Assembly: GCF_018314255.1 (NCBI RefSeq) | Contig: NZ_CP073066.1 | Span: forward strand, 1,364,001 to 1,428,000 | DNA length: 64,000 nt | Source of the DNA: Lentilactobacillus buchneri | Lineage (GTDB): Bacteria; Bacillota; Bacilli; Lactobacillales; Lactobacillaceae | Direction: 5' to 3' | In this document: positions 1 to 64,000 of the stretch, in pieces | Layout: each line of letters begins with the position of its first letter | Position numbering within the stretch: position 1 is the stretch's first letter | Made by a program: the position numbers and the translations under genes | The notes under the pieces: model-generated | Told to the model about the DNA's origin: nothing | The model's input: only the letters and a program-made list of their open reading frames with translations | The model's database searches: none

Positions 1-45
1 TAAAATACTTTTGATGAGAGAATGTTACATTTAATGTGTAAGGTA

Positions 46-75
46 TTAACTTTTAGATTGGCAATGGGGTACAAT
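46..75 (+). promoter_or_regulatory. Possible promoter of the pyridoxal-kinase operon
   Basis: A TACAAT -10 hexamer at 70-75 lies 18 bp after a weak TTAACT -35 at 46-51. It is 14 bp ahead of the first ATG of the downstream gene. The -35 is poor, so this is tentative. Confidence 0.3.
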
Positions 76-88
76 ATTTGTAACAAAC

Positions 89-964
89 ATGATTGGAAGG
101 ATGATCATTATCAAGCCGAGTGTATTAATTGCAGAAGATTTTTCCGCGGTCGGCAGGCTTTCGGCTACTGCCGCCATCGCCGTATTTTCAGCGTTTGGAC
201 TGCAAACGGCAACCTTGCCGACAGAACTGCTTTCAACTCAAACAGAAGGTTTTGGAACGCCTACTACTCAGAATACTGATTCTTTTATCAGGCGGGCAAC
301 TGGTCACTGGAATGGGTTGGATGATCTTCAATTTAATTCAGGAATCGTTGGTTACGTTGGTAAGATTAGTACGGCTAACCTTTTGTACGACTATCTCTCG
401 GGAGTTAGCCTGCCTGACCTGCTGATTGATCCGGTTTTGGGTGATCAGGGTAAAATGTATGCCGGCTTTGAACCTGGCTACTTGGATGCCATTAAGCGAC
501 TCGCATCAATTGCCACGATTATTACCCCAAACATTACCGAATTGGGGCTGCTCAGTGGAGAACGCCTCCGAGTTAATGCCAGTGATGACCGAATTCATCA
601 AGCTGTTACCGATTATCGTGAAGCGACCCACTCCAAAGCCAAGGTAATTGTCACCGGAGTCCACCGTGACGGTGGGATTGGCTGTGTCTATGTCAACGGC
701 GACCAACTCAAATGGGCCGGCTCGCCTTTAATCGGCGGTCATTTTTATGGCACCGGTGATCTATTTTCAGCACTGTTAATTGGGTATTTGAACTTTAAGC
801 TGGATTTTGATACAGCGGTTCAAAACGCAGTTATTGGGGTGTACGATGCGGTGAGTCTGACCAGCCGCGCACCACAGCACCAACGGAAATTTGGGTTGAA
901 TTTGACCAGGTCATTGTACAATGTGGCGAAGTTTACGTTAGGACAAACAGGGGAAGAAGTGTAA
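89..964 (+). CDS. pdxK: Pyridoxal/pyridoxine kinase (PfkB/ribokinase superfamily)
   Basis: It probably phosphorylates pyridoxal, pyridoxine or pyridoxamine with ATP in vitamin B6 salvage. In a 291-residue reading, the core motif DPVLGDQG is at 114-121, TPNITE at 146-151, and the anion-hole/catalytic GTGD at 221-224, where Asp224 would be the base. Length fits the family. The start is uncertain: ATG 89 has no ribosome binding site, and ATG 101 (287 aa) directly abuts a GGAAGG at 95-100. The next gene starts 3 bases after the stop, followed by an ECF S component, so this looks like a B6 uptake and salvage operon. The family also contains HMP kinases (ThiD), so the exact substrate is inference. 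Confidence 0.82.
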   Translation: MIGRMIIIKPSVLIAEDFSAVGRLSATAAIAVFSAFGLQTATLPTELLSTQTEGFGTPTTQNTDSFIRRATGHWNGLDDLQFNSGIVGYVGKISTANLLYDYLSGVSLPDLLIDPVLGDQGKMYAGFEPGYLDAIKRLASIATIITPNITELGLLSGERLRVNASDDRIHQAVTDYREATHSKAKVIVTGVHRDGGIGCVYVNGDQLKWAGSPLIGGHFYGTGDLFSALLIGYLNFKLDFDTAVQNAVIGVYDAVSLTSRAPQHQRKFGLNLTRSLYNVAKFTLGQTGEEV

Positions 965-967
965 AAG

Positions 968-1555
968 ATGGATTTACAAACAATCAAGCGTGATTTGTCG
1001 GCTGTCTTAACTGAATATTTTGAGCGGGTGACATTCCCGGAAAATGGCATTTTTGTGGTTGGCTGCAGTACCAGTGAAATTTCTGGTGACTGGAAGGGGA
1101 CTAATTCCAGATTGGACGTTGGTCGAGCCGTTGTGTCGACTTTGGAAGAATTTTTAATTCCACGCAATATTCATGTTGCCATTCAGGGCTGTGAGCACAT
1201 CAACCGGGCCCTCTTGGTTGAACGGAAGGTTGCCGAGCGCAATAATTTAGAAATTGTTTCCGTGGTTCCGGCAATGCATGCCGGTGGCGGTACGCAAGTC
1301 GCTGCTTATGAACGAATGGATGACCCAGTTGAAGTGGAGCACATCACGGCATTTGGCGGTATCGACATCGGGGGAACCGAGATTGGGATGCACGTTAAAT
1401 ACGTTCAGATTCCAGTCCGCATGACCAATCGCCGTGTCGGTGCGGCGAATGTGGTCTGCCTTTCTTCACGGCCAAAATTGATTGGCGGAAGTCGGGCCAA
1501 GTATGATTTTACTGAAGCAAATAAAGAAGATTATGTATTGGGAGGAAGTCAGTAA
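968..1555 (+). CDS. UPF0340 / TIGR01440 (DUF436) family protein
   Basis: This 195-residue protein matches the UPF0340 family from memory, especially the VVGCSTSEI segment near residue 31, the QGCEHINRAL segment near 78 and the PAMHAGGGTQVAAYE segment near 98. The biochemical function is not established. It lies 3 bases downstream of the pyridoxal-kinase gene and its TAATG stop/start overlaps the next gene, so the three are surely co-transcribed. The conserved Cys, His and Glu residues suggest a ligand or metal site. That last point is inference. Confidence 0.85.
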   Translation: MDLQTIKRDLSAVLTEYFERVTFPENGIFVVGCSTSEISGDWKGTNSRLDVGRAVVSTLEEFLIPRNIHVAIQGCEHINRALLVERKVAERNNLEIVSVVPAMHAGGGTQVAAYERMDDPVEVEHITAFGGIDIGGTEIGMHVKYVQIPVRMTNRRVGAANVVCLSSRPKLIGGSRAKYDFTEANKEDYVLGGSQ

Positions 1556-2067
1556 TGGATCGTAAAAGTGTAGGCGGCAAGGTCAGCAGTGATATTTTCA
1601 AGGTTGTTTTAACGGCGATGTTTATCGCCGTCACGGTTGCGATCAGCCGCTTTTTTATCATCCCAATTCCAATGACCCATGGCAATATCAATCTGTGTGA
1701 CGCTGGAATCTTTATCAGCGCGCTGTTGCTGGGACCGAGAGTCGGCGGAGTTGTCGGTGGTGCCAGTGGTTTCTTGTTGGACCTGATCTCCGGTTATGGT
1801 CAATATATGTGGTTTTCACTGATTGTCCACGGCGCAGAAGGCTTGATTGTCGGCTTGATCGCTGGTAAAAATACCGATCGCAAGTGGACCAAGCTGATCG
1901 CCGTTTCAGTCGGGATCGTCATTATGGTAATCGGCTATTTTGTGGCAGACTCGGTTCTGTATAACATTTATGCCGGCTATATTGGGATTGGCACCAACTT
2001 GATTCAAGGAGCAGTCGGTGCCTTAATTGCTTATTTGGTAACGCCACGGCTTAAGAAGCGCATCTAG
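1555..2067 (+). CDS. ECF transporter substrate-binding (S) component, probably for vitamin B6 or a pyrimidine precursor
   Basis: This is an integral membrane protein of 170 aa with about six hydrophobic segments. It would capture a vitamin and work with a shared EcfAA'T module that is not in this window. The segment around residues 40-75 (NLCDAGIF, then a glycine-rich stretch ending LLDLISGY) is typical of S components of the HmpT/PdxU/ThiT type. The start overlaps the upstream stop (TAATG) after a GGAGG site at 1540-1544. The kinase in the same operon favours pyridoxine or pyridoxal as ligand. Hydroxymethylpyrimidine is the main alternative. A terminator follows 21 bases after the stop. Confidence 0.82.
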   Translation: MDRKSVGGKVSSDIFKVVLTAMFIAVTVAISRFFIIPIPMTHGNINLCDAGIFISALLLGPRVGGVVGGASGFLLDLISGYGQYMWFSLIVHGAEGLIVGLIAGKNTDRKWTKLIAVSVGIVIMVIGYFVADSVLYNIYAGYIGIGTNLIQGAVGALIAYLVTPRLKKRI

Positions 2068-2088
2068 TATGAGGTAATCGTCATTTGG

Positions 2089-2116
2089 GTCTGCAGATTA
2101 TCCTGTAGACTTTTTT
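2089..2116 (+). terminator. Rho-independent terminator of the pdxK operon
   Basis: An 8-bp stem pairs GTCTGCAG (2089-2096) with CTGTAGAC (2103-2110, one G-U). The loop is 6 nt and six T follow. Confidence 0.85.
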
Positions 2117-2257
2117 GTTTTACAGCTTTAAGTGGCGTTGGAAAAGAGAATTTGAATTTTGTCTTGCCGAAATTGTAGTAATTCAGTGATGCCGTTGCGG
2201 GTAAACAGTGTTTGAGCTACCAAATTCGCCCGGTTAAAGTTCATCCTCAAAATAGCC

Positions 2258-2401
2258 GAGTCGCAGGCCGCCGGCATTGCCAGCAGTAGTGTCCATGCTG
2301 TTGAAGCGACTGAAAGTCGCGATTACAGCATCTTGGTATTTCGAGACTACAGGCTCGAAATCCAAGCCACTACAGCAGGCAGAGCCGGCGGCCTGCGACT
2401 C
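2258..2401. other. Large branched inverted-repeat element (three-way-junction fold), unknown function
   Basis: Positions 2258-2275 and 2384-2401 are a perfect 18-bp inverted repeat. The pairing continues inward to about 2291/2368 with four mismatches or wobbles. Two further hairpins sit inside. The first pairs 2295-2300 with 2326-2331 and carries a 6-bp GCGACT/AGTCGC hairpin with a GAA loop (2306-2320). The second pairs 2332-2336 with 2362-2366 and 2338-2345 with 2354-2361. The result is a three-way junction that either strand could form. It lies after the pdxK-operon terminator and before the pepC promoter, so it is not an obvious leader of either. It could be a non-coding RNA, a palindromic mobile repeat or a protein-binding DNA structure. 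Confidence 0.75.
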
Positions 2402-2468
2402 TGCGGCAGTAATCAGCACATCTAATAGATTTCTGTTGAACAAGTAAGCATAAGCAACAGATGCCACA

Positions 2469-2497
2469 TTGCGACCAACCAAGAAAAGATTTACAAT
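2469..2497 (+). promoter_or_regulatory. Promoter of pepC
   Basis: TTGCGA (2469-2474) and TACAAT (2492-2497) are separated by 17 bp, about 30 bases ahead of the pepC ATG. A GGAGGG ribosome binding site lies at 2514-2519. Confidence 0.75.
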
Positions 2498-2527
2498 ATG
2501 ACACAATTACATAGGAGGGATGTCTGA

Positions 2528-3853
2528 ATGACTGATAAGAATAGTGTTTTAACGGAGCAAGATTTTTCAGCACTCCACAATGATTTCAAGAATGCACCTA
2601 AGAGTGATGTGCTGTCGAAGATAATCGAACAAAACGGCATCAACCAAGCAGCTCAGGATCCGGATGCCCAAGTGCGATTGAATCCAGTATTTTCAGTGGA
2701 CCTCCAGACCGGTTCGGTGACCAACCAGAAGCAAAGTGGTCGCTGCTGGCTGTTTTCTTTGGTGAACACTTTACGGCATCAGTTTGCTGCTAAGTATAAG
2801 GTGAAGGATTTCAACCTTTCACAAAAATACCTGTTCTTCTGGGATAAAATTGAGCGCGCCAACATCTTCTATGACCGAATTTTAGCGACCGCCAGTCGGC
2901 CGGCTAATGACCGGGAAGTTGAAAATTATTTGAGCTTCCCTGGCGACGATGGCGGCCAATGGGCGATGGCAGCGGCATTGGTCCAAAAATATGGTGTGAT
3001 GCCGGTCAGTGATTTTCCGGAAACGGCGAACGTTGAGAATACCGGTGCTTTTGATACGGTTATGAACCGCAAACTGCGGATTGACGCTGCCAAACTGCGG
3101 TCGATGGTCAAGGATGAAAAGAGCGATGAGGCGATCAGTGTCGCTCGCAAACAAATGCTGAGTGAAGTCTACCGAATCACGGCCTATTCATTCGGTGAAC
3201 CACCGGCAACCGTTGATTTTGCCTATCGCGACGATGACAAAAAGTATCATCGGGTCTCCGGTCTACCCCCTCAACAATTCTATGATCAATACTTCGGTGT
3301 CGATTTGGATGATTATGTGGTGTTAGCTAATTCCCCGGAAAAAGATTACAACCAATTATATTCACTGCCAAGTCAAAATAACGTTGTCGGCGGCAAGCAG
3401 ATTGCCTTCTTAAATCTGCCGATGGACGTTTTAAAGGCCGCTACCATTGCCCAACTCAAGGATGGCGAAACGGTCTGGTTTGGCAACGATGTGCTTGAAC
3501 AAATGGACCGCAAGAAAGGCTATCTGGACAGTCACTTGTATCGCTACACGAAACTGTTCGATGTCGACTTGGAGATGGACAAGGCAGCCCGGCTGCAATA
3601 TCATCAAGCCGAAGTGTCGCACGCGATGACTTTCACTGGGGTTGACCTTGATGGTGAGACGCCCACTAAATGGAAAGTTGAAAATTCCTGGGGTGACAAG
3701 AATGGTGAGAAGGGCTACTTCACCATGAGTGACGATTGGATGGACGACTACGTCTACGAAGTCGTGGTCCACAAAAAATACCTTTCAGATGATCAAAAGG
3801 CCCTATTGAAGCAAGCACCAGTGGAGCTGCCGGCGTGGGACTCCTTGGCGTAG
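2528..3853 (+). CDS. pepC: Aminopeptidase C (C1B cysteine peptidase, bleomycin hydrolase family)
   Basis: PepC is a cytoplasmic thiol aminopeptidase that releases N-terminal residues from peptides brought in by transporters such as Opp. The protein has 441 residues, the usual length. The catalytic cysteine is in QSGRCWLF (Cys73), the histidine in the SHAMTF segment (His365) and the asparagine in ENSWGD (Asn386), so the papain-like triad is intact. The start follows a GGAGGG site with good spacing and its own promoter. A strong palindromic terminator follows, so it is monocistronic. Confidence 0.96.
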   Translation: MTDKNSVLTEQDFSALHNDFKNAPKSDVLSKIIEQNGINQAAQDPDAQVRLNPVFSVDLQTGSVTNQKQSGRCWLFSLVNTLRHQFAAKYKVKDFNLSQKYLFFWDKIERANIFYDRILATASRPANDREVENYLSFPGDDGGQWAMAAALVQKYGVMPVSDFPETANVENTGAFDTVMNRKLRIDAAKLRSMVKDEKSDEAISVARKQMLSEVYRITAYSFGEPPATVDFAYRDDDKKYHRVSGLPPQQFYDQYFGVDLDDYVVLANSPEKDYNQLYSLPSQNNVVGGKQIAFLNLPMDVLKAATIAQLKDGETVWFGNDVLEQMDRKKGYLDSHLYRYTKLFDVDLEMDKAARLQYHQAEVSHAMTFTGVDLDGETPTKWKVENSWGDKNGEKGYFTMSDDWMDDYVYEVVVHKKYLSDDQKALLKQAPVELPAWDSLA

Positions 3854-3920
3854 GGTTGAAGCTGAATGGCTTGATGCAAATTAGACGTTGCCTAAATTGA
3901 TTTAGAAGAATATTAGGTTA

Positions 3921-3956
3921 TCAAAAAGGGAATCCCAGCTGGGATTCCCTTTTTGA
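3921..3956 (+). terminator. Terminator of pepC
   Basis: A perfect palindrome pairs AAAAAGGGAATCCCA with its complement and runs into five T. It is symmetrical, so it could work in both directions. Confidence 0.9.
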
Positions 3957-3980
3957 TGTCTTGGATAACTAATTTTCTTC

Positions 3981-5355
3981 GGTTCTTCGTCAACTGTTGT
4001 TGGTGAACAAAATATTGGAGTTCTAATCACTTGGTGATTAGAGCTCTTTTTGTATGAACTCGAAAAGCGAACAGCACTCTTAGCCGGAATCTGAAGAAGT
4101 TTCGGTAACCAAATCCAGTGCGTTTAATGACTTTAATCTTGTTGTTTGAACCTTCTAAGGGCCCGTTGGTGTAATGGTGAGTAAAGGTATTGCCAATTTC
4201 ATCATGATGAGTCGCTAGGGTCTGGAGGGTTGCCAACATCTCTTCCGAGCAGCCCTCTAAGTGATGGAATACTTGATTATAGTTGGGCCAATCACGGTTT
4301 TTGATGGTTTCACGTAACCGATTCATCACGTTGTAAGTTTGCTTGAGCTCGGGATCAATGTCCAATAAAGCATCAACCACATCAGTGGCAGTCGCTGGAT
4401 AAGGGAAGTTTGTCCACTTACGGAAAGCTTCGTAGTTGAGGTGATTTTCCGGCGTTAATAATAGTTTCCAATAGCGTTTTAGGGCGTGATACTCGCGTGA
4501 GGAAGTCGCCAGGGTTTTCATGAGGCGCACCCGCGTCTTATTAAAAGCTCGATTTAAAGCGTTAACCAAGTGGAACGGATCGATGACAACGATGGCGTTC
4601 GGAAAGATCTGCCCCACCAATTTGGGATAGGTATAGTTCATATCGGTGACGATAATTTTCACATTTTCTCGCGCAGCCTGGTCGTAATGCTGGAAATACT
4701 TTTGAAGCTGATAGATGGTCCTAAAGGGTAACAGGTCGATCAATTCGTGGGTTTCCGCGTCCATAAATTCAAAGCTCATCGCGTCGGTGGCGCTCTTAGT
4801 GCTTTTAACTTCGTCCATGAGGAGAACTTTTGGTAAATAGTGCCAGTTGGTTTGAAAGTCCCGTTCAGCGCGCAAGAGCTGCCGACCAACGAATGAATCC
4901 GAAGTGGATAACTCATCGGCAATGTGTTTGAGCGAAACCGGTTCGGTCAGTTTTTCTAAGCATTGTTTGCGGGTCGTATTTGAAATCGTGCAGTGTTTCG
5001 GCACCGCATTCGTCTGCGCCAGGAAATTGGTATGACAAGCCTTACAGTGAAAGTTTCGCCGATTGAGACACAGGATAACGGTGCTGCCCAATGTTTTTGC
5101 GAATCTAATGGTGGTCTTCCGCCAACCATAGCCAATAATTTGGTGATCATTGATAATCCCACAATTGCGGCATGCCTTGGGGGTGTAGTTTAGGGACCCC
5201 ACCAATCGAATCACTCCATCATCACCCACTTGTCCTTCCTCAATTATTAAGTGTTCATCATCTATTCCTAACAACATTTTCGTAGTATCATTTGACATAG
5301 GGCATTTCCTTTCTTGACTTAATTCTGTGGTGGGAGCAAGTTAACGGACGGGAGA
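3981..5355 (-). mobile_element. ISL3-family insertion sequence; one recognisable end
   Basis: The element carries one transposase on the minus strand. At the transposase 3' side a typical ISL3-like terminal sequence starts at 3981 (GGTTCTTCGTCAACTGTTGT). Only a weak counterpart (AGTTAACG near 5338-5345) can be seen at the other side, inside or at the end of the next gene. The right boundary is therefore a guess. No 8-bp target duplication could be identified by eye. Confidence 0.6.
4027..5298 (-). CDS. ISL3-family transposase
   Basis: This 423-residue protein is a DDE transposase. The N-terminal part has a four-cysteine zinc-binding motif (CRNC near 43-46 and CKAC near 84-87) and a helix-turn-helix around 115-140. 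Candidate catalytic residues are the Asp of LLMDEV, the Asp of VVIDPFH and the Glu of GPLEGSNNKIK. The C-terminal part has the usual family sequence (KRTGFGYRNF). It appears full length and has no internal stop, so it may be active if both element ends are intact. A GAAAGGAAA sequence precedes the ATG. Confidence 0.93.
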   Translation of the reverse strand: MSNDTTKMLLGIDDEHLIIEEGQVGDDGVIRLVGSLNYTPKACRNCGIINDHQIIGYGWRKTTIRFAKTLGSTVILCLNRRNFHCKACHTNFLAQTNAVPKHCTISNTTRKQCLEKLTEPVSLKHIADELSTSDSFVGRQLLRAERDFQTNWHYLPKVLLMDEVKSTKSATDAMSFEFMDAETHELIDLLPFRTIYQLQKYFQHYDQAARENVKIIVTDMNYTYPKLVGQIFPNAIVVIDPFHLVNALNRAFNKTRVRLMKTLATSSREYHALKRYWKLLLTPENHLNYEAFRKWTNFPYPATATDVVDALLDIDPELKQTYNVMNRLRETIKNRDWPNYNQVFHHLEGCSEEMLATLQTLATHHDEIGNTFTHHYTNGPLEGSNNKIKVIKRTGFGYRNFFRFRLRVLFAFRVHTKRALITK

Positions 5356-7230
5356 TGTCCGCTTTTTTATTCTAATGATAAACAAAAAATCTGTCATCAG
5401 TAATAGATAAAAATCTATTACCAACAACAGATATTGTAGAACCTTTTCTTCATCCTGCAATTCATTCGAATAAATCAACAACCGCTGAGCATAACTTGGA
5501 TGATCAAACGTAGAATTGATGGTTGATTGAAGCTCAGTTAAGTTGTCAGTAATAATCCCGTCAACGTTCAAGAATAGCATTCGGGTCATGTCGTCTTCGT
5601 CATCGACCGTCCAGGCATACACTTGTTGGTGGTGGAAATGCGCCTCGTTGACAAACGTTTCGTTCAACGTGGTTTCTTCCATGGTGTAAGCATTGGCCTT
5701 GGTTTGGGGGAACGAGAAGTTGTACGGCAAAATATAGCTGACAAATAATTTAGGAGCCTGCTTCTTTAAGCCGCTGATCACATGATAATCCAGTGAATGG
5801 ATCCGATCGTGATCCCGCAGCAGGCGGTTTTCGTAACGTTTAATAAATAGCTGCAGCATGTTTTGACTATCGTGACGAGTAGTTTTAATTTCAACCAATA
5901 GCTTTTGGTGATCATGTTCAGCAGCCCGCAGATACTGATTAAAGCTGGCAATGTGGGCCGTGTGGCCGTTCTCATGAACTTTCATCTTGGTCATTTGGGA
6001 GAGGGTCAATTGATAAGGATCTTTATTCACCCCGGCCAGGTTCCACAGATTTTCATCGTGCATGACCACAAATTGATGATCGCGGGTTTCGTGGAGGTCC
6101 ATTTCAACGTAATCAGGCTTTTCTTTGCTGGTTTTGTTCAACGCCGGAATTGTATTTTGAACACCGTTACCGTCATCTACCCCACGGTGGGAAATCGTGA
6201 TGGGTTTGGTCAGCAGTGCTCCTTGAAGATAGACAGCATTAAAGGCCACGTCTCCGACCAAAAACAGGCCAATCAGAAGGGCTCCCATGACCCGCCGACC
6301 AATCCGTCGCTTTCGGGGTAAACGGACCACAGCCGCCGTTGAATGCCATTTGGACTCATCCAAGACCATTAACAAGATGAGCATGAAGACAACCACACTA
6401 AACGAGGCGACAATTCGTTGCCAGACGGTCAACAGGCCCATGTTGGTGACCGCACCAACAAAGCTAATCACTTTTGACTGGGCATCCAGGTAAGTCTGGA
6501 AAAGGTAAAGTAAATACGATACCAAGGTCGTTGACGCGAAGCTGATGATTCCCAGTACGAAGATCCGCCAGAGATACTGCCAGGTATTGTGGCTGGTCAA
6601 CTGCCAGCTGTTCTTGGCGGCTTCCAGGCCCTTTTGATGGTGAATAATCATCATCGGCAGGACTTGGATCAGTCGAATTCCCAAGTAAAAGACGGCAACG
6701 CCCAGGACTGTGAGCAGGATTGCAATCAACGGATTCTTTTCCAAATCGTCCAAGATAAAGACGGGGATGGTCGCTTTTGAAAGCAGTGGTGAGTTCAGGT
6801 AGGCAACTGAAAATGGCAGAACTAAAATAAAATAGCCAATAAAGAACAGGAAGCTGCCCAGTCGCAATCCACGCATGTCATGGATGGCAATTTTAAAAAC
6901 TCCCCAGAGACTCAAATTTTGTTTGAGGGCGATGTTGTTAATCCCAGAGAGCAGAAACGCGAACTGCCAAAAGACCATCGCAAAGATAACCAGCAGCAAA
7001 ATGAACAGTTCCACCACCGCCAGTGGTCGTTGGGTCAAAAGCCAGACCGCATTCGTATACGATAAGTAGGGGATCCGGTTCACTTGGAGAATCAGGCCAG
7101 TCATATACTGCATGATTGGCACAACAACGATGCCCAACAGTAGATTAATCACAATAACTAAACTGACGTAAGCCCCCCAATTCTGAAAAAACGTTCTGAT
7201 TGACCGCTGTAATAGTTTGTTGCCCTTCAT
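5341..7230 (-). CDS. Membrane-anchored glycerophosphodiester phosphodiesterase
   Basis: The enzyme would hydrolyse glycerophosphodiesters, or glycerol-phosphate polymers such as lipoteichoic acid, at the outer face of the membrane. Of 629 residues the first roughly 330 form about eight hydrophobic segments (the GDPD N-terminal membrane domain). From residue 345 a GDPD domain follows with the HRG motif, VEMDLHETRD and MHDEN. A last hydrophobic segment near 595-615 is unusual at the C terminus and ends in a short basic tail. The final codons lie beside the ISL3 copy, so the C terminus may have been altered by that insertion. No ribosome binding site problem is seen at the ATG (AAGAAGG upstream). 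Confidence 0.88.
   Translation of the reverse strand: MKGNKLLQRSIRTFFQNWGAYVSLVIVINLLLGIVVVPIMQYMTGLILQVNRIPYLSYTNAVWLLTQRPLAVVELFILLLVIFAMVFWQFAFLLSGINNIALKQNLSLWGVFKIAIHDMRGLRLGSFLFFIGYFILVLPFSVAYLNSPLLSKATIPVFILDDLEKNPLIAILLTVLGVAVFYLGIRLIQVLPMMIIHHQKGLEAAKNSWQLTSHNTWQYLWRIFVLGIISFASTTLVSYLLYLFQTYLDAQSKVISFVGAVTNMGLLTVWQRIVASFSVVVFMLILLMVLDESKWHSTAAVVRLPRKRRIGRRVMGALLIGLFLVGDVAFNAVYLQGALLTKPITISHRGVDDGNGVQNTIPALNKTSKEKPDYVEMDLHETRDHQFVVMHDENLWNLAGVNKDPYQLTLSQMTKMKVHENGHTAHIASFNQYLRAAEHDHQKLLVEIKTTRHDSQNMLQLFIKRYENRLLRDHDRIHSLDYHVISGLKKQAPKLFVSYILPYNFSFPQTKANAYTMEETTLNETFVNEAHFHHQQVYAWTVDDEDDMTRMLFLNVDGIITDNLTELQSTINSTFDHPSYAQRLLIYSNELQDEEKVLQYLLLVIDFYLLLMTDFLFIIRIKKRTSPVR
5345..5368 (+). 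terminator. Possible rightward terminator-like hairpin
   Basis: CGGAC (5345-5349) pairs with GTCCG (5357-5361), followed by CTTTTTT. It lies within the last codons of the leftward phosphodiesterase gene, so it would only stop rightward transcription. The stem is short. Confidence 0.3.
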
Positions 7231-7348
7231 GTTCGAATACCTTCTTTGATCAAGTTGAATGGTTTTATCCTACCATAACTGACTGTTTAACAGCGAAATA
7301 AGGCCCGGGGGCTGGTAACGCGCTCCTTTTGAGGCTTACGCAGGATAC

Positions 7349-7382
7349 AAAAAAACAACGGCAAAAGTGATTCTGCCATTGT
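7349..7382 (-). terminator. Terminator of the lipoprotein gene
   Basis: On the minus strand CAATGGCA pairs with TGCCGTTG (one G-U) and is followed by seven T. It begins 19 bases after the lipoprotein stop. Confidence 0.8.
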
Positions 7383-7400
7383 CTCTTCTGGTAAAATTAA

Positions 7401-7958
7401 TTAGTCTTTGGGCGTTACCCAAACTTGGGGAGCCGGATCGTTATCCAGGTTTCGAACGACCTTATAGCCGGTCACTGCCAGCTTAGACTGGTGGTTCTTG
7501 CCGCTAACGGTATTTTTCACTGAAATTGTCTGATGCATTGGGATATCCGAAAGTTTACCCTTCATGTAAATCACCGGTTTGTCAGCCGAGTCATTCTTGA
7601 AGGTGTACTTCAAAGTTCCCTGTTTGTCCAGATCATTTGCCTGCTTAGCTTCACTGTAGGTCTTGTACATCTTGTTGACACTGTAAATGGTCACGGTATG
7701 GTTCTTAGAATTGAATTTGTAGGCATCGATGCCTGATTTACTGTTGTAATTAATCGAACCATTCATGTACCAAAGATTATCGCTTGATGTTAACAGTTGC
7801 TTAGCGGATTTATCTTGAGTCTCGTTTTGCATGCTGGCCTTATTAGAATTGTTGTTGGAACTCTTATTTGAAGAACTGCTGCAGCCAGCCAAAATTAGTG
7901 CAAAGCTTGCAACAACCGCCAAGATGGCAGCTAATGATCTGTGCTTTTTCATTTCCAT
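7401..7958 (-). CDS. Secreted lipoprotein of unknown function
   Basis: The protein has 185 residues from the ATG at 7956-7958, chosen because GAGGTG lies a few bases upstream. An in-frame ATG at 7950 is the alternative. The N terminus is a lipoprotein signal peptide with lipobox LAGC near residue 30. A Ser/Asn/Lys-rich linker follows and then a compact domain of about 120 residues with many beta-strand-like stretches. No known catalytic motif was recognised. It is monocistronic with its own terminator. Confidence 0.75.
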   Translation of the reverse strand: MEMKKHRSLAAILAVVASFALILAGCSSSSNKSSNNNSNKASMQNETQDKSAKQLLTSSDNLWYMNGSINYNSKSGIDAYKFNSKNHTVTIYSVNKMYKTYSEAKQANDLDKQGTLKYTFKNDSADKPVIYMKGKLSDIPMHQTISVKNTVSGKNHQSKLAVTGYKVVRNLDNDPAPQVWVTPKD

Positions 7959-8096
7959 AATCACCTCATACGTTGAAATTATCACATAATACTGTCAAAA
8001 TCTAGTAGTAGCGTTCAATATTAATAATTGATACAAAAGTTTAACAAGATCGCAACTTCAAAAAGGGTAAAATTTAGTAGAGGGGAGGCAATTCAA

Positions 8097-9059
8097 ATGG
8101 TTACAATCCGAGACATTGCCAGACGGCTGGGCTTATCGGTTTCCACCGTGTCACGGGCACTCAATGATAATAAACGCATCAGTCTCAAGACTCGCCGCAG
8201 CGTCAAGAAAACGGCGGATTTGATGGGGTATCAGCCCAACTATAACGCTAAGAATCTGACCAATCGTGAAGCCAATACCGTCGGCGTCGTCTTCCCAGTT
8301 AATAACCGGGTTGTCGAAAATATTTTTTACGTTGGTATTTTGCGGGGGATTAACGCGCAGCTCAACAGCCGCAATTACGTCCTATCAATCGCGATTGGAG
8401 ACAGTACTGAACAGGTAATCGAGAATGTTAAATCAATGATTACCCGCGCCCAAATCAAACATTTTATCCTGCTATACTCCCACCAAAATGACCCAGTCAT
8501 CGAAATGCTGCAAAAAGAAAACGTTGATTTTGTGACAATTGGTAAACCGGCGGCCGGACAAGATTGGCTGTATGTCGATAACGATAACGTCCAGGCCGGA
8601 TTTGACGGCACCAACTACTTAATTGATCACTATCAGTGCCAGAATCCAATTTTTGTCCAAACCCATAACGGTTGGCCGTATGAAATTGATCGGCGCAAGG
8701 GTTACCTGGCAGCGATGAAGCAGGCCGGCAAATCGCCTGTCGTGCTGTCAACTCAAGAGAATGATGAATTAGAAGATCAGTTCATTCGCGACAATCCGCA
8801 GATGGATGGAATCGTCGCCATTGATGATTACAGTGGCCTGCAAATGTACCACCGTTTCAAAATGATTAATCCTAATAAAAACGTTGAAGTTCTTGGTTAC
8901 AACAATTCACTACCAAGTGAACTCACCGATCAGCATTTCCATTCTGTTGATATTCATCCAGATGAAATGGGGCAGTCGGCAGTTAAGCTATTACTGGATA
9001 AACCAGCAGAGGATGAGCAGGTAATTGATCACATCATTGTTGGACATGAGATTCTGTAG
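8097..9059 (+). CDS. LacI/GalR-family transcriptional regulator
   Basis: The protein has 320 residues from the ATG at 8097, which follows a GGGGAGG site at the right spacing. Residues 1-58 are a typical LacI DNA-binding head (TIRDIARRLGLSVSTVSRAL and the hinge helix). The rest is a periplasmic-binding-protein-like sugar sensor with the usual DGIVAIDD and VEVLGYNN strands. The sequence resembles MalR-type regulators. No sugar gene is adjacent. The LacI-type palindromes at 18.1 and 19.4 kb are possible targets, but this is only inference. Confidence 0.88.
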   Translation: MVTIRDIARRLGLSVSTVSRALNDNKRISLKTRRSVKKTADLMGYQPNYNAKNLTNREANTVGVVFPVNNRVVENIFYVGILRGINAQLNSRNYVLSIAIGDSTEQVIENVKSMITRAQIKHFILLYSHQNDPVIEMLQKENVDFVTIGKPAAGQDWLYVDNDNVQAGFDGTNYLIDHYQCQNPIFVQTHNGWPYEIDRRKGYLAAMKQAGKSPVVLSTQENDELEDQFIRDNPQMDGIVAIDDYSGLQMYHRFKMINPNKNVEVLGYNNSLPSELTDQHFHSVDIHPDEMGQSAVKLLLDKPAEDEQVIDHIIVGHEIL

Positions 9060-9139
9060 ATTGGGAGGATTGATTTCATACTTCAAAAATGTGTGTTTTG
9101 CATTCAATTCAGCAGTTAATAACCAAAGGATATCAGGAA

Positions 9140-9214
9140 ATGTTTAAAGATAACTGGTGGCCACTACCGATTCTCAACGGTATTATCGGCATCTCTATTT
9201 ACCCCTTCTGGTAA
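9140..9214 (+). CDS. Possible 24-residue hydrophobic small ORF or gene remnant
   Basis: An ATG at 9140 sits 9 bases after AAAGGA and opens a 24-codon frame rich in Trp, Pro and Ile (starts MFKDNWWPLP, ends SIYPFW). It lies in the 236-bp gap after the LacI gene. It could be a small membrane peptide or the decayed start of a lost gene. Coding status is not established. Confidence 0.25.
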   Translation: MFKDNWWPLPILNGIIGISIYPFW

Positions 9215-9295
9215 TTGGCGTGAATAACATTTACACTAGTAAAAAAAACTGAAAGTGTAATTCATTTCAGTTCACCTCATCATGTAGTTGTGAAA

Positions 9296-9814
9296 CTACT
9301 TTTTTAAATAACTGTTAAGCAACATTAAGTAAGCAGTTGTAGTATTTACAAATTCGGTGACGGACTCACGATTTATTTCCGATAATAATGGATTCAGATA
9401 TCCGAAATATCCGTTTTCCCGTTGCTGGGCCTTAACAAATCGTGTAATTGTATTTTTCAATTCTACAGAGTCACTTTGTGTTAGCAGCATTATCGAACTG
9501 GTAGTGATGGCCTTAATATCATACTGCTGAATGCTAAATATTAAAAAGCCAATAAAGAAATTGTAATTTTTTCTATCTAACCGTCTTCCATAAACCACTT
9601 GATTATTTATAACATTTACCAGGGTTTGAAGACGAAGCTTTGGGGAGAATGAAATAAATTTTTCCCAATCAAACGCTATCTTATTGTTCTTCGATTTTAT
9701 AGGAATTTGATTAGTCCTTTTGAGAAGTGATACTAGTGTTGAGTATAGTTTGTCCTGACTGCTCATTGTTGATATGATTTGATTCAATGGTATCAATGAT
9801 TTTTGTTGTTTCAA
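9296..9814 (-). CDS. Unknown helical protein, alpha/alpha-toroid-like (accessory locus gene 4)
   Basis: This 172-residue protein was not recognised with certainty. It starts with TTG after a GAGGTG site. The C-terminal half contains QQRENGYFGY, which looks like the QxxxGyFG repeat of alpha/alpha-toroid folds (terpene cyclases, LanC-like proteins). It shares a YGRRL motif plus following helices with the protein encoded at 11560-12378. This arrangement, with YGRRL, a helical segment containing YDxxA, and then Q..xxGyF, reminds me of DUF6895-type proteins. That assignment is from memory and weak. It is the last gene of a leftward operon with an MFS exporter, 13 bases after the previous stop. The codon use is AT-rich, unlike its neighbours, which suggests acquisition. 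Confidence 0.65.
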   Translation of the reverse strand: MKQQKSLIPLNQIISTMSSQDKLYSTLVSLLKRTNQIPIKSKNNKIAFDWEKFISFSPKLRLQTLVNVINNQVVYGRRLDRKNYNFFIGFLIFSIQQYDIKAITTSSIMLLTQSDSVELKNTITRFVKAQQRENGYFGYLNPLLSEINRESVTEFVNTTTAYLMLLNSYLKK

Positions 9815-10110
9815 AAGGGTTCACCTCTATTTGTTTATCAAAGTGTTTAATGATATTAGGCTAACTACGTCCAGAGTAGAATAATCTAAGTTGGTCGATT
9901 GTGCGATACTTTCAAGGTTTCGATTCAGAAATGATAGGTAAAAGAAAAACCGGTATTTTTTTGATAATAATGCAAACATTCCAACAGTTTCAACTCTTCC
10001 ATCCAGTCTACCGTTACTAACTTTTATCTTCAAAAGTGAATTAATTAGGCTAATTACAAATGATTCTATACCGAGTGACGAGGCATCCTTGCAAGAAATA
10101 ATGTGCTCAT

Positions 10111-11153
10111 GGTAGATTGCAAATTTAATCCGAATTTTTGGACAAATTTGTCAGCATAACCTGATACGGTGTTTGCCAGTCGAGTATTTTAAGCGGTCGC
10201 TGGTTAATTTGGAGTAACGTCGTCGTTAAATCTTGAGCACTAATGTGCTCAAAACGAGTCCCTTTAGGATAAAAATAACGTAAATTCCGATTAAAGCGTT
10301 CATTACTACCACGTTCAGCTGGAGTATAAGCATGGCAGTAATAGGTCTTAATACCATATTGTGATTCAAGTGATACTAGCCCACTAAACTCAGTGCCACG
10401 GTCCACAGTAAAGCTGTGCACCGGACCATTAAAAGTGGTTAGGAACTTAGTTAGTGCTTCATTAACAGTCGCTGTCGTCCGATCTTTTAACCGGTATGCC
10501 CAAAGGAACCGTGATTTTCGATCGATTAAAGTTAATAAAACTGCCTTACTATGCCCACGAGGACCAACGACTGTATCTAGTTCAAAATCGCCGATGCGAT
10601 TACGTTGATTAATGATCATGGGACGCTGTTCAATTGATCGCCCCAAAGATTGATTATATTTGGATCGTTGGTCAACGTTACGCCGTTGGCGTACGCCATG
10701 TTCAGGTAGATCATTCAAGGAGAAACCAATTCTCCCCTGATTTAGCCAATTATAAATAGATTTAGTAGCTAGTTTAAATTCGTGAGCAATCATTCCTGGT
10801 GACCAGCTTAGACGTAAATGGTTGAGAATTTTTTGCTTTAACTCATCGCTCAGCTTAGTTTTCCGACCACATCGTGATCGCTTGTATTCGGCATCTGTTT
10901 GTGCTAATTCAGCCTGATAAGGTTGACATCGAGATAATTCATAAGAAATTGTTGACGGTGATCGGTTCAGCCGAACGCCCATTTGGATATTGGACAGCCC
11001 TAGTTCACAAAAGGTTTCGATTTTAATTCGTTCGGAATAGGTTATACTAGACAAAAGATCAGCTCCTAAAAGATGGGTTTGTGGTAAACACCATTTTAAA
11101 GGAAGCTGATCTTTTTTGTCCGAACAGCGTTCGGATTAATTTTACAATCTACC
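10111..11153 (-). mobile_element. IS30-family insertion sequence with intact ends
   Basis: The element is 1043 bp. Its ends read GGTAGATTGC (10111) and GTAAAATTAATCC / ...CAATCTACC (11153), giving terminal repeats of about 24 bp with a few mismatches. It is flanked by a 4-bp direct repeat, TCAT, at 10107-10110 and 11154-11157. The size and ends resemble ISLpl1-type IS30 elements of lactobacilli. It carries one complete transposase. Because the duplication and the host frame are still perfect, the insertion looks recent. Confidence 0.93.
10125..11054 (-). CDS. IS30-family transposase
   Basis: The protein has 309 residues. An N-terminal helix-turn-helix (about 5-55, with the NRSPSTISYEL segment) is followed by a second DNA-binding segment and a DDE catalytic core. 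The core contains GDFELDTVVG, FTVDRGTEF and the glutamate of GSNERFNRNLR. All three candidate acidic residues are present and the frame is uninterrupted, so the copy may be active. It fills almost the whole element. Confidence 0.95.
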   Translation of the reverse strand: MSSITYSERIKIETFCELGLSNIQMGVRLNRSPSTISYELSRCQPYQAELAQTDAEYKRSRCGRKTKLSDELKQKILNHLRLSWSPGMIAHEFKLATKSIYNWLNQGRIGFSLNDLPEHGVRQRRNVDQRSKYNQSLGRSIEQRPMIINQRNRIGDFELDTVVGPRGHSKAVLLTLIDRKSRFLWAYRLKDRTTATVNEALTKFLTTFNGPVHSFTVDRGTEFSGLVSLESQYGIKTYYCHAYTPAERGSNERFNRNLRYFYPKGTRFEHISAQDLTTTLLQINQRPLKILDWQTPYQVMLTNLSKNSD

Positions 11154-11559
11154 TCATGATAAATTGATACTGGATCAACAAAAACACATGGCTTTTCATT
11201 TAGAGTTTGCAGAAGGCTGTACTGAAGTTGTTGCAGTTCGTCCAGTTCTACTCGATTAAGAACAAAGCTTTCTGAATTCATTGGATAAGTGTACGTAAAG
11301 TCGGAATTTATTATGCTATAAACTGCGAATATGGTATTTGCTTTGAGAAAGCATTTGGGAAGCCGTTGGATAAGGCCACTGTTGTAGAACAATTTGCAGA
11401 ACTTGGTTAGAATTAAGTATTCTTCCGTATTTACAGGTTGATTGACAAAATGCTTAATTAATACCCCAATCGAAATAGAGTAAGTTAAGTTTAAATATTC
11501 CCAAAAGTTGTAATCTTTATCCAATTTATCCTTAATTTCAGATTGAAGATCAGCAATCA

Positions 11560-12378
11560 TTATCTCACTTCCTCTAATATTATACGTACAAGTAATAGGT
11601 GGTAATAGTCCTTAAAATTTGTCCTCGTTATGTGATTTATTCTTTGGTTTTGAAAAATGTTTGTATCAATATAATCGATCTCATTCTCAATAGTTTTTCG
11701 GTCGCTAATACTCAATTCAAACAGTAGACAACTGGCAATCAGTGTTTCTACTGCTAAGTCGTAATGATGATCCAAGAGCGAAAAAAAGAATGCGTGTTGG
11801 AAATATTTAAAGTAATCATAGGTTGTTCTCGTTGGAAATAGATTACATAATAATCGCCTACCATAAATTGATCCAGAGATTACCGCATGGGTTGCACTAT
11901 AGATATCGTTATAATCGCTTATTTCAAGTGGCGTGTGGAGACCAAGTGAGCTTTTACAAATTAATTTTGAAATATGTTGAATTTCGCTACCATCATTTTT
12001 AACATATTCTAAGATTGCAAAGTGTTGCAATTGTAAAAGAATGGGGTTCCATGGTTCTAAATCCTCTTCAACCTTCGACAAAAAGAACGAATTAGACGAA
12101 GAGGTATTGGAGATAGATAGGCTGAGCAGTGCTCCCTCACAAAGTTGTGGAAATCTCGCACTGACATCTGGAACAAAGAAATAATGATTTAGCTTTGCAA
12201 CAAGGGAGGAAAACCCGTGCAAATGCTTTCGTAGATTGTTTTTACTGAAAATGTCTGTGATTATAAGTTCCATATATGCTTTTAGCTCTACATTCATTGT
12301 TGAGTTGACTGGAACATCTAATACATTAAAGAAATCCATGTTCCTCGAAATTAAATTATACATATTTTTATATTCCAT
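11560..12378 (-). CDS. Unknown helical protein (accessory locus gene 2)
   Basis: The protein has 272 residues from the ATG at 12376-12378, chosen for its AAGGAG site. A longer reading from 12471 would overlap the MFS gene. It is predicted to be almost wholly alpha-helical, without signal peptide or membrane segments. The central part reads DIYSATHAVISGSIYGRRL and is followed by a helix with HHYDLAVETL. A THA....YGRR motif followed by YDLA resembles, from memory, the DUF6895 family. This could be tested by a profile search. It shares the YGRRL block with the protein at 9296-9814, so the two are probably distant paralogues. It starts 5 bases after the MFS stop, so the genes are translationally linked. 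Confidence 0.7.
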   Translation of the reverse strand: MEYKNMYNLISRNMDFFNVLDVPVNSTMNVELKAYMELIITDIFSKNNLRKHLHGFSSLVAKLNHYFFVPDVSARFPQLCEGALLSLSISNTSSSNSFFLSKVEEDLEPWNPILLQLQHFAILEYVKNDGSEIQHISKLICKSSLGLHTPLEISDYNDIYSATHAVISGSIYGRRLLCNLFPTRTTYDYFKYFQHAFFFSLLDHHYDLAVETLIASCLLFELSISDRKTIENEIDYIDTNIFQNQRINHITRTNFKDYYHLLLVRIILEEVR

Positions 12379-12383
12379 GGTTA

Positions 12384-13616
12384 CTAGTCTCCTTTTGATA
12401 TTTTGTGTGAAAATCCTATGCTTATGAATAATATGAATAAGCCACTTAGCAGATAAATAGTGGGATTCCATGTATGAGCAAAAAGGAATCCAAACGTGAT
12501 AATTCCAAAGGGGGACATTAAGGATGACAAAGCGTCAACGGTTGAATTTACTCTTCCCTGATAGTCTAGCGGAACAGATTCCTTCACATAACTACTCATA
12601 GGAATATTTATACGTACTATCAATAAACCAACAAAAAAACAAAGGGTAGTTATTCCAATTAAGATAATTATAAGAACATTACTAAGGAAAAATACGCCCA
12701 TGGCAACAACAAGTATTCCAATTATAGCTAAGCGAAAGCCAATAACGGTTATATTCACACTTTTCATGAACCCTGAAGTAATTCCACCACTCAACATCCC
12801 GATTGATAACCCAACCTCAATAACAGCAAGTGAGAATGACCCCATATTTTTAGATTCAATCACGGTGATGGGCAACCCTATATTTATCGCTGCGAAGAAG
12901 AAGTTTATAAAAGAGCTTAGTAGTACTACTAATAACAAGTTCCGGTGAACTTTGATTATTGTTAGCCCTGAGGCTAGTTGAGAAAGTATGTTTTTTTGTG
13001 TACCTTGGAAAGTGTGATTACCGGTTGCATAAAGCTCAAACTTTATCAAAAATATTCCAAGTAAGACGATAATTTCTGTAACTCCCTCAAAAAATACTGA
13101 GGATTTAAAACCGAGAGTTGAATATAACAGTGAGCCAATAAATGGAGCAATCAATGTTGCTGAGAGGGTACAGGTTTGTTGGACTGACACCATTTTATTT
13201 ACTGAGCCTCTGGGCATCATAGAGATAACTGCTGCCTGATAACTTACTTTTCGTGATTGAGTAGATATGAGAATAATAAAAAGGCATATGGTTAAATACA
13301 CAAGAAACAGAGGTGACTTTATTGCTTTATTAATCCAAGCGGAAAGAATGACGAAAGTAATAACTAATCCCAACTGGCTTGTTAATGCAATATTTTTCTT
13401 TTTGTGCTGATCAACGTAAACTCCAATAAAGGGATTGAACAACAGAATGATGCCTGGCTCTAAAAGTTGAACCAAGGTAAATACTCCTGCATTGTGGTAT
13501 GTATGTAATAAAAGCAAACTTACAGAAAACATAAACGTGGATGAACCGATTTCGGAAAAAAAAGACGTCCATCCTGCCGTTATTAGTTGTCTTGAAATAC
13601 CTTTTGTTTTTTCCAT
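12384..13616 (-). CDS. MFS efflux transporter (MefA-like, accessory locus gene 1)
   Basis: The protein has 410 residues from the ATG at 13614-13616 (GAGG site upstream) and about twelve hydrophobic segments. Family features include a GVYVDQHKKK loop between helices 2 and 3 and the late conserved LDYQGRVNS segment seen in macrolide-efflux-like MFS proteins. It is the first gene of the leftward operon with the unknown helical proteins and is divergent from the 52-residue peptide gene. The natural guess is that it exports, or gives immunity to, the product of this locus. That is inference. The sequence is AT-rich compared with the surrounding genes. Confidence 0.85.
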   Translation of the reverse strand: MEKTKGISRQLITAGWTSFFSEIGSSTFMFSVSLLLLHTYHNAGVFTLVQLLEPGIILLFNPFIGVYVDQHKKKNIALTSQLGLVITFVILSAWINKAIKSPLFLVYLTICLFIILISTQSRKVSYQAAVISMMPRGSVNKMVSVQQTCTLSATLIAPFIGSLLYSTLGFKSSVFFEGVTEIIVLLGIFLIKFELYATGNHTFQGTQKNILSQLASGLTIIKVHRNLLLVVLLSSFINFFFAAINIGLPITVIESKNMGSFSLAVIEVGLSIGMLSGGITSGFMKSVNITVIGFRLAIIGILVVAMGVFFLSNVLIIILIGITTLCFFVGLLIVRINIPMSSYVKESVPLDYQGRVNSTVDALSSLMSPFGIITFGFLFAHTWNPTIYLLSGLFILFISIGFSHKISKGD

Positions 13617-13693
13617 AAGTATCATCCTCTTTTTTTATTGGAATAACTATAACATTAAAAAGCGATGAGGTTAATACAAAATTAAGAAAAAGC

Positions 13694-13734
13694 TTGACAT
13701 TATATTAAAAATGAATTAGAACAAAACTAATTCA
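13694..13734 (+). promoter_or_regulatory. Promoter and overlapping palindrome of the peptide gene
   Basis: TTGACA (13694-13699) and TAGAAC (13717-13722) are 17 bp apart. A perfect 8-bp inverted repeat, TGAATTAG (13712-13719) and CTAATTCA (13727-13734), overlaps the -10 and the expected start of transcription. This position suits a repressor site. Confidence 0.65.
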
Positions 13735-13754
13735 AATTAAAGGAAGCGATAATA

Positions 13755-13913
13755 ATGACTGAAAAGGATAATCAGCATTTTGTTAGTGCGGCCAATCTTG
13801 AGGCTCCAATCAGTAATGTTGTTGTCGAAAGAGGTGTATTCTTGTCCGTTAAGTGTTTATCTACTGTTGTGAAAATTACACCGTTTGATAAACACAAGTT
13901 TTCGTTGGAATAA
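13755..13913 (+). CDS. 52-residue peptide, possible precursor of a ribosomally made peptide
   Basis: The ATG at 13755 follows AAAGGAAG by 9 bases, with a promoter about 60 bases upstream and a terminator at 14012, so this is a well-formed gene. The N-terminal half is acidic and polar (MTEKDNQHFVSAANLEAP), like a leader. The C-terminal half (VFLSVKCLSTVVKITPF) holds Cys, Ser and Thr. No known bacteriocin family was recognised. After the TAA a -1 frame continues for 26 codons (starts GINDDTISCGNIKA) and is also rich in Cys, Ser and Thr. One extra base near 13908 would join the two into a longer precursor, so a frameshift is possible. The neighbours are a divergent exporter and unknown helical proteins. 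Confidence 0.6.
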   Translation: MTEKDNQHFVSAANLEAPISNVVVERGVFLSVKCLSTVVKITPFDKHKFSLE

Positions 13914-14011
13914 ATGACGATACCATTAGTTGTGGCAACATCAAAGCAACTGTTTCGTATCGTGTGAGGATGATGTGCACTTAATTTAGTTGTACATTGT
14001 TTGTTGTAATT

Positions 14012-14056
14012 AAATAGCAGTCCTGGACGATTACCGTCGAGGACTGCTATTTTTTG
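14012..14056. terminator. Bidirectional terminator between the peptide gene and pgi
   Basis: AAATAGCAGTCCT pairs with AGGACTGCTATTT around a GGACGATTACCGTCG loop. A T run follows rightward and an A run precedes it, so both converging transcripts can end here. Confidence 0.85.
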
Positions 14057-14068
14057 GACTTTTGAAAG

Positions 14069-15415
14069 TTAGATGCGCTTCTTAAGTTCCTTACCCTTTT
14101 CTTCAAACCCAGGTTTGCCAAGTAATGCAAACATATTCTGCTTGTATGCTTCAACACCTGGTTGATTGAATGGGTTGATACCGTTTAAGTAACCGGAAAT
14201 GGCAACCGCAACCTCGAAGAAGTAGATCAAATATCCCAATGTGTATGGTGTTTCGTCCGGGATGTGAACGGCCATGTTCGGCACGTTACCATCTGTGTGG
14301 GCGAGGACTACCGCATGGAAGGCTTCGGTGTTGGCATAGTCCATCGTGCGGCCTTCAAGATAGCCTAAGCCATCCAAGTTGTCTTTTTCTTTAGGGATGT
14401 CAACGTCGTGGTTTGGCTTATCCAACTTGATAACCGTTTCCATGAGGTTTCGCAAGCCTTCTTGGATGTATTGACCTAGGGAATGCAGGTCGGTTGTGAA
14501 GTTGGCAGATGATGGGTAAATTCCCTTTTGGTCTTTACCTTCGGACTCACCCATCAATTGCTTCCACCATTCGGCGAAGTAGGTCATGTTTGGTTCGTAG
14601 TTTTCCAATAATTCAGTGGTGAAGCCTTTTCGGTACAAGATGTTTCGGTAGGCAGCGTACTGGTAAGCCTCGTTCTTGGTCAAATCAGGATCGCTGTATT
14701 CATCGGCAGCATCTGCGGCACCTTTCATCAACTGTTCAATGTCAGCACCGGAAACAGCGATTGGCAGCAGGCCAACTGGGCTCAAGACTGAGTAACGGCC
14801 GCCGATACCATCGGGGATGATAAAGGTTTCATAACCACTGGCGTCAGCTTCTTTGCGTAAAGCACCGTGAGCTTTGTCAGTTGTAGCGTAGATCCGTTCT
14901 TTAGCGCCTTCTTCACCATATTTGGCGATGAGACGTTCCTTGAAGATTCGAAATGCAATTGAAGGTTCAGTGGTCGTACCTGATTTAGAGATGACGTTCA
15001 CTGAGAAGTCACGGTCGCCGATCAAGTTAATCAGATCATAAACGTATGAGGAGCTCAATGAATTACCTGCAAACATCACTTGTGGGAATTTGCGCTGGTC
15101 ATCTGGCAAATAATTGAAGAAAGTATCATTCAAGAAGTCAACGGCCATCTTGGCACCGAGGTATGAACCACCGATCCCGATGACAACCAAGACTTTGGAG
15201 TCTGACTGAATCTTTTTAGCAGCTGCCTGGATGCGGGCAAATTCTTCTTTGTCGTAATCCTTTGGCAGAGTCAGCCAGTCACGGAAATCGCTGCCGGCAC
15301 CAGTGCCTTTGCGTAATTCATTGTCCGCAGCATTCACTAATGCCTGCATTTCACCGAGTTCGTTGTCGTGAACGAACTTTGATAATTTTGAGCCATCAAA
15401 AGAAATATGAGCCAT
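14069..15415 (-). CDS. pgi: Glucose-6-phosphate isomerase
   Basis: This cytoplasmic enzyme interconverts glucose 6-phosphate and fructose 6-phosphate. The protein has 448 residues from the ATG at 15413-15415 (MAHISFDG). The upstream in-frame extension to 15469 lacks support. A GAAGGGAAG sequence lies upstream. The typical motifs [18 protein letters not shown] and [11 protein letters not shown] are all present, and length is normal. In a heterofermenter it links fructose 6-phosphate to the phosphoketolase route. That suits its place next to the fructose/mannitol genes, although it is separated from them by hairpins. Confidence 0.96.
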
Positions 15416-15465
15416 ATTATTAGTACTTCCCTTCTTGGAATCATTCAATGATTTAATTATAAAAC

Positions 15466-15510
15466 ACAAATGGGGCTAGGACAAAAAGCATTTGCCCCAG
15501 CCCCGTTTGT
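15466..15510. terminator. Hairpin upstream of pgi (terminator-like)
   Basis: ACAAATGGGGCT (15466-15477) pairs with AGCCCCGTTTGT (15499-15510), and the inner GGACAAA/TTTGCCCC can extend the stem. Hairpins of this GGGGCT..GGACAAA type are common between lactobacillus genes. It lies in the leader of pgi. Confidence 0.6.
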
Positions 15511-15540
15511 TAACCACTGTTATCTAGCTGAAACGTGTTC

Positions 15541-15650
15541 CGACGCAACTAATGCTAACGTGTAAGACCAAAAAGCTTTAAATCCAAGACCAGGATTTAA
15601 ATCTTTTCGGTCTTACACACCGCATCACCCGTTGCTCGTCACACTCTGTC
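15541..15650 (-). repeat. Variable-core hairpin element, copy A
   Basis: In the minus-strand direction this begins right after the stop of the glyoxalase-like gene with GACAGAGTGTGACGAG. The basal helices are GCAAC/GTTGC (15545-15549 with 15631-15635) and GATGC/GCATT (15622-15626 with 15551-15555). The internal loop is GGT opposite GTTA. The apical stem, 15560-15585 with 15593-15618, has 26 positions with two mismatches and a TGGTCTT loop. The offsets of all helices match copy B base for base, but the stems differ in sequence. Confidence 0.8.
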
Positions 15651-16040
15651 CTACAGGATTTGGCAGAACTCGATTGTTTCTTCGTTAGGGCCAAGGATGT
15701 TGAAGAATTTAATTCCCTTATCCCAGAATGAAGGAATGGATTGAATTTCATCATTCACCATGCGTAATCCCTGAGCTTTGGCATCAGCGAAAGCTTTTTC
15801 AACATCTGGTGTATTCAGTGAAATATGGTTGATTGCACCAGCTTTACGAGCAGTTGGATCGCCTTCCCAAGTTTCAATGGTTAAGTTGCCAAAACGCATG
15901 AATGCGCAGCGGTTCTCACCGTTATGGAATAAGCCGGCTTGTTCAAAGCCAAGTGATTCATAAAATGCGATTGTTTTGTCCAAATCAACGGATGGAATTC
16001 CAACGTGTTGAATTCCTGTAATATCATCTTTAATTGCCAT
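15651..16040 (-). CDS. VOC-family (glyoxalase/bleomycin-resistance fold) protein
   Basis: This 129-residue protein forms a single vicinal-oxygen-chelate domain (two beta-alpha-beta-beta-beta units). The metal-ligand positions can be placed at His12 (GIQHVGIPSVDL), in the ENRCAFMRFG strand, at the INHISLNTPD histidine and at the terminal Glu of ETIEFCQ. The family includes glyoxalase I and several isomerases and lyases. The exact reaction cannot be read from the sequence. The ATG follows an AGAGG site. It stands between two variable-core hairpins and is transcribed with the same orientation as the mdh operon. Confidence 0.85.
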   Translation of the reverse strand: MAIKDDITGIQHVGIPSVDLDKTIAFYESLGFEQAGLFHNGENRCAFMRFGNLTIETWEGDPTARKAGAINHISLNTPDVEKAFADAKAQGLRMVNDEIQSIPSFWDKGIKFFNILGPNEETIEFCQIL

Positions 16041-16200
16041 GTTTAATTGCCTCTTTCATATTAATTGTGTAACCGCGTTCATTTACGAGGAAACCCAAGC
16101 CCAAGGAACTTCCAGTAAAAACCAGGGTTGATTTTTAATAAAGCACCTTGGGCAAATGTTTGTTAGCCGATTTTGAGATTCCTTCGGCTTCCGAAATACG

Positions 16201-16345
16201 CTCCGACGGCCGGGTGAAGCCCTGCCTAGCCTACTTGGCGACGGCCCAGATGCTAACTTCTAAGTGCCCTTTAATTAAAGTCCCAAAGTCAGGGACTTTA
16301 ATTAAAGGGCACTTAGAAACCGCATCTCCCGGGCCTCGTCGCGCT
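16201..16345 (-). repeat. Variable-core hairpin element, copy B
   Basis: The apical stem is a perfect 27-bp inverted repeat (16258-16284 with 16292-16318) with a 7-nt loop (TGACTTT on the minus strand). Below it come GATGC/GCATC, GGCCC/GGGCC and GCGAC/GTCGC helices at the same offsets as in copy A, with loops GGT/GTTA, GGGA and GA. In the minus direction the element starts within the stop codon of the upstream gene (TAGAGCGCGACGAG). A tail of about 36 nt beyond the helix (16202-16237) is shared with copy C. Confidence 0.85.
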
Positions 16346-17110
16346 CTAATCTTTTCCCACGTCCAAAGCTTGATGCTTCAGGTGAGGGAAGACCTTAGTA
16401 TCCGCGATCCCGGTAATTCCGCCTTGGAATAAGAACGCAAAGATGGTTCCGATTCCCAAGTTGGTGAATTGACGAGTGATTGCGAAGGCCAAGATTGCCA
16501 TCAGTGTTGGTGGAATGTATGATGCCCACATCGCTGTGTTGGCATTTCCTTTGAAATACTTGAAACGCAGAATCTGCATCAAGTCATCGGCGGGGTGCAG
16601 TACCAGGTTGACCCGCTGATAAATGGAGATGGCAGTTCCGATCATTGCGACACCCAAGAAGTTCAAGAGGATATAAAATCCAATCATGAATGGCGTCTTG
16701 GCTGGTGGAAAACCACCAAACAATGCCGGGTACTTACCAAGGAAGAAGTCTTCGAATACTTGAATCAACGCTGAGAAGGGAACCATGAAGATCAGATTTC
16801 CAAGTGCGCGCCGCCAATCCCAGTGTCCAACCAGGATGGCATTTAAAATTGTGATCACGACCCCAAGAATTAAGAATGTCCAAAATAGATTCCAGCCAAA
16901 CGCAACTGCCAGGTTGGCTTCAGCGGCGGTCCAATAAGCCGATCCCAAGTAGGAAGGGTGGATTTGGGCGCTGGTAACCAAGGTAAGCACGTTTCCGGCG
17001 GAGTTAATCACCAAAGAAATGATGAAAAACGTAATGGATTTAGACATCGAGATCGTCCGGCCATTTAGAACTTGGCTGGCGGTTTCCTCATTATTTTTCA
17101 AACTAGTCAC
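16346..17110 (-). CDS. YczE/YyaS/YitT-like integral membrane protein
   Basis: The protein has 254 residues and about five to six membrane segments. The pattern of an early INSAGNVLTL helix, a WTAAEANLA loop and a glycine-containing second helix resembles the YczE/YyaS/YitT group of uncharacterised bacterial membrane proteins. Its start overlaps the stop of the mannitol dehydrogenase gene by 8 bases, so it belongs to the scrK-mdh operon. A role in fructose or mannitol transport is possible but unproven. It ends directly at the copy B hairpin. Confidence 0.7.
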   Translation of the reverse strand: MTSLKNNEETASQVLNGRTISMSKSITFFIISLVINSAGNVLTLVTSAQIHPSYLGSAYWTAAEANLAVAFGWNLFWTFLILGVVITILNAILVGHWDWRRALGNLIFMVPFSALIQVFEDFFLGKYPALFGGFPPAKTPFMIGFYILLNFLGVAMIGTAISIYQRVNLVLHPADDLMQILRFKYFKGNANTAMWASYIPPTLMAILAFAITRQFTNLGIGTIFAFLFQGGITGIADTKVFPHLKHQALDVGKD

Positions 17111-18104
17111 CTACTTTAACAACTGCCTTTGAAACGCCTTTAGTCTTTCCTTGCAAGAATGGTTCAACTTCGTCCAAGTCGAAGACGTTGCTGATGATGG
17201 CATCAACGTTCAAGTCACCGCTTTGGAGAAGGGCGATTGAGTCTTCGAATGCGTTAGGGTTGATGAATGAACCTTGAACAGTTAATTGCTTTTGGTAAAT
17301 TTCGTAAGTGTTCATTTCGAAATGAGCATCTGGCTTACCAACACCAAACATCAATACTTGAGCACCCTTACGAGTAGCTTCAACAGCTTGTTGTTGAGTT
17401 TGTGGTAATCCAACGGCTTCAATAACAACGTCGTAATCTGAAGGAATCTGGTCACGAGTGGTGTTGTAAGTGTTGGTAACACCTAATTTTTCACGGTTCA
17501 AATCCAATTTTTCGTCGATAATTCCGGCCAAGTCAACTTGGTGGACACCATAAGACTGAAGAATTTGAGCGAATAATTGACCCATGAAGCCATCACCGAT
17601 AACCAAAGCTTTTTGGTATGGTGTTAACTTAAGCAAGTCGATACCATGAACGGCACATGAGATGGGTTCGATAACGGCTGCATCTTTCAATGAAACGTTA
17701 TCAGGAATAGGGTAAACGTTTGTGGCAGGAGCAGTAAAGGATTCTTCAAGGCCACCATTACGAGTTACACCAACGGCTGAGAGGTTGTCACAAAGTTCTG
17801 GACGACCAGTGTGGCAGTAGAAACATTTGCCACAATAGATGTTAGGGTCAACAGTTACTCGATCGCCAACTTTGAAGCCGTCAACATCTGAGCCAACTTC
17901 TGAAATGACACCTGAGTTTTCATGACCAAAGACGATTGGAGGAACAGCATCTGCTGAACCTGGAAGGCCGTTATAAAGGGCGTGGTCGGTTCCACAAACA
18001 CCAGCATAAGCAGTGTCAACACGAACTTCGTTAGGCTTTACTTCTGGCTTGTCAATGTCTTGAATTTCCATGTGTTGTTTTCCAGTAAATACGAGTGCTT
18101 TCAT
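17103..18104 (-). CDS. mdh: Mannitol 2-dehydrogenase (zinc-dependent MDR family)
   Basis: The enzyme reduces fructose to mannitol with NAD(P)H, an electron-sink reaction of heterofermentative lactobacilli. The protein has 333 residues. The catalytic zinc ligands are Cys37 (AGVCGTD) and His61-Glu62 (FGHEN). The structural zinc motif has four cysteines in the YCGKCFYCHTGRPELC stretch, and a nucleotide-binding VIGDGFMGQ motif follows near residue 170. The sequence closely resembles the mannitol dehydrogenases of lactobacilli known to me. An AAGGAG site precedes the ATG. It lies 72 bases after the fructokinase gene, in one operon. The gap carries a LacI-type palindrome. Confidence 0.92.
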   Translation of the reverse strand: MKALVFTGKQHMEIQDIDKPEVKPNEVRVDTAYAGVCGTDHALYNGLPGSADAVPPIVFGHENSGVISEVGSDVDGFKVGDRVTVDPNIYCGKCFYCHTGRPELCDNLSAVGVTRNGGLEESFTAPATNVYPIPDNVSLKDAAVIEPISCAVHGIDLLKLTPYQKALVIGDGFMGQLFAQILQSYGVHQVDLAGIIDEKLDLNREKLGVTNTYNTTRDQIPSDYDVVIEAVGLPQTQQQAVEATRKGAQVLMFGVGKPDAHFEMNTYEIYQKQLTVQGSFINPNAFEDSIALLQSGDLNVDAIISNVFDLDEVEPFLQGKTKGVSKAVVKVGD

Positions 18105-18135
18105 AATATAAAAAATCTCCTTTTAAAATTCATTC

Positions 18136-18157
18136 GTTCCGCAAACGTTTGTGGAAC
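18136..18157. promoter_or_regulatory. Palindrome between scrK and mdh (LacI-type operator or mRNA hairpin)
   Basis: This is a near-perfect 22-bp palindrome, with GTTCC and GGAAC outer arms and a CAAACGTTTG core, lying in the 72-base gap between the two genes. The CAAACGTTTG centre is typical of LacI-family sites. It could instead be an mRNA stem-loop. Confidence 0.6.
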
Positions 18158-18176
18158 TTCCCAAAAAAATAAGTTG

Positions 18177-19052
18177 TTACTTGTTGTATTCTTTCAAAGC
18201 TAAAGCAAAATCCCCGACGGTTGCTGAACCATTATCCTTGACCAATGGCATCACGATGTATTTATCGAGATCGCCAACGTCAACGTAGTTATTCATCAAC
18301 TCATTAAACTGCTCGCGAACCTTCTTCAAGAATTCTTCGCTGACAACGCCACCGCCAAAGACAATCTTGGCTGGACGCATCATCAAAGTGACTTGAATTG
18401 CGGCTTGGGCTACGTAGAATGCCATGATATCCCATGTGTGGTCTGAAAGTGGAACATCTTGGCCTTTCTTACCGGTTCTTGGTTCGAACGTTGGTCCGGA
18501 AACCAAGCCTTCCAAACAATCGCCATGGTAAGGACAGATCCCCTTGAAATTCAGGTCGTCTGGATGACGTTTCAATCGAACATGTCCCATTTCAGGATGT
18601 CCGATGTCGCCAACGAAGTTACCGTTGATAATTGCACCAGCACCAACCCCGGTACCAATCGTGTAATAGACCAGCGAATTGATCTTTTCGTTGAACAGCG
18701 TTGCCATGACGTATTCGCCATAAGCGGACCCGTTAACATCGGTTGTCCAACTAATCGGGATATCAAAATCTTCTTTAATTCGACCTACAAAATCCGTATT
18801 GGCCCAGCCTTTTTTCGGGGTATTTGTAATGTACCCATACTTAGGCGAGTTCTTACGGAGCTCAATTGGTCCAAAGGAAGAAATTGAGATTGCCTTGAGA
18901 TCCTTGAACTGCTTGAAATAATCAACAGTCTTTTGCAAGGTCTCTTTTGGCGTAGTCGTTGGAAATTGTGTCCGATCCAAGATGCGATAATCTTCGTTAC
19001 CAACAGCACATACAAACTTTGTACCACCGGCTTCAACACTACCTAACAACAT
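18177..19052 (-). CDS. scrK: Fructokinase (ROK family)
   Basis: The enzyme phosphorylates fructose to fructose 6-phosphate in the cytoplasm. The protein has 291 residues. The N-terminal phosphate-binding motif is GSVEAGGTKFVCA, DVNGSAYGE holds the catalytic Asp, and GTGVGAGAIING follows. The ROK zinc site is visible as a His residue in GHVRLKRHPDD plus the CPYHGDC segment. A good promoter lies upstream, and mdh follows in the same operon. Fructose can thus be either phosphorylated or reduced. Pgi further down uses the kinase product. Confidence 0.92.
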   Translation of the reverse strand: MLLGSVEAGGTKFVCAVGNEDYRILDRTQFPTTTPKETLQKTVDYFKQFKDLKAISISSFGPIELRKNSPKYGYITNTPKKGWANTDFVGRIKEDFDIPISWTTDVNGSAYGEYVMATLFNEKINSLVYYTIGTGVGAGAIINGNFVGDIGHPEMGHVRLKRHPDDLNFKGICPYHGDCLEGLVSGPTFEPRTGKKGQDVPLSDHTWDIMAFYVAQAAIQVTLMMRPAKIVFGGGVVSEEFLKKVREQFNELMNNYVDVGDLDKYIVMPLVKDNGSATVGDFALALKEYNK

Positions 19053-19109
19053 GTAAATCTCACCACCTTATGAAATTGTGTCCATCAAGTTACTTGTGAA
19101 TGCTTGTTC

Positions 19110-19138
19110 AATATAAAACATTTTTGATTGAAGTGCAA
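19110..19138 (-). promoter_or_regulatory. Promoter of the scrK-mdh operon
   Basis: On the minus strand TTGCAC (19133-19138) and TATATT (19110-19115) are 17 bp apart, about 58 bases ahead of the scrK ATG, with an AGGTGG ribosome binding site. Confidence 0.75.
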
Positions 19139-19376
19139 TGAAAGGTTAGCACAGTTTTACACGTCTTATTTTCATATTACACATGAGGTCTAGACCACAG
19201 CCGTTATATATCAGTGAAAAAAGTCAAAAAACTTTTTTTCTCTCATAAATACAAATCTAAAAGTAGTAGGTATCAAAATGCCACAAGAAATTTTTATGAG
19301 ATTGACATCTCGCCAAAGTAACCGGTACCAGTCTATTTTCGCCGATCCGATTTTAAAAATGCTCAATTAATTTCAT

Positions 19377-19390
19377 GCAACCGTTTGCAA
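19377..19390. promoter_or_regulatory. LacI-family operator upstream of the maltose operon
   Basis: TGCAACCGTTTGCA is a palindrome of the LacI/GalR type. A TAATAC at 19411-19416 may be the -10 of the maltose operon, so this site would lie at or just upstream of the -35 region. A MalR-type regulator is the likely user; the identity is inference. The rest of the 19053-19466 gap shows no gene. Confidence 0.55.
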
Positions 19391-19420
19391 CATTGATTAA
19401 AACGTGCAATAATACAAAAT

Positions 19421-19434
19421 GTAAACGCTATTAT
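19421..19434 (+). promoter_or_regulatory. Catabolite-responsive element (cre) of the maltose operon
   Basis: TGTAAACGCTATTA matches the CcpA cre consensus at 13 of 14 positions. It sits just after the TAATAC at 19411, a location suited to repression by glucose. Confidence 0.6.
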
Positions 19435-19466
19435 TAATATGATATTTTGAATTGGAGGAATATGAA

Positions 19467-20825
19467 ATGGATGAACAAAGTAGCGCAGCTGCAACCAAGA
19501 AGTCTGGTTTGCCTAAACTTCCTGCCAGTACCATTTGGATGATTAACTTTGGCTTCTTGGGTGTGCAGATTGCCTTTACCCTGCAGAGCTCACAGATGAG
19601 CCGGATCTTCCAAACGATTGGGGCAGATCCCAACAAGTTGGGTTGGTTCTTTATTTTGCCACCACTTGCCGGTTTAATCGTTCAACCGATTATTGGTTAT
19701 TATTCAGATCGAACCTGGGCACCTAAGCTTGGCGGCCGCCGCCTGCCTTACCTGGCTCTGGGAACGTTAATTGCCATCATCGTCATGTGTCTGTTGCCTA
19801 ACTCGGGGAGTTTTGGTTTCGGGTACGCATCGATTACGGCCTTGGTATTTGGGGCGGTAACCGTTGCCCTGTTGGATGTTTCGTCTAACATCGCCATGCA
19901 GCCATTTAAGATGATGGTCGGCGATATGGTCAATGATGACCAAAAGAGTTACGCATACGGGATTCAAAGTTTCTTGTCAAACGGTGGTGCGGTGATCGCA
20001 GCTATTTTCCCGTTCATCTTTACCGCATTTGGTGTTGCCAACACGGCTGAAAAGGGTGTCGTTCCCCAATCAGTTGTCATTTCCTTCTATGTTGGTGCCG
20101 CAATTCTGTTACTGACAAGTTTGCTGACGATTTTCAAGGTTCATGAATATGATCCTAAGACTTACGCCAAATATCACGGAATTACTGAAGAAGCCAACAC
20201 AACCGGTGGTAACTGGTGGTCATTGCTGAAAAAGGCCCCTAAAGTCTTTTGGACTGTTACCTTAGTTCAATTCTTCTGCTGGATTGCCTTTCAATACCTC
20301 TGGACCTACTCAGCCGGTGCGATTGCCAGCAACGTTTGGAACACCACTAATGCCGCTTCCGCAGGCTACCAAGCTGCCGGTAACTGGTACGGTGTCTTAG
20401 CTGCCGTTCAATCAATCGCTGCGGTTATCTGGTCATATGTCTTGGCCAAAATGCCAAACAATCACCACAAGTTGGGCTACTCAATCAGTTTGGCCCTTGG
20501 TGCAGTTGGATTTATCTCCGTATTCTTCATTCACACTCAATACATTTTGATTCTGTCATTCATCTTAGTTGGAATGGCTTGGGCATCGATGAATACCTAC
20601 CCATTAACCATGGTTACCAACGCCTTGTCTGGTGAACATATGGGGACTTATCTTGGATTATTCAACGGTTCAATCTGCCTGCCACAAATTGTTGCCTCAC
20701 TTGCCAGCTTCGGCTTATTCCCATTATTGGGTAACGCACAGCCTAACATGTTCCTGTTAGCCGGGATCATCATGGCCCTCGGTGCAGCCTCAGTTGGATT
20801 CATTAAAGAAACTTACAAAGCTTAG
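19467..20825 (+). CDS. MFS maltose/oligosaccharide transporter
   Basis: The protein has 452 residues from the ATG at 19467, which follows GGAGGA by 7 bases. It shows about twelve membrane segments. The PLAGLIVQPIIGYYSDRTW stretch after helix 2 and the GRRLPYL loop are typical of the sugar/SLC45-like MFS proteins found beside maltose phosphorylases in lactobacilli. It probably imports maltose with protons. The maltose phosphorylase gene begins 15 bases downstream, so uptake and cleavage are coupled. Operators for a LacI-type regulator and CcpA lie upstream. Confidence 0.87.
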   Translation: MDEQSSAAATKKSGLPKLPASTIWMINFGFLGVQIAFTLQSSQMSRIFQTIGADPNKLGWFFILPPLAGLIVQPIIGYYSDRTWAPKLGGRRLPYLALGTLIAIIVMCLLPNSGSFGFGYASITALVFGAVTVALLDVSSNIAMQPFKMMVGDMVNDDQKSYAYGIQSFLSNGGAVIAAIFPFIFTAFGVANTAEKGVVPQSVVISFYVGAAILLLTSLLTIFKVHEYDPKTYAKYHGITEEANTTGGNWWSLLKKAPKVFWTVTLVQFFCWIAFQYLWTYSAGAIASNVWNTTNAASAGYQAAGNWYGVLAAVQSIAAVIWSYVLAKMPNNHHKLGYSISLALGAVGFISVFFIHTQYILILSFILVGMAWASMNTYPLTMVTNALSGEHMGTYLGLFNGSICLPQIVASLASFGLFPLLGNAQPNMFLLAGIIMALGAASVGFIKETYKA

Positions 20826-20840
20826 AAAGGACGTTAACTT

Positions 20841-23099
20841 ATGAAAAGAACTTTTGAAGTCGCTCCTTGGAATATTGTGACCCACGACTTTGACCCGGAA
20901 GACAAACGACTCCAGGAATCCATGACCAGCTTGGGAAATGGATACATGGGGATGCGTGGCTTCTTCGAAGAAGATTACAGCGGTGACACTCTCAACGGGA
21001 TTTACCTCGGTGGTGTCTGGTATCCGGACAAGACCCGGGTTGGCTGGTGGAAGAACGGTTATCCTGATTACTTCGGCAAAGTTGTCAACGCCGTCAATTT
21101 CATTAAAATGCACGTTAAGATTAATGGTGAAGTCATTGACTTGGCGAAAGATCAGTTTAGCGATTTCGAACTCAATCTCGATATGAAAAAGGCTCTGTTA
21201 ACCCGCTCATTTACGGTGACCAAAGGTGATGCCAAAGTGGCAGTCAAATTTGAACGTTTCTTGAGTGTTGCCCAGCAGGAACTGTCCGTTCAGCGGGTGA
21301 CTGTTCAAAATGTTGGCTCAACTAAAGTGGACCTCGTGATCGATTCAGCGATCGATGGCGACGTTAAGAACGAGGATGCCAACTACGACGAACGTTTTTG
21401 GGAAGTGCTCTCAACTGAGCAGGGAACTGATTCGGGCAACGTCTTAGCCGAAACGACCCCTAATCCATTTGGGACGCCGCGGTTCACTTCAGGAATGGAA
21501 ATGCGCAACGTCACTGACTTGACTGCTGAAAAAGTGGCTCAACCTGGTGAAAAAGAAGTGGTCAACGAATTCTCCGGTGCTTTAGCGCCCAACGAATCCG
21601 CTCAACTTGAAAAACGCGTCATCGTTGTGACCTCACGGGATTACGACACTCAAGCCGCTTTAACCGATGCCATGCATCAATTAAGTGACCAAGTTGCCGG
21701 CCAATCATACGATGATTTGCTCGCTGCTCACGAGCAGGTCTGGGCCGACCGCTGGAACAAATCCGATATCGTCATTGATGGTGATACCGAAGCCCAGCAA
21801 GGAATTCGGTTCAACTTATTCCAACTGTTCTCAACCTATTATGGCGAAGATTCACGCTTGAACATCGGCCCGAAAGGCTTCACTGGTGAGAAGTACGGTG
21901 GTGCGACCTACTGGGATACCGAGGCTTTCGCAGTGCCCGTCTACTTGGGCATTACCGATCCCAAAGTAACCCGCAACCTCTTGATGTATCGTTACAAGCA
22001 ATTGGACGGTGCGTACCATAACGCCAAGCAACAGGGGTTGAAGGGCGCCTTGTTCCCAATGGTGACTTTCGATGGGATCGAGTGTCATAACGAATGGGAA
22101 ATTACTTTTGAAGAAATTCACCGAAATGGTGATATCGCCTTTGCCATCTATAATTACACCCGCTACACTGGCGATACGTCGTATGTTCTCCATGAAGGCT
22201 CAAAAGTTTTGACCGAGATTTCTCGTTTCTGGGCCGATCGGGTTCACTACAGTCAACGGAACCAGAATTACATGATTCATGGTGTGACTGGCCCCGACGA
22301 GTATGAGAACAACGTTGACAACAACTGGTATACCAATCTGTTGGCTCAGTGGACGTTAAAATACACCTTGGAAATTCTCAAGGAAGTTTCTCCCGAACAA
22401 GCCAAACAATTAAATGTCAGTGAAGATGAAAAGAAACATTGGCAAGACATTGTCGACAATATGTATCTGCCTTATGACAAGGATCTCAACATCTTTGTTC
22501 AACACGACGGCTTCCTCGACAAGGACCTCAAGCCGGTTTCAGAAATTCCCGCAGATCAATTACCATTGAACCAGAACTGGTCATGGGACAAGATTTTGCG
22601 TTCACCTTACATCAAGCAGGGTGACGTGCTTCAAGGAATCTGGGACTTCGTTGATGATTTCACACCAGAACAGAAGAAGTCCAACTTTGACTTCTATGAA
22701 CAATACACGGTTCATGAGTCAAGTCTGTCACCTGCGATTTATTCTGTATTGGCAGCCGATCTTCACTATGAAGACAAAGCGGTTGAACTTTACGAACGAA
22801 CTGCCCGGCTGGATTTGGACAACTACAATAACGATACCGTTGACGGCCTGCACATTACGGCCATGACCGGTGGCTGGATTGCCGTTGTCCAAGGCTTTGC
22901 CGGCATGCGTGTTCGCGATGGCAAGTTGCATTATGCACCATTCCTGCCGAAGAAATGGTCACACTACTCATTTAGACAAGTCTTCCGTGATCGTTTAATT
23001 GAAGTCGACGTTGATCAGGATGGTTCCCACTTCAAGTTAATTGATGGCGAGCCGATTACGATTGATGTCGCCGGTAAGGCGGTTGAATTGACAAAATAA
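20841..23099 (+). CDS. mapA: Maltose phosphorylase (GH65)
   Basis: The enzyme splits maltose with phosphate into glucose and beta-glucose 1-phosphate in the cytoplasm. The protein has 752 residues, the normal length. The catalytic acid is Glu487 in GPDEYENN, the same number as in the L. brevis enzyme as I recall it. The substrate-loop sequence TGEKYGGATYWDTEAF is present near 350. The N-terminal beta-sandwich, linker and (alpha/alpha)6 barrel are complete. No beta-phosphoglucomutase gene is adjacent, so beta-glucose 1-phosphate must be converted by an enzyme encoded elsewhere. Other GH65 specificities (trehalose, kojibiose) are less likely given the neighbour transporter. Confidence 0.93.
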   Translation: MKRTFEVAPWNIVTHDFDPEDKRLQESMTSLGNGYMGMRGFFEEDYSGDTLNGIYLGGVWYPDKTRVGWWKNGYPDYFGKVVNAVNFIKMHVKINGEVIDLAKDQFSDFELNLDMKKALLTRSFTVTKGDAKVAVKFERFLSVAQQELSVQRVTVQNVGSTKVDLVIDSAIDGDVKNEDANYDERFWEVLSTEQGTDSGNVLAETTPNPFGTPRFTSGMEMRNVTDLTAEKVAQPGEKEVVNEFSGALAPNESAQLEKRVIVVTSRDYDTQAALTDAMHQLSDQVAGQSYDDLLAAHEQVWADRWNKSDIVIDGDTEAQQGIRFNLFQLFSTYYGEDSRLNIGPKGFTGEKYGGATYWDTEAFAVPVYLGITDPKVTRNLLMYRYKQLDGAYHNAKQQGLKGALFPMVTFDGIECHNEWEITFEEIHRNGDIAFAIYNYTRYTGDTSYVLHEGSKVLTEISRFWADRVHYSQRNQNYMIHGVTGPDEYENNVDNNWYTNLLAQWTLKYTLEILKEVSPEQAKQLNVSEDEKKHWQDIVDNMYLPYDKDLNIFVQHDGFLDKDLKPVSEIPADQLPLNQNWSWDKILRSPYIKQGDVLQGIWDFVDDFTPEQKKSNFDFYEQYTVHESSLSPAIYSVLAADLHYEDKAVELYERTARLDLDNYNNDTVDGLHITAMTGGWIAVVQGFAGMRVRDGKLHYAPFLPKKWSHYSFRQVFRDRLIEVDVDQDGSHFKLIDGEPITIDVAGKAVELTK

Positions 23100-23140
23100 T
23101 CAGGAAATCAATCTGTGTTGATTTCATCGTTTAACTTAAT

Positions 23141-23180
23141 GAACCGGGTATTCCTATCGTTGGAATGCCCGGTTCTTTTA
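23141..23180 (+). terminator. Terminator of the maltose operon
   Basis: GAACCGGGTATTCC pairs with GGAATGCCCGGTTC (one G-U) around a 7-nt loop, and TTTT follows. Confidence 0.88.
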
Positions 23181-23284
23181 TGTTCAATGTTCACCGTCCA
23201 AATGGTTGACCGACTCTCTCAGCCGGCCGATAATTAATTCGAAACAATCGAAAATAGTGAAGCAAAATCATTGGAGGTTTTAAC

Positions 23285-23935
23285 ATGACATTAAAAGTTG
23301 GTATCATCGGTGCCACTGGCATGGCCGGTAGTGCGATTACCCAAGAAGCAGTCAACCGCGGGTTTGAGGTAACGGGATTTGTTCGCAACGCTGAGAAGGC
23401 AAAGGACCTGCTGCCAGACGCAGTCAAGCTGGTTGTCAAAGATGCCTTTGACATTCAACGGGTGGATGTCCAAGATTTGGACGTCTTGGTAGACGCCTAC
23501 GCCACGCACGACATGAGCCATGCATACCGACACGTTGATTTGGCCGCTCGACTGATCGAATTTGCCAAGGACACTGACAAGCCGCGGCTGTTCTTTATTT
23601 TGGGGGCCGGCAGTTTGGAAACCGGAAATGGTCATCGATTTGTGGAAAAGTTGGAGAAACTGCCTAATAGTGAATCATTCATTGAGATTCCCCGTCAGCA
23701 GTTCAAAGAGTATCAGCTGCTCACCAATACCAGCAATGTCAATTGGGTGGCGGTTTCGCCAAGTGCCACTTTTAAACCTGGGGATGCAACGGCCTACGAA
23801 CTTGGTCAAAATGATCTGCTGACCAACGCTGAAGGCAAGTCGGAAATTACTGCCGGCACAATGGCCAAAGTGATTAATGATGAGATTGAGCATCCGGCTC
23901 ATCATAATGAACGGTTCACGGCGGTAGATAAGTAA
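23285..23935 (+). CDS. NAD(P)-binding oxidoreductase (NmrA/YwnB-like atypical SDR)
   Basis: The protein has 216 residues and starts with a Rossmann motif, IIGATGMAGSAI (residues 7-18), after a GGAGG site. The FFILGAGSLETGNG strand-loop near 105 and the VSPSATFKPG segment near 160 are typical of the YwnB/YwnA-like NAD(P)H-binding proteins, which often respond to redox stress. No catalytic YxxxK motif of classical short-chain dehydrogenases is evident. The substrate is unknown. It is apparently a single-gene unit. Confidence 0.82.
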   Translation: MTLKVGIIGATGMAGSAITQEAVNRGFEVTGFVRNAEKAKDLLPDAVKLVVKDAFDIQRVDVQDLDVLVDAYATHDMSHAYRHVDLAARLIEFAKDTDKPRLFFILGAGSLETGNGHRFVEKLEKLPNSESFIEIPRQQFKEYQLLTNTSNVNWVAVSPSATFKPGDATAYELGQNDLLTNAEGKSEITAGTMAKVINDEIEHPAHHNERFTAVDK

Positions 23936-24041
23936 CCCGATTTTCCAATTTGGCCTGGGCGAATTTGGATTCTTCAACCCGCGCTTTTGTTTTGGTGTAT
24001 CATCAAATTGTTGGCAAAACAGAAGATGGGGTGGGGGAACG

Positions 24042-25646
24042 ATGATGATCAAACAGTCCAAGCTGATTAAAGCGGCTTATTTCAGTATCACCATTTTGGC
24101 AGTTATTTGCGTTGTTTGGCTAATGGCTGGAACAGTCACTGGTTATTTTCGGGCAAGCTATAAGACCTTTACACCTAGTGTTAACGGTCTTACTGTCAGT
24201 GTTATTGTGAGTATGATTGCGGCCGTTTTGTTGTGGTACATTGGCAAGTGGTTTGCCGGCAGATTTACCGGATGGTTTGTGGCTTTTATCAGCATCATGG
24301 CGATTCCAAAACTGATTCTGGTATTTGCCTTCAAACTTAATCCAATATCTGATATGTATAGTTACAATGCTTTAGGTGGGTCCGCCGCTAATCAGGATTC
24401 TTGGGCGTGGATGTATCATGTTGGCGTCCTGGACTTGGACAGTATTTTTCCACATGTCTTGCACATTGCCAATTTGTATAACGTGCTGTTTAGAATTTCG
24501 ATCAATTCGCCAAAGGTCGTTCAGGTATTCAATATCGCCTGTAGTGTATTGACGACTTTTTTGATTTTAGCGATTGTCACGTATTTCTTTAATCGGACAA
24601 TCGGGATGTTTGCCGCTCTGACGTTCTTTTTCCTGCCAACCTGGTATCTTTACACAACATTGATTGGTGCTGAACCTGCGTGGTTGCTCGCACTGTTCTT
24701 GAGTATGTATTTTCTGATCAAATTGTTGGCATATCGGTCGTTAAAGGATTGGCATCCTTGGGTCACAATCGGATTGATTATTGTCCTGTTGTTTTTCGCT
24801 CAATCCATTCGACCATTATCGATGGTTTTTGTCATTGGGTATGTTTGCTTTGTGTGGTTCAGGTTAAGTGAACAGACCACCAAAGAAAATAGAGCTGACT
24901 TTTGGGTTCCACGAATCGGCATCCTCGCCGTCATGTTGGGGTTCTTTGCTTTAAATCAACTCCAGCCAAGAATTGATCGCTTCTATTTTGGGGTGCCGAT
25001 TGCAGATGCCAAAATTGGTGAACAATACACGCTGGCGACGGGAACCAACCCCAAGACTGGCGGCGTTTACAATTACAACATGATTCTAAAACTTGAAAAA
25101 TATAATCATAATCAGAAGCTCACAAATGAACAGCGGTTTGCTGGATTTGAAAAGGTCCTTTCAAAACAATTAAAGGCTAATGTCGCTGGTATCAAAGCCC
25201 ATGGCACTTGGAAACATTTCTTCTATGACAAAAACGAAACCCTGATGAAGCCGGACTATGGACCTGTCTTGTTTTACTCAAATACCAGGAAAAAGACTGA
25301 TCAATTTCAAGTGATGCCACGTCACATGATTAACGGCCTGACAAATCTGGTCACCGGAAACCAAGTGGTCATGTTATTGCTGGTTATCATTGGGTTGCTG
25401 GCGCAATTTGTTGCTTATCGGATTGACTCCAAAGTTAATCGTGAACGTAACGGCGTCCTATTGAGTGACACCATCATGATTGGATTGACCATTATTTTTC
25501 TGCTGGTGGAGGTGCAAAGCCGATATCAGATTGCATTTTATGTTCCATGGACCATTTTAAGTGGTCTGGGAATGGGACATCTGATGCCGACTTTTCAAGT
25601 TAAAAATGACAGTGGCTCGAAAAATGATCAGCATGAAAGATCATGA
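24042..25646 (+). CDS. Polytopic membrane protein, GT-C glycosyltransferase-like
   Basis: The protein has 534 residues and about eleven hydrophobic segments, followed by a non-membrane stretch near 325-440 and two more segments. The layout, with an acidic residue in the first external loop (NPISDMYSYN, near 103), is that of GT-C enzymes that move sugars from polyprenyl phosphates to cell-surface acceptors. Close homologues are found in many lactobacilli as uncharacterised proteins. The usual DD or DE motif is not clear, so activity is uncertain. The ATG follows GGGGTGGGGG. A terminator closes the unit. Confidence 0.65.
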   Translation: MMIKQSKLIKAAYFSITILAVICVVWLMAGTVTGYFRASYKTFTPSVNGLTVSVIVSMIAAVLLWYIGKWFAGRFTGWFVAFISIMAIPKLILVFAFKLNPISDMYSYNALGGSAANQDSWAWMYHVGVLDLDSIFPHVLHIANLYNVLFRISINSPKVVQVFNIACSVLTTFLILAIVTYFFNRTIGMFAALTFFFLPTWYLYTTLIGAEPAWLLALFLSMYFLIKLLAYRSLKDWHPWVTIGLIIVLLFFAQSIRPLSMVFVIGYVCFVWFRLSEQTTKENRADFWVPRIGILAVMLGFFALNQLQPRIDRFYFGVPIADAKIGEQYTLATGTNPKTGGVYNYNMILKLEKYNHNQKLTNEQRFAGFEKVLSKQLKANVAGIKAHGTWKHFFYDKNETLMKPDYGPVLFYSNTRKKTDQFQVMPRHMINGLTNLVTGNQVVMLLLVIIGLLAQFVAYRIDSKVNRERNGVLLSDTIMIGLTIIFLLVEVQSRYQIAFYVPWTILSGLGMGHLMPTFQVKNDSGSKNDQHERS

Positions 25647-25699
25647 GTTGTGTTGTCAATCCTAAACACATGAATATAGTAAAATAAACAAAATGTAAT

Positions 25700-25737
25700 A
25701 AAGGACCAACTTTCCACTAGAAAAGTTGGTCCTTTTT
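25700..25737 (+). terminator. Terminator after the GT-C-like gene
   Basis: AAAGGACCAACTTT pairs with AAGTTGGTCCTTT, and five T follow. Confidence 0.88.
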
Positions 25738-25793
25738 AGTCACTTACTAAAATTATGAGGATATACATAACTAATTGAATATATCGAAAAATT

Positions 25794-25842
25794 GTGACAT
25801 TTTACTGAGAAATTAATTTCATTTCTCAAAATACCTTGTCAC
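25794..25842. promoter_or_regulatory. Nested inverted repeats upstream of the CnaB protein gene
   Basis: GTGACA (25794-25799) faces TGTCAC (25837-25842), and inside them TGAGAAAT (25806-25813) faces ATTTCTCA (25821-25828). The arms are perfect. This might be an operator or a leader structure. The rest of the 25738-25999 gap holds nothing recognised. Confidence 0.45.
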
Positions 25843-25999
25843 GATACGATTCTAGCGTTACGATTTAACTATACCGCAGTTACACAAGGGGAAATATGCC
25901 GATAACGTACTGGGAATACGCGGGTTGCGAGGCATTATTAATGTGTAATGACGGTGCAATACCGACTTAATCGGAAAATTTCATATTTAGGGGGAATAT

Positions 26000-27655
26000 A
26001 TGATGAGTTGTTCATTTCATAAGCTGCATAATTTTGTTGTGGCGCATTTTAAGCTGCTAAGTATCATTGCAATCTTTCTTTGCACGTTTGCTTCGGCAGC
26101 CGCTGTTTCTGACAGTGCAAGTGCTGCCGATATTGATTCGACAATTACCGGACTGTCTGCCACGTCCGCCAAAGAAGACGGTGCGACCGTGTTACCTGCT
26201 GTTTCACAACAGTGGTATGCCGGTCCGGTCCACACACTGGATTATGATTTTAAGATTGCTGACGGGACAACTGTTAATAACGGTGATACTGCCACAGTCA
26301 CGTTACCGACTGGTGCAACATTTCGAACACCAGAGAAATTTGATATCAAATCAAGCAACACCAACGAAACGGTTGGCCAATTTGTTGCCAATCCAAAGGC
26401 CACGACTGGGCAAATTACGTTCAGTAACGCGGCTTATTGGGCCAAATACAACACCAACCGGCACGGGTCATTGGAATTCTCAGTCACCGGTACCCGCGCA
26501 TTTACCCCCAGCTATCCAGTGAACGTTTTTCTTGCCAAAAATGGTTGGGGCATCAACGAAACTGTCCGTCCGAATGGGACTTTGGCGCAAGTAAACTGGC
26601 AGGTCTTGGTTAACCCCAATAACCGCCAGTTGAACAATGTCCAAGTTGAAGATACTTTGGGCAATACAACCGCACAAACCTTTGATCCTAAATCAGTAAC
26701 GGTGACTGACAATGCCGGCGGCCAAACAATCGCTGCCAGCCATTACACCATCACCCCAACTGATTCTGGATTCACTTTCCAGTGGAATGGCACACTGGAT
26801 AAGGCAATTAATATTATGTATCATTCCGACATCAGTAACGATAATGAATACAGCCTTTACGGTACTGAATTGGATTTGCCAAACACGGCCTCAATTACGG
26901 CCAGTGACATCACGACAGCTGCCGCCGGAACACCCGTTACGACTTCAAACACCAAGACGGTGGTTCTGACAATGGGTAAAGGTTCCGCAACCGGTGATCA
27001 CACCGACGCCACCACGAGTCTCACTGTCAAAAAGGTCTGGCAGGATGTTCCTGATGGTGTCACCACACCAGCTGTTACTGCTAAGTTGTACGCGGACGGC
27101 AAGGATACCGGCAAGACGGTTACCCTCAATGAAGCTAATTCATATCAGGCTCAGTTTAACGGCTTGGCCAAATTTGCCAAAGACGGTCACGCAATCAGTT
27201 ACACGGTCAACGAAGCTTCAGTGCCGGAGGGTTATAAGAGTGATCCGGATGGTAACAAGCCGCAGGCACCCGATAGTAATGGCGTAGTTACCCTTACCAA
27301 TGTTTATCAGAAGAAACCGCAATGCTTCACCTATGTTCACGTCATAAAGACCTGGAAGAACGTGCCATTTTGGAAGTGCACTCCACGGGTTCATGTGACG
27401 TTGTATCAAAATGGGGTTCCATATCGATTTAGAACATTAAGCTATTTTGATTGTTACCGAACGACTTTTCGTTACTTGCCGCAGTATGACAGTCAAGGAA
27501 ACCAGTTTGTGTACACAGTCGCTGAAGACTACGTCCCATTTGGCTACAAGACTAAGACCCCAGGTCAGCAAACACCAGACGCCAATAATAATGTCAACTT
27601 GATCAACGTTTATAACAAACGTCATCATCACTTCATTCCGTGCTGGGGATGGTAA
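26000..27655 (+). CDS. Secreted adhesin-like protein with two CnaB domains, no LPXTG anchor
   Basis: The protein has 551 residues. A signal peptide covers about 1-42, ending SAAD. Residues 45-330 look like the two Ig-like adhesion/collagen-binding domains of Gram-positive adhesins. Two CnaB repeats follow (about 335-430 and 437-535), each with the Lys (VKKVW, VIKTW) and Glu (VNEAS, VAEDY) needed for an intramolecular isopeptide bond. The second repeat is unusual, with cysteines (QCFTYVHV, FWKCTP, YFDCYR) and many aromatics. The C terminus ends HHHFIPCWGW instead of a sortase motif and membrane anchor. It may therefore be released or held by other contacts. A GGGGGAA site precedes the ATG. Confidence 0.8.
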   Translation: MMSCSFHKLHNFVVAHFKLLSIIAIFLCTFASAAAVSDSASAADIDSTITGLSATSAKEDGATVLPAVSQQWYAGPVHTLDYDFKIADGTTVNNGDTATVTLPTGATFRTPEKFDIKSSNTNETVGQFVANPKATTGQITFSNAAYWAKYNTNRHGSLEFSVTGTRAFTPSYPVNVFLAKNGWGINETVRPNGTLAQVNWQVLVNPNNRQLNNVQVEDTLGNTTAQTFDPKSVTVTDNAGGQTIAASHYTITPTDSGFTFQWNGTLDKAINIMYHSDISNDNEYSLYGTELDLPNTASITASDITTAAAGTPVTTSNTKTVVLTMGKGSATGDHTDATTSLTVKKVWQDVPDGVTTPAVTAKLYADGKDTGKTVTLNEANSYQAQFNGLAKFAKDGHAISYTVNEASVPEGYKSDPDGNKPQAPDSNGVVTLTNVYQKKPQCFTYVHVIKTWKNVPFWKCTPRVHVTLYQNGVPYRFRTLSYFDCYRTTFRYLPQYDSQGNQFVYTVAEDYVPFGYKTKTPGQQTPDANNNVNLINVYNKRHHHFIPCWGW

Positions 27656-27765
27656 CACCAGATTGTAGAATGGTGTGATTAATCCCAGAGCTTAAGTAAA
27701 TCAAGCAATTGTTCCTGATTGATGGGGATGATTGCTTGATTTACTTAAGCGGCTGGCGGTCGTCT
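27656..27765 (+). repeat. Variable-core hairpin element, copy E (degenerate base)
   Basis: The apical stem pairs 27690-27715 with 27725-27750. Twenty outer base pairs are perfect, the rest pair with wobbles, and the loop is TGATTGATG. The left boundary AATCCCAGA and right boundary GGCT match copy C (GATCCCAGA, GGCC), but the basal helices are weak. It begins directly after the stop codon of the CnaB protein gene. Confidence 0.65.
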
Positions 27766-27808
27766 TGATTCATGACAACGCCAAATCAGTTTGCACGGAG
27801 GTGATTAC

Positions 27809-29158
27809 ATGGACATATGGGTTATCATTTGGGTCTTCTTATTCATCTCATTGTTTAGTACCATGGGATTTGGCATTCTCAATCTCTTCAATATTTTTTG
27901 CCATAAAAATGCTGAGGCCCATTATTCGGTTGATATTCAGCGAAAAGTTAAGCATATGTATATTATGATGCCGGCACTCAATGAAGCGAATGAAATTGAA
28001 GCCACTGTTAGCCGGCTGTTGCGGGCAATGAGTCCACTTCCCTGTAAGACGACTTTGATTATCATTAACGATGGTTCAGACGACGGCACGGATGTGAAAT
28101 TACAAAGATTCGTGGGCAATAACCGGGTGCACATTTTGACTCGCAAACTGCCTCATGCCAGAGAAGGTAAGGGGAAAGCTCTCAACGATGGCCTAAAGTG
28201 GATTACAACGCAAACCCACGACTTCAAACAGACGGTTGTCGGCGTAATCGACAGCGATTCAAAACCCAGCTTCAAGATTTTGTTGAACATTTTCAATGGT
28301 TTTACCCATTCCAATTATGATTTATTACAAACCGGCATCTCGATCAGCAACATTCATAACTTTCTGACTTTGATGCAGGAATTTGAGTTTGGCGTTCCCA
28401 ACTTCTTACAGCAGATTATCCGCATGGGCTGGGGGAGTGCGATCGCGTCCGGCAACGGCTAGTTCATGACCTTGGAAATGGCCACCCAAATCAAATGGAA
28501 TAATTCACTGCTCGACGATTTGGAATTTAGTATCAACGGTTTGCTGCATGGTTTTAATGGTGGGTTTCTTGCCAACACCTTTATGCCTCAAGAAGGCGTC
28601 AATCAATACAAACCCTTAATCAAGCAGCGTGTCCGCTGGTGTCAAGGCGGGATGCAGTGTCTCAAACGATACGGCAAGCGGGTTTTCTTCTCCAAGAAAA
28701 TCCCACCAAAGCTTAAAACTGATTTAATCATCTTTATGATTCTGCCGTTTTTCTCGATGCTGTTTACATTCAGCTCGTTGCTGGCAACCATTGTGATGAC
28801 CTATCATTTGGTCGTGTTCCCTCGAAAGACCATGATGGTAGTTGGCACGGTTATCTTAATAGGGATGCTGATTACTTATTTGATGATTTTTTTGGCCAAT
28901 CGATTGATGAGACAGCCTAGCGATCACTTTAATTATCGGGATACGGTTGTCATGGTTGAAGGTAACCTGATTTACTCATGGATGCTGACACCGGTTGCCT
29001 TTATTTCTTTTTATCGCTTGGTGACCAAGCGCAGTGACTGGGCGAAGACTGCTCATGGAAGAGCTAGCCAATCACTTCGAAGTGCAATTCCAAAGCGAAT
29101 GGTGTACGGCCGTTCCTATAAAACCAGCGGTGCAGAAGAGGGATCAGGGAGACGATGA
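27809..29158 (+). pseudogene. GT2-family membrane glycosyltransferase interrupted by an in-frame TAG
   Basis: Translation from the ATG at 27809 (after GGAGGTGATTAC) gives one continuous frame to 29158, except for TAG at 28460-28462. The sequence around it reads ASGNG-stop-FMTLEM. The conserved GT2 motif there is GNGQF, so a CAG to TAG change is the likely cause. Before the stop are the N-terminal membrane segment, NDGSDDGT and the IDSDSK acidic motif. After it are DDLEFS, the KQRVRW product motif (QxxRW) and three membrane segments. Whole, the enzyme would be a processive or polysaccharide-type glycosyltransferase of about 449 residues. As it stands, the two halves are split. A suppressor, reinitiation at the ATG of FMTL or a sequencing error are alternatives. 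Confidence 0.85.
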
Positions 29159-29248
29159 CTGACAGAGTTTTGGTCCTCTCATTTAAAAAGAAGCTGTCAC
29201 ATTCTCCAATCAAGGGATTCATACAAAGTTAATAGTCTTAAGAAGTAG

Positions 29249-29286
29249 GCCGAGACAACTGGATTAAGGGTTGTCTCGGCTTTTTT
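29249..29286 (+). terminator. Terminator after the glycosyltransferase gene
   Basis: GCCGAGACAA (29249-29258) pairs with TTGTCTCGGC (29271-29280), and six T follow. Apart from this and the next promoter, 29159-29573 shows no gene. Confidence 0.9.
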
Positions 29287-29465
29287 GCGCTCTTCTTTCA
29301 GCTAGCGGGAGCGTTGCCGTTGATTCTTAATTTTAAAAGAATCCAGTAATCATTTTAGAATCGCGAACAACCGATTAACGCCTTTCAAATGGGGTTTCAG
29401 ACACATATCTCATCACCTTGTTCATCCTTAAATAACAAATATTTACAAAAAACACTTAACATGGT

Positions 29466-29494
29466 TTGAAATGAGAATACAATGAGAATATAAT
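29466..29494 (+). promoter_or_regulatory. Promoter(s) of the opp operon
   Basis: TTGAAA (29466-29471) and TATAAT (29489-29494) are 17 bp apart. A second, overlapping promoter, TTAACA with TACAAT 16 bp apart, lies 11 bp upstream, because ATGAGAATAYA is tandemly repeated here (29471-29492). Confidence 0.65.
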
Positions 29495-29573
29495 GTTTTC
29501 TAATTAAACAATCATACCGTTCATTAATTTTTAATGTTTATACATAAATACATTGCCAAAAGGAGATATTCTC

Positions 29574-30605
29574 GTGGTTGATACAAATTCTGACCAATTC
29601 TTGAGCATCAAAAATGTCAGCACCGCATTCAAGATTAATGGTCAATACTATGATGCCGTTTCAAACGTCAACCTTGAAGTAAAGCATGATGAAATTCTCG
29701 CAATTGTGGGGGAGTCCGGTTGTGGGAAGAGTACTTTGGCAACCACCATTATGGGGCTGCATGATCCGGAAGAAACTCAAATTTCCGGGGAAATCGATTT
29801 TGAGGGAACCGATTTATTGAAACTTGATGAGAAGGGCTATAACCAGGTTCGGGGAGCCAAAATTGGCATGATTTTCCAGGACCCACTGTCAGCTCTGAAC
29901 CCATTAAAACGAATTGAAGATCAGATTCAAGAAGTGATGGTTTATCACACCAAGATGACCGAAAAACAGCGTCATGCCCGGGTGATTGAATTGCTGAACC
30001 AAGTTGGCATCGAAGATCCTGAACGGACCGCGCACCAGTTTCCACATCAACTTTCCGGTGGGATGCGCCAACGAATTATTATTGCGATTGCAATCGCTTG
30101 TAAGCCCGACTTAATCATCGCGGACGAACCGACAACCGCTTTGGATGTCACGATTCAGGCCCAAATATTGGATGTTTTAAGAGATATTCAAAGAGAAAAC
30201 CACGCCGGCATTATTCTGATTACCCATGATCTCGGGGTTGTCGCCGAAACAGCCGACCGGGTTGCTGTCATGTATGCCGGCCAAATTGTCGAACAGGGAA
30301 CTGCCGCTCAAATCTTTAATGAGCCCAAGCACCCTTATACCCGCTCACTGCTTAGATCGATGCCGCAGCGGGACAACGAAAATGATGAGCTCTATGTGAT
30401 TAAGGGCATGGTACCGTCACTTCAACGGATGCCAAAGGATGGCGATCGATTTGCACCGCGGATTCCTTGGATTCCAGCCTCGGCTCACGAAGCCCATCCA
30501 GCCATGCACGACATTGGCGACAATCACTTAGTCCGCTGCACCTGCTATAAAGACTTTTATTTCCCAGACCAAGTAAAGGAGGGCGCCGGTCATGAGTCTA
30601 ATTGA
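29574..30605 (+). CDS. oppD: Oligopeptide ABC transporter ATP-binding protein OppD
   Basis: The protein has 343 residues from a GTG at 29574, chosen for the AAAGGAGA site just upstream. It carries Walker [10 protein letters not shown] near residue 48, the ABC signature LSGGMRQR near 160, Walker [13 protein letters not shown] near 180 and the H-loop ITHD. The C-terminal oligopeptide-transporter domain includes PRIPW and a CTCY cysteine pair. In related proteins this region binds an iron-sulfur cluster, here possibly incomplete. It overlaps oppF by 14 bases and begins the oppDFBCA operon, which feeds peptides to cytoplasmic peptidases such as PepC. Confidence 0.95.
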
Positions 30606-31572
30606 AATTAACGGCCTTAAGGTTCATTATCCGATTCGCGGCGGCTTCTGGAACCGCGTCGTCGATAACGTCAAAGCGGTTGACGGGGTCACCTTCGATA
30701 TTGAAGCTGGCGAAACCTATGGCCTGGTTGGTGAGTCTGGCTCCGGTAAATCAACAACCGCCAAAGCAATCATCGGCTTGGAAAAAGCAACCGCCGGAAC
30801 CGTTATGTACAAAGGAAAAGACGTCACGAAGGGCGAAAATCGGCGCAAACTCGATTATAACCGCGACGTGCAAATGATTTTCCAGGATTCGCTTTCGAGT
30901 CTAAATCCCCGTAAACGAATCGAAGATGTCATCGCGGAACCACTGCGCAATTTTGAGCATCTCGATAAAGAAGAAGAAAAGCTCCGGGTTCTTCAATTGT
31001 TGGATATTGTCGGCTTGGACGCTGATGCCCTATACAAATATCCCCACCAATTTTCAGGCGGCCAGCGACAACGAATTGGCGTTGCAAGAGCAGTCGCCAC
31101 CCATCCAAAATTGATTATCGCAGACGAACCGGTATCTGCCCTGGACCTTTCCGTTCAAGCCCAGGTGCTGAACTTCATGAAGAAAATTCAACGTCAGTTT
31201 GGAATTTCCTATCTCTTCATCTCCCATGATTTAGGAGTTGTTCGTCACATGTGCAAGAACATCGCCATCATGACCCGCGGCCGAATCGTTGAGGTTGGGA
31301 CCCGGGATGATATCTACAATAATCCAATGCACATTTATACCAAACGCCTGCTGGCTGCGATTCCTGAAACCAACGTGAATCATCGAGAGGAGCACCGCAA
31401 GCATCGTTTAGAGATTGAGAAAATTTACCAAGAACAGCAGAAAACTTATTACGATCAAGACGGCATGGCGTTTCCACTCGTCAAAGTCTCACCAACTCAC
31501 TCGGTGGCTTTACCGCCTGAGTTAGCTAAGGAATTTGAACAGCAGTCTGAGAACAAGGGGGTAAACGTCTGA
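30592..31572 (+). CDS. oppF: Oligopeptide ABC transporter ATP-binding protein OppF
   Basis: The protein has 326 residues, with Walker A GESGSGKST near 50, signature FSGGQRQR near 155, Walker B LIIADEPVSALD near 175 and H-loop ISHD. It forms the heterodimeric ATPase with OppD. The C-terminal tail is longer and more charged than the ATPase core. The start overlaps oppD, with a GGAGG site inside oppD. The stop overlaps the next start (TGATG). Confidence 0.95.
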   Translation: MSLIEINGLKVHYPIRGGFWNRVVDNVKAVDGVTFDIEAGETYGLVGESGSGKSTTAKAIIGLEKATAGTVMYKGKDVTKGENRRKLDYNRDVQMIFQDSLSSLNPRKRIEDVIAEPLRNFEHLDKEEEKLRVLQLLDIVGLDADALYKYPHQFSGGQRQRIGVARAVATHPKLIIADEPVSALDLSVQAQVLNFMKKIQRQFGISYLFISHDLGVVRHMCKNIAIMTRGRIVEVGTRDDIYNNPMHIYTKRLLAAIPETNVNHREEHRKHRLEIEKIYQEQQKTYYDQDGMAFPLVKVSPTHSVALPPELAKEFEQQSENKGVNV

Positions 31573-32531
31573 TGTGGAAAACAATTTTACGCCGGGTCTT
31601 AATTATGATTCCGGAATTAATTATCTTGAGTATTTTGGTTTTCTTGCTGGCCAAGGCCATGCCTGGTGACCCATTTACCGGGTCAATTAACCCCCGAGCT
31701 GATCCTGCTCAAATTCATCATTTAATGGAAATCCATGGATTGTACGATCCCTGGTACCAGCAATACTGGAACTGGGTTGTTCATTTGTTCCACGGCGATC
31801 TGGGGATGAGTTATGAGTACCAGGAACCAGTTGTTGATTTGATTCAACAGCGGGGTGCCAATACTTTATGGCTCGCATTATTCACAATGGTTTTGACTTA
31901 CGGGATCGGTCTGCCGCTTGGGATGTACGCTGCCCATCATGAAGGCAAACTGCAAGACACTTTGGTACGTGTATATACATATGTCACAATGTCGATTCCA
32001 TTCTTCGTTGTTTTAGTTATCGGAATTTGGATTTTTGGTTACGCATTGAACTGGTTCCCAACCAGTGGATCAGTTTCCGCTCAGGCAAGCGGACTTGGCG
32101 GGACGGTGTTGTCCCGGCTCGACCACATCATTTTACCCGGGCTTTTAGGAGCGTTGTTTGGAACTGTCAACATCGTTCAGTACCTGCGTTCAGAAGTCAT
32201 TGATGCCAAGCACTCCGATTACGTCCGCACCGCTCGTTCCAAAGGGGTGCCGATGAAGGATATTTATCGTCACCATATCTTCCGTAACTCACTGTTGCCA
32301 ATCGCCGCTTTTGCCGGATACTCCATCACTGGCCTGCTTGGTGGGTCGATCTTTACTGAAATGGTCTTCTCTTATCCTGGTATGGGGCTCTTATTCTTGA
32401 ACGCCATCAACTTCCGGGATTACACCGTCATTACCGCGTTGGTGCTGCTATATGGCTTCCTGAACTTGCTGGGAACTTTGCTTTCAGACATTGTCTTGAG
32501 CATCGTTGACCCACGAGTTCGGGTTGAGTAG
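31572..32531 (+). CDS. oppB: Oligopeptide ABC transporter permease OppB
   Basis: This 319-residue membrane protein has six hydrophobic segments. The N-terminal PELIILSILVFLLAKAMPGDP region is typical of OppB/DppB. The cytoplasmic loop that contacts the ATPases is the EVIDAKHSDYVRTARSKG segment (EAA motif) near 205-225. The gene is translationally coupled to oppF and lies 3 bases ahead of oppC. Confidence 0.95.
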   Translation: MWKTILRRVLIMIPELIILSILVFLLAKAMPGDPFTGSINPRADPAQIHHLMEIHGLYDPWYQQYWNWVVHLFHGDLGMSYEYQEPVVDLIQQRGANTLWLALFTMVLTYGIGLPLGMYAAHHEGKLQDTLVRVYTYVTMSIPFFVVLVIGIWIFGYALNWFPTSGSVSAQASGLGGTVLSRLDHIILPGLLGALFGTVNIVQYLRSEVIDAKHSDYVRTARSKGVPMKDIYRHHIFRNSLLPIAAFAGYSITGLLGGSIFTEMVFSYPGMGLLFLNAINFRDYTVITALVLLYGFLNLLGTLLSDIVLSIVDPRVRVE

Positions 32532-32534
32532 GGG

Positions 32535-33497
32535 GTGCTGAAGATGAAACGAGATATTGAAGACGCAACGACCATTTCCAAAGAGGACCTCGCTAAATTA
32601 ACTAAAGAAGCCAATGAAGAAGCCACCCCGTCACGGCTTAAAATCATGTGGGGTGAGTTTAAGGCTGATAAACCGGCGATGGTTTCCCTCTTCTTATTAG
32701 TATTCTTTATTCTGTTTGTGATTATCGCTTCAGAATTCATTGATGTTCCCAAAATGATGGAAACCAACATCATGGGCTACTACAATAAGCCCTTTACCCC
32801 GGATTACTGGCTGGGTGCCGATGCTGGTGGCCGTTCCATTGCCAAAGAATTAATCGTTGGCTCACGTAACTCAATTTCGATTGCGATTGGTTTGACGATC
32901 ATCTCATCAACTTTTGGTATCTGCTGGGGTCTGGTTTCCGGGTACTACGGCGGCTTGGTTGATTTGGCCATGCAGCGTGTTTATGACTTCATGATGATTA
33001 TTCCAATGCTGATGACAATTATTGTGATTGTGACGATTATTCCACATTACAATGCCATCACGTTGACGCTGATCCTGTCGATCTTCTATTGGATGGGAAC
33101 TTCACGACTCATCCGTTCGCGAACGTTAGCTGAATCGCAAAAGGATTACGTCGCAGCTTCCAAGACTTCCGGTACCAGTAATTTTAAGATCATTTTTAGA
33201 GAAATTATGCCAAACATTTCGTCATTGATCATTGTTGATACTACTTTGTCATTCGCTGAAAACATTGGTGTTGAAACTGGACTGTCATTCTTGGGCTTTG
33301 GCCTGCCAATGGGAACCCCATCACTAGGAACTTTGATCGCCAATGCCAACGACCCTGAAAATATCACTCAGTACTGGTGGACTTGGTTGCCCGCCGCAAT
33401 TGAGATTATCGTTTTGTGTCTGTCAATCAGTTATATTGGCCAAGTCATGCGTCGAACCACCAACGCTGCTCAACGGCGTGGTCAGGATCAAAAGTAA
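32535..33497 (+). CDS. oppC: Oligopeptide ABC transporter permease OppC
   Basis: The protein has 320 residues with six membrane segments and an N-terminal cytoplasmic tail of about 45 residues. The DYWLGADAGGRS segment is characteristic of OppC, and the EAA loop is AESQKDYVAASKTSG near 195-210. The first in-frame ATG (32535 reads as an alternative start codon, TTG or similar) could move the start to 32544, where GGGGGTG precedes it. The difference is three residues. It pairs with OppB. Confidence 0.93.
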   Translation: MLKMKRDIEDATTISKEDLAKLTKEANEEATPSRLKIMWGEFKADKPAMVSLFLLVFFILFVIIASEFIDVPKMMETNIMGYYNKPFTPDYWLGADAGGRSIAKELIVGSRNSISIAIGLTIISSTFGICWGLVSGYYGGLVDLAMQRVYDFMMIIPMLMTIIVIVTIIPHYNAITLTLILSIFYWMGTSRLIRSRTLAESQKDYVAASKTSGTSNFKIIFREIMPNISSLIIVDTTLSFAENIGVETGLSFLGFGLPMGTPSLGTLIANANDPENITQYWWTWLPAAIEIIVLCLSISYIGQVMRRTTNAAQRRGQDQK

Positions 33498-33591
33498 AAA
33501 TTGGGCATTAAAGGAGATGATGCGGTTTTTGCATATTGAGGTGAGGTTTAGTTGGTAGTGTAGTTCAAATATAGATTTGGAGGGATGTTTC

Positions 33592-35391
33592 ATGAGCAAA
33601 AAGAAATGGCTCACAGCCGGAATTGCGATGCTGTCAGTTATGACACTCGCTGCTTGCTCTAATGGTAAGAGCAGTGAATCAGGCGCCGGCAAGCATGTTT
33701 CAATGTCAGCTACATATAGTGGCCCTGGTAAGGCGACTACAGCAGGAAATAATAGTACTTTGAAGGTTGCTGAAGTTAATGATGCCCCATTTGCCGGGAT
33801 TTCAGCACCAACTTTGGCAAGTAACGCAGAAGATCAAGATGTCTTTTCACCTGGTGGTATGGGCAATATGTTCAATGTAACGAAGGACTATAAGATTGTG
33901 AATGGCGGCCTTGCCAACCAGAAGATTGATCGTAAAGCCAAGACCATTACAATTACCCTTCGTAAGGATGCTAAATGGTCAAATGGTGCTAAGGTAACCG
34001 CCAAAGATGTCGAATATCCATATGAAATCATCGGTAATAAGAGCACCACGTCTCAACAGTATTCAGCTGATTATGCTGCCATTAAAGGGATGGCTGCTTA
34101 CCATGCAGGGAAAGCCAAGACTATTTCAGGCATTACATTCCCTGATGGTCAAAATGGTCGAACCACTGTTATCCATTACAGTAAGATGTCACCTTCAATG
34201 AAGTATGCCGGAAACTCATTTGTCTGGACAACTGTTGAACCATACGAATACTACAAAGGCATTCCAATTTCCAAGTTGGCTGCTTCAAGTAAAGTTCGTA
34301 AAAACCCAATTTTCGTTGGACCATATAAACTGGACAAAGTTGTTCAGGGTGAATCCACTAGTTGGTCACCAAACAAATACTACTATGGCAAGAAGCCACA
34401 AGTTAAACATATTACCATTCAAGTTGTTTCATCTAACAACATTCTGGCTGCTTTCAAGTCTAAGAAATATGACTTCGTTGCCGGTGGTGCTAACTCAGTT
34501 ATGCCATCCAGTCAATATCCTAAGTTCAAGAAGTTGAGTGACTACGGAATTGCCGGTACTCCTTCAATGGGATACAGCTACTTTGGCTTTAATGTTGGCC
34601 ACATGGACACTAAGACCGGATTGAATGTCATGGATAAGAATTCCAAGATGGCTAACAAGGATCTTCGTCGAGCAATGATTTACGCTGCGAATATTAATGC
34701 CGTTGAGAAGAAATTTGGAAACGGTGTTTCATGGCAAGCAAATACCTTGATTCCACCTGCATTCAAGGATGTCTATGACGCTAAGAACCCTGGCTTCAAG
34801 TACAACATGAAGAAAGCCAAATCACTTCTTGATAAAGCAGGCTACAAGAAGAGCGGCAAGTGGCGGACTGATCCAAATGGTAAAAAGCTGGTTATCCATT
34901 TGGGTGCAATGCAAAGCTCAGCTGCTACTGAAGCTGAGTATCAATTCTATCTGCAACAATGGCACAAGCTTGGTTTGAACGTCAAGATGACCGGTGGTAA
35001 GCCAATGGAAATGAATAGTTTCTACGCAACCCTTCAAAAGCCAAAGCAAACATCCATTGATGTCTTCCTTGCTGCATGGTCACTTTCAACGGAACCAACA
35101 CCAACTCAAATTTATGGTGTCGACGCACCATTCAACATGGGTCACTTTGCAACAAAGAAGAACACTGCTTTGATGAAGAGCTTGAACAATGATAAGGCTT
35201 GGAATCCAAAGTATCGTGCTCAACAGTACAAGAAGTGGCAACGTTACATGAACAGTCAAGCTGCTTACGCTCCTGAAAGCTTCAGTTTGGCATGGAGCCC
35301 AGTTAACAAGCGGGTTAAGGGCTACAGTGTTGCACCAACCAACAATGAATTCTGGAGCAACCTTTCATTAACTGCTGCAAATCCAAAATAA
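33592..35391 (+). CDS. oppA: Oligopeptide-binding lipoprotein OppA
   Basis: The protein has 599 residues from the ATG at 33592 (GGAGGG upstream). It has a lipoprotein signal with lipobox LAAC at Cys24 or so. A family-5 extracellular solute-binding domain follows, with TLRKDAKWSNG near 125 and DAPFNMGHF near 515. It catches peptides outside the cell and passes them to OppBC. It is last in the operon, 94 bases after oppC, which allows separate mRNA levels. The stop is directly followed by the copy C hairpin. Confidence 0.94.
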   Translation: MSKKKWLTAGIAMLSVMTLAACSNGKSSESGAGKHVSMSATYSGPGKATTAGNNSTLKVAEVNDAPFAGISAPTLASNAEDQDVFSPGGMGNMFNVTKDYKIVNGGLANQKIDRKAKTITITLRKDAKWSNGAKVTAKDVEYPYEIIGNKSTTSQQYSADYAAIKGMAAYHAGKAKTISGITFPDGQNGRTTVIHYSKMSPSMKYAGNSFVWTTVEPYEYYKGIPISKLAASSKVRKNPIFVGPYKLDKVVQGESTSWSPNKYYYGKKPQVKHITIQVVSSNNILAAFKSKKYDFVAGGANSVMPSSQYPKFKKLSDYGIAGTPSMGYSYFGFNVGHMDTKTGLNVMDKNSKMANKDLRRAMIYAANINAVEKKFGNGVSWQANTLIPPAFKDVYDAKNPGFKYNMKKAKSLLDKAGYKKSGKWRTDPNGKKLVIHLGAMQSSAATEAEYQFYLQQWHKLGLNVKMTGGKPMEMNSFYATLQKPKQTSIDVFLAAWSLSTEPTPTQIYGVDAPFNMGHFATKKNTALMKSLNNDKAWNPKYRAQQYKKWQRYMNSQAAYAPESFSLAWSPVNKRVKGYSVAPTNNEFWSNLSLTAANPK

Positions 35392-35530
35392 GAGTGGGAC
35401 GCGAGGCGTTTTGATCCCAGAATTTAAGTGAAGAAACGAGTTATTCCTGTTTTTGGAATGACTCGTTTCTTTGCTTAAATGGCCGGGATCAGCCGATCGC
35501 CAAGTAGGCTAGACAGGCTTTCAGCCGGCC
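35392..35530 (+). repeat. Variable-core hairpin element, copy C
   Basis: The apical stem pairs 35422-35447 with 35455-35480 (26 positions, three wobbles or mismatches, loop TGTTTTT). The basal helices are GATCCC/GGGATC (35413-35418 with 35485-35490), GGC/GCC and GCGA/TCGC. The element begins with GAGTGGGACGCGAGG overlapping the oppA stop codon. Its 3' tail (35500-35524) matches the tail of copy B at most positions. Confidence 0.8.
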
Positions 35531-35622
35531 GTCGTTGCACGTTTTATCAATATAACATTGGTAATCAAAGCTAGATTGAAAGCTACCATAGCAGTTAATT
35601 TTCCAACTTTCTATAGTTCTAT

Positions 35623-35662
35623 AGAAGCATCCCGAAAGTCTCTAAACTTTCAGGATGCTTCT
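35623..35662 (+). terminator. Hairpin in the oppA-sedolisin gap
   Basis: AGAAGCATCC plus GAAAGT pairs with ACTTTC plus GGATGCTTCT, with one internal mismatch. TTTGTG follows, so it is a weak terminator candidate. Confidence 0.5.
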
Positions 35663-35702
35663 TTGTGTATAAATACCCAATCCAAATGATTCTGTAACAT
35701 TC

Positions 35703-35731
35703 TTGACATATTTACTTGAAACGTGTACTCT
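35703..35731 (+). promoter_or_regulatory. Promoter of the sedolisin gene
   Basis: TTGACA (35703-35708) and TACTCT (35726-35731) are 17 bp apart. This places a leader of about 135 nt before the ATG at 35874. Confidence 0.65.
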
Positions 35732-35754
35732 CGCAATAGTTGGAGATGTTTTTC

Positions 35755-35779
35755 GGCGCCTCGCAGATTGCGCCTTTTT
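35755..35779 (+). promoter_or_regulatory. Terminator-like hairpin in the sedolisin leader (possible attenuator)
   Basis: GGCGC (35755-35759) pairs with GCGCC (35770-35774) and is directly followed by five T. It lies between the promoter and the start codon. Confidence 0.45.
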
Positions 35780-35873
35780 ACATATATTATGCAGTCCTGA
35801 TGATTGGGGGATTATTCAGAACCGGTGTACTTCGACCACTATCATATTGAAAGTTAGAAAGAGGTTGGGAAGA

Positions 35874-37763
35874 ATGAAGACAATCAATCATTGGCTGGTC
35901 GGTTTGGCCAGTTTAGCATTATTTGTGTCCGCAGCACCAATGACTCAAGCAGCTTCACAGAAGAAAGCGGCTGGGAAAGATCCTTATGGGATTCAGAAGA
36001 TCCTTAAGAAACTCATGGCCAAGAAGACCATGTCCCCTAACAAGCAAGTCCAGTTGGACATTGTTTTGAAGCCCCAGAATGAAGATCAGATTACCAATCA
36101 GATATACGCCGTCAACACACCGGGTAATCCTGACTTCAAGAATTTCTATACGCCGCAGCACTTCCGTGACCAATTTGGTCAGCCAGCAAGTGTGACCGGT
36201 CAATTTAAGCCGTTTTTGAGCAAATATCATCTCAAATCAAGCACCTTTTCAAATGGACTGATCATCAAGGTCACTGGCAAGGCCAAGGATGTCAACAAGG
36301 CGTTCTCAACTAACCTGAAGACGGCGACCTACCACTCCAATCCGGTTCAATTCTCGTCCAAAAAGCCAGTGATGCCTGCCAACTTGGCCGACAAGGTGCT
36401 GACGGTCTTGGGGGTTACCACCTTCAATCAGGGCGGCAGCGGCCTGGTTTCCAGCAAAGCCAAGAGCAAGACACCCAAGGGTAAGATGAACCCGAAGGAT
36501 TCTCCAAGCAAATTTGTCAATCACTACAATCTAAAACCACTGTATGACAAGGGCTATCAAGGCCAAGGTCAAACTGTTGGGATCATTACTTTTGCCGGCT
36601 TTAAGAAGAGTGACGCTGAAACCTTCTGGAAGGGTGAGGGGCTTGACGTGAAACCAAATCGCTTGAGCGTCAAGAAGATTGCTTCACCCGTCTACAGCTC
36701 AACTGGTCCTACTGGTCAGCTTGAAACCACCTTGGATGTTGAACAATCGGGTGCGATTGCACCACAAGCCAACGTCCGCGTCTACCAAGCCAACTGGAGT
36801 GACGTCGGGTTGACCAATGCCTACGCAACGGCATTCGATGAGAATAAGGCCAGCTCACTTTCAATGAGTTGGGGCTTAAATGAATACGTGACCCACTACT
36901 TGAATCAGAAGAAACTGCTGACACCGGTATATGGTCAGGCAATGAGCTTGTTGATGGCTCAGGGGGCTCTCCAAGGCATTTCAACCTTCGTTGCTTCTGG
37001 TGATACCGGAGCTTACGGGATGGGCGTTGGCGGCACGTTTGGCCCAATCAACATTCCTAATTACAGCACTTACGCTGATTTTCCATCAGACAATCCATGG
37101 GTTACTTCGACTGGCGGTACCACGCTGCCGTTTACTAAGAATCTTGGCGGTGGTGTGAAGATTTCCGTCGATAAGGAACGGGCCTGGGGTGCCGATTATA
37201 TGTACAAGGCATACGCTAAGCACCGAAAGTTATTCCAAACCAACTTGAGTGCACTGCAAATGTTATATAGCGCTGGCGGCGGTGGCATCAGTAAGCTGTA
37301 TGATACCCCAGCCTACCAGCAGGGTGTTTCCGGGGTTAATACCTTTAACGCGCGTCAATACCTTTCGAATTTGATGCAGCCGAGTCCCAACCCGGTTCTG
37401 GTCAGCGGCACCCAATATGGCCGGAACTATCCTGATGTCTCAGCTGATGCCGACGTCTTCACTGGTTACCAGATCTACACCAAGGCAACTGGTTGGAAGA
37501 CGGTGGGTGGTACCAGTGCTGTTGCACCCCAATTTAACGGTGTGACTGCGGTTATTAACAGTGGTAAGGGAACTCGAATGGGCTTCTGGAATCCACAAAT
37601 TTACGCACTGGCACAAGATCCGGAGAAGACACCATTTACGGTGCTGGATAGTGATTCGAACAACTCGAACCTGTACTATGTCGGCCAACCTGGCAAATTG
37701 TATAACCAGGCGACTGGGCTTGGTACTGTGAACTTTGAGAAACTTTATGATAGTTATCAATAA
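35874..37763 (+). CDS. Secreted sedolisin-type serine peptidase (S53) with pro-domain
   Basis: Sedolisins are acid-active serine-carboxyl peptidases. The protein has 629 residues from the ATG at 35874, after GGGAAG. A signal peptide spans about 1-27 (ending TQAAS), and the activation (pro-kumamolisin) domain spans about 40-190. The catalytic domain follows with Glu284 and Asp288 (QLETTLDVEQ), the oxyanion Asp377 (SGDTG) and nucleophile Ser548 (GGTSAVAPQF). The tetrad is intact. It would cut proteins outside the cell in acidified medium and could feed the Opp system encoded just upstream. That link is inference from location. Confidence 0.93.
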   Translation: MKTINHWLVGLASLALFVSAAPMTQAASQKKAAGKDPYGIQKILKKLMAKKTMSPNKQVQLDIVLKPQNEDQITNQIYAVNTPGNPDFKNFYTPQHFRDQFGQPASVTGQFKPFLSKYHLKSSTFSNGLIIKVTGKAKDVNKAFSTNLKTATYHSNPVQFSSKKPVMPANLADKVLTVLGVTTFNQGGSGLVSSKAKSKTPKGKMNPKDSPSKFVNHYNLKPLYDKGYQGQGQTVGIITFAGFKKSDAETFWKGEGLDVKPNRLSVKKIASPVYSSTGPTGQLETTLDVEQSGAIAPQANVRVYQANWSDVGLTNAYATAFDENKASSLSMSWGLNEYVTHYLNQKKLLTPVYGQAMSLLMAQGALQGISTFVASGDTGAYGMGVGGTFGPINIPNYSTYADFPSDNPWVTSTGGTTLPFTKNLGGGVKISVDKERAWGADYMYKAYAKHRKLFQTNLSALQMLYSAGGGGISKLYDTPAYQQGVSGVNTFNARQYLSNLMQPSPNPVLVSGTQYGRNYPDVSADADVFTGYQIYTKATGWKTVGGTSAVAPQFNGVTAVINSGKGTRMGFWNPQIYALAQDPEKTPFTVLDSDSNNSNLYYVGQPGKLYNQATGLGTVNFEKLYDSYQ

Positions 37764-37770
37764 TTAATCA

Positions 37771-37806
37771 AAAACGGAATTGCTCATTGCGAGTAATTCC
37801 GTTTTT
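37771..37806 (+). terminator. Terminator of the sedolisin gene
   Basis: AAAACGGAATT plus CTC pairs with GAG plus AATTCCGTTTT, with single-base bulges, and T's follow. Confidence 0.85.
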
Positions 37807-37872
37807 ACTTACTGACATTTAAGGTCGATCCGTGTACAGTAGAGGCAAATATGAGAGATTGGAGCGATGTTG

Positions 37873-38796
37873 ATGAGTCAAAATGTGAAACGCGGGGATG
37901 CTTGTGCATTGCCGACACAAAAGAATGACGCGGGTTTTACTAAGAAATTTTCCACTGGTGAACTGCCGGTTGAACCTAACCGTTATCACTATGTCTGGGC
38001 GAAATTCTGTCCCTGGGCCACCCCGGCAGCGATGATGATCGATTACACCGGTTTGAACAAGGTGATTTCCAAATTTGCGACCTATCCCTTGCGTCATCCT
38101 GGCATTGATGACGACTGGTTCTTTGGCAAGAACGCTGACGATGAAGATCCGATGCTCCATACCACGCGGTTGTCGCAGAATTACAAAAAGGCCGTCCCGA
38201 ACTTCTCGGCACGGCCAACGGTTCCGGCATTGATTGATTTAACTACCGGTGGCGTGGTCAATGATTCTTCACGAGATATTATGTTTGAATTGGGCGGATC
38301 TTGGAGGGGATATTTCGATCAAAATGTGCCAGACGTTTATCCAGACGATTTAAAGGCTGAAATTGACGCCATGAACACGCGCATTATTACCGACATCACG
38401 TCAATTCCGGGCAAGATTAACGACGTTGACTCGCAAGCCGAATACGACATGTTGTTCAATCAGTATTTTGATCGATTGGCGCAATTGGACCGGCGACTCG
38501 CTGACAAGCGCTTCTTAATGGGCGATCACATTACCCTGCCGGACTTTTGGCTGGTGGTCAGTTTGATTCGCTTTGATGTGGTGTTTTATTTCAAGAGCAA
38601 GCTGAATAAAAAACGGTTGGTTGATTTCCCTAATCTTTGGCGTTACGCGAAGGAATGCTACCAGATTCCGGCATTTAAGCAAAATACTGATTTCACCGCT
38701 ATTAAGCAGCACTTCTTTCAAGTGAGCGATGATCCGGTGACTTCGTTTGATCGGGTCATTCCTGGTGGACCGGATTTGAGTAAATGGGAAGATTGA
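37873..38796 (+). CDS. Glutathione S-transferase family protein, glutathionyl-hydroquinone-reductase type
   Basis: The protein has 307 residues from the ATG at 37873, which is 8 bases after GGAG. The in-frame ATG at 37867 is too close. The thioredoxin-like N-terminal domain has the CPWA motif (Cys46), the mark of the Xi-class/YqjG/ECM4 enzymes that remove glutathione from quinol conjugates. The usual Arg after CPWA is Thr-Pro here. The C-terminal helical domain includes LADKRFLMGDHITLPDFWL. Many lactobacilli import or make glutathione-like thiols, so the natural substrate is open. It converges with the Rgg gene. Confidence 0.85.
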   Translation: MSQNVKRGDACALPTQKNDAGFTKKFSTGELPVEPNRYHYVWAKFCPWATPAAMMIDYTGLNKVISKFATYPLRHPGIDDDWFFGKNADDEDPMLHTTRLSQNYKKAVPNFSARPTVPALIDLTTGGVVNDSSRDIMFELGGSWRGYFDQNVPDVYPDDLKAEIDAMNTRIITDITSIPGKINDVDSQAEYDMLFNQYFDRLAQLDRRLADKRFLMGDHITLPDFWLVVSLIRFDVVFYFKSKLNKKRLVDFPNLWRYAKECYQIPAFKQNTDFTAIKQHFFQVSDDPVTSFDRVIPGGPDLSKWED

Positions 38797-38803
38797 TTTT
38801 GAT

Positions 38804-39796
38804 TCAAAACAGAAAGATCATCGACTTCTCCGGATCACGCTGATTGCGTTTAATCTGTGGAATGATTTTGCTAATCAGGTCGGCTGGTTGGCGCAGATTT
38901 AATAGCTTGAACATGGCAGCGACATCGGTCATCATTTCCTCACCGACACTGCCGTTTGAGTCGATGTAATCGTACCAGCCCCGGTAAAACCGCAGCATGA
39001 TCGCAAAGTTGCTATCGGCATCCTCCTCAAGTAATTTGGCAATTGAGTCCAGGGCTTCCTTTGCCCAAGCCATTTGGCGGAAATTAATGTAGGTTGAAAA
39101 TAGGCCAAAGAGCAGTTCGAATCTCATTTGCGGCATCATCGGGAAGGTTTCTGTACTGGTGGTTCGCTTGATGGCGATTTTACTCAACCGATGGACGGTT
39201 TGAAGCGGCATGGCAAAGTGGCTGATACTAAAGAGCAAAATCTCAAACGTACTCCAATTGTCAATGTTATAGAGGTAAGTCACGATGGGCCGGCTCAGTT
39301 GGCGCAGCTTGGCAAAGGCGGTCTTCGGATCCCCTGCTGGTGAGGCGTCGTTTTGAATTAAGACTTGCTGAATTTGGTAGAGAATCGCCAAGTAGTGTTG
39401 CCAATTCAGGTTACCGGCATCCTCAAGCTGGTGGATTTTAGCGTCGTATTGTTCGATCGACCGGGGCAACGTCGCTGAAGTCTCTGAATCGCCCGTCAGA
39501 CTGTTGAGTAACGTGACCATCGGCGTCATGAACGGCGCTGTCAGATAAATTGGATGGTGCGACATGAACGTCGACTTGATTGGCTGGATGGTGTCGCGTC
39601 CTTGAAGATAGAGGAACTCCTCGACTGAAAAATTAATTTTGCCCAGCAGATGAATCATTCGATTGAAGCTAATCTGTGAGCCACCCTTTTCAAATTTACT
39701 AATAAATGAAACGCTGTTTTCACTGTCAGCTACCTGCTGAAGTGTTAAATGGCGTTCTTTTCGTAACTGACGATATAAACATCCCGGTTCTTGCAT
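38804..39796 (-). CDS. Rgg/GadR/MutR-family transcriptional regulator
   Basis: The protein has 330 residues. An XRE helix-turn-helix covers about 8-62 (LRKERHLTLQQVAD, SFISKFEKGGS), and a long all-helical TPR-like domain follows, as in Rgg regulators, which often sense short peptides. It is divergent from an MFS gene 98 bases away, the probable target. No short hydrophobic peptide gene was seen beside it. AATTCTCA occurs twice in the shared intergenic region, perhaps as binding half-sites. Confidence 0.85.
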   Translation of the reverse strand: MQEPGCLYRQLRKERHLTLQQVADSENSVSFISKFEKGGSQISFNRMIHLLGKINFSVEEFLYLQGRDTIQPIKSTFMSHHPIYLTAPFMTPMVTLLNSLTGDSETSATLPRSIEQYDAKIHQLEDAGNLNWQHYLAILYQIQQVLIQNDASPAGDPKTAFAKLRQLSRPIVTYLYNIDNWSTFEILLFSISHFAMPLQTVHRLSKIAIKRTTSTETFPMMPQMRFELLFGLFSTYINFRQMAWAKEALDSIAKLLEEDADSNFAIMLRFYRGWYDYIDSNGSVGEEMMTDVAAMFKLLNLRQPADLISKIIPQIKRNQRDPEKSMIFLF

Positions 39797-39894
39797 CTGA
39801 TCACCCCAAATTAATTCTCATATAGTGGAATTTTAATACTCTAAGTGTAATTCTCAGATAATGTATAAGCAAGCATTGAGAGAGAAGGGATCAC

Positions 39895-41166
39895 ATGCAC
39901 TCATATTTTAGAAGTAAAGGCTACCGGGCATTGATGAACGCTGCCATTTTCAACGGGATTGGCAATAGCCTGTTCAATATTGTGTTTATCATTTATGCTG
40001 TCAGCTTGTCATTCAAAACGGCCGCCGTCAGTATTGCCTCATTCATAACCTACATACCAGAGATGATTAACGTGGTCCTTGGCTATTATGCCGATAATAC
40101 CCATCATAAGTACGAGTGGATGGTCCTTGCCCGAGTCAGCCAGTTTACCTTGTTTATTGGGTTAGCCCTGATGATTGGCCTTCCGGGATCGACGCTGGTC
40201 TTTGGGGGCCTGTTGGCGATTAACGTGATCAGCGATTGTCTGGGAACATTTTCCGGCAGTCTTGAATTACCGTACTTCCGGTTTTTAATCCCCAACGAAG
40301 AAATGAACGATGCAATGGGATTTGAAATGGCGACAGAAACGACTTTGCAGATGGTTTTTCAAGGCGTCGGGGCCGTTGCGATTGTCTGGCTGAACCATAA
40401 CTACGGGCTGTTTGGTGCCATCAATGCGGCGACTTTCCTAATCGCGGCAATCGTGATTTGGACTCGGCGGTCAATTTTTAAGGGAATTGATCCGAAGCTC
40501 AGCGTTAATCAGCCAAAATCAGCCACGCCCAAACAATCCTTGCTGAAAAGTTTGATCGTGACTGGTCATTTCATGATGTCCAAAAAGGTGGTTGTGGTTA
40601 TTTTAGCTTTCGCATTTGTGATGAACACGATCGCCAGTGGGATGACCGGGTTGATTAATGTGTCGTTGCTGCACAACCAGGCGCTATGGCTGGGCAACTA
40701 TGGCAACAGTGTTGCCTTGGTCAGCATCAGCATGTCCTTGGGAATGATTCTTGGCGCCGTCATTCAGCATGACTTTTTGGCAAACACAACCGTTGTCAGA
40801 TTGGCAGCCTACATCAGTTGGATGCTGGTGTTGTTGGCAGCAACATTCCTAACGGGAATATCCATCATCTTGATTGCGGTGGTCTCGGTGATTACCGGCT
40901 ACCTCTTAGGTAAAATCAATCCCCGGGTCTCGGCCATGTTCATCAAACTGATTCCCGATGACCGGCTGGGCGCATCAATGGGGTTCATTAACATGGTGCT
41001 CCTGATTGGCGCACCAATTGGCAGTGGTTTTTTCCTAACCGTCGCCAACTTGGGGAGTCAAGGTGTGTTTGCCAGCTGGCTGATTTTTGGCATCTGCTCA
41101 TTTGGATTGGCCGTTGCCGCGATGGTCTGTGATCGGAAGATGGGTCGGGACTTTGTGGAAGCTTGA
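39895..41166 (+). CDS. MFS efflux-type transporter
   Basis: The protein has 423 residues and about twelve membrane segments, similar in layout to MefE/MdfA-like exporters. It has an early GNSLFNIVFI helix and the loop YADNTHHKYEW after helix 2. The ATG follows GAGAAGGGA. Together with the divergent Rgg regulator it forms a likely regulated efflux module. The substrate is unknown. It is unrelated at sequence level to the exporter at 12.4 kb, apart from family membership. Confidence 0.85.
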   Translation: MHSYFRSKGYRALMNAAIFNGIGNSLFNIVFIIYAVSLSFKTAAVSIASFITYIPEMINVVLGYYADNTHHKYEWMVLARVSQFTLFIGLALMIGLPGSTLVFGGLLAINVISDCLGTFSGSLELPYFRFLIPNEEMNDAMGFEMATETTLQMVFQGVGAVAIVWLNHNYGLFGAINAATFLIAAIVIWTRRSIFKGIDPKLSVNQPKSATPKQSLLKSLIVTGHFMMSKKVVVVILAFAFVMNTIASGMTGLINVSLLHNQALWLGNYGNSVALVSISMSLGMILGAVIQHDFLANTTVVRLAAYISWMLVLLAATFLTGISIILIAVVSVITGYLLGKINPRVSAMFIKLIPDDRLGASMGFINMVLLIGAPIGSGFFLTVANLGSQGVFASWLIFGICSFGLAVAAMVCDRKMGRDFVEA

Positions 41167-41218
41167 GGATGAGGTGTTGCAGGTAGCGATTGCCAATATT
41201 TTCGCTTCCTGCCAAGCC

Positions 41219-41266
41219 AATAGACGATATTCTTTGTGAAACCAGCAAAGAGTATCGTCTATTTAT
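41219..41266 (+). terminator. Terminator of the MFS gene
   Basis: AATAGACGATA plus TCTTTG pairs with CAAAGA plus TATCGTCTATT, with single-base bulges, and a T-rich stretch follows. Confidence 0.75.
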
Positions 41267-41450
41267 TTGTATCTGGCTACCTCACACACGACCCGAATCT
41301 CACAAGCAGATTATTACCAAAGCCCAGCTAATCGTTATATACTGCTCGTACCAGGATAAGTAAATTAGTGATTGAACGATAAGTTACCTATCCATCGTTG
41401 AACTTGTCAAGGGGGTTAACCGCAGTCGCTGCCAGAACGGAGGGATTACG

Positions 41451-41912
41451 ATGACGGACACGTTGAAGTTAGCAGATTTTTTCTTGTGTTTTTTTCTGAT
41501 TAGTTTATGGTTTGGGGATTTCTTTGCGAAGCAAAATGTTGGGAAGACCTCGACATATATTTCTGAGCTGCTGAAGAAGGACGCCAAAGGGCTCAAATTG
41601 GCATTGGCAAACGCGCCTAATTTATCAGCCGAAGCGCGGGCTTTGACCGAAAAGAAGGTCCGAGTGATTAATCGTTGGTATTTTTTGGCCAATAAGACCG
41701 GGACGATGTTGGCGATTCTAGCCCTTCAGCAAGCCCTGGTAATTTACGCCAAGCAGAATTGGGGCTTAGTGGCCATTGAAATTTCGATTCTGGTGATTTG
41801 TGGGCTGATTTTGGCCGCGGATCTTCGGGTGAATATCGTCCGCAACCAGCTGGAAAAAGTCCTCAAACCATACGAAGATCGATTATGGTTTGAATATCGG
41901 TTAAGGAGTTGA
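41451..41912 (+). CDS. Small membrane protein of unknown function
   Basis: The protein has 153 residues with hydrophobic segments at about 7-25, 72-95 and 103-122. Between the first two lies a charged cytoplasmic-type stretch of about 45 residues. The ATG is well placed after GGAGGG. No family was recognised and no operon partner is obvious. Confidence 0.7.
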   Translation: MTDTLKLADFFLCFFLISLWFGDFFAKQNVGKTSTYISELLKKDAKGLKLALANAPNLSAEARALTEKKVRVINRWYFLANKTGTMLAILALQQALVIYAKQNWGLVAIEISILVICGLILAADLRVNIVRNQLEKVLKPYEDRLWFEYRLRS

Positions 41913-42110
41913 AGATGTTGGACCAAATGGAAAAGTGGGTCAGTTGGAATTGATGATGATCAATTTCAGCTGACTTTTTGTATTCCGTGGTAACTGCCAA
42001 TTTAGTAGGATAATCAAAATAGGTCGTATCCTAGTTTGGAATTTTGCATGAAATTGAATTATCTGTTAGACTACTTCCAATTGCTTTTTTGCAAATGAAA
42101 GGACAGTTCG

Positions 42111-42578
42111 ATGAAATTTAGCAAAACTTTATCATTCCTCGCCGTTACGCTTGGAGTTGGCATCATTGCCATCGAAGCGCAGCCGGCTGCCGCCAAGACC
42201 ACGACCCACGCCGTTCCGACGACGCTGCAGGGAACTTGGTTTGGTAAGTATCACGATGACCTGTTTGGCAACGTTCCGGTTAAGTACCGGCTGACCAAAT
42301 ATTCATTCCGTCAGGGCTCATCGAAGGCATCTGAAAAAGCCGATGCCAGAACCTATTACGTTAACATCAAAAAATATCGACAAACTAAGAGCAAGTCTTA
42401 CTTGTTCAAGGTTGCCAATAAAGCGAACAGTCACGGTTACTGGAAGTTGACCTTGTTGTCACAGAATCAGCCTGTGTACTTGAAGCACGTGAAGCATAAC
42501 GGCAAGACGGCTTTGAAGATGTATTATAAATCAAGTGATACGCATAAGGCCCAGACCAGCTACTTCTATCATCAATAA
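42111..42578 (+). CDS. Small secreted protein of unknown function
   Basis: The protein has 155 residues with a clear signal peptide of about 28 residues ending PAAAK. The mature part is basic and rich in Tyr, Lys and Ser. It starts with LQGTWFGKYHD, a beta-strand pattern found in many short secreted lactobacillus proteins of unknown role. The ATG follows AAAGGA. A terminator lies just downstream. Confidence 0.75.
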   Translation: MKFSKTLSFLAVTLGVGIIAIEAQPAAAKTTTHAVPTTLQGTWFGKYHDDLFGNVPVKYRLTKYSFRQGSSKASEKADARTYYVNIKKYRQTKSKSYLFKVANKANSHGYWKLTLLSQNQPVYLKHVKHNGKTALKMYYKSSDTHKAQTSYFYHQ

Positions 42579-42589
42579 ATTGTATTTAG

Positions 42590-42630
42590 GCGTTTGACAC
42601 AAGTGATTAACTTGTGTTGGGCGCTTTTTT
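42590..42630 (+). terminator. Terminator of the small secreted protein gene
   Basis: GCGTTTGACACAAGT (42590-42604) pairs with ACTTGTGTTGGGCGC (42610-42624) with several G-U pairs, and six T follow. Confidence 0.85.
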
Positions 42631-42792
42631 GCTGGGGTAACCTCATTTGACATTAAAAAATTAAATTTGACTTTCTTTACGATTTTTGGTGAAATAAGGG
42701 TCAATAAATTGGTATGATGTACCTAGAGATATCGCTTCTCTTTTGGCGGTATGATGACACTAAATATAACTGATGATTGTGAGGAATTGCTA

Positions 42793-43056
42793 ATGAGTAA
42801 AATTTCGATACAAGGCAGTTTAGAGACTAAGCAGATTGTGGGCAGTTATTCCGACGTGGAGAAGAAAATTGTCGCAGATCTGGATTCAGCACAGGTAAAA
42901 GACGGCAAGAAGCCATTTTCAAAGATTGCTGACGAGGTTGTCATCGAACCATATAAGGATGGCGCCTATTCATATCATGCAATGTTAACAGAAGCAGCAA
43001 AAATGTACGATCTGTCACCGGATATCCAAAAGAACGCGCAGGTATCGGAAGACTAG
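42793..43056 (+). CDS. Small hypothetical protein
   Basis: The protein has 87 residues from the ATG at 42793, which has a GAGGAA site. The longer frame from 42751 lacks one. It is soluble, acidic and without a signal or motif. The central part (DSAQVKDGKKPFSKIADEVV) has no assignment that I recognise. Its stop codon TAG is the first part of the copy D hairpin. Confidence 0.65.
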   Translation: MSKISIQGSLETKQIVGSYSDVEKKIVADLDSAQVKDGKKPFSKIADEVVIEPYKDGAYSYHAMLTEAAKMYDLSPDIQKNAQVSED

Positions 43057-43173
43057 AGTGCGGATCAGCCCAGTTAGCCCCGGTGTATAAGGCGAAAAGG
43101 CGGATTGACCAGCGGGCTATGCTGGTTGATTCGGCTTTTTGCCTTATACGTTAGGGTCTGGGCTGAGTAGCAC
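43057..43173 (+). repeat. Variable-core hairpin element, copy D
   Basis: The apical stem pairs 43085-43113 with 43121-43149 (29 positions, several G-U and one mismatch, loop GGGCTAT). The basal helices are GCCC/GGGT (43077-43080 with 43154-43157), AGCCCAG/CTGGGCT (43067-43073 with 43158-43164) and GTGC/GCAC (43058-43061 with 43170-43173). The internal loop CGGT opposite GTTA is the same as in copies A and B. It starts inside the stop codon of the small gene before it. Confidence 0.8.
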
Positions 43174-43199
43174 ATTTCGCAACCAAACAAATTAAAACC

Positions 43200-43250
43200 A
43201 ACAGTGTCCAAAACAAAATTTTCCTGTTTTTGTTTTGGACACTGTTTTTA
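43200..43250. terminator. Strong bidirectional terminator
   Basis: AACAGTGTCCAAAACAAAA pairs perfectly over 19 bp with its complement around a 10-nt loop. A and T runs lie on both sides. Confidence 0.85.
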
Positions 43251-43366
43251 TTAAGACCAACAAGTTCTCAAAAAACGCAAACCAAGTTTCTGATTTGATA
43301 GCAAACTTTTGCGAAAGATATTATAATATTGGTTATGATTGAAATATAGAAAGTGTGCATGTCGCC

Positions 43367-44974
43367 ATGAACAAAAAAATTATGTCAGGATCCTTCTGGC
43401 TTTCATTTGGCAGTATCTTTTCCCGGGTTCTGGGGATCCTCTACCTGATTCCGTGGTTGTATATGATTGGGTCACCCGAGCACAAGAACGTTGCCATGGC
43501 TTTATTTAACGCCTCTTATAATCCATACGGCCTCTTTATCGCACTGGGAACAGCCGGATTTCCCTCCGCAATTGCCCGGCGGGTTGCGATTTATAACGGT
43601 CAAAATAAATTTTTGAATTCACGTCAACTTGCCAAAGTTGGCTCTTTTGTCATGCTTCTCTCCGGAGTTGTTTGTGGGGCAGTCCTTTGGGTGATTGCGC
43701 CGCTAATCGCCAAGAATAGTCCGGTGGTTTCCACTCAAAGTGCTGTGACTTCGATTCGCGTGCTGGTGCCGGCAATTGTGATTTTGCCGTCAATGAGCAG
43801 TGTCCGTGGCTGGTTCCAGGGTAACCAAGACCTCAAACCGTACGGCGTGTCTCAGCTCTGGGAACAGTTCGTGCGGATTGTCTTTATTCTGGTGTCAACG
43901 TATCTGGTGATTGACGTTTTTCACCGCAGTTATATCGAGGCGGTGTATTTAAGCGTCATGGCGGCCTTTGTTGGCGCTTTGGCCAGTTACCTTTACCTGG
44001 GGCTGTATTATCGTAAACAATCGGCGCATTACGCTGAAATGGCCAAGAAGAGCGCGCCGTTTGACTTGACTAGTATCAAGAAGATTTTCACGATGATTGC
44101 CTATGAATCGATTCCCTTTGTCATTGTTGGCTCCGGGATTACCCTCAGTCAGTTGATTGATCAGTTATTCTTCAAACAGGTTATGCAGGGCGTCCAGCAT
44201 TTTTCGGCCGAATATACCCAGTACATCTACACGCTGTTTTCTGCCAATCCAACCAAAATTACCACGGTGGTCGTTTCACTGGCATTGGCTGTGGCCGAGA
44301 CGACCCTGCCGCTGCTGGCAAACAGTCAGGCCTCCAAGAAAGGTGACGTCGGAGATTTGATCTTTCAAAATGTGAACATGCTGATGTTTGTCCTGCTGCC
44401 GATCGTGACCATTCTGTGTGGGCTGTCGTATGAAACTAATGGGATCTTCTTCTCATTCAGCCTGCTTGGCGGGAAATATCTGGCAGCCAATATTCTCCAA
44501 AGTTTAATGTTGGGACTGGCCATTAATGGCCTAACCCTACTTCAAGCGCTGCACTACAGTAAGAAGGCCATGTATTATCTGGTTGTCGGACTGGTTGCCA
44601 AATTGCTGTTCCAAATTCCATTGGTCATTTTGCTTCAAGGATTTGGAGCGATCATTTCCACCGCCATCGGTTTTGGCTTCATTTGTCTGTTAAGTTATGG
44701 CGAAATTATGTATGAGTTCCATGTCCCATTTGGACGATTGAAGGTCAGTGTCCTGGTTAACCTGCTGTTCTTTGTGATTGTGATGGCACTGACTTGGGGA
44801 ACTCATCAATTGATCATGCCAAGCCGTTTGATTCCGGCATTCCTTTACTGCGTCGTCTTTGGTCTGGTGGCTCTTGCGATTTATATTTTTATGGCGAATC
44901 GGACGGGCCTATCGGAGACGATGTTTGATCATAAGCTTGGTTATAAGTATTTTAGGTATAAGCATTTTCAATAG
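43367..44974 (+). CDS. Polysaccharide/lipid-linked oligosaccharide flippase (MATE/MVF superfamily)
   Basis: The protein has 535 residues from the ATG at 43367. A GTG at 43355 is the longer option, and neither has a strong ribosome binding site. It shows about fourteen hydrophobic segments. The N-terminal SGSFWLSFGSIFSRVLGILY helix and the ARRVAIYNGQ loop are typical of SpoVB/Wzx-like polysaccharide biosynthesis proteins, and MurJ-type function is possible. It would move lipid-linked sugar precursors across the membrane. No glycosyltransferase operon surrounds it. Confidence 0.85.
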   Translation: MNKKIMSGSFWLSFGSIFSRVLGILYLIPWLYMIGSPEHKNVAMALFNASYNPYGLFIALGTAGFPSAIARRVAIYNGQNKFLNSRQLAKVGSFVMLLSGVVCGAVLWVIAPLIAKNSPVVSTQSAVTSIRVLVPAIVILPSMSSVRGWFQGNQDLKPYGVSQLWEQFVRIVFILVSTYLVIDVFHRSYIEAVYLSVMAAFVGALASYLYLGLYYRKQSAHYAEMAKKSAPFDLTSIKKIFTMIAYESIPFVIVGSGITLSQLIDQLFFKQVMQGVQHFSAEYTQYIYTLFSANPTKITTVVVSLALAVAETTLPLLANSQASKKGDVGDLIFQNVNMLMFVLLPIVTILCGLSYETNGIFFSFSLLGGKYLAANILQSLMLGLAINGLTLLQALHYSKKAMYYLVVGLVAKLLFQIPLVILLQGFGAIISTAIGFGFICLLSYGEIMYEFHVPFGRLKVSVLVNLLFFVIVMALTWGTHQLIMPSRLIPAFLYCVVFGLVALAIYIFMANRTGLSETMFDHKLGYKYFRYKHFQ

Positions 44975-45035
44975 AGAGTGGTTTACTTTTCTTCGTATCT
45001 AAAGGGTGAGGAGAAGGCAGAATAAGATTGGTAAT

Positions 45036-45062
45036 ATTCAAATTTGGAATATTCTGTTATAA
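45036..45062 (+). promoter_or_regulatory. Promoter -10 with an upstream palindrome for the GNAT/XRE pair
   Basis: TATAAT at 45057-45062 is only six bases before the ATG at 45069, and no ribosome binding site lies between, so the mRNA would be nearly leaderless. AATATTC and GAATATT form a perfect 7-bp inverted repeat directly upstream (about 45036-45056), in the -35 region. Confidence 0.55.
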
Positions 45063-45068
45063 TTGAAA

Positions 45069-45497
45069 ATGAAAGATGTTACTTTTGATGTTGTGACTGA
45101 AAAAATTTTGTCACTGGATACGAATGGATTTATCTTTAATTGGCATCAGTTAGTACCTAATGAAATTTTAGTTGGTGCATTTCTTAATTCAAATTTAGTC
45201 GGGCTAATTGGATTTGTTCGTGACTATCAGAGCTTATTTAATCGAGTTATTCTGATTGAAATTCAAAAAGAAAATCGTGGCTTGGGTTTGGGAGCTGCGC
45301 TATTGTCACTTGTAATGCAGGATTCTTTCTTGCAAGATGGATTTGAAGGCTATGTAGAATTAATTAGCAAATCCGATGGGACAGAGGCCTTTTATAAGCA
45401 CTTAGGTGGCAACTTTTTGTCTTCACAAAATATAGTTTTCAATACTCAAGCCAGAAAATTAGTCGTTGAAAAGTACTGTCCGTGGAGAGGTATCTGA
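45069..45497 (+). CDS. GNAT-family acetyltransferase, toxin-like partner of the XRE protein
   Basis: The protein has 142 residues. The acetyl-CoA-binding motif reads NRGLGLGAALL near 77-87, preceded by an RVILIEI strand, so the GNAT core is present. The ATG at 45069 lacks a ribosome binding site and the gene is probably read from a leaderless mRNA. It is AT-rich. The XRE gene starts one base after its stop. A single-domain GNAT followed by a helix-turn-helix gene under a palindromic promoter is the layout of several toxin-antitoxin systems. That function is inference. An ordinary small-molecule acetyltransferase is the alternative. Confidence 0.75.
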   Translation: MKDVTFDVVTEKILSLDTNGFIFNWHQLVPNEILVGAFLNSNLVGLIGFVRDYQSLFNRVILIEIQKENRGLGLGAALLSLVMQDSFLQDGFEGYVELISKSDGTEAFYKHLGGNFLSSQNIVFNTQARKLVVEKYCPWRGI

Positions 45498-45498
45498 C

Positions 45499-45945
45499 AT
45501 GATTAAGACAGAACTGATTAATACGTTGGATCATTTGAACACTGTTATTGAAAATGATCGGGCTGACTCCGCTGACTATCAGCAGGCTGCTTCGAGGCTT
45601 TCTGAACTGGTCAATGGCACGATTGGCATCCGAGAACTATCATTTATCAGTCAGGCAATTGGCCGAAGCTTGACGAATTCAGAACTTGCCGACTTAATTT
45701 TAGCAGCTCAAGCTAATAAGCCTTTGAATGAAGTTCTTCAGCTTCCTGCTGAAGCTGACGCCGCCTACACGATTAAATACCAACGCCGTCAAGCAGGGAT
45801 GACTCAAGTTGAGCTGGCCAAAAAGATTGGCATTGAACAAAGCCAGCTTGCCAAAATTGAAAATGGCAGCTTAAAAGTCAGTTTAAATCTCCTGCAGAAG
45901 GCAATGACCGTGTTTGGCCGCTCATACATTGTTAAAGCATTATAA
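45499..45945 (+). CDS. XRE-type helix-turn-helix protein (antitoxin-like)
   Basis: The protein has 148 residues from the ATG at 45499 (GAGAGG upstream, one base after the GNAT stop). The N-terminal 90 residues are helical and unassigned. The C-terminal part, about 95-148, is an XRE DNA-binding domain with RQAGMTQVELAKKIGIEQSQ and AKIENG. This domain order, partner-binding first and DNA-binding last, fits an antitoxin or autoregulator. The likely operator is the palindrome in front of the GNAT gene. Confidence 0.78.
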   Translation: MIKTELINTLDHLNTVIENDRADSADYQQAASRLSELVNGTIGIRELSFISQAIGRSLTNSELADLILAAQANKPLNEVLQLPAEADAAYTIKYQRRQAGMTQVELAKKIGIEQSQLAKIENGSLKVSLNLLQKAMTVFGRSYIVKAL

Positions 45946-46016
45946 AACAGACTAACCTTTGTGGTGAATTCAGATCCGACGGGATTGGGGTTCACTACAA
46001 GGGTTAGTCTGTTTTA
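45944..46016. terminator. Long bidirectional terminator between convergent genes
   Basis: A 25-bp stem pairs 45944-45968 with 45991-46015 with only two wobbles, around a 22-nt loop. A and T runs at the ends let it serve both converging genes. It overlaps the stop codons of both. Confidence 0.85.
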
Positions 46017-46862
46017 CGTTAAACGCATATAAGTTTCGTACTTGTTAACATCTTTAAACGGCAAACTTTGAAAAATTTTCATCTCCAGCCGGTTGGCCAT
46101 TCCAAATTCACCAGCCAGGGTCTGGTAGTTGTCTTGAAGCCACTGAAGCTGTCGGTTCAATAACTCATTTAGCGCCTGAGCATTAGTCGCATTCATTTGG
46201 CCAAGTTCAACCGAGTGTTCACCAAGGTCATATAGGAAACTGAAGGCGGCCAGCTGATCGTCTTGAATTAACGCGAATGGGGCTGTCGAAATTTGTCGAT
46301 GTGAGATGAGTGCTGACCAATCTGGTAATGGCATCGTTATCGCTGGATTAAAAGTTGGTTTGCCGGCGTATTCGCGCATGCTACGTTCCAGCACGGATTG
46401 GTAGAGTGAATCCTGCGATGATACTTCAGCGAACGTCTTGAGCGCCCCTGACGCAGTCGGCGCGTTTAGTGATAGGCCGCCTAAATCCACTGTTGCGGTC
46501 AACGCGGTTTGTACCAACCGGAAGTGCTTCGTCGTTAACCACTGATTGAAAGGATGCTGAGGAGCATAGTCGCGTGTGATCATGCGGTCGTCATCGAACT
46601 TCCAGGCTAATTTTTTAATATCCTCATAGACACGTTGAAACAAGACATCTTGTTCGGTGGCCTTGGGATCGACATACACAGCGAAGTTCAAGGCATTTGG
46701 GTGTAGCTTGTTATGCCAAAAGACCGAAGTGGCGTCAATACTGCCATGGGGATGGTAGACTTTGACGTTGTCGGGATAGGTGCGCATCGCCATGAAGATT
46801 TCGTGCTCATTTTGAGGGGCGTGGGGGATGAATTCAGTTTTGTTGGGTAAAATGGCTCGCAT
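46014..46862 (-). CDS. GNAT-like protein of unknown substrate
   Basis: The protein has 282 residues. The N-terminal half (about 1-125) and the C-terminal half (about 130-280) each have the alternating helix/strand pattern of GNAT folds, with AFALIQDDQLAAFSFLYDLG near 200 as a likely core strand pair. The acetyl-CoA motif is degenerate, so the assignment is moderate. The start lies 14 bases after the FMN reductase stop, so the two genes are co-transcribed. Confidence 0.6.
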   Translation of the reverse strand: MRAILPNKTEFIPHAPQNEHEIFMAMRTYPDNVKVYHPHGSIDATSVFWHNKLHPNALNFAVYVDPKATEQDVLFQRVYEDIKKLAWKFDDDRMITRDYAPQHPFNQWLTTKHFRLVQTALTATVDLGGLSLNAPTASGALKTFAEVSSQDSLYQSVLERSMREYAGKPTFNPAITMPLPDWSALISHRQISTAPFALIQDDQLAAFSFLYDLGEHSVELGQMNATNAQALNELLNRQLQWLQDNYQTLAGEFGMANRLEMKIFQSLPFKDVNKYETYMRLT

Positions 46863-46876
46863 GACTGACCTCTGAT

Positions 46877-47461
46877 TTATTTAAATGGGTGCTCGTGCAG
46901 TAATTGGGTGTAAAAGGCAATCTCGTGAAAAGCTTCTTTCAGTCGCGCTTCAAAATGGTCACTGTTATCGGCATCTTTGATCAGGTCGCCTGCCTGGGTG
47001 AAATTATCATTGGCATTCCACAACAGAACCGGCGTCGGCAGGACCATCATTTTGAGCATTTGCAAAATTTCCACGAAGGATTCCGCTGCCAGCATGCCGC
47101 CGTCACTATAGTAGGAATACGAAATAATTTGGACCGGTTTGTGATCCACTTCCGGGCCGACATAGTCCAATGCGTTTTTTAAAACGCCAGGAATTGCGTG
47201 ATCATATTCGGGCGTCATGATCACGAAGCCATCATCGGCTTTCAATCGGTTGAGCCACTTTTGCTCGTTGTCTTTTAAGCCGGTAATCGGATTGGATAAT
47301 GGCGTTTCATCATGGTGATAGGGTTCCAGCGGGAAGTCTTCTAGCCGGATCCAATCGTAGGTCACTTGATCAGAGTCAGGAAAGCTGGCCTGTAAATATT
47401 TGAAAATGGATTCACCAAGTTTACTGCGGATAGATCCTAAGATTACAGCGATTTTTATCAA
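46877..47461 (-). CDS. NADPH-dependent FMN reductase-like flavoprotein
   Basis: The protein has 194 residues from a TTG at 47459-47461, chosen because GGAGG lies 8 bases upstream. A GTG at 47476 would overlap that site. The N-terminal VILGSIRSKLGESI motif binds the flavin phosphate, and TPEYDHAIPGVLKNALDY is the second conserved block near 100. The fold is flavodoxin-like. The family includes quinone, azo and chromate reductases. The natural acceptor is not evident. Confidence 0.87.
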   Translation of the reverse strand: MIKIAVILGSIRSKLGESIFKYLQASFPDSDQVTYDWIRLEDFPLEPYHHDETPLSNPITGLKDNEQKWLNRLKADDGFVIMTPEYDHAIPGVLKNALDYVGPEVDHKPVQIISYSYYSDGGMLAAESFVEILQMLKMMVLPTPVLLWNANDNFTQAGDLIKDADNSDHFEARLKEAFHEIAFYTQLLHEHPFK

Positions 47462-47631
47462 TATATCATCCTCCACTAGTTCATTTATTTTAGTATAGCA
47501 TGTGGAGGTTGACTTGCAGATCCTCTCCGGAAACGTAAATTATAGAAATAATTTATATAAGAGGGGCAAAATATTGCTTTAATGTCCCACTAGAAATCCG
47601 TAAAAGGTTACCTCGACCTAGGAGATTTGTT

Positions 47632-47661
47632 TTGTCGATAGTCTCATATCCATGTTATAAT
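47632..47661 (+). promoter_or_regulatory. Promoter of the antisense (antitoxin) RNA
   Basis: TTGTCG (47632-47637) and TATAAT (47656-47661) are 18 bp apart. No ORF follows, which fits a non-coding RNA. Confidence 0.7.
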
Positions 47662-47667
47662 GAAATC

Positions 47668-47788
47668 ACAAAAAGGAAGCCCCGATTCAACAGGACTTCC
47701 CATTGTGGAACCGTTTAAGACGGCAGCGCATTTTTAGTTATTAAATAACCGCAAACTGGCTAAAGTTATGGGCGGTTATTTTTTTTGC
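47668..47788 (+). ncRNA. Predicted antisense RNA of a type I toxin-antitoxin pair
   Basis: The predicted transcript of about 120 nt runs from the promoter at 47632-47661 to a terminator whose stem AATAACCGC/GCGGTTATT (47744-47752 with 47772-47780) also covers the stop codon of the toxin on the other strand. The converging genes with a shared bidirectional terminator follow the Fst/RNAII plan. The 5' half folds into its own hairpin (GGAAGCCC.. region) and has no coding potential. The exact ends are inferred. Confidence 0.65.
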
Positions 47789-47880
47789 CAATTTTTGATT
47801 AACTCTACAACTAAGGTGATTAGTCCAATGGTAAAGATACCAAAGGACACCATTAATTGTAGAGCGTCCGAAACGGACAC
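47776..47880 (-). CDS. Small membrane toxin, holin-like toxin family (Hol_Tox type)
   Basis: The peptide has 34 residues from the GTG at 47878-47880, 8 bases after GGAG. A TTG three bases upstream is the alternative. It has a single membrane helix (LMVSFGIFTIGLITLVVELI), preceded by SVSDALQ and followed by a basic KNWQKK tail. This matches, from memory, the putative holin-like toxin family of lactobacilli. Such peptides act at the membrane and are held back by an antisense RNA. The convergent RNA is present here. The open frame extends upstream to 47964, but that part looks like leader sequence. Confidence 0.85.
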   Translation of the reverse strand: MSVSDALQLMVSFGIFTIGLITLVVELIKNWQKK

Positions 47881-48039
47881 CAAGGGCTCTCCTTTTACTA
47901 GAGTTTCTGAAATTCCTATTTGATGGTTTACACCATAGGCATCATCTCCATTTAGAAGCGCCACCGCCTTAACTTCTCCACAGATTCTAACTATACTGGA
48001 TTTATTTGGTAATAACTACGTAAACTGGTTCATAAATCC

Positions 48040-48081
48040 AAAAAAAGTCCCCGAGTGCTTATCCGCACCGGGGACTTTTTT
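48040..48081 (-). terminator. Terminator of the trp operon
   Basis: GTCCCCG plus GTGC pairs with GCAC plus CGGGGAC around a short loop, with a T run on the minus strand side. The stem abuts the trpA stop codon. Confidence 0.88.
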
Positions 48082-48877
48082 AGACACTGGCTTCTTTAGT
48101 TTTAGCTTGATCAACAGCCGAACGAATCGATTGAGTAAATTTTTTTACCGCATCAGGGGCATTTTGTTTCTGCTTCGCAACAATGTCAACAATCGCACTA
48201 CCGATAATCACGCCGTCCGCGATCTCGGCCATCGTCTTGGCCTGCTCCGGCGTGTGGACGCCAAAGCCGATTGCCGTAGGAACGTCAGTATACGATTTGA
48301 TTTCGGCAACCAGATCCTTCAAACCATTGAAGAATTCATTTCGTTCACCGGTGATGCCCAGTGAGGAAACCACGTAGATGAATCCGGACGCTGCCTTAGC
48401 AATCTTTTCAACTCGGTGGCCAGATGTCGGCGCAATCAGCGGGATGATGTCGATGCCATATTTATCAGCGGTTGGAACGATGTCATCACGGCTTTCATAG
48501 GGCATGTCGGGAATGACCAAGCCAGAAACGCCGAGGGCCTGACACTTTTTACAGAATGCATCGTAACCATACTTGAAGACGATGTTTAAATAAGTGAGAA
48601 AAACAATCGGCACATCGGTTTGTTTACGGGCTGCCTCAACGATTTCAAAGACCGTCTTGGTGCGGACACCGGCGTCAAAAGCACGCAGGTCGGCCGCTTG
48701 AATCACGCCGCCGTCAGCGATTGGGTCGGAGAAGGGAATCCCGACTTCAACGATGTCAGCGCCGCCTTCTGCTAAGGCGACGATATTGGCAACTGTGGTA
48801 TCAAAATCCGGATCGTCAGCCACGACAAACGGAATAAAGGCTTTATGATTTTTGAAAATTGCGGATAAATTACTCAT
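48080..48877 (-). CDS. trpA: Tryptophan synthase alpha chain
   Basis: TrpA converts indole-3-glycerol phosphate to indole and glyceraldehyde 3-phosphate in a complex with TrpB. The protein has 265 residues from the ATG at 48875-48877, which overlaps the trpB stop (GATGAGTAA). The longer open frame is only readthrough inside trpB. Catalytic Glu in [14 protein letters not shown] and Asp in the VFLTYLN loop region are present, with the phosphate site AIGFGV. It is last in the operon. Confidence 0.96.
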
Positions 48878-50087
48878 CAATATCGACTCCTTTGTATTTG
48901 GCGATGCTGGCAACGTCTTTGTCGCCGCGTCCTGACAGGGTGCAGACGATAATCTGATCTTTAGACATGGTTGGGGCAATCTTTTCGACGTAAGCAACTG
49001 CGTGACAGCTTTCAATTGCGGCAACGATGCCTTCTTGTCGGGCGATGTATTCAAACGCCTGGACAGCTTCATCATCGGTGATGCCGACATATTGCGCTCG
49101 GCCTTCTTTAGCCAGGGCAGCGTGTTCCGGACCGACACCAGGATAATCCAAACCGGCAGAGATTGAGTAGACTGGGTTGATCTGGCCGTCTTCGTTTTGC
49201 AGGAATAATGACTTCATGCCGTGGAAGATGCCGACGGTACCCCGTTCAATGGTGGCTGCGGTCTGATCACTGTTAACGCCTTTACCGGCAGCCTCAACGC
49301 CGACTAATTTGACTCTTGGGTCATCGATGTAATCGGCGAAACTGCCGATAGCGTTACTGCCGCCGCCGACACAGGCGACAACCATGTCAGGCAAGGTGTT
49401 TTCCTTGGCTTTCAGTTGCTGCTTGGATTCCTTACTGATGACGCTTTGGAAATATTTAACCATTTCTGGAAATGGGTAGGGGCCAACAGCCGATCCCATG
49501 ACGTAAAAGGTGTCTTCGGAACGACTAGCCCATTCCTGGAGTGTGGCGTTGATGGCATCCTTGAGGACCATCGAGCCGGTGGTGACCGGGTGAACCTTTG
49601 CACCAAGCAATTCCATTCGGTAGACGTTTAATTTTTGGCGGTCGGTATCTTCTTTACCCATGAAAATTTCACAGTCCATCCCGAACAAAGCAGCGATGGT
49701 TGCGGTGGCAACCCCATGTTGGCCGGCACCGGTTTCAGCGATCAGGCGCTTCTTGCCCAAATGTTTGGCGAGTAACGCTTGGCCGATAACGTTGTTGATC
49801 TTATGGGCACCGGTATGGTTGAGGTCCTCACGCTTGAGATAGATTTTGGCGCCGCCGAGGTCTTCGGTCATGTTCTTGGCGTAATAGAGCAGTGATGGCC
49901 GGTTGGCATAGTTGATTAATAAATCGTGTAATTCGGCTTGGAAGTCGGGATCGTCTTTCAAAGTGTGAAAGGCTTTATCGACTTTTTCCAATTCAGTCAT
50001 TAAGGTTTCAGGGATGTATTGGCCGCCGTATGTATCGGCGAAAATTCCTGGTCGTTTGGTTGTTTGAGCTTCAGTTAAATTTTTCAT
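48870..50087 (-). CDS. trpB: Tryptophan synthase beta chain
   Basis: This PLP enzyme makes tryptophan from indole and serine. The protein has 405 residues. The PLP lysine is in [14 protein letters not shown], the active-site Glu in [13 protein letters not shown], and the phosphate-binding loop in [10 protein letters not shown]. The sequence is of the TrpB1 type that works with TrpA. Its start overlaps the trpF stop by 4 bases. Confidence 0.97.
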
Positions 50088-50671
50088 AGGACATATTCCT
50101 CTTTCGCATTTTTGATGAAATTCATTATTTTATTGGGATCTTTTTTGCCGTCGGATTCGACACCCGATGAGACGTCGACAATATCTGGCTGAACGATTTG
50201 AACCGCTTGATTGATGTTGTCAGGCGTCAATCCGCCAGCCAGGATCATTGTTCGATCAACGTGGGGGACTGCCTGCCAATTCAAAACTTGGCCGGATCCT
50301 TTGCCGCTATCGACCATCAAATAGTCGGCGGTCGACTTTGGATCGATGGCTTGGCGTTCGAAGACTTGAATGACTTTGAGTCCGGCGCGCTGCAGTTCGG
50401 CAATCTCTTCAGGGGTGCTTTTGCCATGGAGCTGGGCAATGTCGATGGCGCCAGCTTGGTAAATGGCCAAGATGTCAGCGATTGATTCATTAACGAAGAC
50501 GCCAATTTTTTGGATGTTTGGATTTAAATGGGCCTGCAGTGCCAGCGCAGTTGTTAAGGAAACGACGTGGCGGCTTTTCGCAAAGACAAATCCCGCGAAA
50601 TCAGCCTGCGCTTCATTGACGGCCTGAATATCTGCCGGTTCCATCAAACCGCAAATTTTGACTTTAACCAT
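50084..50671 (-). CDS. trpF: Phosphoribosylanthranilate isomerase
   Basis: TrpF converts phosphoribosylanthranilate to the carboxyphenylamino-deoxyribulose phosphate. The protein has 195 residues from the ATG at 50669-50671, after AGGAGG. The catalytic Cys is in KICGL near the start, and Asp in the MVDSGKGSG strand region. [10 protein letters not shown] and VDVSSGVES form the phosphate site. The length is normal for a monofunctional enzyme. Confidence 0.95.
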
Positions 50672-50689
50672 GGACACACCTCCTGAAGG

Positions 50690-51478
50690 TTATTTGACGG
50701 TAGCTGCTTTGAATTCTTTAATCAGTTGTTGCTTGTTGTTGGCCCGCATGAGGGTTTCACCCATCAGGATGCCGTTGAAGCCGGCATCGGCCAGGGCTTC
50801 AACATCTGCTTGGGTCTTGATGCCGCTTTCGGCGATCACAGGGATGCCTTCTGGAACCATTGCCCGTAATTTCAAACTGTTTTTAAAGTCAACTTGGAAA
50901 TCCTTGAGATTCCGGTTATTGATGCCGATGATTTTGGCACCGGATTTCAATGCCCGGGTCACTTCATCGGCCGTGTAGGCTTCAACGATGGCCTGCATGC
51001 CCAGGCGCTCTGCCAATTCTCGGTAGGCTCTTAATTGCTGGTCATCGACGATGGCAACAATCAGAAGGATGATCGAGGCACCGTTGGCTTTCGCTTCGTA
51101 AATCATGTAAGGATCAATCGTGAAATCCTTTCGGAGCGTTGGCGCGGAAACTGCCTGGCTAATTTCCTTCAGGTAGTTGAGGCGACCATTGAAGTAATCC
51201 GGTTCGGTTAGAACGGAAATGGCATCAGCCCCCGCCGCGTCATAACTTTTGGCGATTTGGAGATACGGGAAATCAGTGACGATCGTTCCTTTAGATGGGG
51301 AGGCTTTCTTCACCTCGGCGATCACATGCAGCCCAGATTCATTCAAAACGTCCAGAAAATCAGGCTTCAAACTGGCAGGCATTTGAGCAGCTTCATTTTT
51401 TAATTCTTGGAGTGGTTTTTGAGCTTCGTGCTTTTTTAAACGTTTGTGGGTTGCGGTTACTAAATCATCTAAAATCAT
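50690..51478 (-). CDS. trpC: Indole-3-glycerol phosphate synthase
   Basis: The protein has 262 residues with a (beta/alpha)8 barrel. It carries the [29 protein letters not shown] and AESGIKT motifs of TrpC, which hold the catalytic Lys and Glu. The start overlaps the trpD stop by 4 bases. It is monofunctional, separate from TrpF. Confidence 0.96.
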
Positions 51479-52500
51479 GCAACCACGTCTTTGCGTTTGT
51501 CAGAGAAGGCGATCAGTCGGTCAAGCTCTGCTTGGGCTTTACCTTCGTCGATGGTCTTGGCAGCGAGGTTAATGCCTTCTTGAATCGTCAATTCCGGGTG
51601 GGCAAGGTGCAGTGCCGATCCGGCGTTGAGTAAAACAATGTCTCGCTTCGGCCCTTTTTTACCAGCTAAGATATCCTTGGTGATTTGGCCATTTTCTTCA
51701 GGAGTACCACCGACCAAGTCCTTTCGGGCTGCTCGTGTGAAGCCAAATTGTTCAGGTGTCAAAACGTACTTGGTTAATTTGCCGTCCCGTAATTCAACGA
51801 CGGCCGTTTCATCAGCGACGGTCATCTCATCGAGACCATCCCGGCCGTGAATCACCATGGCGTTTTTGACGCCTAATTTCTTTAAAACATTGGCCAGTGG
51901 TTCAAGCAGGTCTTCATCGTAGACGCCTAACAGTTGGCTGGTTGGGTGAGCTGGGTTGGCCAGCGGTCCGAGGATGTTGAAGATCGTGCGAATCCCTAAT
52001 TGTTTACGGACGGGCGCAACGTACTTCATTGATTTGTGGTATTCCTGGGCAAATAAGAAGCAGAGGTTGTTGTCCTGCAAGCTTTGGAAACTGGTGGCCG
52101 GATCTTCGTTGATGTCTAAGCCCAGTGCTTCGAAGACGTCGGCAGCCCCGCTCTTGGATGATGCGGCCCGGTTACCATGTTTGGCGACTTTGGTTCCGGC
52201 AGCGGCAACGACAATTGCGCTGGTGGTGGAAATGTTGAAGGTGTTGGCTTTGTCGCCGCCAGTCCCAACGATTTCCAAGACGTTACCGGCTTCGGGGAAC
52301 TTCAAAGCGTGATTTCGCATGGATGATGCAGCCCCGGCAATTTCGTCGATGGTCGGATTCTTAGCCGTTAATGCAGTTAAGAGGCTGGCAGTTTCAATTT
52401 CGGATGTTTCACCGTTCATAATTTCATCGAGAACGGATTGGCTTTCGTCAAATGTAAGATCTTCGTGGTTAACAACTTTTTCAATGGCTTGTTTTATCAT
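51475..52500 (-). CDS. trpD: Anthranilate phosphoribosyltransferase
   Basis: TrpD joins anthranilate to PRPP. The protein has 341 residues with the conserved GTGGDK, NISTTSA and [12 protein letters not shown] segments near 80-115, and HGRDGLDE near 225. It is the first biosynthetic gene in this operon. Anthranilate synthase genes (trpE, trpG) are absent upstream, where only a T-box and a 12-codon ORF lie. The cell must obtain anthranilate from enzymes encoded elsewhere or from the medium. Confidence 0.96.
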
Positions 52501-52554
52501 GATAAATTCCTCCGAATATTTTCATATAGTAGTTTCGAAATAAGTAGTTGAAAT

Positions 52555-52593
52555 TCACTCTATGATTTGCCATCGTTTAATTTCCATTTTCAT
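52555..52593 (-). CDS. 12-residue ORF with one Trp codon between T-box and trpD
   Basis: On the minus strand an ATG follows GGAGGT by 7 bases and opens MKMEIKRWQIIE, then TGA. It lies after the T-box terminator and 54 bases before trpD. It could be a leader peptide that adds translational control, or a remnant of a lost trpE start. Only one Trp codon is present, fewer than in classical trp leaders. Confidence 0.4.
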   Translation of the reverse strand: MKMEIKRWQIIE

Positions 52594-52611
52594 AAGTGTG
52601 ACCTCCGTCAA

Positions 52612-52936
52612 TTTAGATAAAAAAATAATCCGTCCATAACAAAAGTTGATTGTTAAGGACGGATTATTCCGCGGTGCCACCTTAGTTCAATTAATCAGGG
52701 TAGATAAAAAACATCTGTTAAGTTCCCCAATTAATCACTCTTAGCAAGGGACTAACATCCCTCCGGCAACTGACGTATACCAACACGTTTCTCCGTACTC
52801 GCGAACTTTCGGAAGAACCCTCAGTGGTCCATTTAATCATCTGCGTTCGATTGCACTCTCAGCTGCGGCAACTCTCTTTGCGTGCACAATGATCTTGATC
52901 TCCACTTCATCGGTTTTATGGACGAATTAATTGTTG
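52612..52936 (-). ncRNA. T-box riboswitch of the trp operon
   Basis: The leader ends with the T-box core GGTGGCACCGCGG (52669-52681, minus strand), followed by a terminator. The terminator pairs AATAATCCGTCC with its complement (52624-52635 with 52657-52668) and has a T run at 52618-52624. Upstream are Stem I parts with the AGTGGAGATC region and GAGAGTG. The likely specifier is TGG at 52829-52831, within ATGGACCACT. Uncharged tRNA-Trp would stabilise the antiterminator and switch on trpDCFBA. The specifier position is inferred by eye. Confidence 0.92.
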
Positions 52937-52942
52937 CTTTGT

Positions 52943-52971
52943 ATATTAGAGCCTTATAATGTAAATGTCAA
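52943..52971 (-). promoter_or_regulatory. Promoter of the trp operon
   Basis: On the minus strand a consensus TTGACA (52966-52971) and TAATAT (52943-52948) are 17 bp apart, just ahead of the T-box leader. Confidence 0.9.
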
Positions 52972-53022
52972 CAGATTTTAATCAAAAAGATCAAAACAAT
53001 TTTTCTCAAGGGGGTCAGGTCA

Positions 53023-53361
53023 ATGGAAAAATTAGTACGGGAATATATTGAAAACCAGCCAACAGCAAGGCAAGAGAAGCTTTTGCAACTGTATGAAATT
53101 ATCCAAAAACAAATGCCAGCAGGCTACGATGAAAAAATTTCATATGGGATGCCGACGTTTCATTACCACAAAAACATTATTCACTTCGCAAATTTTAAGA
53201 ATCACATCGGAATTTATCCCGGCCCAAAGGCCATCAATGTCTTTAAAGATCAGTTGGAAGGCTACAAGACAAGTATCGGCGCCATCCAACTGCCGGTCGA
53301 CCAGCCCTTGCCAGAAGATCTGATTACGCAAATTGTTCAATTTAATCTCGACAACGTCTAG
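53023..53361 (+). CDS. DUF1801 (YdhG-like) family protein
   Basis: The protein has 112 residues. The DEKISYGMPTFHYHKNIIHFANFKNHIGIYPG stretch in the middle (positions about 35-67) is the mark of the DUF1801/YdhG family. The fold is frataxin- or iron-chaperone-like as annotated for relatives, but function is unproven. The ATG follows GGGGGT. A 10-bp inverted repeat lies between it and the SemiSWEET gene. Confidence 0.85.
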   Translation: MEKLVREYIENQPTARQEKLLQLYEIIQKQMPAGYDEKISYGMPTFHYHKNIIHFANFKNHIGIYPGPKAINVFKDQLEGYKTSIGAIQLPVDQPLPEDLITQIVQFNLDNV

Positions 53362-53363
53362 CA

Positions 53364-53400
53364 TTCTCTTGGTGAGTATGGTATCACTGAACCAAGAGAA
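53364..53400. promoter_or_regulatory. Hairpin between DUF1801 and SemiSWEET genes
   Basis: TTCTCTTGGT (53364-53373) and ACCAAGAGAA (53391-53400) are perfectly complementary. No T run follows. The ribosome binding site of the next gene lies 3 bases downstream. Confidence 0.5.
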
Positions 53401-53415
53401 ATTGGAGGGATTAGT

Positions 53416-53727
53416 GTGCAAAACCAGTTGAGTCACCCTGGTGGTCATCAACTACACGAGAGTAACCATGTATTCAGTGAGGAGAAAGTCATTGGCGATA
53501 TCGCAACCATCGCCAATATGATTATGTATATCTCATACATAGGAGAGATCCTGCAAAATTTGAACGGCCAACCGACGTCATTTATTCAGCCTTTCTGTGC
53601 CTCGATTAACGCGGCATTGTGGGTTGCCTACGGTTGGGTCAAGCCAAAGCGGGATTGGATTTTAATTGTGGCAGATGTGCCCGGTGTCATATTTGGATTG
53701 ATCGCCGCAATCACCGCAATTATGTAA
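53416..53727 (+). CDS. SemiSWEET sugar transporter
   Basis: The protein has 103 residues, starting with a GTG after GGAGGG. Three membrane helices follow a polar N-terminal tail of about 30 residues. The PQ-loop-type block around residues 50-75 (GQPTSFIQPF, then NAALWVAYGW) and the PGVIFGLIAAITA end are typical of bacterial SemiSWEETs. These dimerise to carry sugars passively. The polar N-terminal extension (HPGGHQLHESNH) is longer than usual. Confidence 0.82.
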   Translation: MQNQLSHPGGHQLHESNHVFSEEKVIGDIATIANMIMYISYIGEILQNLNGQPTSFIQPFCASINAALWVAYGWVKPKRDWILIVADVPGVIFGLIAAITAIM

Positions 53728-53735
53728 CGTCGTCA

Positions 53736-53771
53736 AAGCGCATTGCCAGTGATTGGTGAATGTGCTTTTTT
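53736..53771 (+). terminator. Terminator of the SemiSWEET gene
   Basis: AAGCGCATT and CCA pair with TGG and AATGTGCTT around a GTGA loop with small bulges, and six T follow. Confidence 0.75.
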
Positions 53772-53807
53772 GTTGTATAATTTTCAAAAATGCAGGGAGA
53801 CGGTCAC

Positions 53808-54593
53808 ATGAAGATCAAAATTGCATTGGCACAGCTTGATATTACATTCGGTGATCCAGACGAAAATTTCGCCCAAATCGAACCAAATGTTCAAAAAGCT
53901 GCCGAACAAAGCGCAGATATTGTTGTTTTTCCAGAAATGTGGAATACCGGGTACGATTTGACCCGTCTAGGTCAGGTGGCCGATAAGAACGGCCAGCGGA
54001 CACAGGCTTTATTGGGGAAATTGGCCAAGAAGTATCAAATGACCATTCATGGCGGTTCGGTCTCAACTGAAAAGAATGGTGCGTTCTACAATACAACTTA
54101 TATCTTTGGACTTGACGGCAAACTGCTGACAACTTACGACAAAGTTCATCTTTTTGGTTTGATGCATGAGGATGAGTATTTGGCATCCGGGGTTGAAGAA
54201 AATCATTTTCAAATCAAAGGGATCGATGCGGCCAGTGTGATCTGCTACGACATTCGGTTCCCGGAATGGCTGCGGACTTTGAGTCTTGACGATAGTCGCA
54301 TTCTGTTCGTGCCTGCCGAGTGGCCGACTTCACGAATCCCGCAGTGGCGCCGATTACTGGCAGCTCGGGCAATTGAAAACCAAAGCTTTGTGGTTGCTGT
54401 TAATCGGGTCGGCAGTGATCCGGACAATCCATTTGGCGGCCATTCAGGCATTTATAATCCAATGGGGGATGAAATTGTGACTTTAGACGATCATCCTCAA
54501 TTAAAAGTATTCACGATTGACACCAAAGAAACTGACGATGCCCGCGGATTTATGCCGGTATTTGAGGATCGGCGGCCGGAACTTTATCGATAA
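53808..54593 (+). CDS. Carbon-nitrogen hydrolase (nitrilase superfamily, omega-amidase-like)
   Basis: The protein has 261 residues from the ATG at 53808 (AGGGAG upstream). The catalytic triad is Glu43 (VVFPEMWNTGYDL), Lys112 (YDKVHLFG) and Cys146 (VICYDIRFPEW). The length and motifs match the YafV/omega-amidase-like branch, which hydrolyses keto-acid amides such as alpha-ketoglutaramate. Its substrate is not proven. The methyltransferase gene starts 14 bases downstream, so they share an mRNA. Confidence 0.9.
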   Translation: MKIKIALAQLDITFGDPDENFAQIEPNVQKAAEQSADIVVFPEMWNTGYDLTRLGQVADKNGQRTQALLGKLAKKYQMTIHGGSVSTEKNGAFYNTTYIFGLDGKLLTTYDKVHLFGLMHEDEYLASGVEENHFQIKGIDAASVICYDIRFPEWLRTLSLDDSRILFVPAEWPTSRIPQWRRLLAARAIENQSFVVAVNRVGSDPDNPFGGHSGIYNPMGDEIVTLDDHPQLKVFTIDTKETDDARGFMPVFEDRRPELYR

Positions 54594-54607
54594 GTAGGAG
54601 ATTGACG

Positions 54608-55339
54608 ATGTCAGATATTTATGATGATGCAGCATTTTTTCAAGCGTACAGCCAGATGAACCGGTCAAAGGATGGCCTGAATGCAGCCGGCGAGTGGCAT
54701 GAACTGAGAAAACTATTCCCGGATTTTCATGGCAAACGCGTGCTCGACTTGGGCTGTGGGTACGGTTGGCACTGTCGATACGCCGCTGATCATGGCGCCA
54801 GTGAAGTCGTTGGAATCGATGCATCCACCAAAATGATTCAAAAAGCCAAATCAATGACCGACCAAGCCCAAATTCATTATCAAGTATTGGATATGATGGC
54901 GATTAATCAGCTTGCCGGCAGTTTTGACGTGGTGATTAGTTCGCTGGCGATTCATTATATCAAGGATTATGCCGGATTGATTGACTTGATTAAGGATAAG
55001 CTGACTCCCGGCGGTAAATTGATCATCAGTGTTGAACATCCCATCTTCACCGCAGAAGGTCACGAGGAATGGATCCTCGGAGACGATGGCCGGCCAAGGT
55101 ATTGGCCGGTGGATCGCTACTTTGACGAATCCAAACGGACCACGGATTTTCTCGGCTATCCAGTTGAGAAATATCACCGCACGTTAACCACTTACTTGAA
55201 CACATTGCTGAACCGAGGCTTTAATTTAGATCAAATCGTTGAACCGACTCCCACTCATAAAATGTTGGCAGAGAGCCAAGAGATGCGTGATGAATTAAGG
55301 CGGCCGATGATGCTGCTGATTGCGGCGACACTCAAATAA
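54608..55339 (+). CDS. Class I SAM-dependent methyltransferase
   Basis: The protein has 243 residues from the ATG at 54608, 7 bases after TAGGAG. The SAM-binding motif I is VLDLGCGYGWHCRYA near 42-56, with the acidic end of strand 2 in VVGIDAS and motif IV in FDVVISSLAIHYI. The PGGKLIISVEHPIF segment after it is found in many small-molecule methyltransferases. The acceptor is unknown. Confidence 0.88.
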   Translation: MSDIYDDAAFFQAYSQMNRSKDGLNAAGEWHELRKLFPDFHGKRVLDLGCGYGWHCRYAADHGASEVVGIDASTKMIQKAKSMTDQAQIHYQVLDMMAINQLAGSFDVVISSLAIHYIKDYAGLIDLIKDKLTPGGKLIISVEHPIFTAEGHEEWILGDDGRPRYWPVDRYFDESKRTTDFLGYPVEKYHRTLTTYLNTLLNRGFNLDQIVEPTPTHKMLAESQEMRDELRRPMMLLIAATLK

Positions 55340-55348
55340 ATATCAATT

Positions 55349-55404
55349 AAAAAAACGGAACTAATTAACGACAAACATTTGCCGTTGACTGGTTCCGTTT
55401 TTTT
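55349..55404. terminator. Terminator after the methyltransferase gene
   Basis: AAAAAAACGGAAC pairs with GTTCCGTTTTTTT, 13 bp, with a long AT-rich loop. It can act in both directions. Confidence 0.85.
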
Positions 55405-55529
55405 GTCTCAAGGATGCAGGTCCAGCGTACATGTATGTATCCGGATGAAGAGTGGCTTTATTTGCATGTCATAAAAAGCCAATAAGTTGAAACGTTGTTG
55501 AATGGTCATCCCGAGCATATCCTAATACC

Positions 55530-55543
55530 TGTAAACGTTTACG
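55530..55543 (+). promoter_or_regulatory. cre site before the rhamnosidase locus
   Basis: TGTAAACGTTTACG matches the CcpA cre consensus at 13 of 14 positions and is palindromic. It lies 45 bases upstream of the first MFS gene, which suggests carbon catabolite control. Confidence 0.65.
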
Positions 55544-55587
55544 AAAGCGGTTCCACATATTATTGATTATAAGAATGGAGGTATTTT

Positions 55588-56907
55588 ATGAAGTCTCGAT
55601 CAAGATCTGGATGGATGTTGACGATGAACGCAAGTATTGCCTCATATCTTGACGCAAGCATTTTGGTAACGACTGGAATTGTGCTGGCAATGTGGAAAAC
55701 CCAGTTCGGCTTGAACGCGTGGTGGGTTGGCGCACTTAGTACATTGGTAACATTGTCTGTTGCCTTGGGGTCGGCGGTTGGGGGTTATCTCTCTGATAAG
55801 TTTGGCCGGGTCACCGTCTTCAATCTAGATATTTTATTCGTTGCCCTTGGAACATTATTAGTCGCCTTGGCGCCAAATCTGCCAATGATTGTGGTTGGTT
55901 TGTTTATCGCCGGGGTTGCCTCAGGGGCCGACTTACCGACTTCCTTGGCAGTTATTTCGGAACGAACAGAACCTGATCAGTACGGTAAGGTGATTGCTTC
56001 AACCGAAATTTATTGGTTGGGCGGAATTGTTCTTTCTCAAGGATTGGGCTTCTTGACAGCTGACATGGGCTATATGAGTTCCAGAATCCTGTTTGCCTGG
56101 CTGGCAGTGGTCGCGTTAGTAACTTGGGGAATCCGTGCCCTTTCACCGAAGTTTCATAATCTGGAGACTCAAATGGTTGTCCCAGTTGAAAGACGGGCTT
56201 CTACTGAGGAAGAAGTTGCCGCAGAAAAAATTCCTTTCCGAAAACTCATCGCTATGCCAAGGCACTTTGTGCCAATGATTGGGCTGACTGGTTTCTATCT
56301 TTTTTGGAATATTCCGGCTAACACCTGGGGATCATTTCTGAACTACTTTTTGGTGACCGTCGATGGTCGCAGCCAGCAATTTTCCACTTTGTGTGCATTC
56401 TTTGCCAACATCTTGGGGGCATTTGTCCTCTACGGCATCTACATGAAGTTTGCTGACACGAAGTACCGTTACATTATGACTAGGGTCGGTCTAATTCTGT
56501 GTATCTTATCATTTGTTCTCTCAGCAGTGTTCGGTGGTGTTTGGTGGATTTTCACCATTTCATATTTTGTTTACTGCTGTGCCAACATGCTTCATGGTGA
56601 ACCCTTATTCAAAATCTGGAGTCAGTCATTATATCCAGTACATGTTCGGGCAAGCGTAACCGGTATTAGCTATTCAATTGTTCGCGCAGTTACAGCAGTC
56701 TTTTCGTTCGTCACACCCGCAATCATGGCCTATTCACCAACATTATTAATTTGGCTATTGGTTGGGTCACTAGGGATTTGCTGGTTATCTGCAGAACTCG
56801 TTATGCGCTTTATTGCCCATCATGATATTCCCGATCCAGTATACAGTTCTCGCAAACTGGATCCAAAATACAATCAAAATTTAGCAGCAAATAAGGAGAC
56901 TCATTAA
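55588..56907 (+). CDS. MFS sugar transporter of the rhamnosidase locus (1)
   Basis: The protein has 439 residues and twelve predicted helices. The ATG follows GGAGG. Family features are GGYLSDKFGRVTVFN (motif A) near 70-85 and the GVASGADLPTSLAVISERT stretch near 112, which holds a DLPTS motif also found in the next gene (DLPIS). It is probably a proton symporter for rhamnosyl sugars or glycosides. The link to the downstream GH78 enzyme is by position. The second MFS gene starts 3 bases after the stop. Confidence 0.85.
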   Translation: MKSRSRSGWMLTMNASIASYLDASILVTTGIVLAMWKTQFGLNAWWVGALSTLVTLSVALGSAVGGYLSDKFGRVTVFNLDILFVALGTLLVALAPNLPMIVVGLFIAGVASGADLPTSLAVISERTEPDQYGKVIASTEIYWLGGIVLSQGLGFLTADMGYMSSRILFAWLAVVALVTWGIRALSPKFHNLETQMVVPVERRASTEEEVAAEKIPFRKLIAMPRHFVPMIGLTGFYLFWNIPANTWGSFLNYFLVTVDGRSQQFSTLCAFFANILGAFVLYGIYMKFADTKYRYIMTRVGLILCILSFVLSAVFGGVWWIFTISYFVYCCANMLHGEPLFKIWSQSLYPVHVRASVTGISYSIVRAVTAVFSFVTPAIMAYSPTLLIWLLVGSLGICWLSAELVMRFIAHHDIPDPVYSSRKLDPKYNQNLAANKETH

Positions 56908-56909
56908 CT

Positions 56910-58160
56910 ATGGAAACAAAAGACATTTCATATTACCGTCCCCTGGCGTATGCCGCCGGGATTGGTTCGATGCTTGGTTCAGGCATTATTGTGGGGTTGG
57001 CTGCTACCATTTCGGTGTGGCAATCCGGATTGGGATTGACAAATGGTCAAGTCGGGATCATTTCCGGTGCGTTGACATTTGCCATCGCTTTTGGATCGTT
57101 GTTTGGCGGCCGGATTGCTGAATCAATTGGTCTGATTAAAGTCTTTAACTGGATCAATTTGTTCTACGCAATCGGTGCTGGAATCGCTGTATTTGCCCCG
57201 AATTACATCACGTTATTAATTGGGGTCGTCATTACAGGGATTGCCTCAGGAACCGACTTACCGATTTCTTTGACAGTAGTTTCAAGAGATTCGCCTGATG
57301 CTAAAACTTCAGCAAAATTGGTGTCATCAACGCAAATCTTTTGGCAGGCCGGCATCTTTATTTCATATATTGGTGCCTTCGCCGTTTTGACCGGTGCCAC
57401 CGGGGCTCGAATCGTCTTTGGACTGTTGGTTATTTTCGCAATCATCACTTGGTTGTGGCGGACGATGTCAAGCAAATTCAAAGAACTCCATGACGAAGGA
57501 ACAGCTCGTTACGAAGAAAATCGCAAGAACAGTAAAGAAGTTGCGACTAAATCAGTTACTAAGATTTTGTTTGGCGAAAACAAAAAGTTCTTGTACTTCT
57601 TCATTGCAATTTTGATCTTCTACATTGGTTGGAACCTGCTTGCAAATACCTGGGGTCAATTCCAGACCTTCATGATGGTCAAGGCCAATGCCTCACAAAG
57701 TTTGGCAACCGGTGCCGGAATCGTTCTAAACGTGATTGCGTTAGTTGTCAGTGCTGTCTTCTCATCCATTGCCGGAAGCAAATACCGTAATACGGGGTTT
57801 GTAATTGGTGCCGTTATTATGTTCCTTGCCATGGTTGGAATGACAATGGGTGGCGGTAGCTTAATCGCAATCATCGTTGCGATCGGTTTCTACAACATTG
57901 GTAGTCCAATGGCTGGTGAAGCTTTGTATAAAGTTTGGACGCAAGAGTCATTCCCGGTTGAGGTTCGTTCTTCAATTCAAGGAATTATCAACGGAACATC
58001 ACGGGTTGTTTGTGCACTATTTGCTTTCGTTACCCCAGCCCTCGTTTTACCAGGGGTCATCAAAATTACCATGTGGTGCTTTGCCGGAGTCGTCGTTGTC
58101 AGCTTCATTGCTGGTGCAATTATGATTCGTCTGCAGCGCAAGTATGGAATTGAAAAATAA
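56910..58160 (+). CDS. MFS sugar transporter of the rhamnosidase locus (2)
   Basis: The protein has 416 residues and is a clear paralogue of the preceding transporter (GIASGTDLPISLTVVSRDS against GVASGADLPTSLAVISERT, and NLLANTWGQF against NIPANTWGSF). Tandem duplicated transporters might handle different rhamnosides or work as a heteromer. The gene lies 3 bases after its partner and 52 bases before the rhamnosidase gene. The ATG follows AAGGAGA. Confidence 0.85.
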   Translation: METKDISYYRPLAYAAGIGSMLGSGIIVGLAATISVWQSGLGLTNGQVGIISGALTFAIAFGSLFGGRIAESIGLIKVFNWINLFYAIGAGIAVFAPNYITLLIGVVITGIASGTDLPISLTVVSRDSPDAKTSAKLVSSTQIFWQAGIFISYIGAFAVLTGATGARIVFGLLVIFAIITWLWRTMSSKFKELHDEGTARYEENRKNSKEVATKSVTKILFGENKKFLYFFIAILIFYIGWNLLANTWGQFQTFMMVKANASQSLATGAGIVLNVIALVVSAVFSSIAGSKYRNTGFVIGAVIMFLAMVGMTMGGGSLIAIIVAIGFYNIGSPMAGEALYKVWTQESFPVEVRSSIQGIINGTSRVVCALFAFVTPALVLPGVIKITMWCFAGVVVVSFIAGAIMIRLQRKYGIEK

Positions 58161-58212
58161 TTGAGTTAGTTAATGTCAAAACAGAATCTGATAAGAGAGA
58201 AGGATTTTTAGA

Positions 58213-60858
58213 ATGTCTGTGATTGTTAATGCAAAAGCACCATATGATTTACAAGTTGAACACTATCACGGCGATGTATTAGCCATTAGAACCGCTACTC
58301 CGCGGATTTCATGGAAGTATGATGGCCATGTGGCTGATTCAGATGAGGTCGAACTCCAAATTACCCGGCATATGCCAGGTCAAGCTGGGACAGTTGAATC
58401 AATTGTTACCGAACCGGTTAACAACGTTTTGTTTGCCTGGCCATTGGATCCATTGGTTTCTAGAGAACAGGTTGAAGTAAAGGCCCGTCTGGTTGATGGT
58501 GATACCAAAGGGGACTGGTCACAAACCCTTAAATTTGATGAAGGAATTCTTGAATACTGGGAACTCCAATCAAGCTTTGTTGGTCCGAGCTGGCCGGAAG
58601 CAGAAACTGACCATCGTCATTTACCACTGGTTCGCAATGAGTTTACGCTTAAAGACACGCCAGTATATGCACGACTTTACCTTTCTGCACTTGGTCTGGT
58701 TGAAGGTCATGTGAATGGCAAACAAATTGGCAAAGACATCTTAACCCCAGGCTGGACAGCCTACGATGATCGTCTGGAATGCTGGACTTACGACTTGGTG
58801 GGCGACTTGAAAGCCGGTCAAAATGCGTTTGGCTTTTACTTGGGTGATGGCTGGTATCGCGGCCGGATTGGTTTCAAAGGCGGTAAGGCGAACGTCTATG
58901 GAGACAAGATTGGTGTCTTCGCGCAGCTGGAAGTGACTTATCCTGACGGCACCAGCGAGCAGATTTTCTCTAATTCACATGATGGATTATGGAAAGTGAC
59001 CAAGGGGCCAATCACCCAGTCTGACTTGTGTGAAGGTGAGACTTATGATTCGCATCTTGAGAAGGACGGTTTTGACCAACCAGGATATGATGATGCCGAT
59101 TGGCTGCCAGTTGCCCAAATTCCGTTTGATCGACGGAAGATGGAGTTTCCAATCCTGCCACCAGTCCGTGCCAACATGGTTAACAAGCCGATTTCAATCA
59201 AAAAAATTCGCGAGTATGATGGCAAGGCTGATTGGCAAGTCGACTTTGGTCAAAACTGTACTCAACGGATTGATCTGCATATTACCAACGCGCAGGATGG
59301 CGATGTGATTGAACTCCAGCACGCCGAAGTATTGGAAAGTGACGGGTCACTTTCCACTCGGCCACTCCGTCGAGGTCAACAAATTGATCAATACATTTCA
59401 AACGGGTCGGATGCACACTTTGAAGCCCGCTTTGCCACCCACGGATTTAGATATGCCGAAATCCGTGGTTGGCGCGGTGAACTGACTGCCGATGATATGC
59501 AGTGTAAAGTCTACTTCTCAGATATGTTGCAAACCGGGACTTTTGAATCCTCTAATGAGAATGTGAACCGGCTTGATGACAATGCGCTTTGGTCAATGCG
59601 ATCAAACTTTGTTTCCTTGCCGACTGACTGCCCGCAACGTGATGAGCGTTTAGGTTGGACTGGCGATATCTCACTGTTCAGCCCCACAGCCGCATATTTC
59701 TACGACGTTGAAGGTTTCTTGAGCAGCTGGCTTCAAGATGTTTCACATGAACAAAAGCGATTGGGAACAGTACCGTTTTATGTCCCATTTATTCCATTTG
59801 CTGAATGGACTGAACCGCAAGGCATTGCCATTTGGGGTGATTCTGCTGTTCGAGTTCCTTGGGCAATTTACATGGCAAGTGGTGATAAAGAGATGCTTGC
59901 CAAGCAGTATGAAACTGCTAAAGGTTGGATCGATGAGGTTAAAGGTTACCTTTCAGAGGATGGTGTTTGGGACCGTAAGCCGGCATACTCACTGGGACAA
60001 CTTGGTGACTGGCTGGATCCCACGGCACCAGCGGATGATCCAGTAAAAGCCATGACGGAAAAGAATCTAGTCGCAACCGCATTTTATGCCAATAGTTGTG
60101 ACATGTTTGTTAAAATGGGTCACGAACTTGGTAAGGATGATGAGGCCGATGAATATACCAAATTAGCCAAGCATGTTCATCTTGGATTTAAGAAGCGATT
60201 CTTTAACGACAAGGGTATCATGACTTCAGACACGCAATGTGCCTATGCACTGGCAATTGCCTTTGGGTTGGTGGATGACGATCCAGAGATTAAAGAATTT
60301 GCCGGTCACAGGTTGGCATTACTTGTTCGTCGCGCTCATGGTAAAATTGGCACAGGCTTTGCTGGAACCCCTTACATCCTGCCTGCATTGACTGAGACAG
60401 GTCATATGGATGAGGCTTATCAATTGTTCCTGTCTGAAGAATGCCCAAGCTGGATGTATCAAGTCAAAATGGGTGGCACCACTACTTGGGAACGTTGGGA
60501 CTCAATGCTGCCCGATGGCTCGGTTAACCCTGGTGTAATGACGTCGTTTAACCACTATTCACTTGGCTCAGTTGCGGATTGGATTCATGCAACGGTTGGT
60601 GGTCTTAAGCCGACTGCCCCGGCTTGGCACCAGTTCGAAGTTGCCCCTCGTCCGGGTGGTAACTTAACGTCTGCCAAGGCTTCACACGAAACCCCATTTG
60701 GAACAGCCAAGGTTGAATGGAATTACACTGACGGCAAGCTGTCGGTTTCCGTTGACGTTCCGTATGGCGCCACTGCAAAAGTCGACATTCCAGGCTATGA
60801 CACAGTTGAACTCAGGGATGGACACTATGAAAATAGTTTTGATTACCAAGCATCTTAA
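58213..60858 (+). CDS. Alpha-L-rhamnosidase (GH78)
   Basis: The enzyme releases terminal L-rhamnose from glycosides such as plant flavonoid rhamnosides. The protein has 881 residues, the usual size, without a signal peptide, so it acts in the cytoplasm after uptake. The catalytic region near 470-490 contains DCPQRDERLGWTGD, whose acidic residues are the GH78 general acid and substrate-binding positions. The N-terminal beta-sandwich domains contain GDGWYRGRIGF, and the C-terminal beta domain follows the (alpha/alpha)6 barrel. AGAGAAGGA precedes the ATG. Its AraC-type regulator gene follows and is frameshifted. Confidence 0.92.
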   Translation: MSVIVNAKAPYDLQVEHYHGDVLAIRTATPRISWKYDGHVADSDEVELQITRHMPGQAGTVESIVTEPVNNVLFAWPLDPLVSREQVEVKARLVDGDTKGDWSQTLKFDEGILEYWELQSSFVGPSWPEAETDHRHLPLVRNEFTLKDTPVYARLYLSALGLVEGHVNGKQIGKDILTPGWTAYDDRLECWTYDLVGDLKAGQNAFGFYLGDGWYRGRIGFKGGKANVYGDKIGVFAQLEVTYPDGTSEQIFSNSHDGLWKVTKGPITQSDLCEGETYDSHLEKDGFDQPGYDDADWLPVAQIPFDRRKMEFPILPPVRANMVNKPISIKKIREYDGKADWQVDFGQNCTQRIDLHITNAQDGDVIELQHAEVLESDGSLSTRPLRRGQQIDQYISNGSDAHFEARFATHGFRYAEIRGWRGELTADDMQCKVYFSDMLQTGTFESSNENVNRLDDNALWSMRSNFVSLPTDCPQRDERLGWTGDISLFSPTAAYFYDVEGFLSSWLQDVSHEQKRLGTVPFYVPFIPFAEWTEPQGIAIWGDSAVRVPWAIYMASGDKEMLAKQYETAKGWIDEVKGYLSEDGVWDRKPAYSLGQLGDWLDPTAPADDPVKAMTEKNLVATAFYANSCDMFVKMGHELGKDDEADEYTKLAKHVHLGFKKRFFNDKGIMTSDTQCAYALAIAFGLVDDDPEIKEFAGHRLALLVRRAHGKIGTGFAGTPYILPALTETGHMDEAYQLFLSEECPSWMYQVKMGGTTTWERWDSMLPDGSVNPGVMTSFNHYSLGSVADWIHATVGGLKPTAPAWHQFEVAPRPGGNLTSAKASHETPFGTAKVEWNYTDGKLSVSVDVPYGATAKVDIPGYDTVELRDGHYENSFDYQAS

Positions 60859-60934
60859 ATAGTTGCAAACGATCGACTGGGACGACGGACTGTTGTCACC
60901 GGTCATTGTTTGTCTGGTCAAGGAAGTGAAAGTA

Positions 60935-62048
60935 TTGAACTCTCCAAGTTTAAATTCATTAATGAAACTTGAAACCGCTGAAATTGAGTATAAGAAGTTG
61001 TATGTCGCCAATCCATATGACAATTTTAAGCCGGTTTCAACTTGGCAAGCTTTTGCGGATCAGTATCGAGCAAAGATGAAGAATCCTGTGAAATTTCCAG
61101 ATCAACCACTTTCTGACATTCGTCCGCGGTTCTTCGAGAGTGAATTCTTTTCACAGACTGTGATTCATCCTGAGCAAAATGGCAATTCCAATTCCAAGCT
61201 GATCTATCCACCCCCATTTAAATTCTGAAATTGTTGTTTTTAAGCATTTGCGTTATCTGCCGATTATGGAACATACTTTGGAGTTCGTAAAAATCTCCTA
61301 TGTCCTCAATGGGCATTGCAAGTTTTTCCTGAACGGTAAAACCTATGATTTGGAACAGGGAGACCTGGTCATTGTTCCCCCAAACCTCAAACAGGCGTTT
61401 TTCTGTAATGCTGACGACGATATTGTGGTTAACATTATTATGCGGCGATCATCGTTCGAGGATGCATTTTCTCCTCTGCTAATGGAGCAAAATGATATTT
61501 CCAACTTCTTTTTGAGAATGCTGTATCGTCGGGAGTTCTCTCAGTTGGTGTTGGTTCATTGTGATAATGACAAGGAGATTGAACACATCATTTTTGGCTT
61601 GTACATGGAGTCTCAAGCATCCATGCATGGATCTCAAATCATCCTGAACAGTTACGTCCTGTTGTTGTTCGGTCAGATTATTCGCAATCACGCTGACGAT
61701 GCCACAATTCTTGAAGGCAACATTGACGAGCAGCCGGTTTCAAACATTATTCAGTATATTCGTGTCAACCGCAAAGATGTGAACTTGGAAAGTCTCGCTC
61801 AACATTTCAATTTGAGTGAAGGCTATATCAGTCGATTTATCAAACGGGAAACTGGGTATTCCTTCTCTCAGCTTCTCAGAGATATTAAAATGCGTGAGGC
61901 AGCAAAGTTACTGATCTCAACTAAGATGAGTATTGAAGAAATTATTGATAAGGTTGGCTACACCGATGTGAGTCATTTTTACAAGAACTTCAAGAAAATT
62001 TTTGGAGTGACGCCGGCCGAATATCGGCAAAAAGGGGTAGGTCATTAA
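60935..62048 (+). pseudogene. AraC-family regulator with a frameshift at a C run
   Basis: The N-terminal part (from TTG 60935 after AAGGAAG, or ATG 60962) reads to SKLIYPPPFKF and stops at 61228. The rest continues in another frame from PHLNSEIVVFKHLRYLP. Deleting one C from the run of five at 61211-61215 joins the two frames smoothly. The C-terminal part is normal: a cupin sensor (GKTYDLEQGDLVIVPPN) and a double helix-turn-helix (ESLAQHFNLSEGYISRFIK and IIDKVGYTDVSHFYKNFKK). Whole, it would be about 370 residues and would control the rhamnosidase genes. A sequencing error, a loss-of-function mutation or slippage-based phase variation are all possible. Confidence 0.8.
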
Positions 62049-62230
62049 AACCAAATTGGTTTTAACAGTGTGGTTGCTTGCCCAGAAGTTTATATTAAAG
62101 ATATGGTACCGCTTTCAAAATAATTTGAAAAGTTATCATGATCACTTAGTATTTTGTTACGCCCTTATTGCATTAAGTCACTGTGTGCCAGCGTTCGCCT
62201 TACACCCCAAGTGCTGAAGCAGGTATGCGT

Positions 62231-62267
62231 CAAATAGGCCCAAGCCTTCGTGGCTTAGGCCTATTTG
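62231..62267 (+). terminator. Hairpin downstream of the AraC gene
   Basis: CAAATAGGCC plus AAGCC pairs with GGCTT plus GGCCTATTTG around a TTCGT loop with one mismatch. The T run is weak. Otherwise 62049-62336 shows no gene. Confidence 0.65.
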
Positions 62268-62336
62268 TGTTTCATAAATGAATTAGGGAATCCGTTCTCT
62301 AAAAGGCAATTGCTTAATCGGATTTCCAAATGGGTA

Positions 62337-62486
62337 TTATCGGTTCATATAACGATAAATCATATACAGCACCAAGGCCACGATCAGCCCGATGCCAAGG
62401 AGCGGTTGTTCATTGAAGATGAAGTGAATAAAACGAATTGAGTGGACCCCATGGAGGCCCGCAATAAGAAAATTGAATAAATCCAT
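62337..62486 (-). CDS. Small membrane protein, 49 residues
   Basis: The protein runs from the ATG at 62484-62486 (MDLFNFLIAGLHGVHSIRF) to a basic end (YMIYRYMNR). It has one clear membrane helix (LLGIGLIVALVLYMIY) and a shorter hydrophobic start. The longer frame to 62525 has a TATACT -10-like box at its start, so the shorter form is preferred. It is divergent from the cardiolipin synthase gene. Function is unknown. Confidence 0.5.
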   Translation of the reverse strand: MDLFNFLIAGLHGVHSIRFIHFIFNEQPLLGIGLIVALVLYMIYRYMNR

Positions 62487-62563
62487 AATTTTTCCGCTTC
62501 TTTCTAGTATACTTACAGTATGCATTCTTATTTTAGCCTAAAAGTGGCTGCGGGGAGGAAAAA

Positions 62564-64000
62564 ATGACTATTGATTGGTCGATGGTATTTAATGTAATTG
62601 TCGTCATTAACGCAATTTTGGCGATCTTCACGGTATTTAGGGAGAAACGCGATATTGCCGCGATTTGGGCTTGGCTGTTAGTGCTGGTCTTTTTACCGCT
62701 GGTCGGCTTTATTGCTTATGCCTTTCTGGGTCGAAAATTACCTAAGAATCGGTTGTTTAAATTACATAAACACGTTCAGATGCAGTTAGATGAGCGACTT
62801 AACGAACAGCGAAAACAATTGGGCCATGATGAAAAGACACCGGCCGATGAAGTCGTTACCGAGGCCAAGACCGCTGTTGATATGTTCATGACAACCGATC
62901 ACGCTTTTTTGTCTCGTCAAAATAAAGTTCATATTTTTACTGACGGCAACAGCTTATTTCATAAAGTCATCGGTGACATTGAAGCTGCCAAAAAGAGTAT
63001 TCATATTGAATTCTATACTTTTTACAATGATCAGATCGGAAATGAAATTTTAAACCTGTTAGTTAAAAAAGCCCATGAAGGCGTTGAAGTCCGGGTGATT
63101 TATGATTCCTGGGGCTCGATGGGCACAACCCGGAAGTTCTTCCAGCCTCTGGTTGATGCCGGTGGCAAGGCCTTTCCATTCTTGAACACCCGCTCAGTTC
63201 TCTTGGATTTCCGGATTAACTTCCGTGATCACAGAAAGATTATTGTCATTGACGGAACTATTGGCTATACTGGTGGCTTCAACATTGGTGACCAGTATTT
63301 GGGCCGCAAGAAAAAATTCGGCAATTGGCGGGATACCCACATTCGCATTATTGGGTCGGGGGTCTTCGGACTACAAGCCCGGTTCATTCTGGATTGGAAC
63401 GCCACCAGTCCCCGGGATCAAATCGATGAGGATCAAGTTGAACCCAAATACTTCCCGGTTACGACTACTAAAGGAAATGTCAATATGCAGATTGTCTCCA
63501 GCGGACCGGATTCGGATTTGCAACAGATCAAAATGGGTTATATTAAGCTGATTACCATGGCCAAAGATTACTGTTGGATTCAATCTCCCTACCTGATTCC
63601 AGACGATAGTATGATGGATGCCCTGCGGATTGCGGCTATGTCCGGCGTTGACGTGCGGATTATGGTGCCAAGCATGCCCGATCATCCATTTGTCTACCGG
63701 GCGACTCAGTATTATGCCCGCCAACTGGCTGAGGAAGGCGTTAAAATTTACTATTATGGCGATGGCTTCATTCATGCCAAAACGATGGTGATTGACGACA
63801 AGATTTCTTCGGTTGGTTCAGCGAACCTGGATTATCGCAGCTTTAAATTAAACTTTGAGATCAATGCGTTTATTTATGATCAGAAGTTCTCGGCCGATTT
63901 GCGTGACATCTTCTTAAATGATATTGATGTTAGTGAATTGCAGACCCCGGAAAAATTTGAGCAACAGTCGCTGTGGCTGAAGTTTAAGCAGACGTTTAGT
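62564..64000 (+). CDS. cls: Cardiolipin synthase (phospholipase D family), cut by the window end
   Basis: The enzyme condenses two phosphatidylglycerols to cardiolipin at the membrane. The 479 residues seen have no stop before the window ends. Two N-terminal membrane helices (about 5-25 and 33-55) are followed by two HKD motifs, HRKIIVIDG near 225 and HAKTMVIDD near 405. Both catalytic sites are complete. Only the last few residues should be missing, judging by the usual length of about 480-490. The ATG follows GGGGAGG. Confidence 0.95.
   Translation, partial: MTIDWSMVFNVIVVINAILAIFTVFREKRDIAAIWAWLLVLVFLPLVGFIAYAFLGRKLPKNRLFKLHKHVQMQLDERLNEQRKQLGHDEKTPADEVVTEAKTAVDMFMTTDHAFLSRQNKVHIFTDGNSLFHKVIGDIEAAKKSIHIEFYTFYNDQIGNEILNLLVKKAHEGVEVRVIYDSWGSMGTTRKFFQPLVDAGGKAFPFLNTRSVLLDFRINFRDHRKIIVIDGTIGYTGGFNIGDQYLGRKKKFGNWRDTHIRIIGSGVFGLQARFILDWNATSPRDQIDEDQVEPKYFPVTTTKGNVNMQIVSSGPDSDLQQIKMGYIKLITMAKDYCWIQSPYLIPDDSMMDALRIAAMSGVDVRIMVPSMPDHPFVYRATQYYARQLAEEGVKIYYYGDGFIHAKTMVIDDKISSVGSANLDYRSFKLNFEINAFIYDQKFSADLRDIFLNDIDVSELQTPEKFEQQSLWLKFKQTFS

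Follow-up and report, generated by a model that had tools for sequence, protein, structure and literature searches.

Structured repeats behind stop codons in Lentilactobacillus buchneri belong to a mobile family and may cap mRNA 3' ends

Introduction

The DNA analysed here, referred to as the window, is a stretch of 64,000 nucleotides from Lentilactobacillus buchneri. Five long hairpins, designated elements A to E, had been proposed in it as variants of a single plan in which the helices differ from copy to copy, the loops stay constant and the start lies at a stop codon. This raised the question of whether such hairpins form a genuine family, whether their fold is maintained as RNA or as DNA, and why they lie where reading frames end. 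We addressed these questions by comparing the elements with one another, with their copies in the source genome and with the ends of orthologous genes in related lactobacilli.

Results

Elements in the window

The elements and adjacent features of the window are as follows, with R1 denoting a covariance model of the family that is described below.

15530..15648, minus strand: element A, A/B/E type, with the sequence GAGTGTGACGAG-GCAAC ... GTTGC-GTCGGAACAC; 114.9 bits with R1
15560-15618, minus strand: apical stem of element A
15651..16040, minus strand: gene upstream of A, 129 aa, glyoxalase family (PF13669), stop codon TAG at 15651-15653
16194..16348 (approximate), minus strand: element B, type 1 with an extra 3' module; 113.9 bits with R1 for 16228-16348
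16346..17110, minus strand: gene upstream of B, 254 aa, without a Pfam match
27656..27765, plus strand: element C, a long hairpin with arms at 27690-27709 and 27731-27750; doubtful or decayed member
35392..35540 (3' edge approximate), plus strand: element D, type 3, with the sequence GAGTGGGAC ... GATCCCAGAATTTAAG ... CTTAAATGGCCGGGATC and an extra 3' module
43054..43178, plus strand: element E, type 2; 69.3 bits with R1
43192..43254, plus strand: separate inverted repeat 3' of E, possibly an ordinary terminator

The single plan of the original prediction held for A, B, D and E, as judged by their folds and by their copies found with R1 or blastn, and failed for C, which has the long hairpin only. 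A and B were reassigned to the minus strand. The proposed start within or directly after a stop codon, with the opening GAG(T/C)G, was confirmed in A, B, D and E, all of which begin within the stop codon or 0-2 nt behind it. Element A starts 2 nt behind the TAG of the glyoxalase-like gene, the first three bases of B are the TAG stop of its upstream gene, D lies directly behind the TAA of an SBP_bac_5 gene, and E opens with the TAG stop of its own gene. The nearest named relatives of the gene before B are found in Lentilactobacillus otakiensis, parabuchneri, sunkii, kefiri and parakefiri. The same elements carry the predicted apical stem of 26-29 bp on basal helices. The loop pair GGT opposite GTTA, reported as kept in A, B and D, is present in A and B and also in E, whereas D has GA opposite GGCC. 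An extra 3' module of ~36 nt (GCCAAGTAGGCTAG...) occurs in B and D.

Element C follows the stop codon of a Cna_B/collagen-binding gene, its hairpin starting 34 nt past the stop with perfect arms of 20 bp. A blastn search of its own genome with C returned only the element itself and its own antisense, with no second copy, and R1 gave no match. The basal helices of C had been read as complementary replacements of those in the other elements, a reading that was not upheld, as they do not fit the family plan. C is at best a decayed D-type copy.

Rfam gave no gathering-score match at the elements, and lax filters applied to five loci produced only sub-threshold eukaryotic miRNA hairpins. The only Rfam match of the window was a RatA antitoxin RNA at 47658-47747 (plus strand, 74.9 bits). 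It is adjoined by an opposing frame of 62 aa with one hydrophobic stretch (47776-47964, minus strand), and the two look like a TxpA/RatA type I toxin-antitoxin pair.

Family size and anatomy

A blastn search of the 2.54-Mb source genome with element B returned 46 matches, including B itself, antisense echoes and pieces of the 3' module. Covariance model R1 was built from 23 A/B/E-type copies and run over the window and 44 stretches around the matches. It gave 110 matches; 35 of these, antisense echoes, were set aside, which left an A/B/E-type set of 75 in sense, 66 of them scoring at least 41 bits. The nine weaker copies were excluded from the strand-polarity and stop-orientation counts given below. 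R1 misses element D, which represents a separate subfamily (type 3). With D as the query, blastn returned 51 matches in the same genome, and 34 were kept as sense D-type copies or pieces once 17 antisense, tail-only or fragmentary matches had been dropped; two of the 34 look like halves of one interrupted copy. One match is common to the R1 and type 3 lists. At G000:C1:684980-686565 (minus strand), two type 3 pieces ~1.5 kb apart resemble a single copy split by other DNA. Further copies, the absence of which had been named as grounds for rejecting the family, are thus present in both sets, in numbers well above chance expectation. The claim that the apical stem differs in every copy was overstated, since cores recur within subfamilies, of which at least three exist, and identity exceeds 95% in a few pairs of copies. 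Copies also occur in tandem arrays: 24 of the 75 R1 matches are later units of an array and 51 open one.

From 5' to 3' the layout is (T)AGAGYGYGACGAG - P2 - GGG - P3 - GG - P4 - GTTA - P3' - P2' - (G)TCGGARCRYATTTY, and units are about 120 to 220 nt long. P1 is a short basal helix, GYGY/RCRY, that starts one to a few nucleotides behind the stop codon. Between P1 and P2 lies a GA/GA loop, which we take to be readable as a tandem sheared G-A pair; by eye, E and the Levilactobacillus copies have GGA opposite GTA. P2 occurs as GCAAC/GTTGC, GGCCC/GGGCC, GGGCC/GGCCC and other pairs, and is separated by a 3-nt bulge from P3, which occurs as GATGC/GCATC, GAGGC/GCCTC or GACCC/GGGTC. The loop between P3 and P4, GG opposite TTA, is kept. 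P4 is the apical stem of 26-29 bp, closed by a loop mostly of 7 nt that often reads TGNNNTT. In the copies read, the element ends in ATTT(C/T) without a U-run. The tip TGAACG-N4-TTGTTCA is common to type 2 and to terminators; of its 19 genomic matches, 12 fall within R1 matches, and it also occurs outside the listed elements at G000:C1 2376235, 2376376, 1732754 and 1474105.

Selection on the folded form

Covariation of the basal helices, as originally predicted, was evident among 23 distinct copies. Double changes occurred in 29 of 42 pairs, and 97.2% of cells were paired. None of 500 shuffles reached the observed pairing, and sliding the partner by 1-3 columns reduced pairing to at most 46%. 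The internal-loop columns had a mean consensus of 0.93, compared to 0.73 for the columns of helices P1-P3.

Strand polarity was assessed with 141 copies (66 from the source genome, 50 from relatives and 25 from other named loci), which gave 140 distinct sequences; 34 of the relatives' 84 matches and 5 of the 30 from other loci, being antisense echoes or short or weak fragments, were left out. The sense fold was more stable than that of the reverse complement in 139 of the 140, a count partly tied to R1, which set the sense strand, while the orientation relative to stop codons is independent of the model and points in the same direction. G-U pairs numbered 633 on the sense strand and 65 on the other. 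The sense strand was likewise favoured in 32 of the 34 type 3 copies. Because the helices covary, the internal loops are kept and nearly all copies fold better in the sense direction, the form under selection is most likely RNA. These comparisons bear out the proposal that complementary change around constant loops reflects selection on structure.

Position behind stop codons

For 36 of the 51 array-opening copies, the start falls between -10 and +7 nt relative to the stop of a reading frame that is 100 codons or longer. Positions drawn from the window passed the same test in 75 of 4000 cases when random and in 161 of 4000 when intergenic. Among the 66 copies of at least 41 bits, 36 were stop-adjacent in the sense orientation and none in antisense. 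Five of the 15 remaining array-opening copies lie behind a T-run resembling a terminator end, and a few lie behind shorter frames. The five T-run copies score well and would be transcribed only by read-through, which counts against an interpretation as mRNA ends. The next gene is convergent in 13 of the 36 element cases, compared to 8 of 55 genes in the window. Type 3 copies lie near the stop of a frame of 80 or more codons in 17 of 34 cases, often a few nucleotides further away. In other genomes of the same and other genera, 13 of the 29 top copies passed the 100-codon test; of the 16 that failed, six are the same plasmid-type copy, which ends a gene from within, and some lie behind T-runs.

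Element starts range from -10 to +13 around TAA, TAG and TGA stops, which rules out TAG as a mere sequence target being the sole cause of this placement. TAG was the stop in 26 of 37 stop-adjacent copies of the source genome, compared to 14 of 54 long frames of the window; this excess arises because the AG of the element can form part of the stop. At the orthologous ends described below, TAG was found in 26 of 45 with an R1 element and 26 of 53 without, and the effect there is therefore small.

Distribution and recent copying

At E<=1e-4, R1 matched 58 of the 397 Lactobacillaceae genomes searched, belonging to 13 of 40 genera, and in an order-wide sample 6 of 295 genomes, all six of them Lactobacillaceae; the strict filters of both runs lose weak matches. 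The search of this family proposed in the original prediction thus yielded copies well beyond the source species. In 8 of 23 other genomes of the genus there was no R1 match at E<=0.001, under filters that miss some copies (G009 holds one). Because of these genomes without a match, the element seems dispensable.

Phage records gave no R1 match. Plasmid records matching R1 numbered 18, of which 17 come from other genera, and the annotated gene is mostly an ABC transporter gene, presumably the hop-resistance gene horA. Plasmids of beer bacteria from several genera share an ABC transporter gene. In the two such records read, from plasmids of Pediococcus claussenii (L153) and P. inopinatus (L155), this gene, at 772-2523, continues into the element and ends within it, so that its stop codon is supplied by the element.

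At unrelated loci with unrelated flanks lie three type 3 units, 217-218 nt long, which share 97.7-98.6% identity. Their ends are sharp, from GAGTGGGAC to a terminator-like GAGGCCGAGGC...GTC(C/T)CAGCCTC. No target-site duplication was recognised by eye in the flanks of these youngest units. With lax settings, scanning for the type 3 end motif did not discriminate (33 of 34 copies, 963 of 1000 controls); a strict scan, used instead, found the motif in 12 of 34 copies and 12 of 5000 controls. The unit ends GAGTGGGAC and GTCCCAGCCTC are complementary with a 2-nt gap. Pairing of the GAGTGGGAC start with the 3' half of the terminal hairpin (GTCCCAGCCTC) is conceivable in type 3 units such as G000:C1:612303-612520, and it might offer a choice between terminator and antiterminator.

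The family shares several traits with MITEs: it is short, non-coding, dispersed (75 and 34 sense matches) and recently copied (the three near-identical units). The source genome has no match for PF01797 (Y1 transposase), PF00078 (reverse transcriptase) or PF01548 (IS110 transposase). Mobilisation within this genome by a REP/RAYT system, by reverse transcription or by an IS110 transposase was rejected on the lack of matching genes. Together with the position at stop codons (36 of 51 copies, none of 66 in antisense), the recent near-identical copies directly support the proposed role as a palindromic mobile repeat that targets gene ends.

Orthologous gene ends

Orthologous ends were compared for 15 sites of the source genome (site 5 of 16 was left out) in eight genomes of the same genus. 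Of 138 matches, 98 were fetched, leaving out weak, paralogous or surplus rows. An R1 element lies at the stop in 45 of these 98 ends, all of which were chosen from source sites that carry an element, and none lies there in 53. In 89 of the 98 the frame ends at the same codon, which generally rules out truncation of genes by the element; the plasmid ABC transporter gene is an exception.

Across 116 same-site pairs of species, the median identity of the elements was 67%, compared to 87% for the final 75 nt of the coding sequence. Copies from different sites in different species were 65% identical, a small and significant difference from the same-site value (p=2e-5). Same-site pairs fell below 70% identity in 70 of 116 cases and reached 80% or more in 16, and the nearest relative of a copy was at the same site in 21 of 61 cases. 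These comparisons suggest that the place at the gene end is kept and that the core is often exchanged. Exchange appears not to be universal, since same-site copies are slightly closer than others and some pairs remain at 80% identity or more; both inheritance and replacement of elements are indicated.

At site 2, the source genome, L. parakefiri and L. otakiensis share an identical 18 nt behind the element, and L. sunkii differs by one base. The core of the source copy is 58-60% identical to the cores of these three species, and the L. parakefiri and L. otakiensis cores are 83% identical to each other. At site 1, inspection by eye places the element downstream of its gene and ahead of the ribosome-binding site that serves the next one. 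Site A, the end of the glyoxalase-like gene, is also occupied in L. rapi, L. kisonensis and several Levilactobacillus species and partly in L. dabitei; in many other relatives this gene has an ordinary 3' end instead.

Truncated remnants, recognised by eye where no R1 element lies at the stop, occur at L170, L177 and L236, with the outer arms kept and most of the core gone. A similar remnant, with outer arms and a mostly lost core, lies behind the glyoxalase-like gene at L096. The draft contigs L055 (L. sunkii) and L253 (G021:C28) end tens of nucleotides past stops where relatives carry an element, as if the elements broke the assemblies there.

Discussion

The reading that we favour, with some reserve, is that these elements form a large family of mobile repeats in lactobacilli, short and non-coding, which reside at gene 3' ends and act there as a structured 3'-UTR element capping mRNAs. 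The fold, its covariation and strand, the place at stop codons, the recent copying and the exchange of cores between kept flanks were all seen in the comparisons of sequences; the role in mRNA is what these features suggest. In transcripts the elements would make up the start of the 3' UTR and act as folded RNA. By closing, the structure may seal the mRNA immediately after the stop codon; 3' exonucleases would then find no single-stranded hold and would stall before the reading frame, possibly after RNase III has cut the long stem. Since the element lies so near the stop, P1 and part of P2 would be covered by a terminating ribosome, and the base would be expected to close only after release, with no ribosome on the stop. 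Protection of 3' ends, one of the roles originally proposed, is plausible, and there is a precedent in the bcr3 repeats, which go with longer mRNA half-life, although their authors caution that the numbers are small (PMC3446304). Nothing in the present comparisons points to an sRNA sponge, another of the roles proposed.

The arrays of unlike units and the conserved arms suggest that cores are exchanged by recombination or template switching. Spread and core swaps could both occur by copying between family members through the conserved arms, perhaps within tandem arrays or where the hairpin stalls a replication fork. More tentatively, and with considerable doubt on our part, the element could be a mobile mRNA-end cap in the full sense, which lands exactly behind an existing stop codon, has its basal helix gated by the terminating ribosome, keeps its place across species and swaps its core as a cassette, such that structure and position would be inherited and sequence would not.

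A different explanation is that the repeats are purely selfish, the fold serving their own copying through an RNA or single-stranded DNA intermediate and gene ends being the sites of least harm. This is possible, although on balance we doubt it. The patchy distribution (58 of 397 genomes), the near-identical recent copies, the tandem arrays (24 of 75 matches being later units) and the 18 plasmid records fit it well. Harmlessness alone, however, does not explain why starts lie a few nucleotides from the stop instead of anywhere in intergenic DNA, nor the orientation of 36 against 0, and many of the same ends stay occupied across species despite changes of core (45 of 98). Long, near-perfect stems are good substrates for template switching, and the elements could be DNA palindromes in which one arm is copied onto the other, making covariation no sign of selection. 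Active copying is evident from the tandem arrays and the in-place core changes. Template switching predicts no strand preference, however, whereas 139 of 140 copies prefer one strand and G-U pairs are about tenfold more frequent there than in the mirror fold, and it leaves the kept internal loops between changing helices unexplained. As a preference for the sense strand is expected neither from a double-stranded DNA palindrome nor from upkeep by template switching, both are disfavoured, and we consider the latter very unlikely.

Termination, also proposed originally, would make the elements unusual and possibly bidirectional terminators. Their place at gene ends agrees with this, as does the more frequent convergence of the next gene (13 of 36 against 8 of 55); some type 3 units even close with a GAGGC...GCCTC hairpin that resembles a terminator and in several cases is followed by T residues, and the strict motif was found in 12 of 34. 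Against it stands the end in ATTT(C/T), with no U-run in the copies read of the kind that directly follows the GC-rich hairpin of an intrinsic terminator. In addition, ribosomes in E. coli repress a terminator almost completely when it lies a few base pairs past a stop codon (PMC4824070), and the elements start at the stop. By eye, the site 1 element precedes the ribosome-binding site of the next gene, and terminator-like hairpins lie further downstream of some elements. A plain termination role is thus weakened because no U-run follows and because, by the E. coli work, a hairpin so near the stop is poorly placed (PMC4824070), and this explanation appears unlikely. A final possibility is a REP element mobilised by a transposase of the RAYT type, or an attC-like site that recombines in the form of folded single-stranded DNA. 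The elements are palindromes arranged in tandem at gene ends, and attC sites, too, lie after stop codons and have variable sequences. This final possibility is the most improbable of the explanations: PF01797, PF00078 and PF01548 have no match in the source genome, and the units of about 120 to 220 nt, with no GTAG or CGTC end tag by eye, differ from REPs of 20-40 bp. Integron attC sites have the core sites RYYYAAC/GTTRRRY and fold on the strand opposite to gene sense. They appear unlikely here, as the GTTAGC in the P3/P4 loop misfits GTTRRRY and the folded strand is the gene sense strand.

If the favoured reading is true, a single lactobacillus has several dozen genes whose 3' UTR is structured and removable and is absent from the RNA family databases searched. 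Orthologues that have or lack the element, or that differ in its core, would form a natural set for testing how a hairpin immediately after a stop codon affects mRNA life and ribosome release. Two further questions follow: by what means stop codons and terminator ends are located when no transposase is evident, and by what process a core is replaced between flanks that both stay.

A literature search, with most subscription journals outside its reach, found no description of this family. Among known repeats, the EFAR elements lie near stop codons, form stem-loops and are possible bidirectional terminators. They belong to Enterococcus and are counted among the MITEs, which are often inserted beside genes, are transcribed and influence their neighbours through robust secondary structure (PMC3733652). 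Compared by description only, EFAR differs in that a covarying fold of several helices and an exchange of cores do not figure in the passages that treat it (PMC3733652), and the R1 matches in searches reaching beyond the Lactobacillaceae were all in genomes of that family. REP/BIME elements are likewise short palindromes outside genes, grouped or paired, but are 20-40 bp long with GTAG or CGTC tags (PMC3733652), and the source genome is without RAYT. STAR elements of staphylococci are also intergenic repeats of unknown function and means of spread; unlike the present family, they are 14-bp GC-rich direct repeats with locus-specific spacers, their S. aureus loci are unoccupied in other species, and their authors saw no sign of gene conversion (PMC3532100). 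The L17 downstream element (RF01708) shares with the family its structure, its place in putative 3' UTRs and its range in Lactobacillales (and Listeria), and its strand was argued from G-U pairs, but the account of it places it behind ribosomal protein L17 genes alone (PMC2864571), and it has no Rfam match at the present elements. The bcr repeats of the Bacillus cereus group are interspersed and some are structured, and copies occur in transcripts (84 of 165 and 62 of 155), often in UTRs (PMC3446304). They belong to another lineage, and neither stop-codon anchoring nor core exchange appears in the relevant parts of their description (PMC3446304). In kind, the family stands beside MITE-like repeats such as EFAR and bcr, and it is set apart from both, as they are described, by its anchor at the stop codon, its fold on one strand and the exchange of its core in place.
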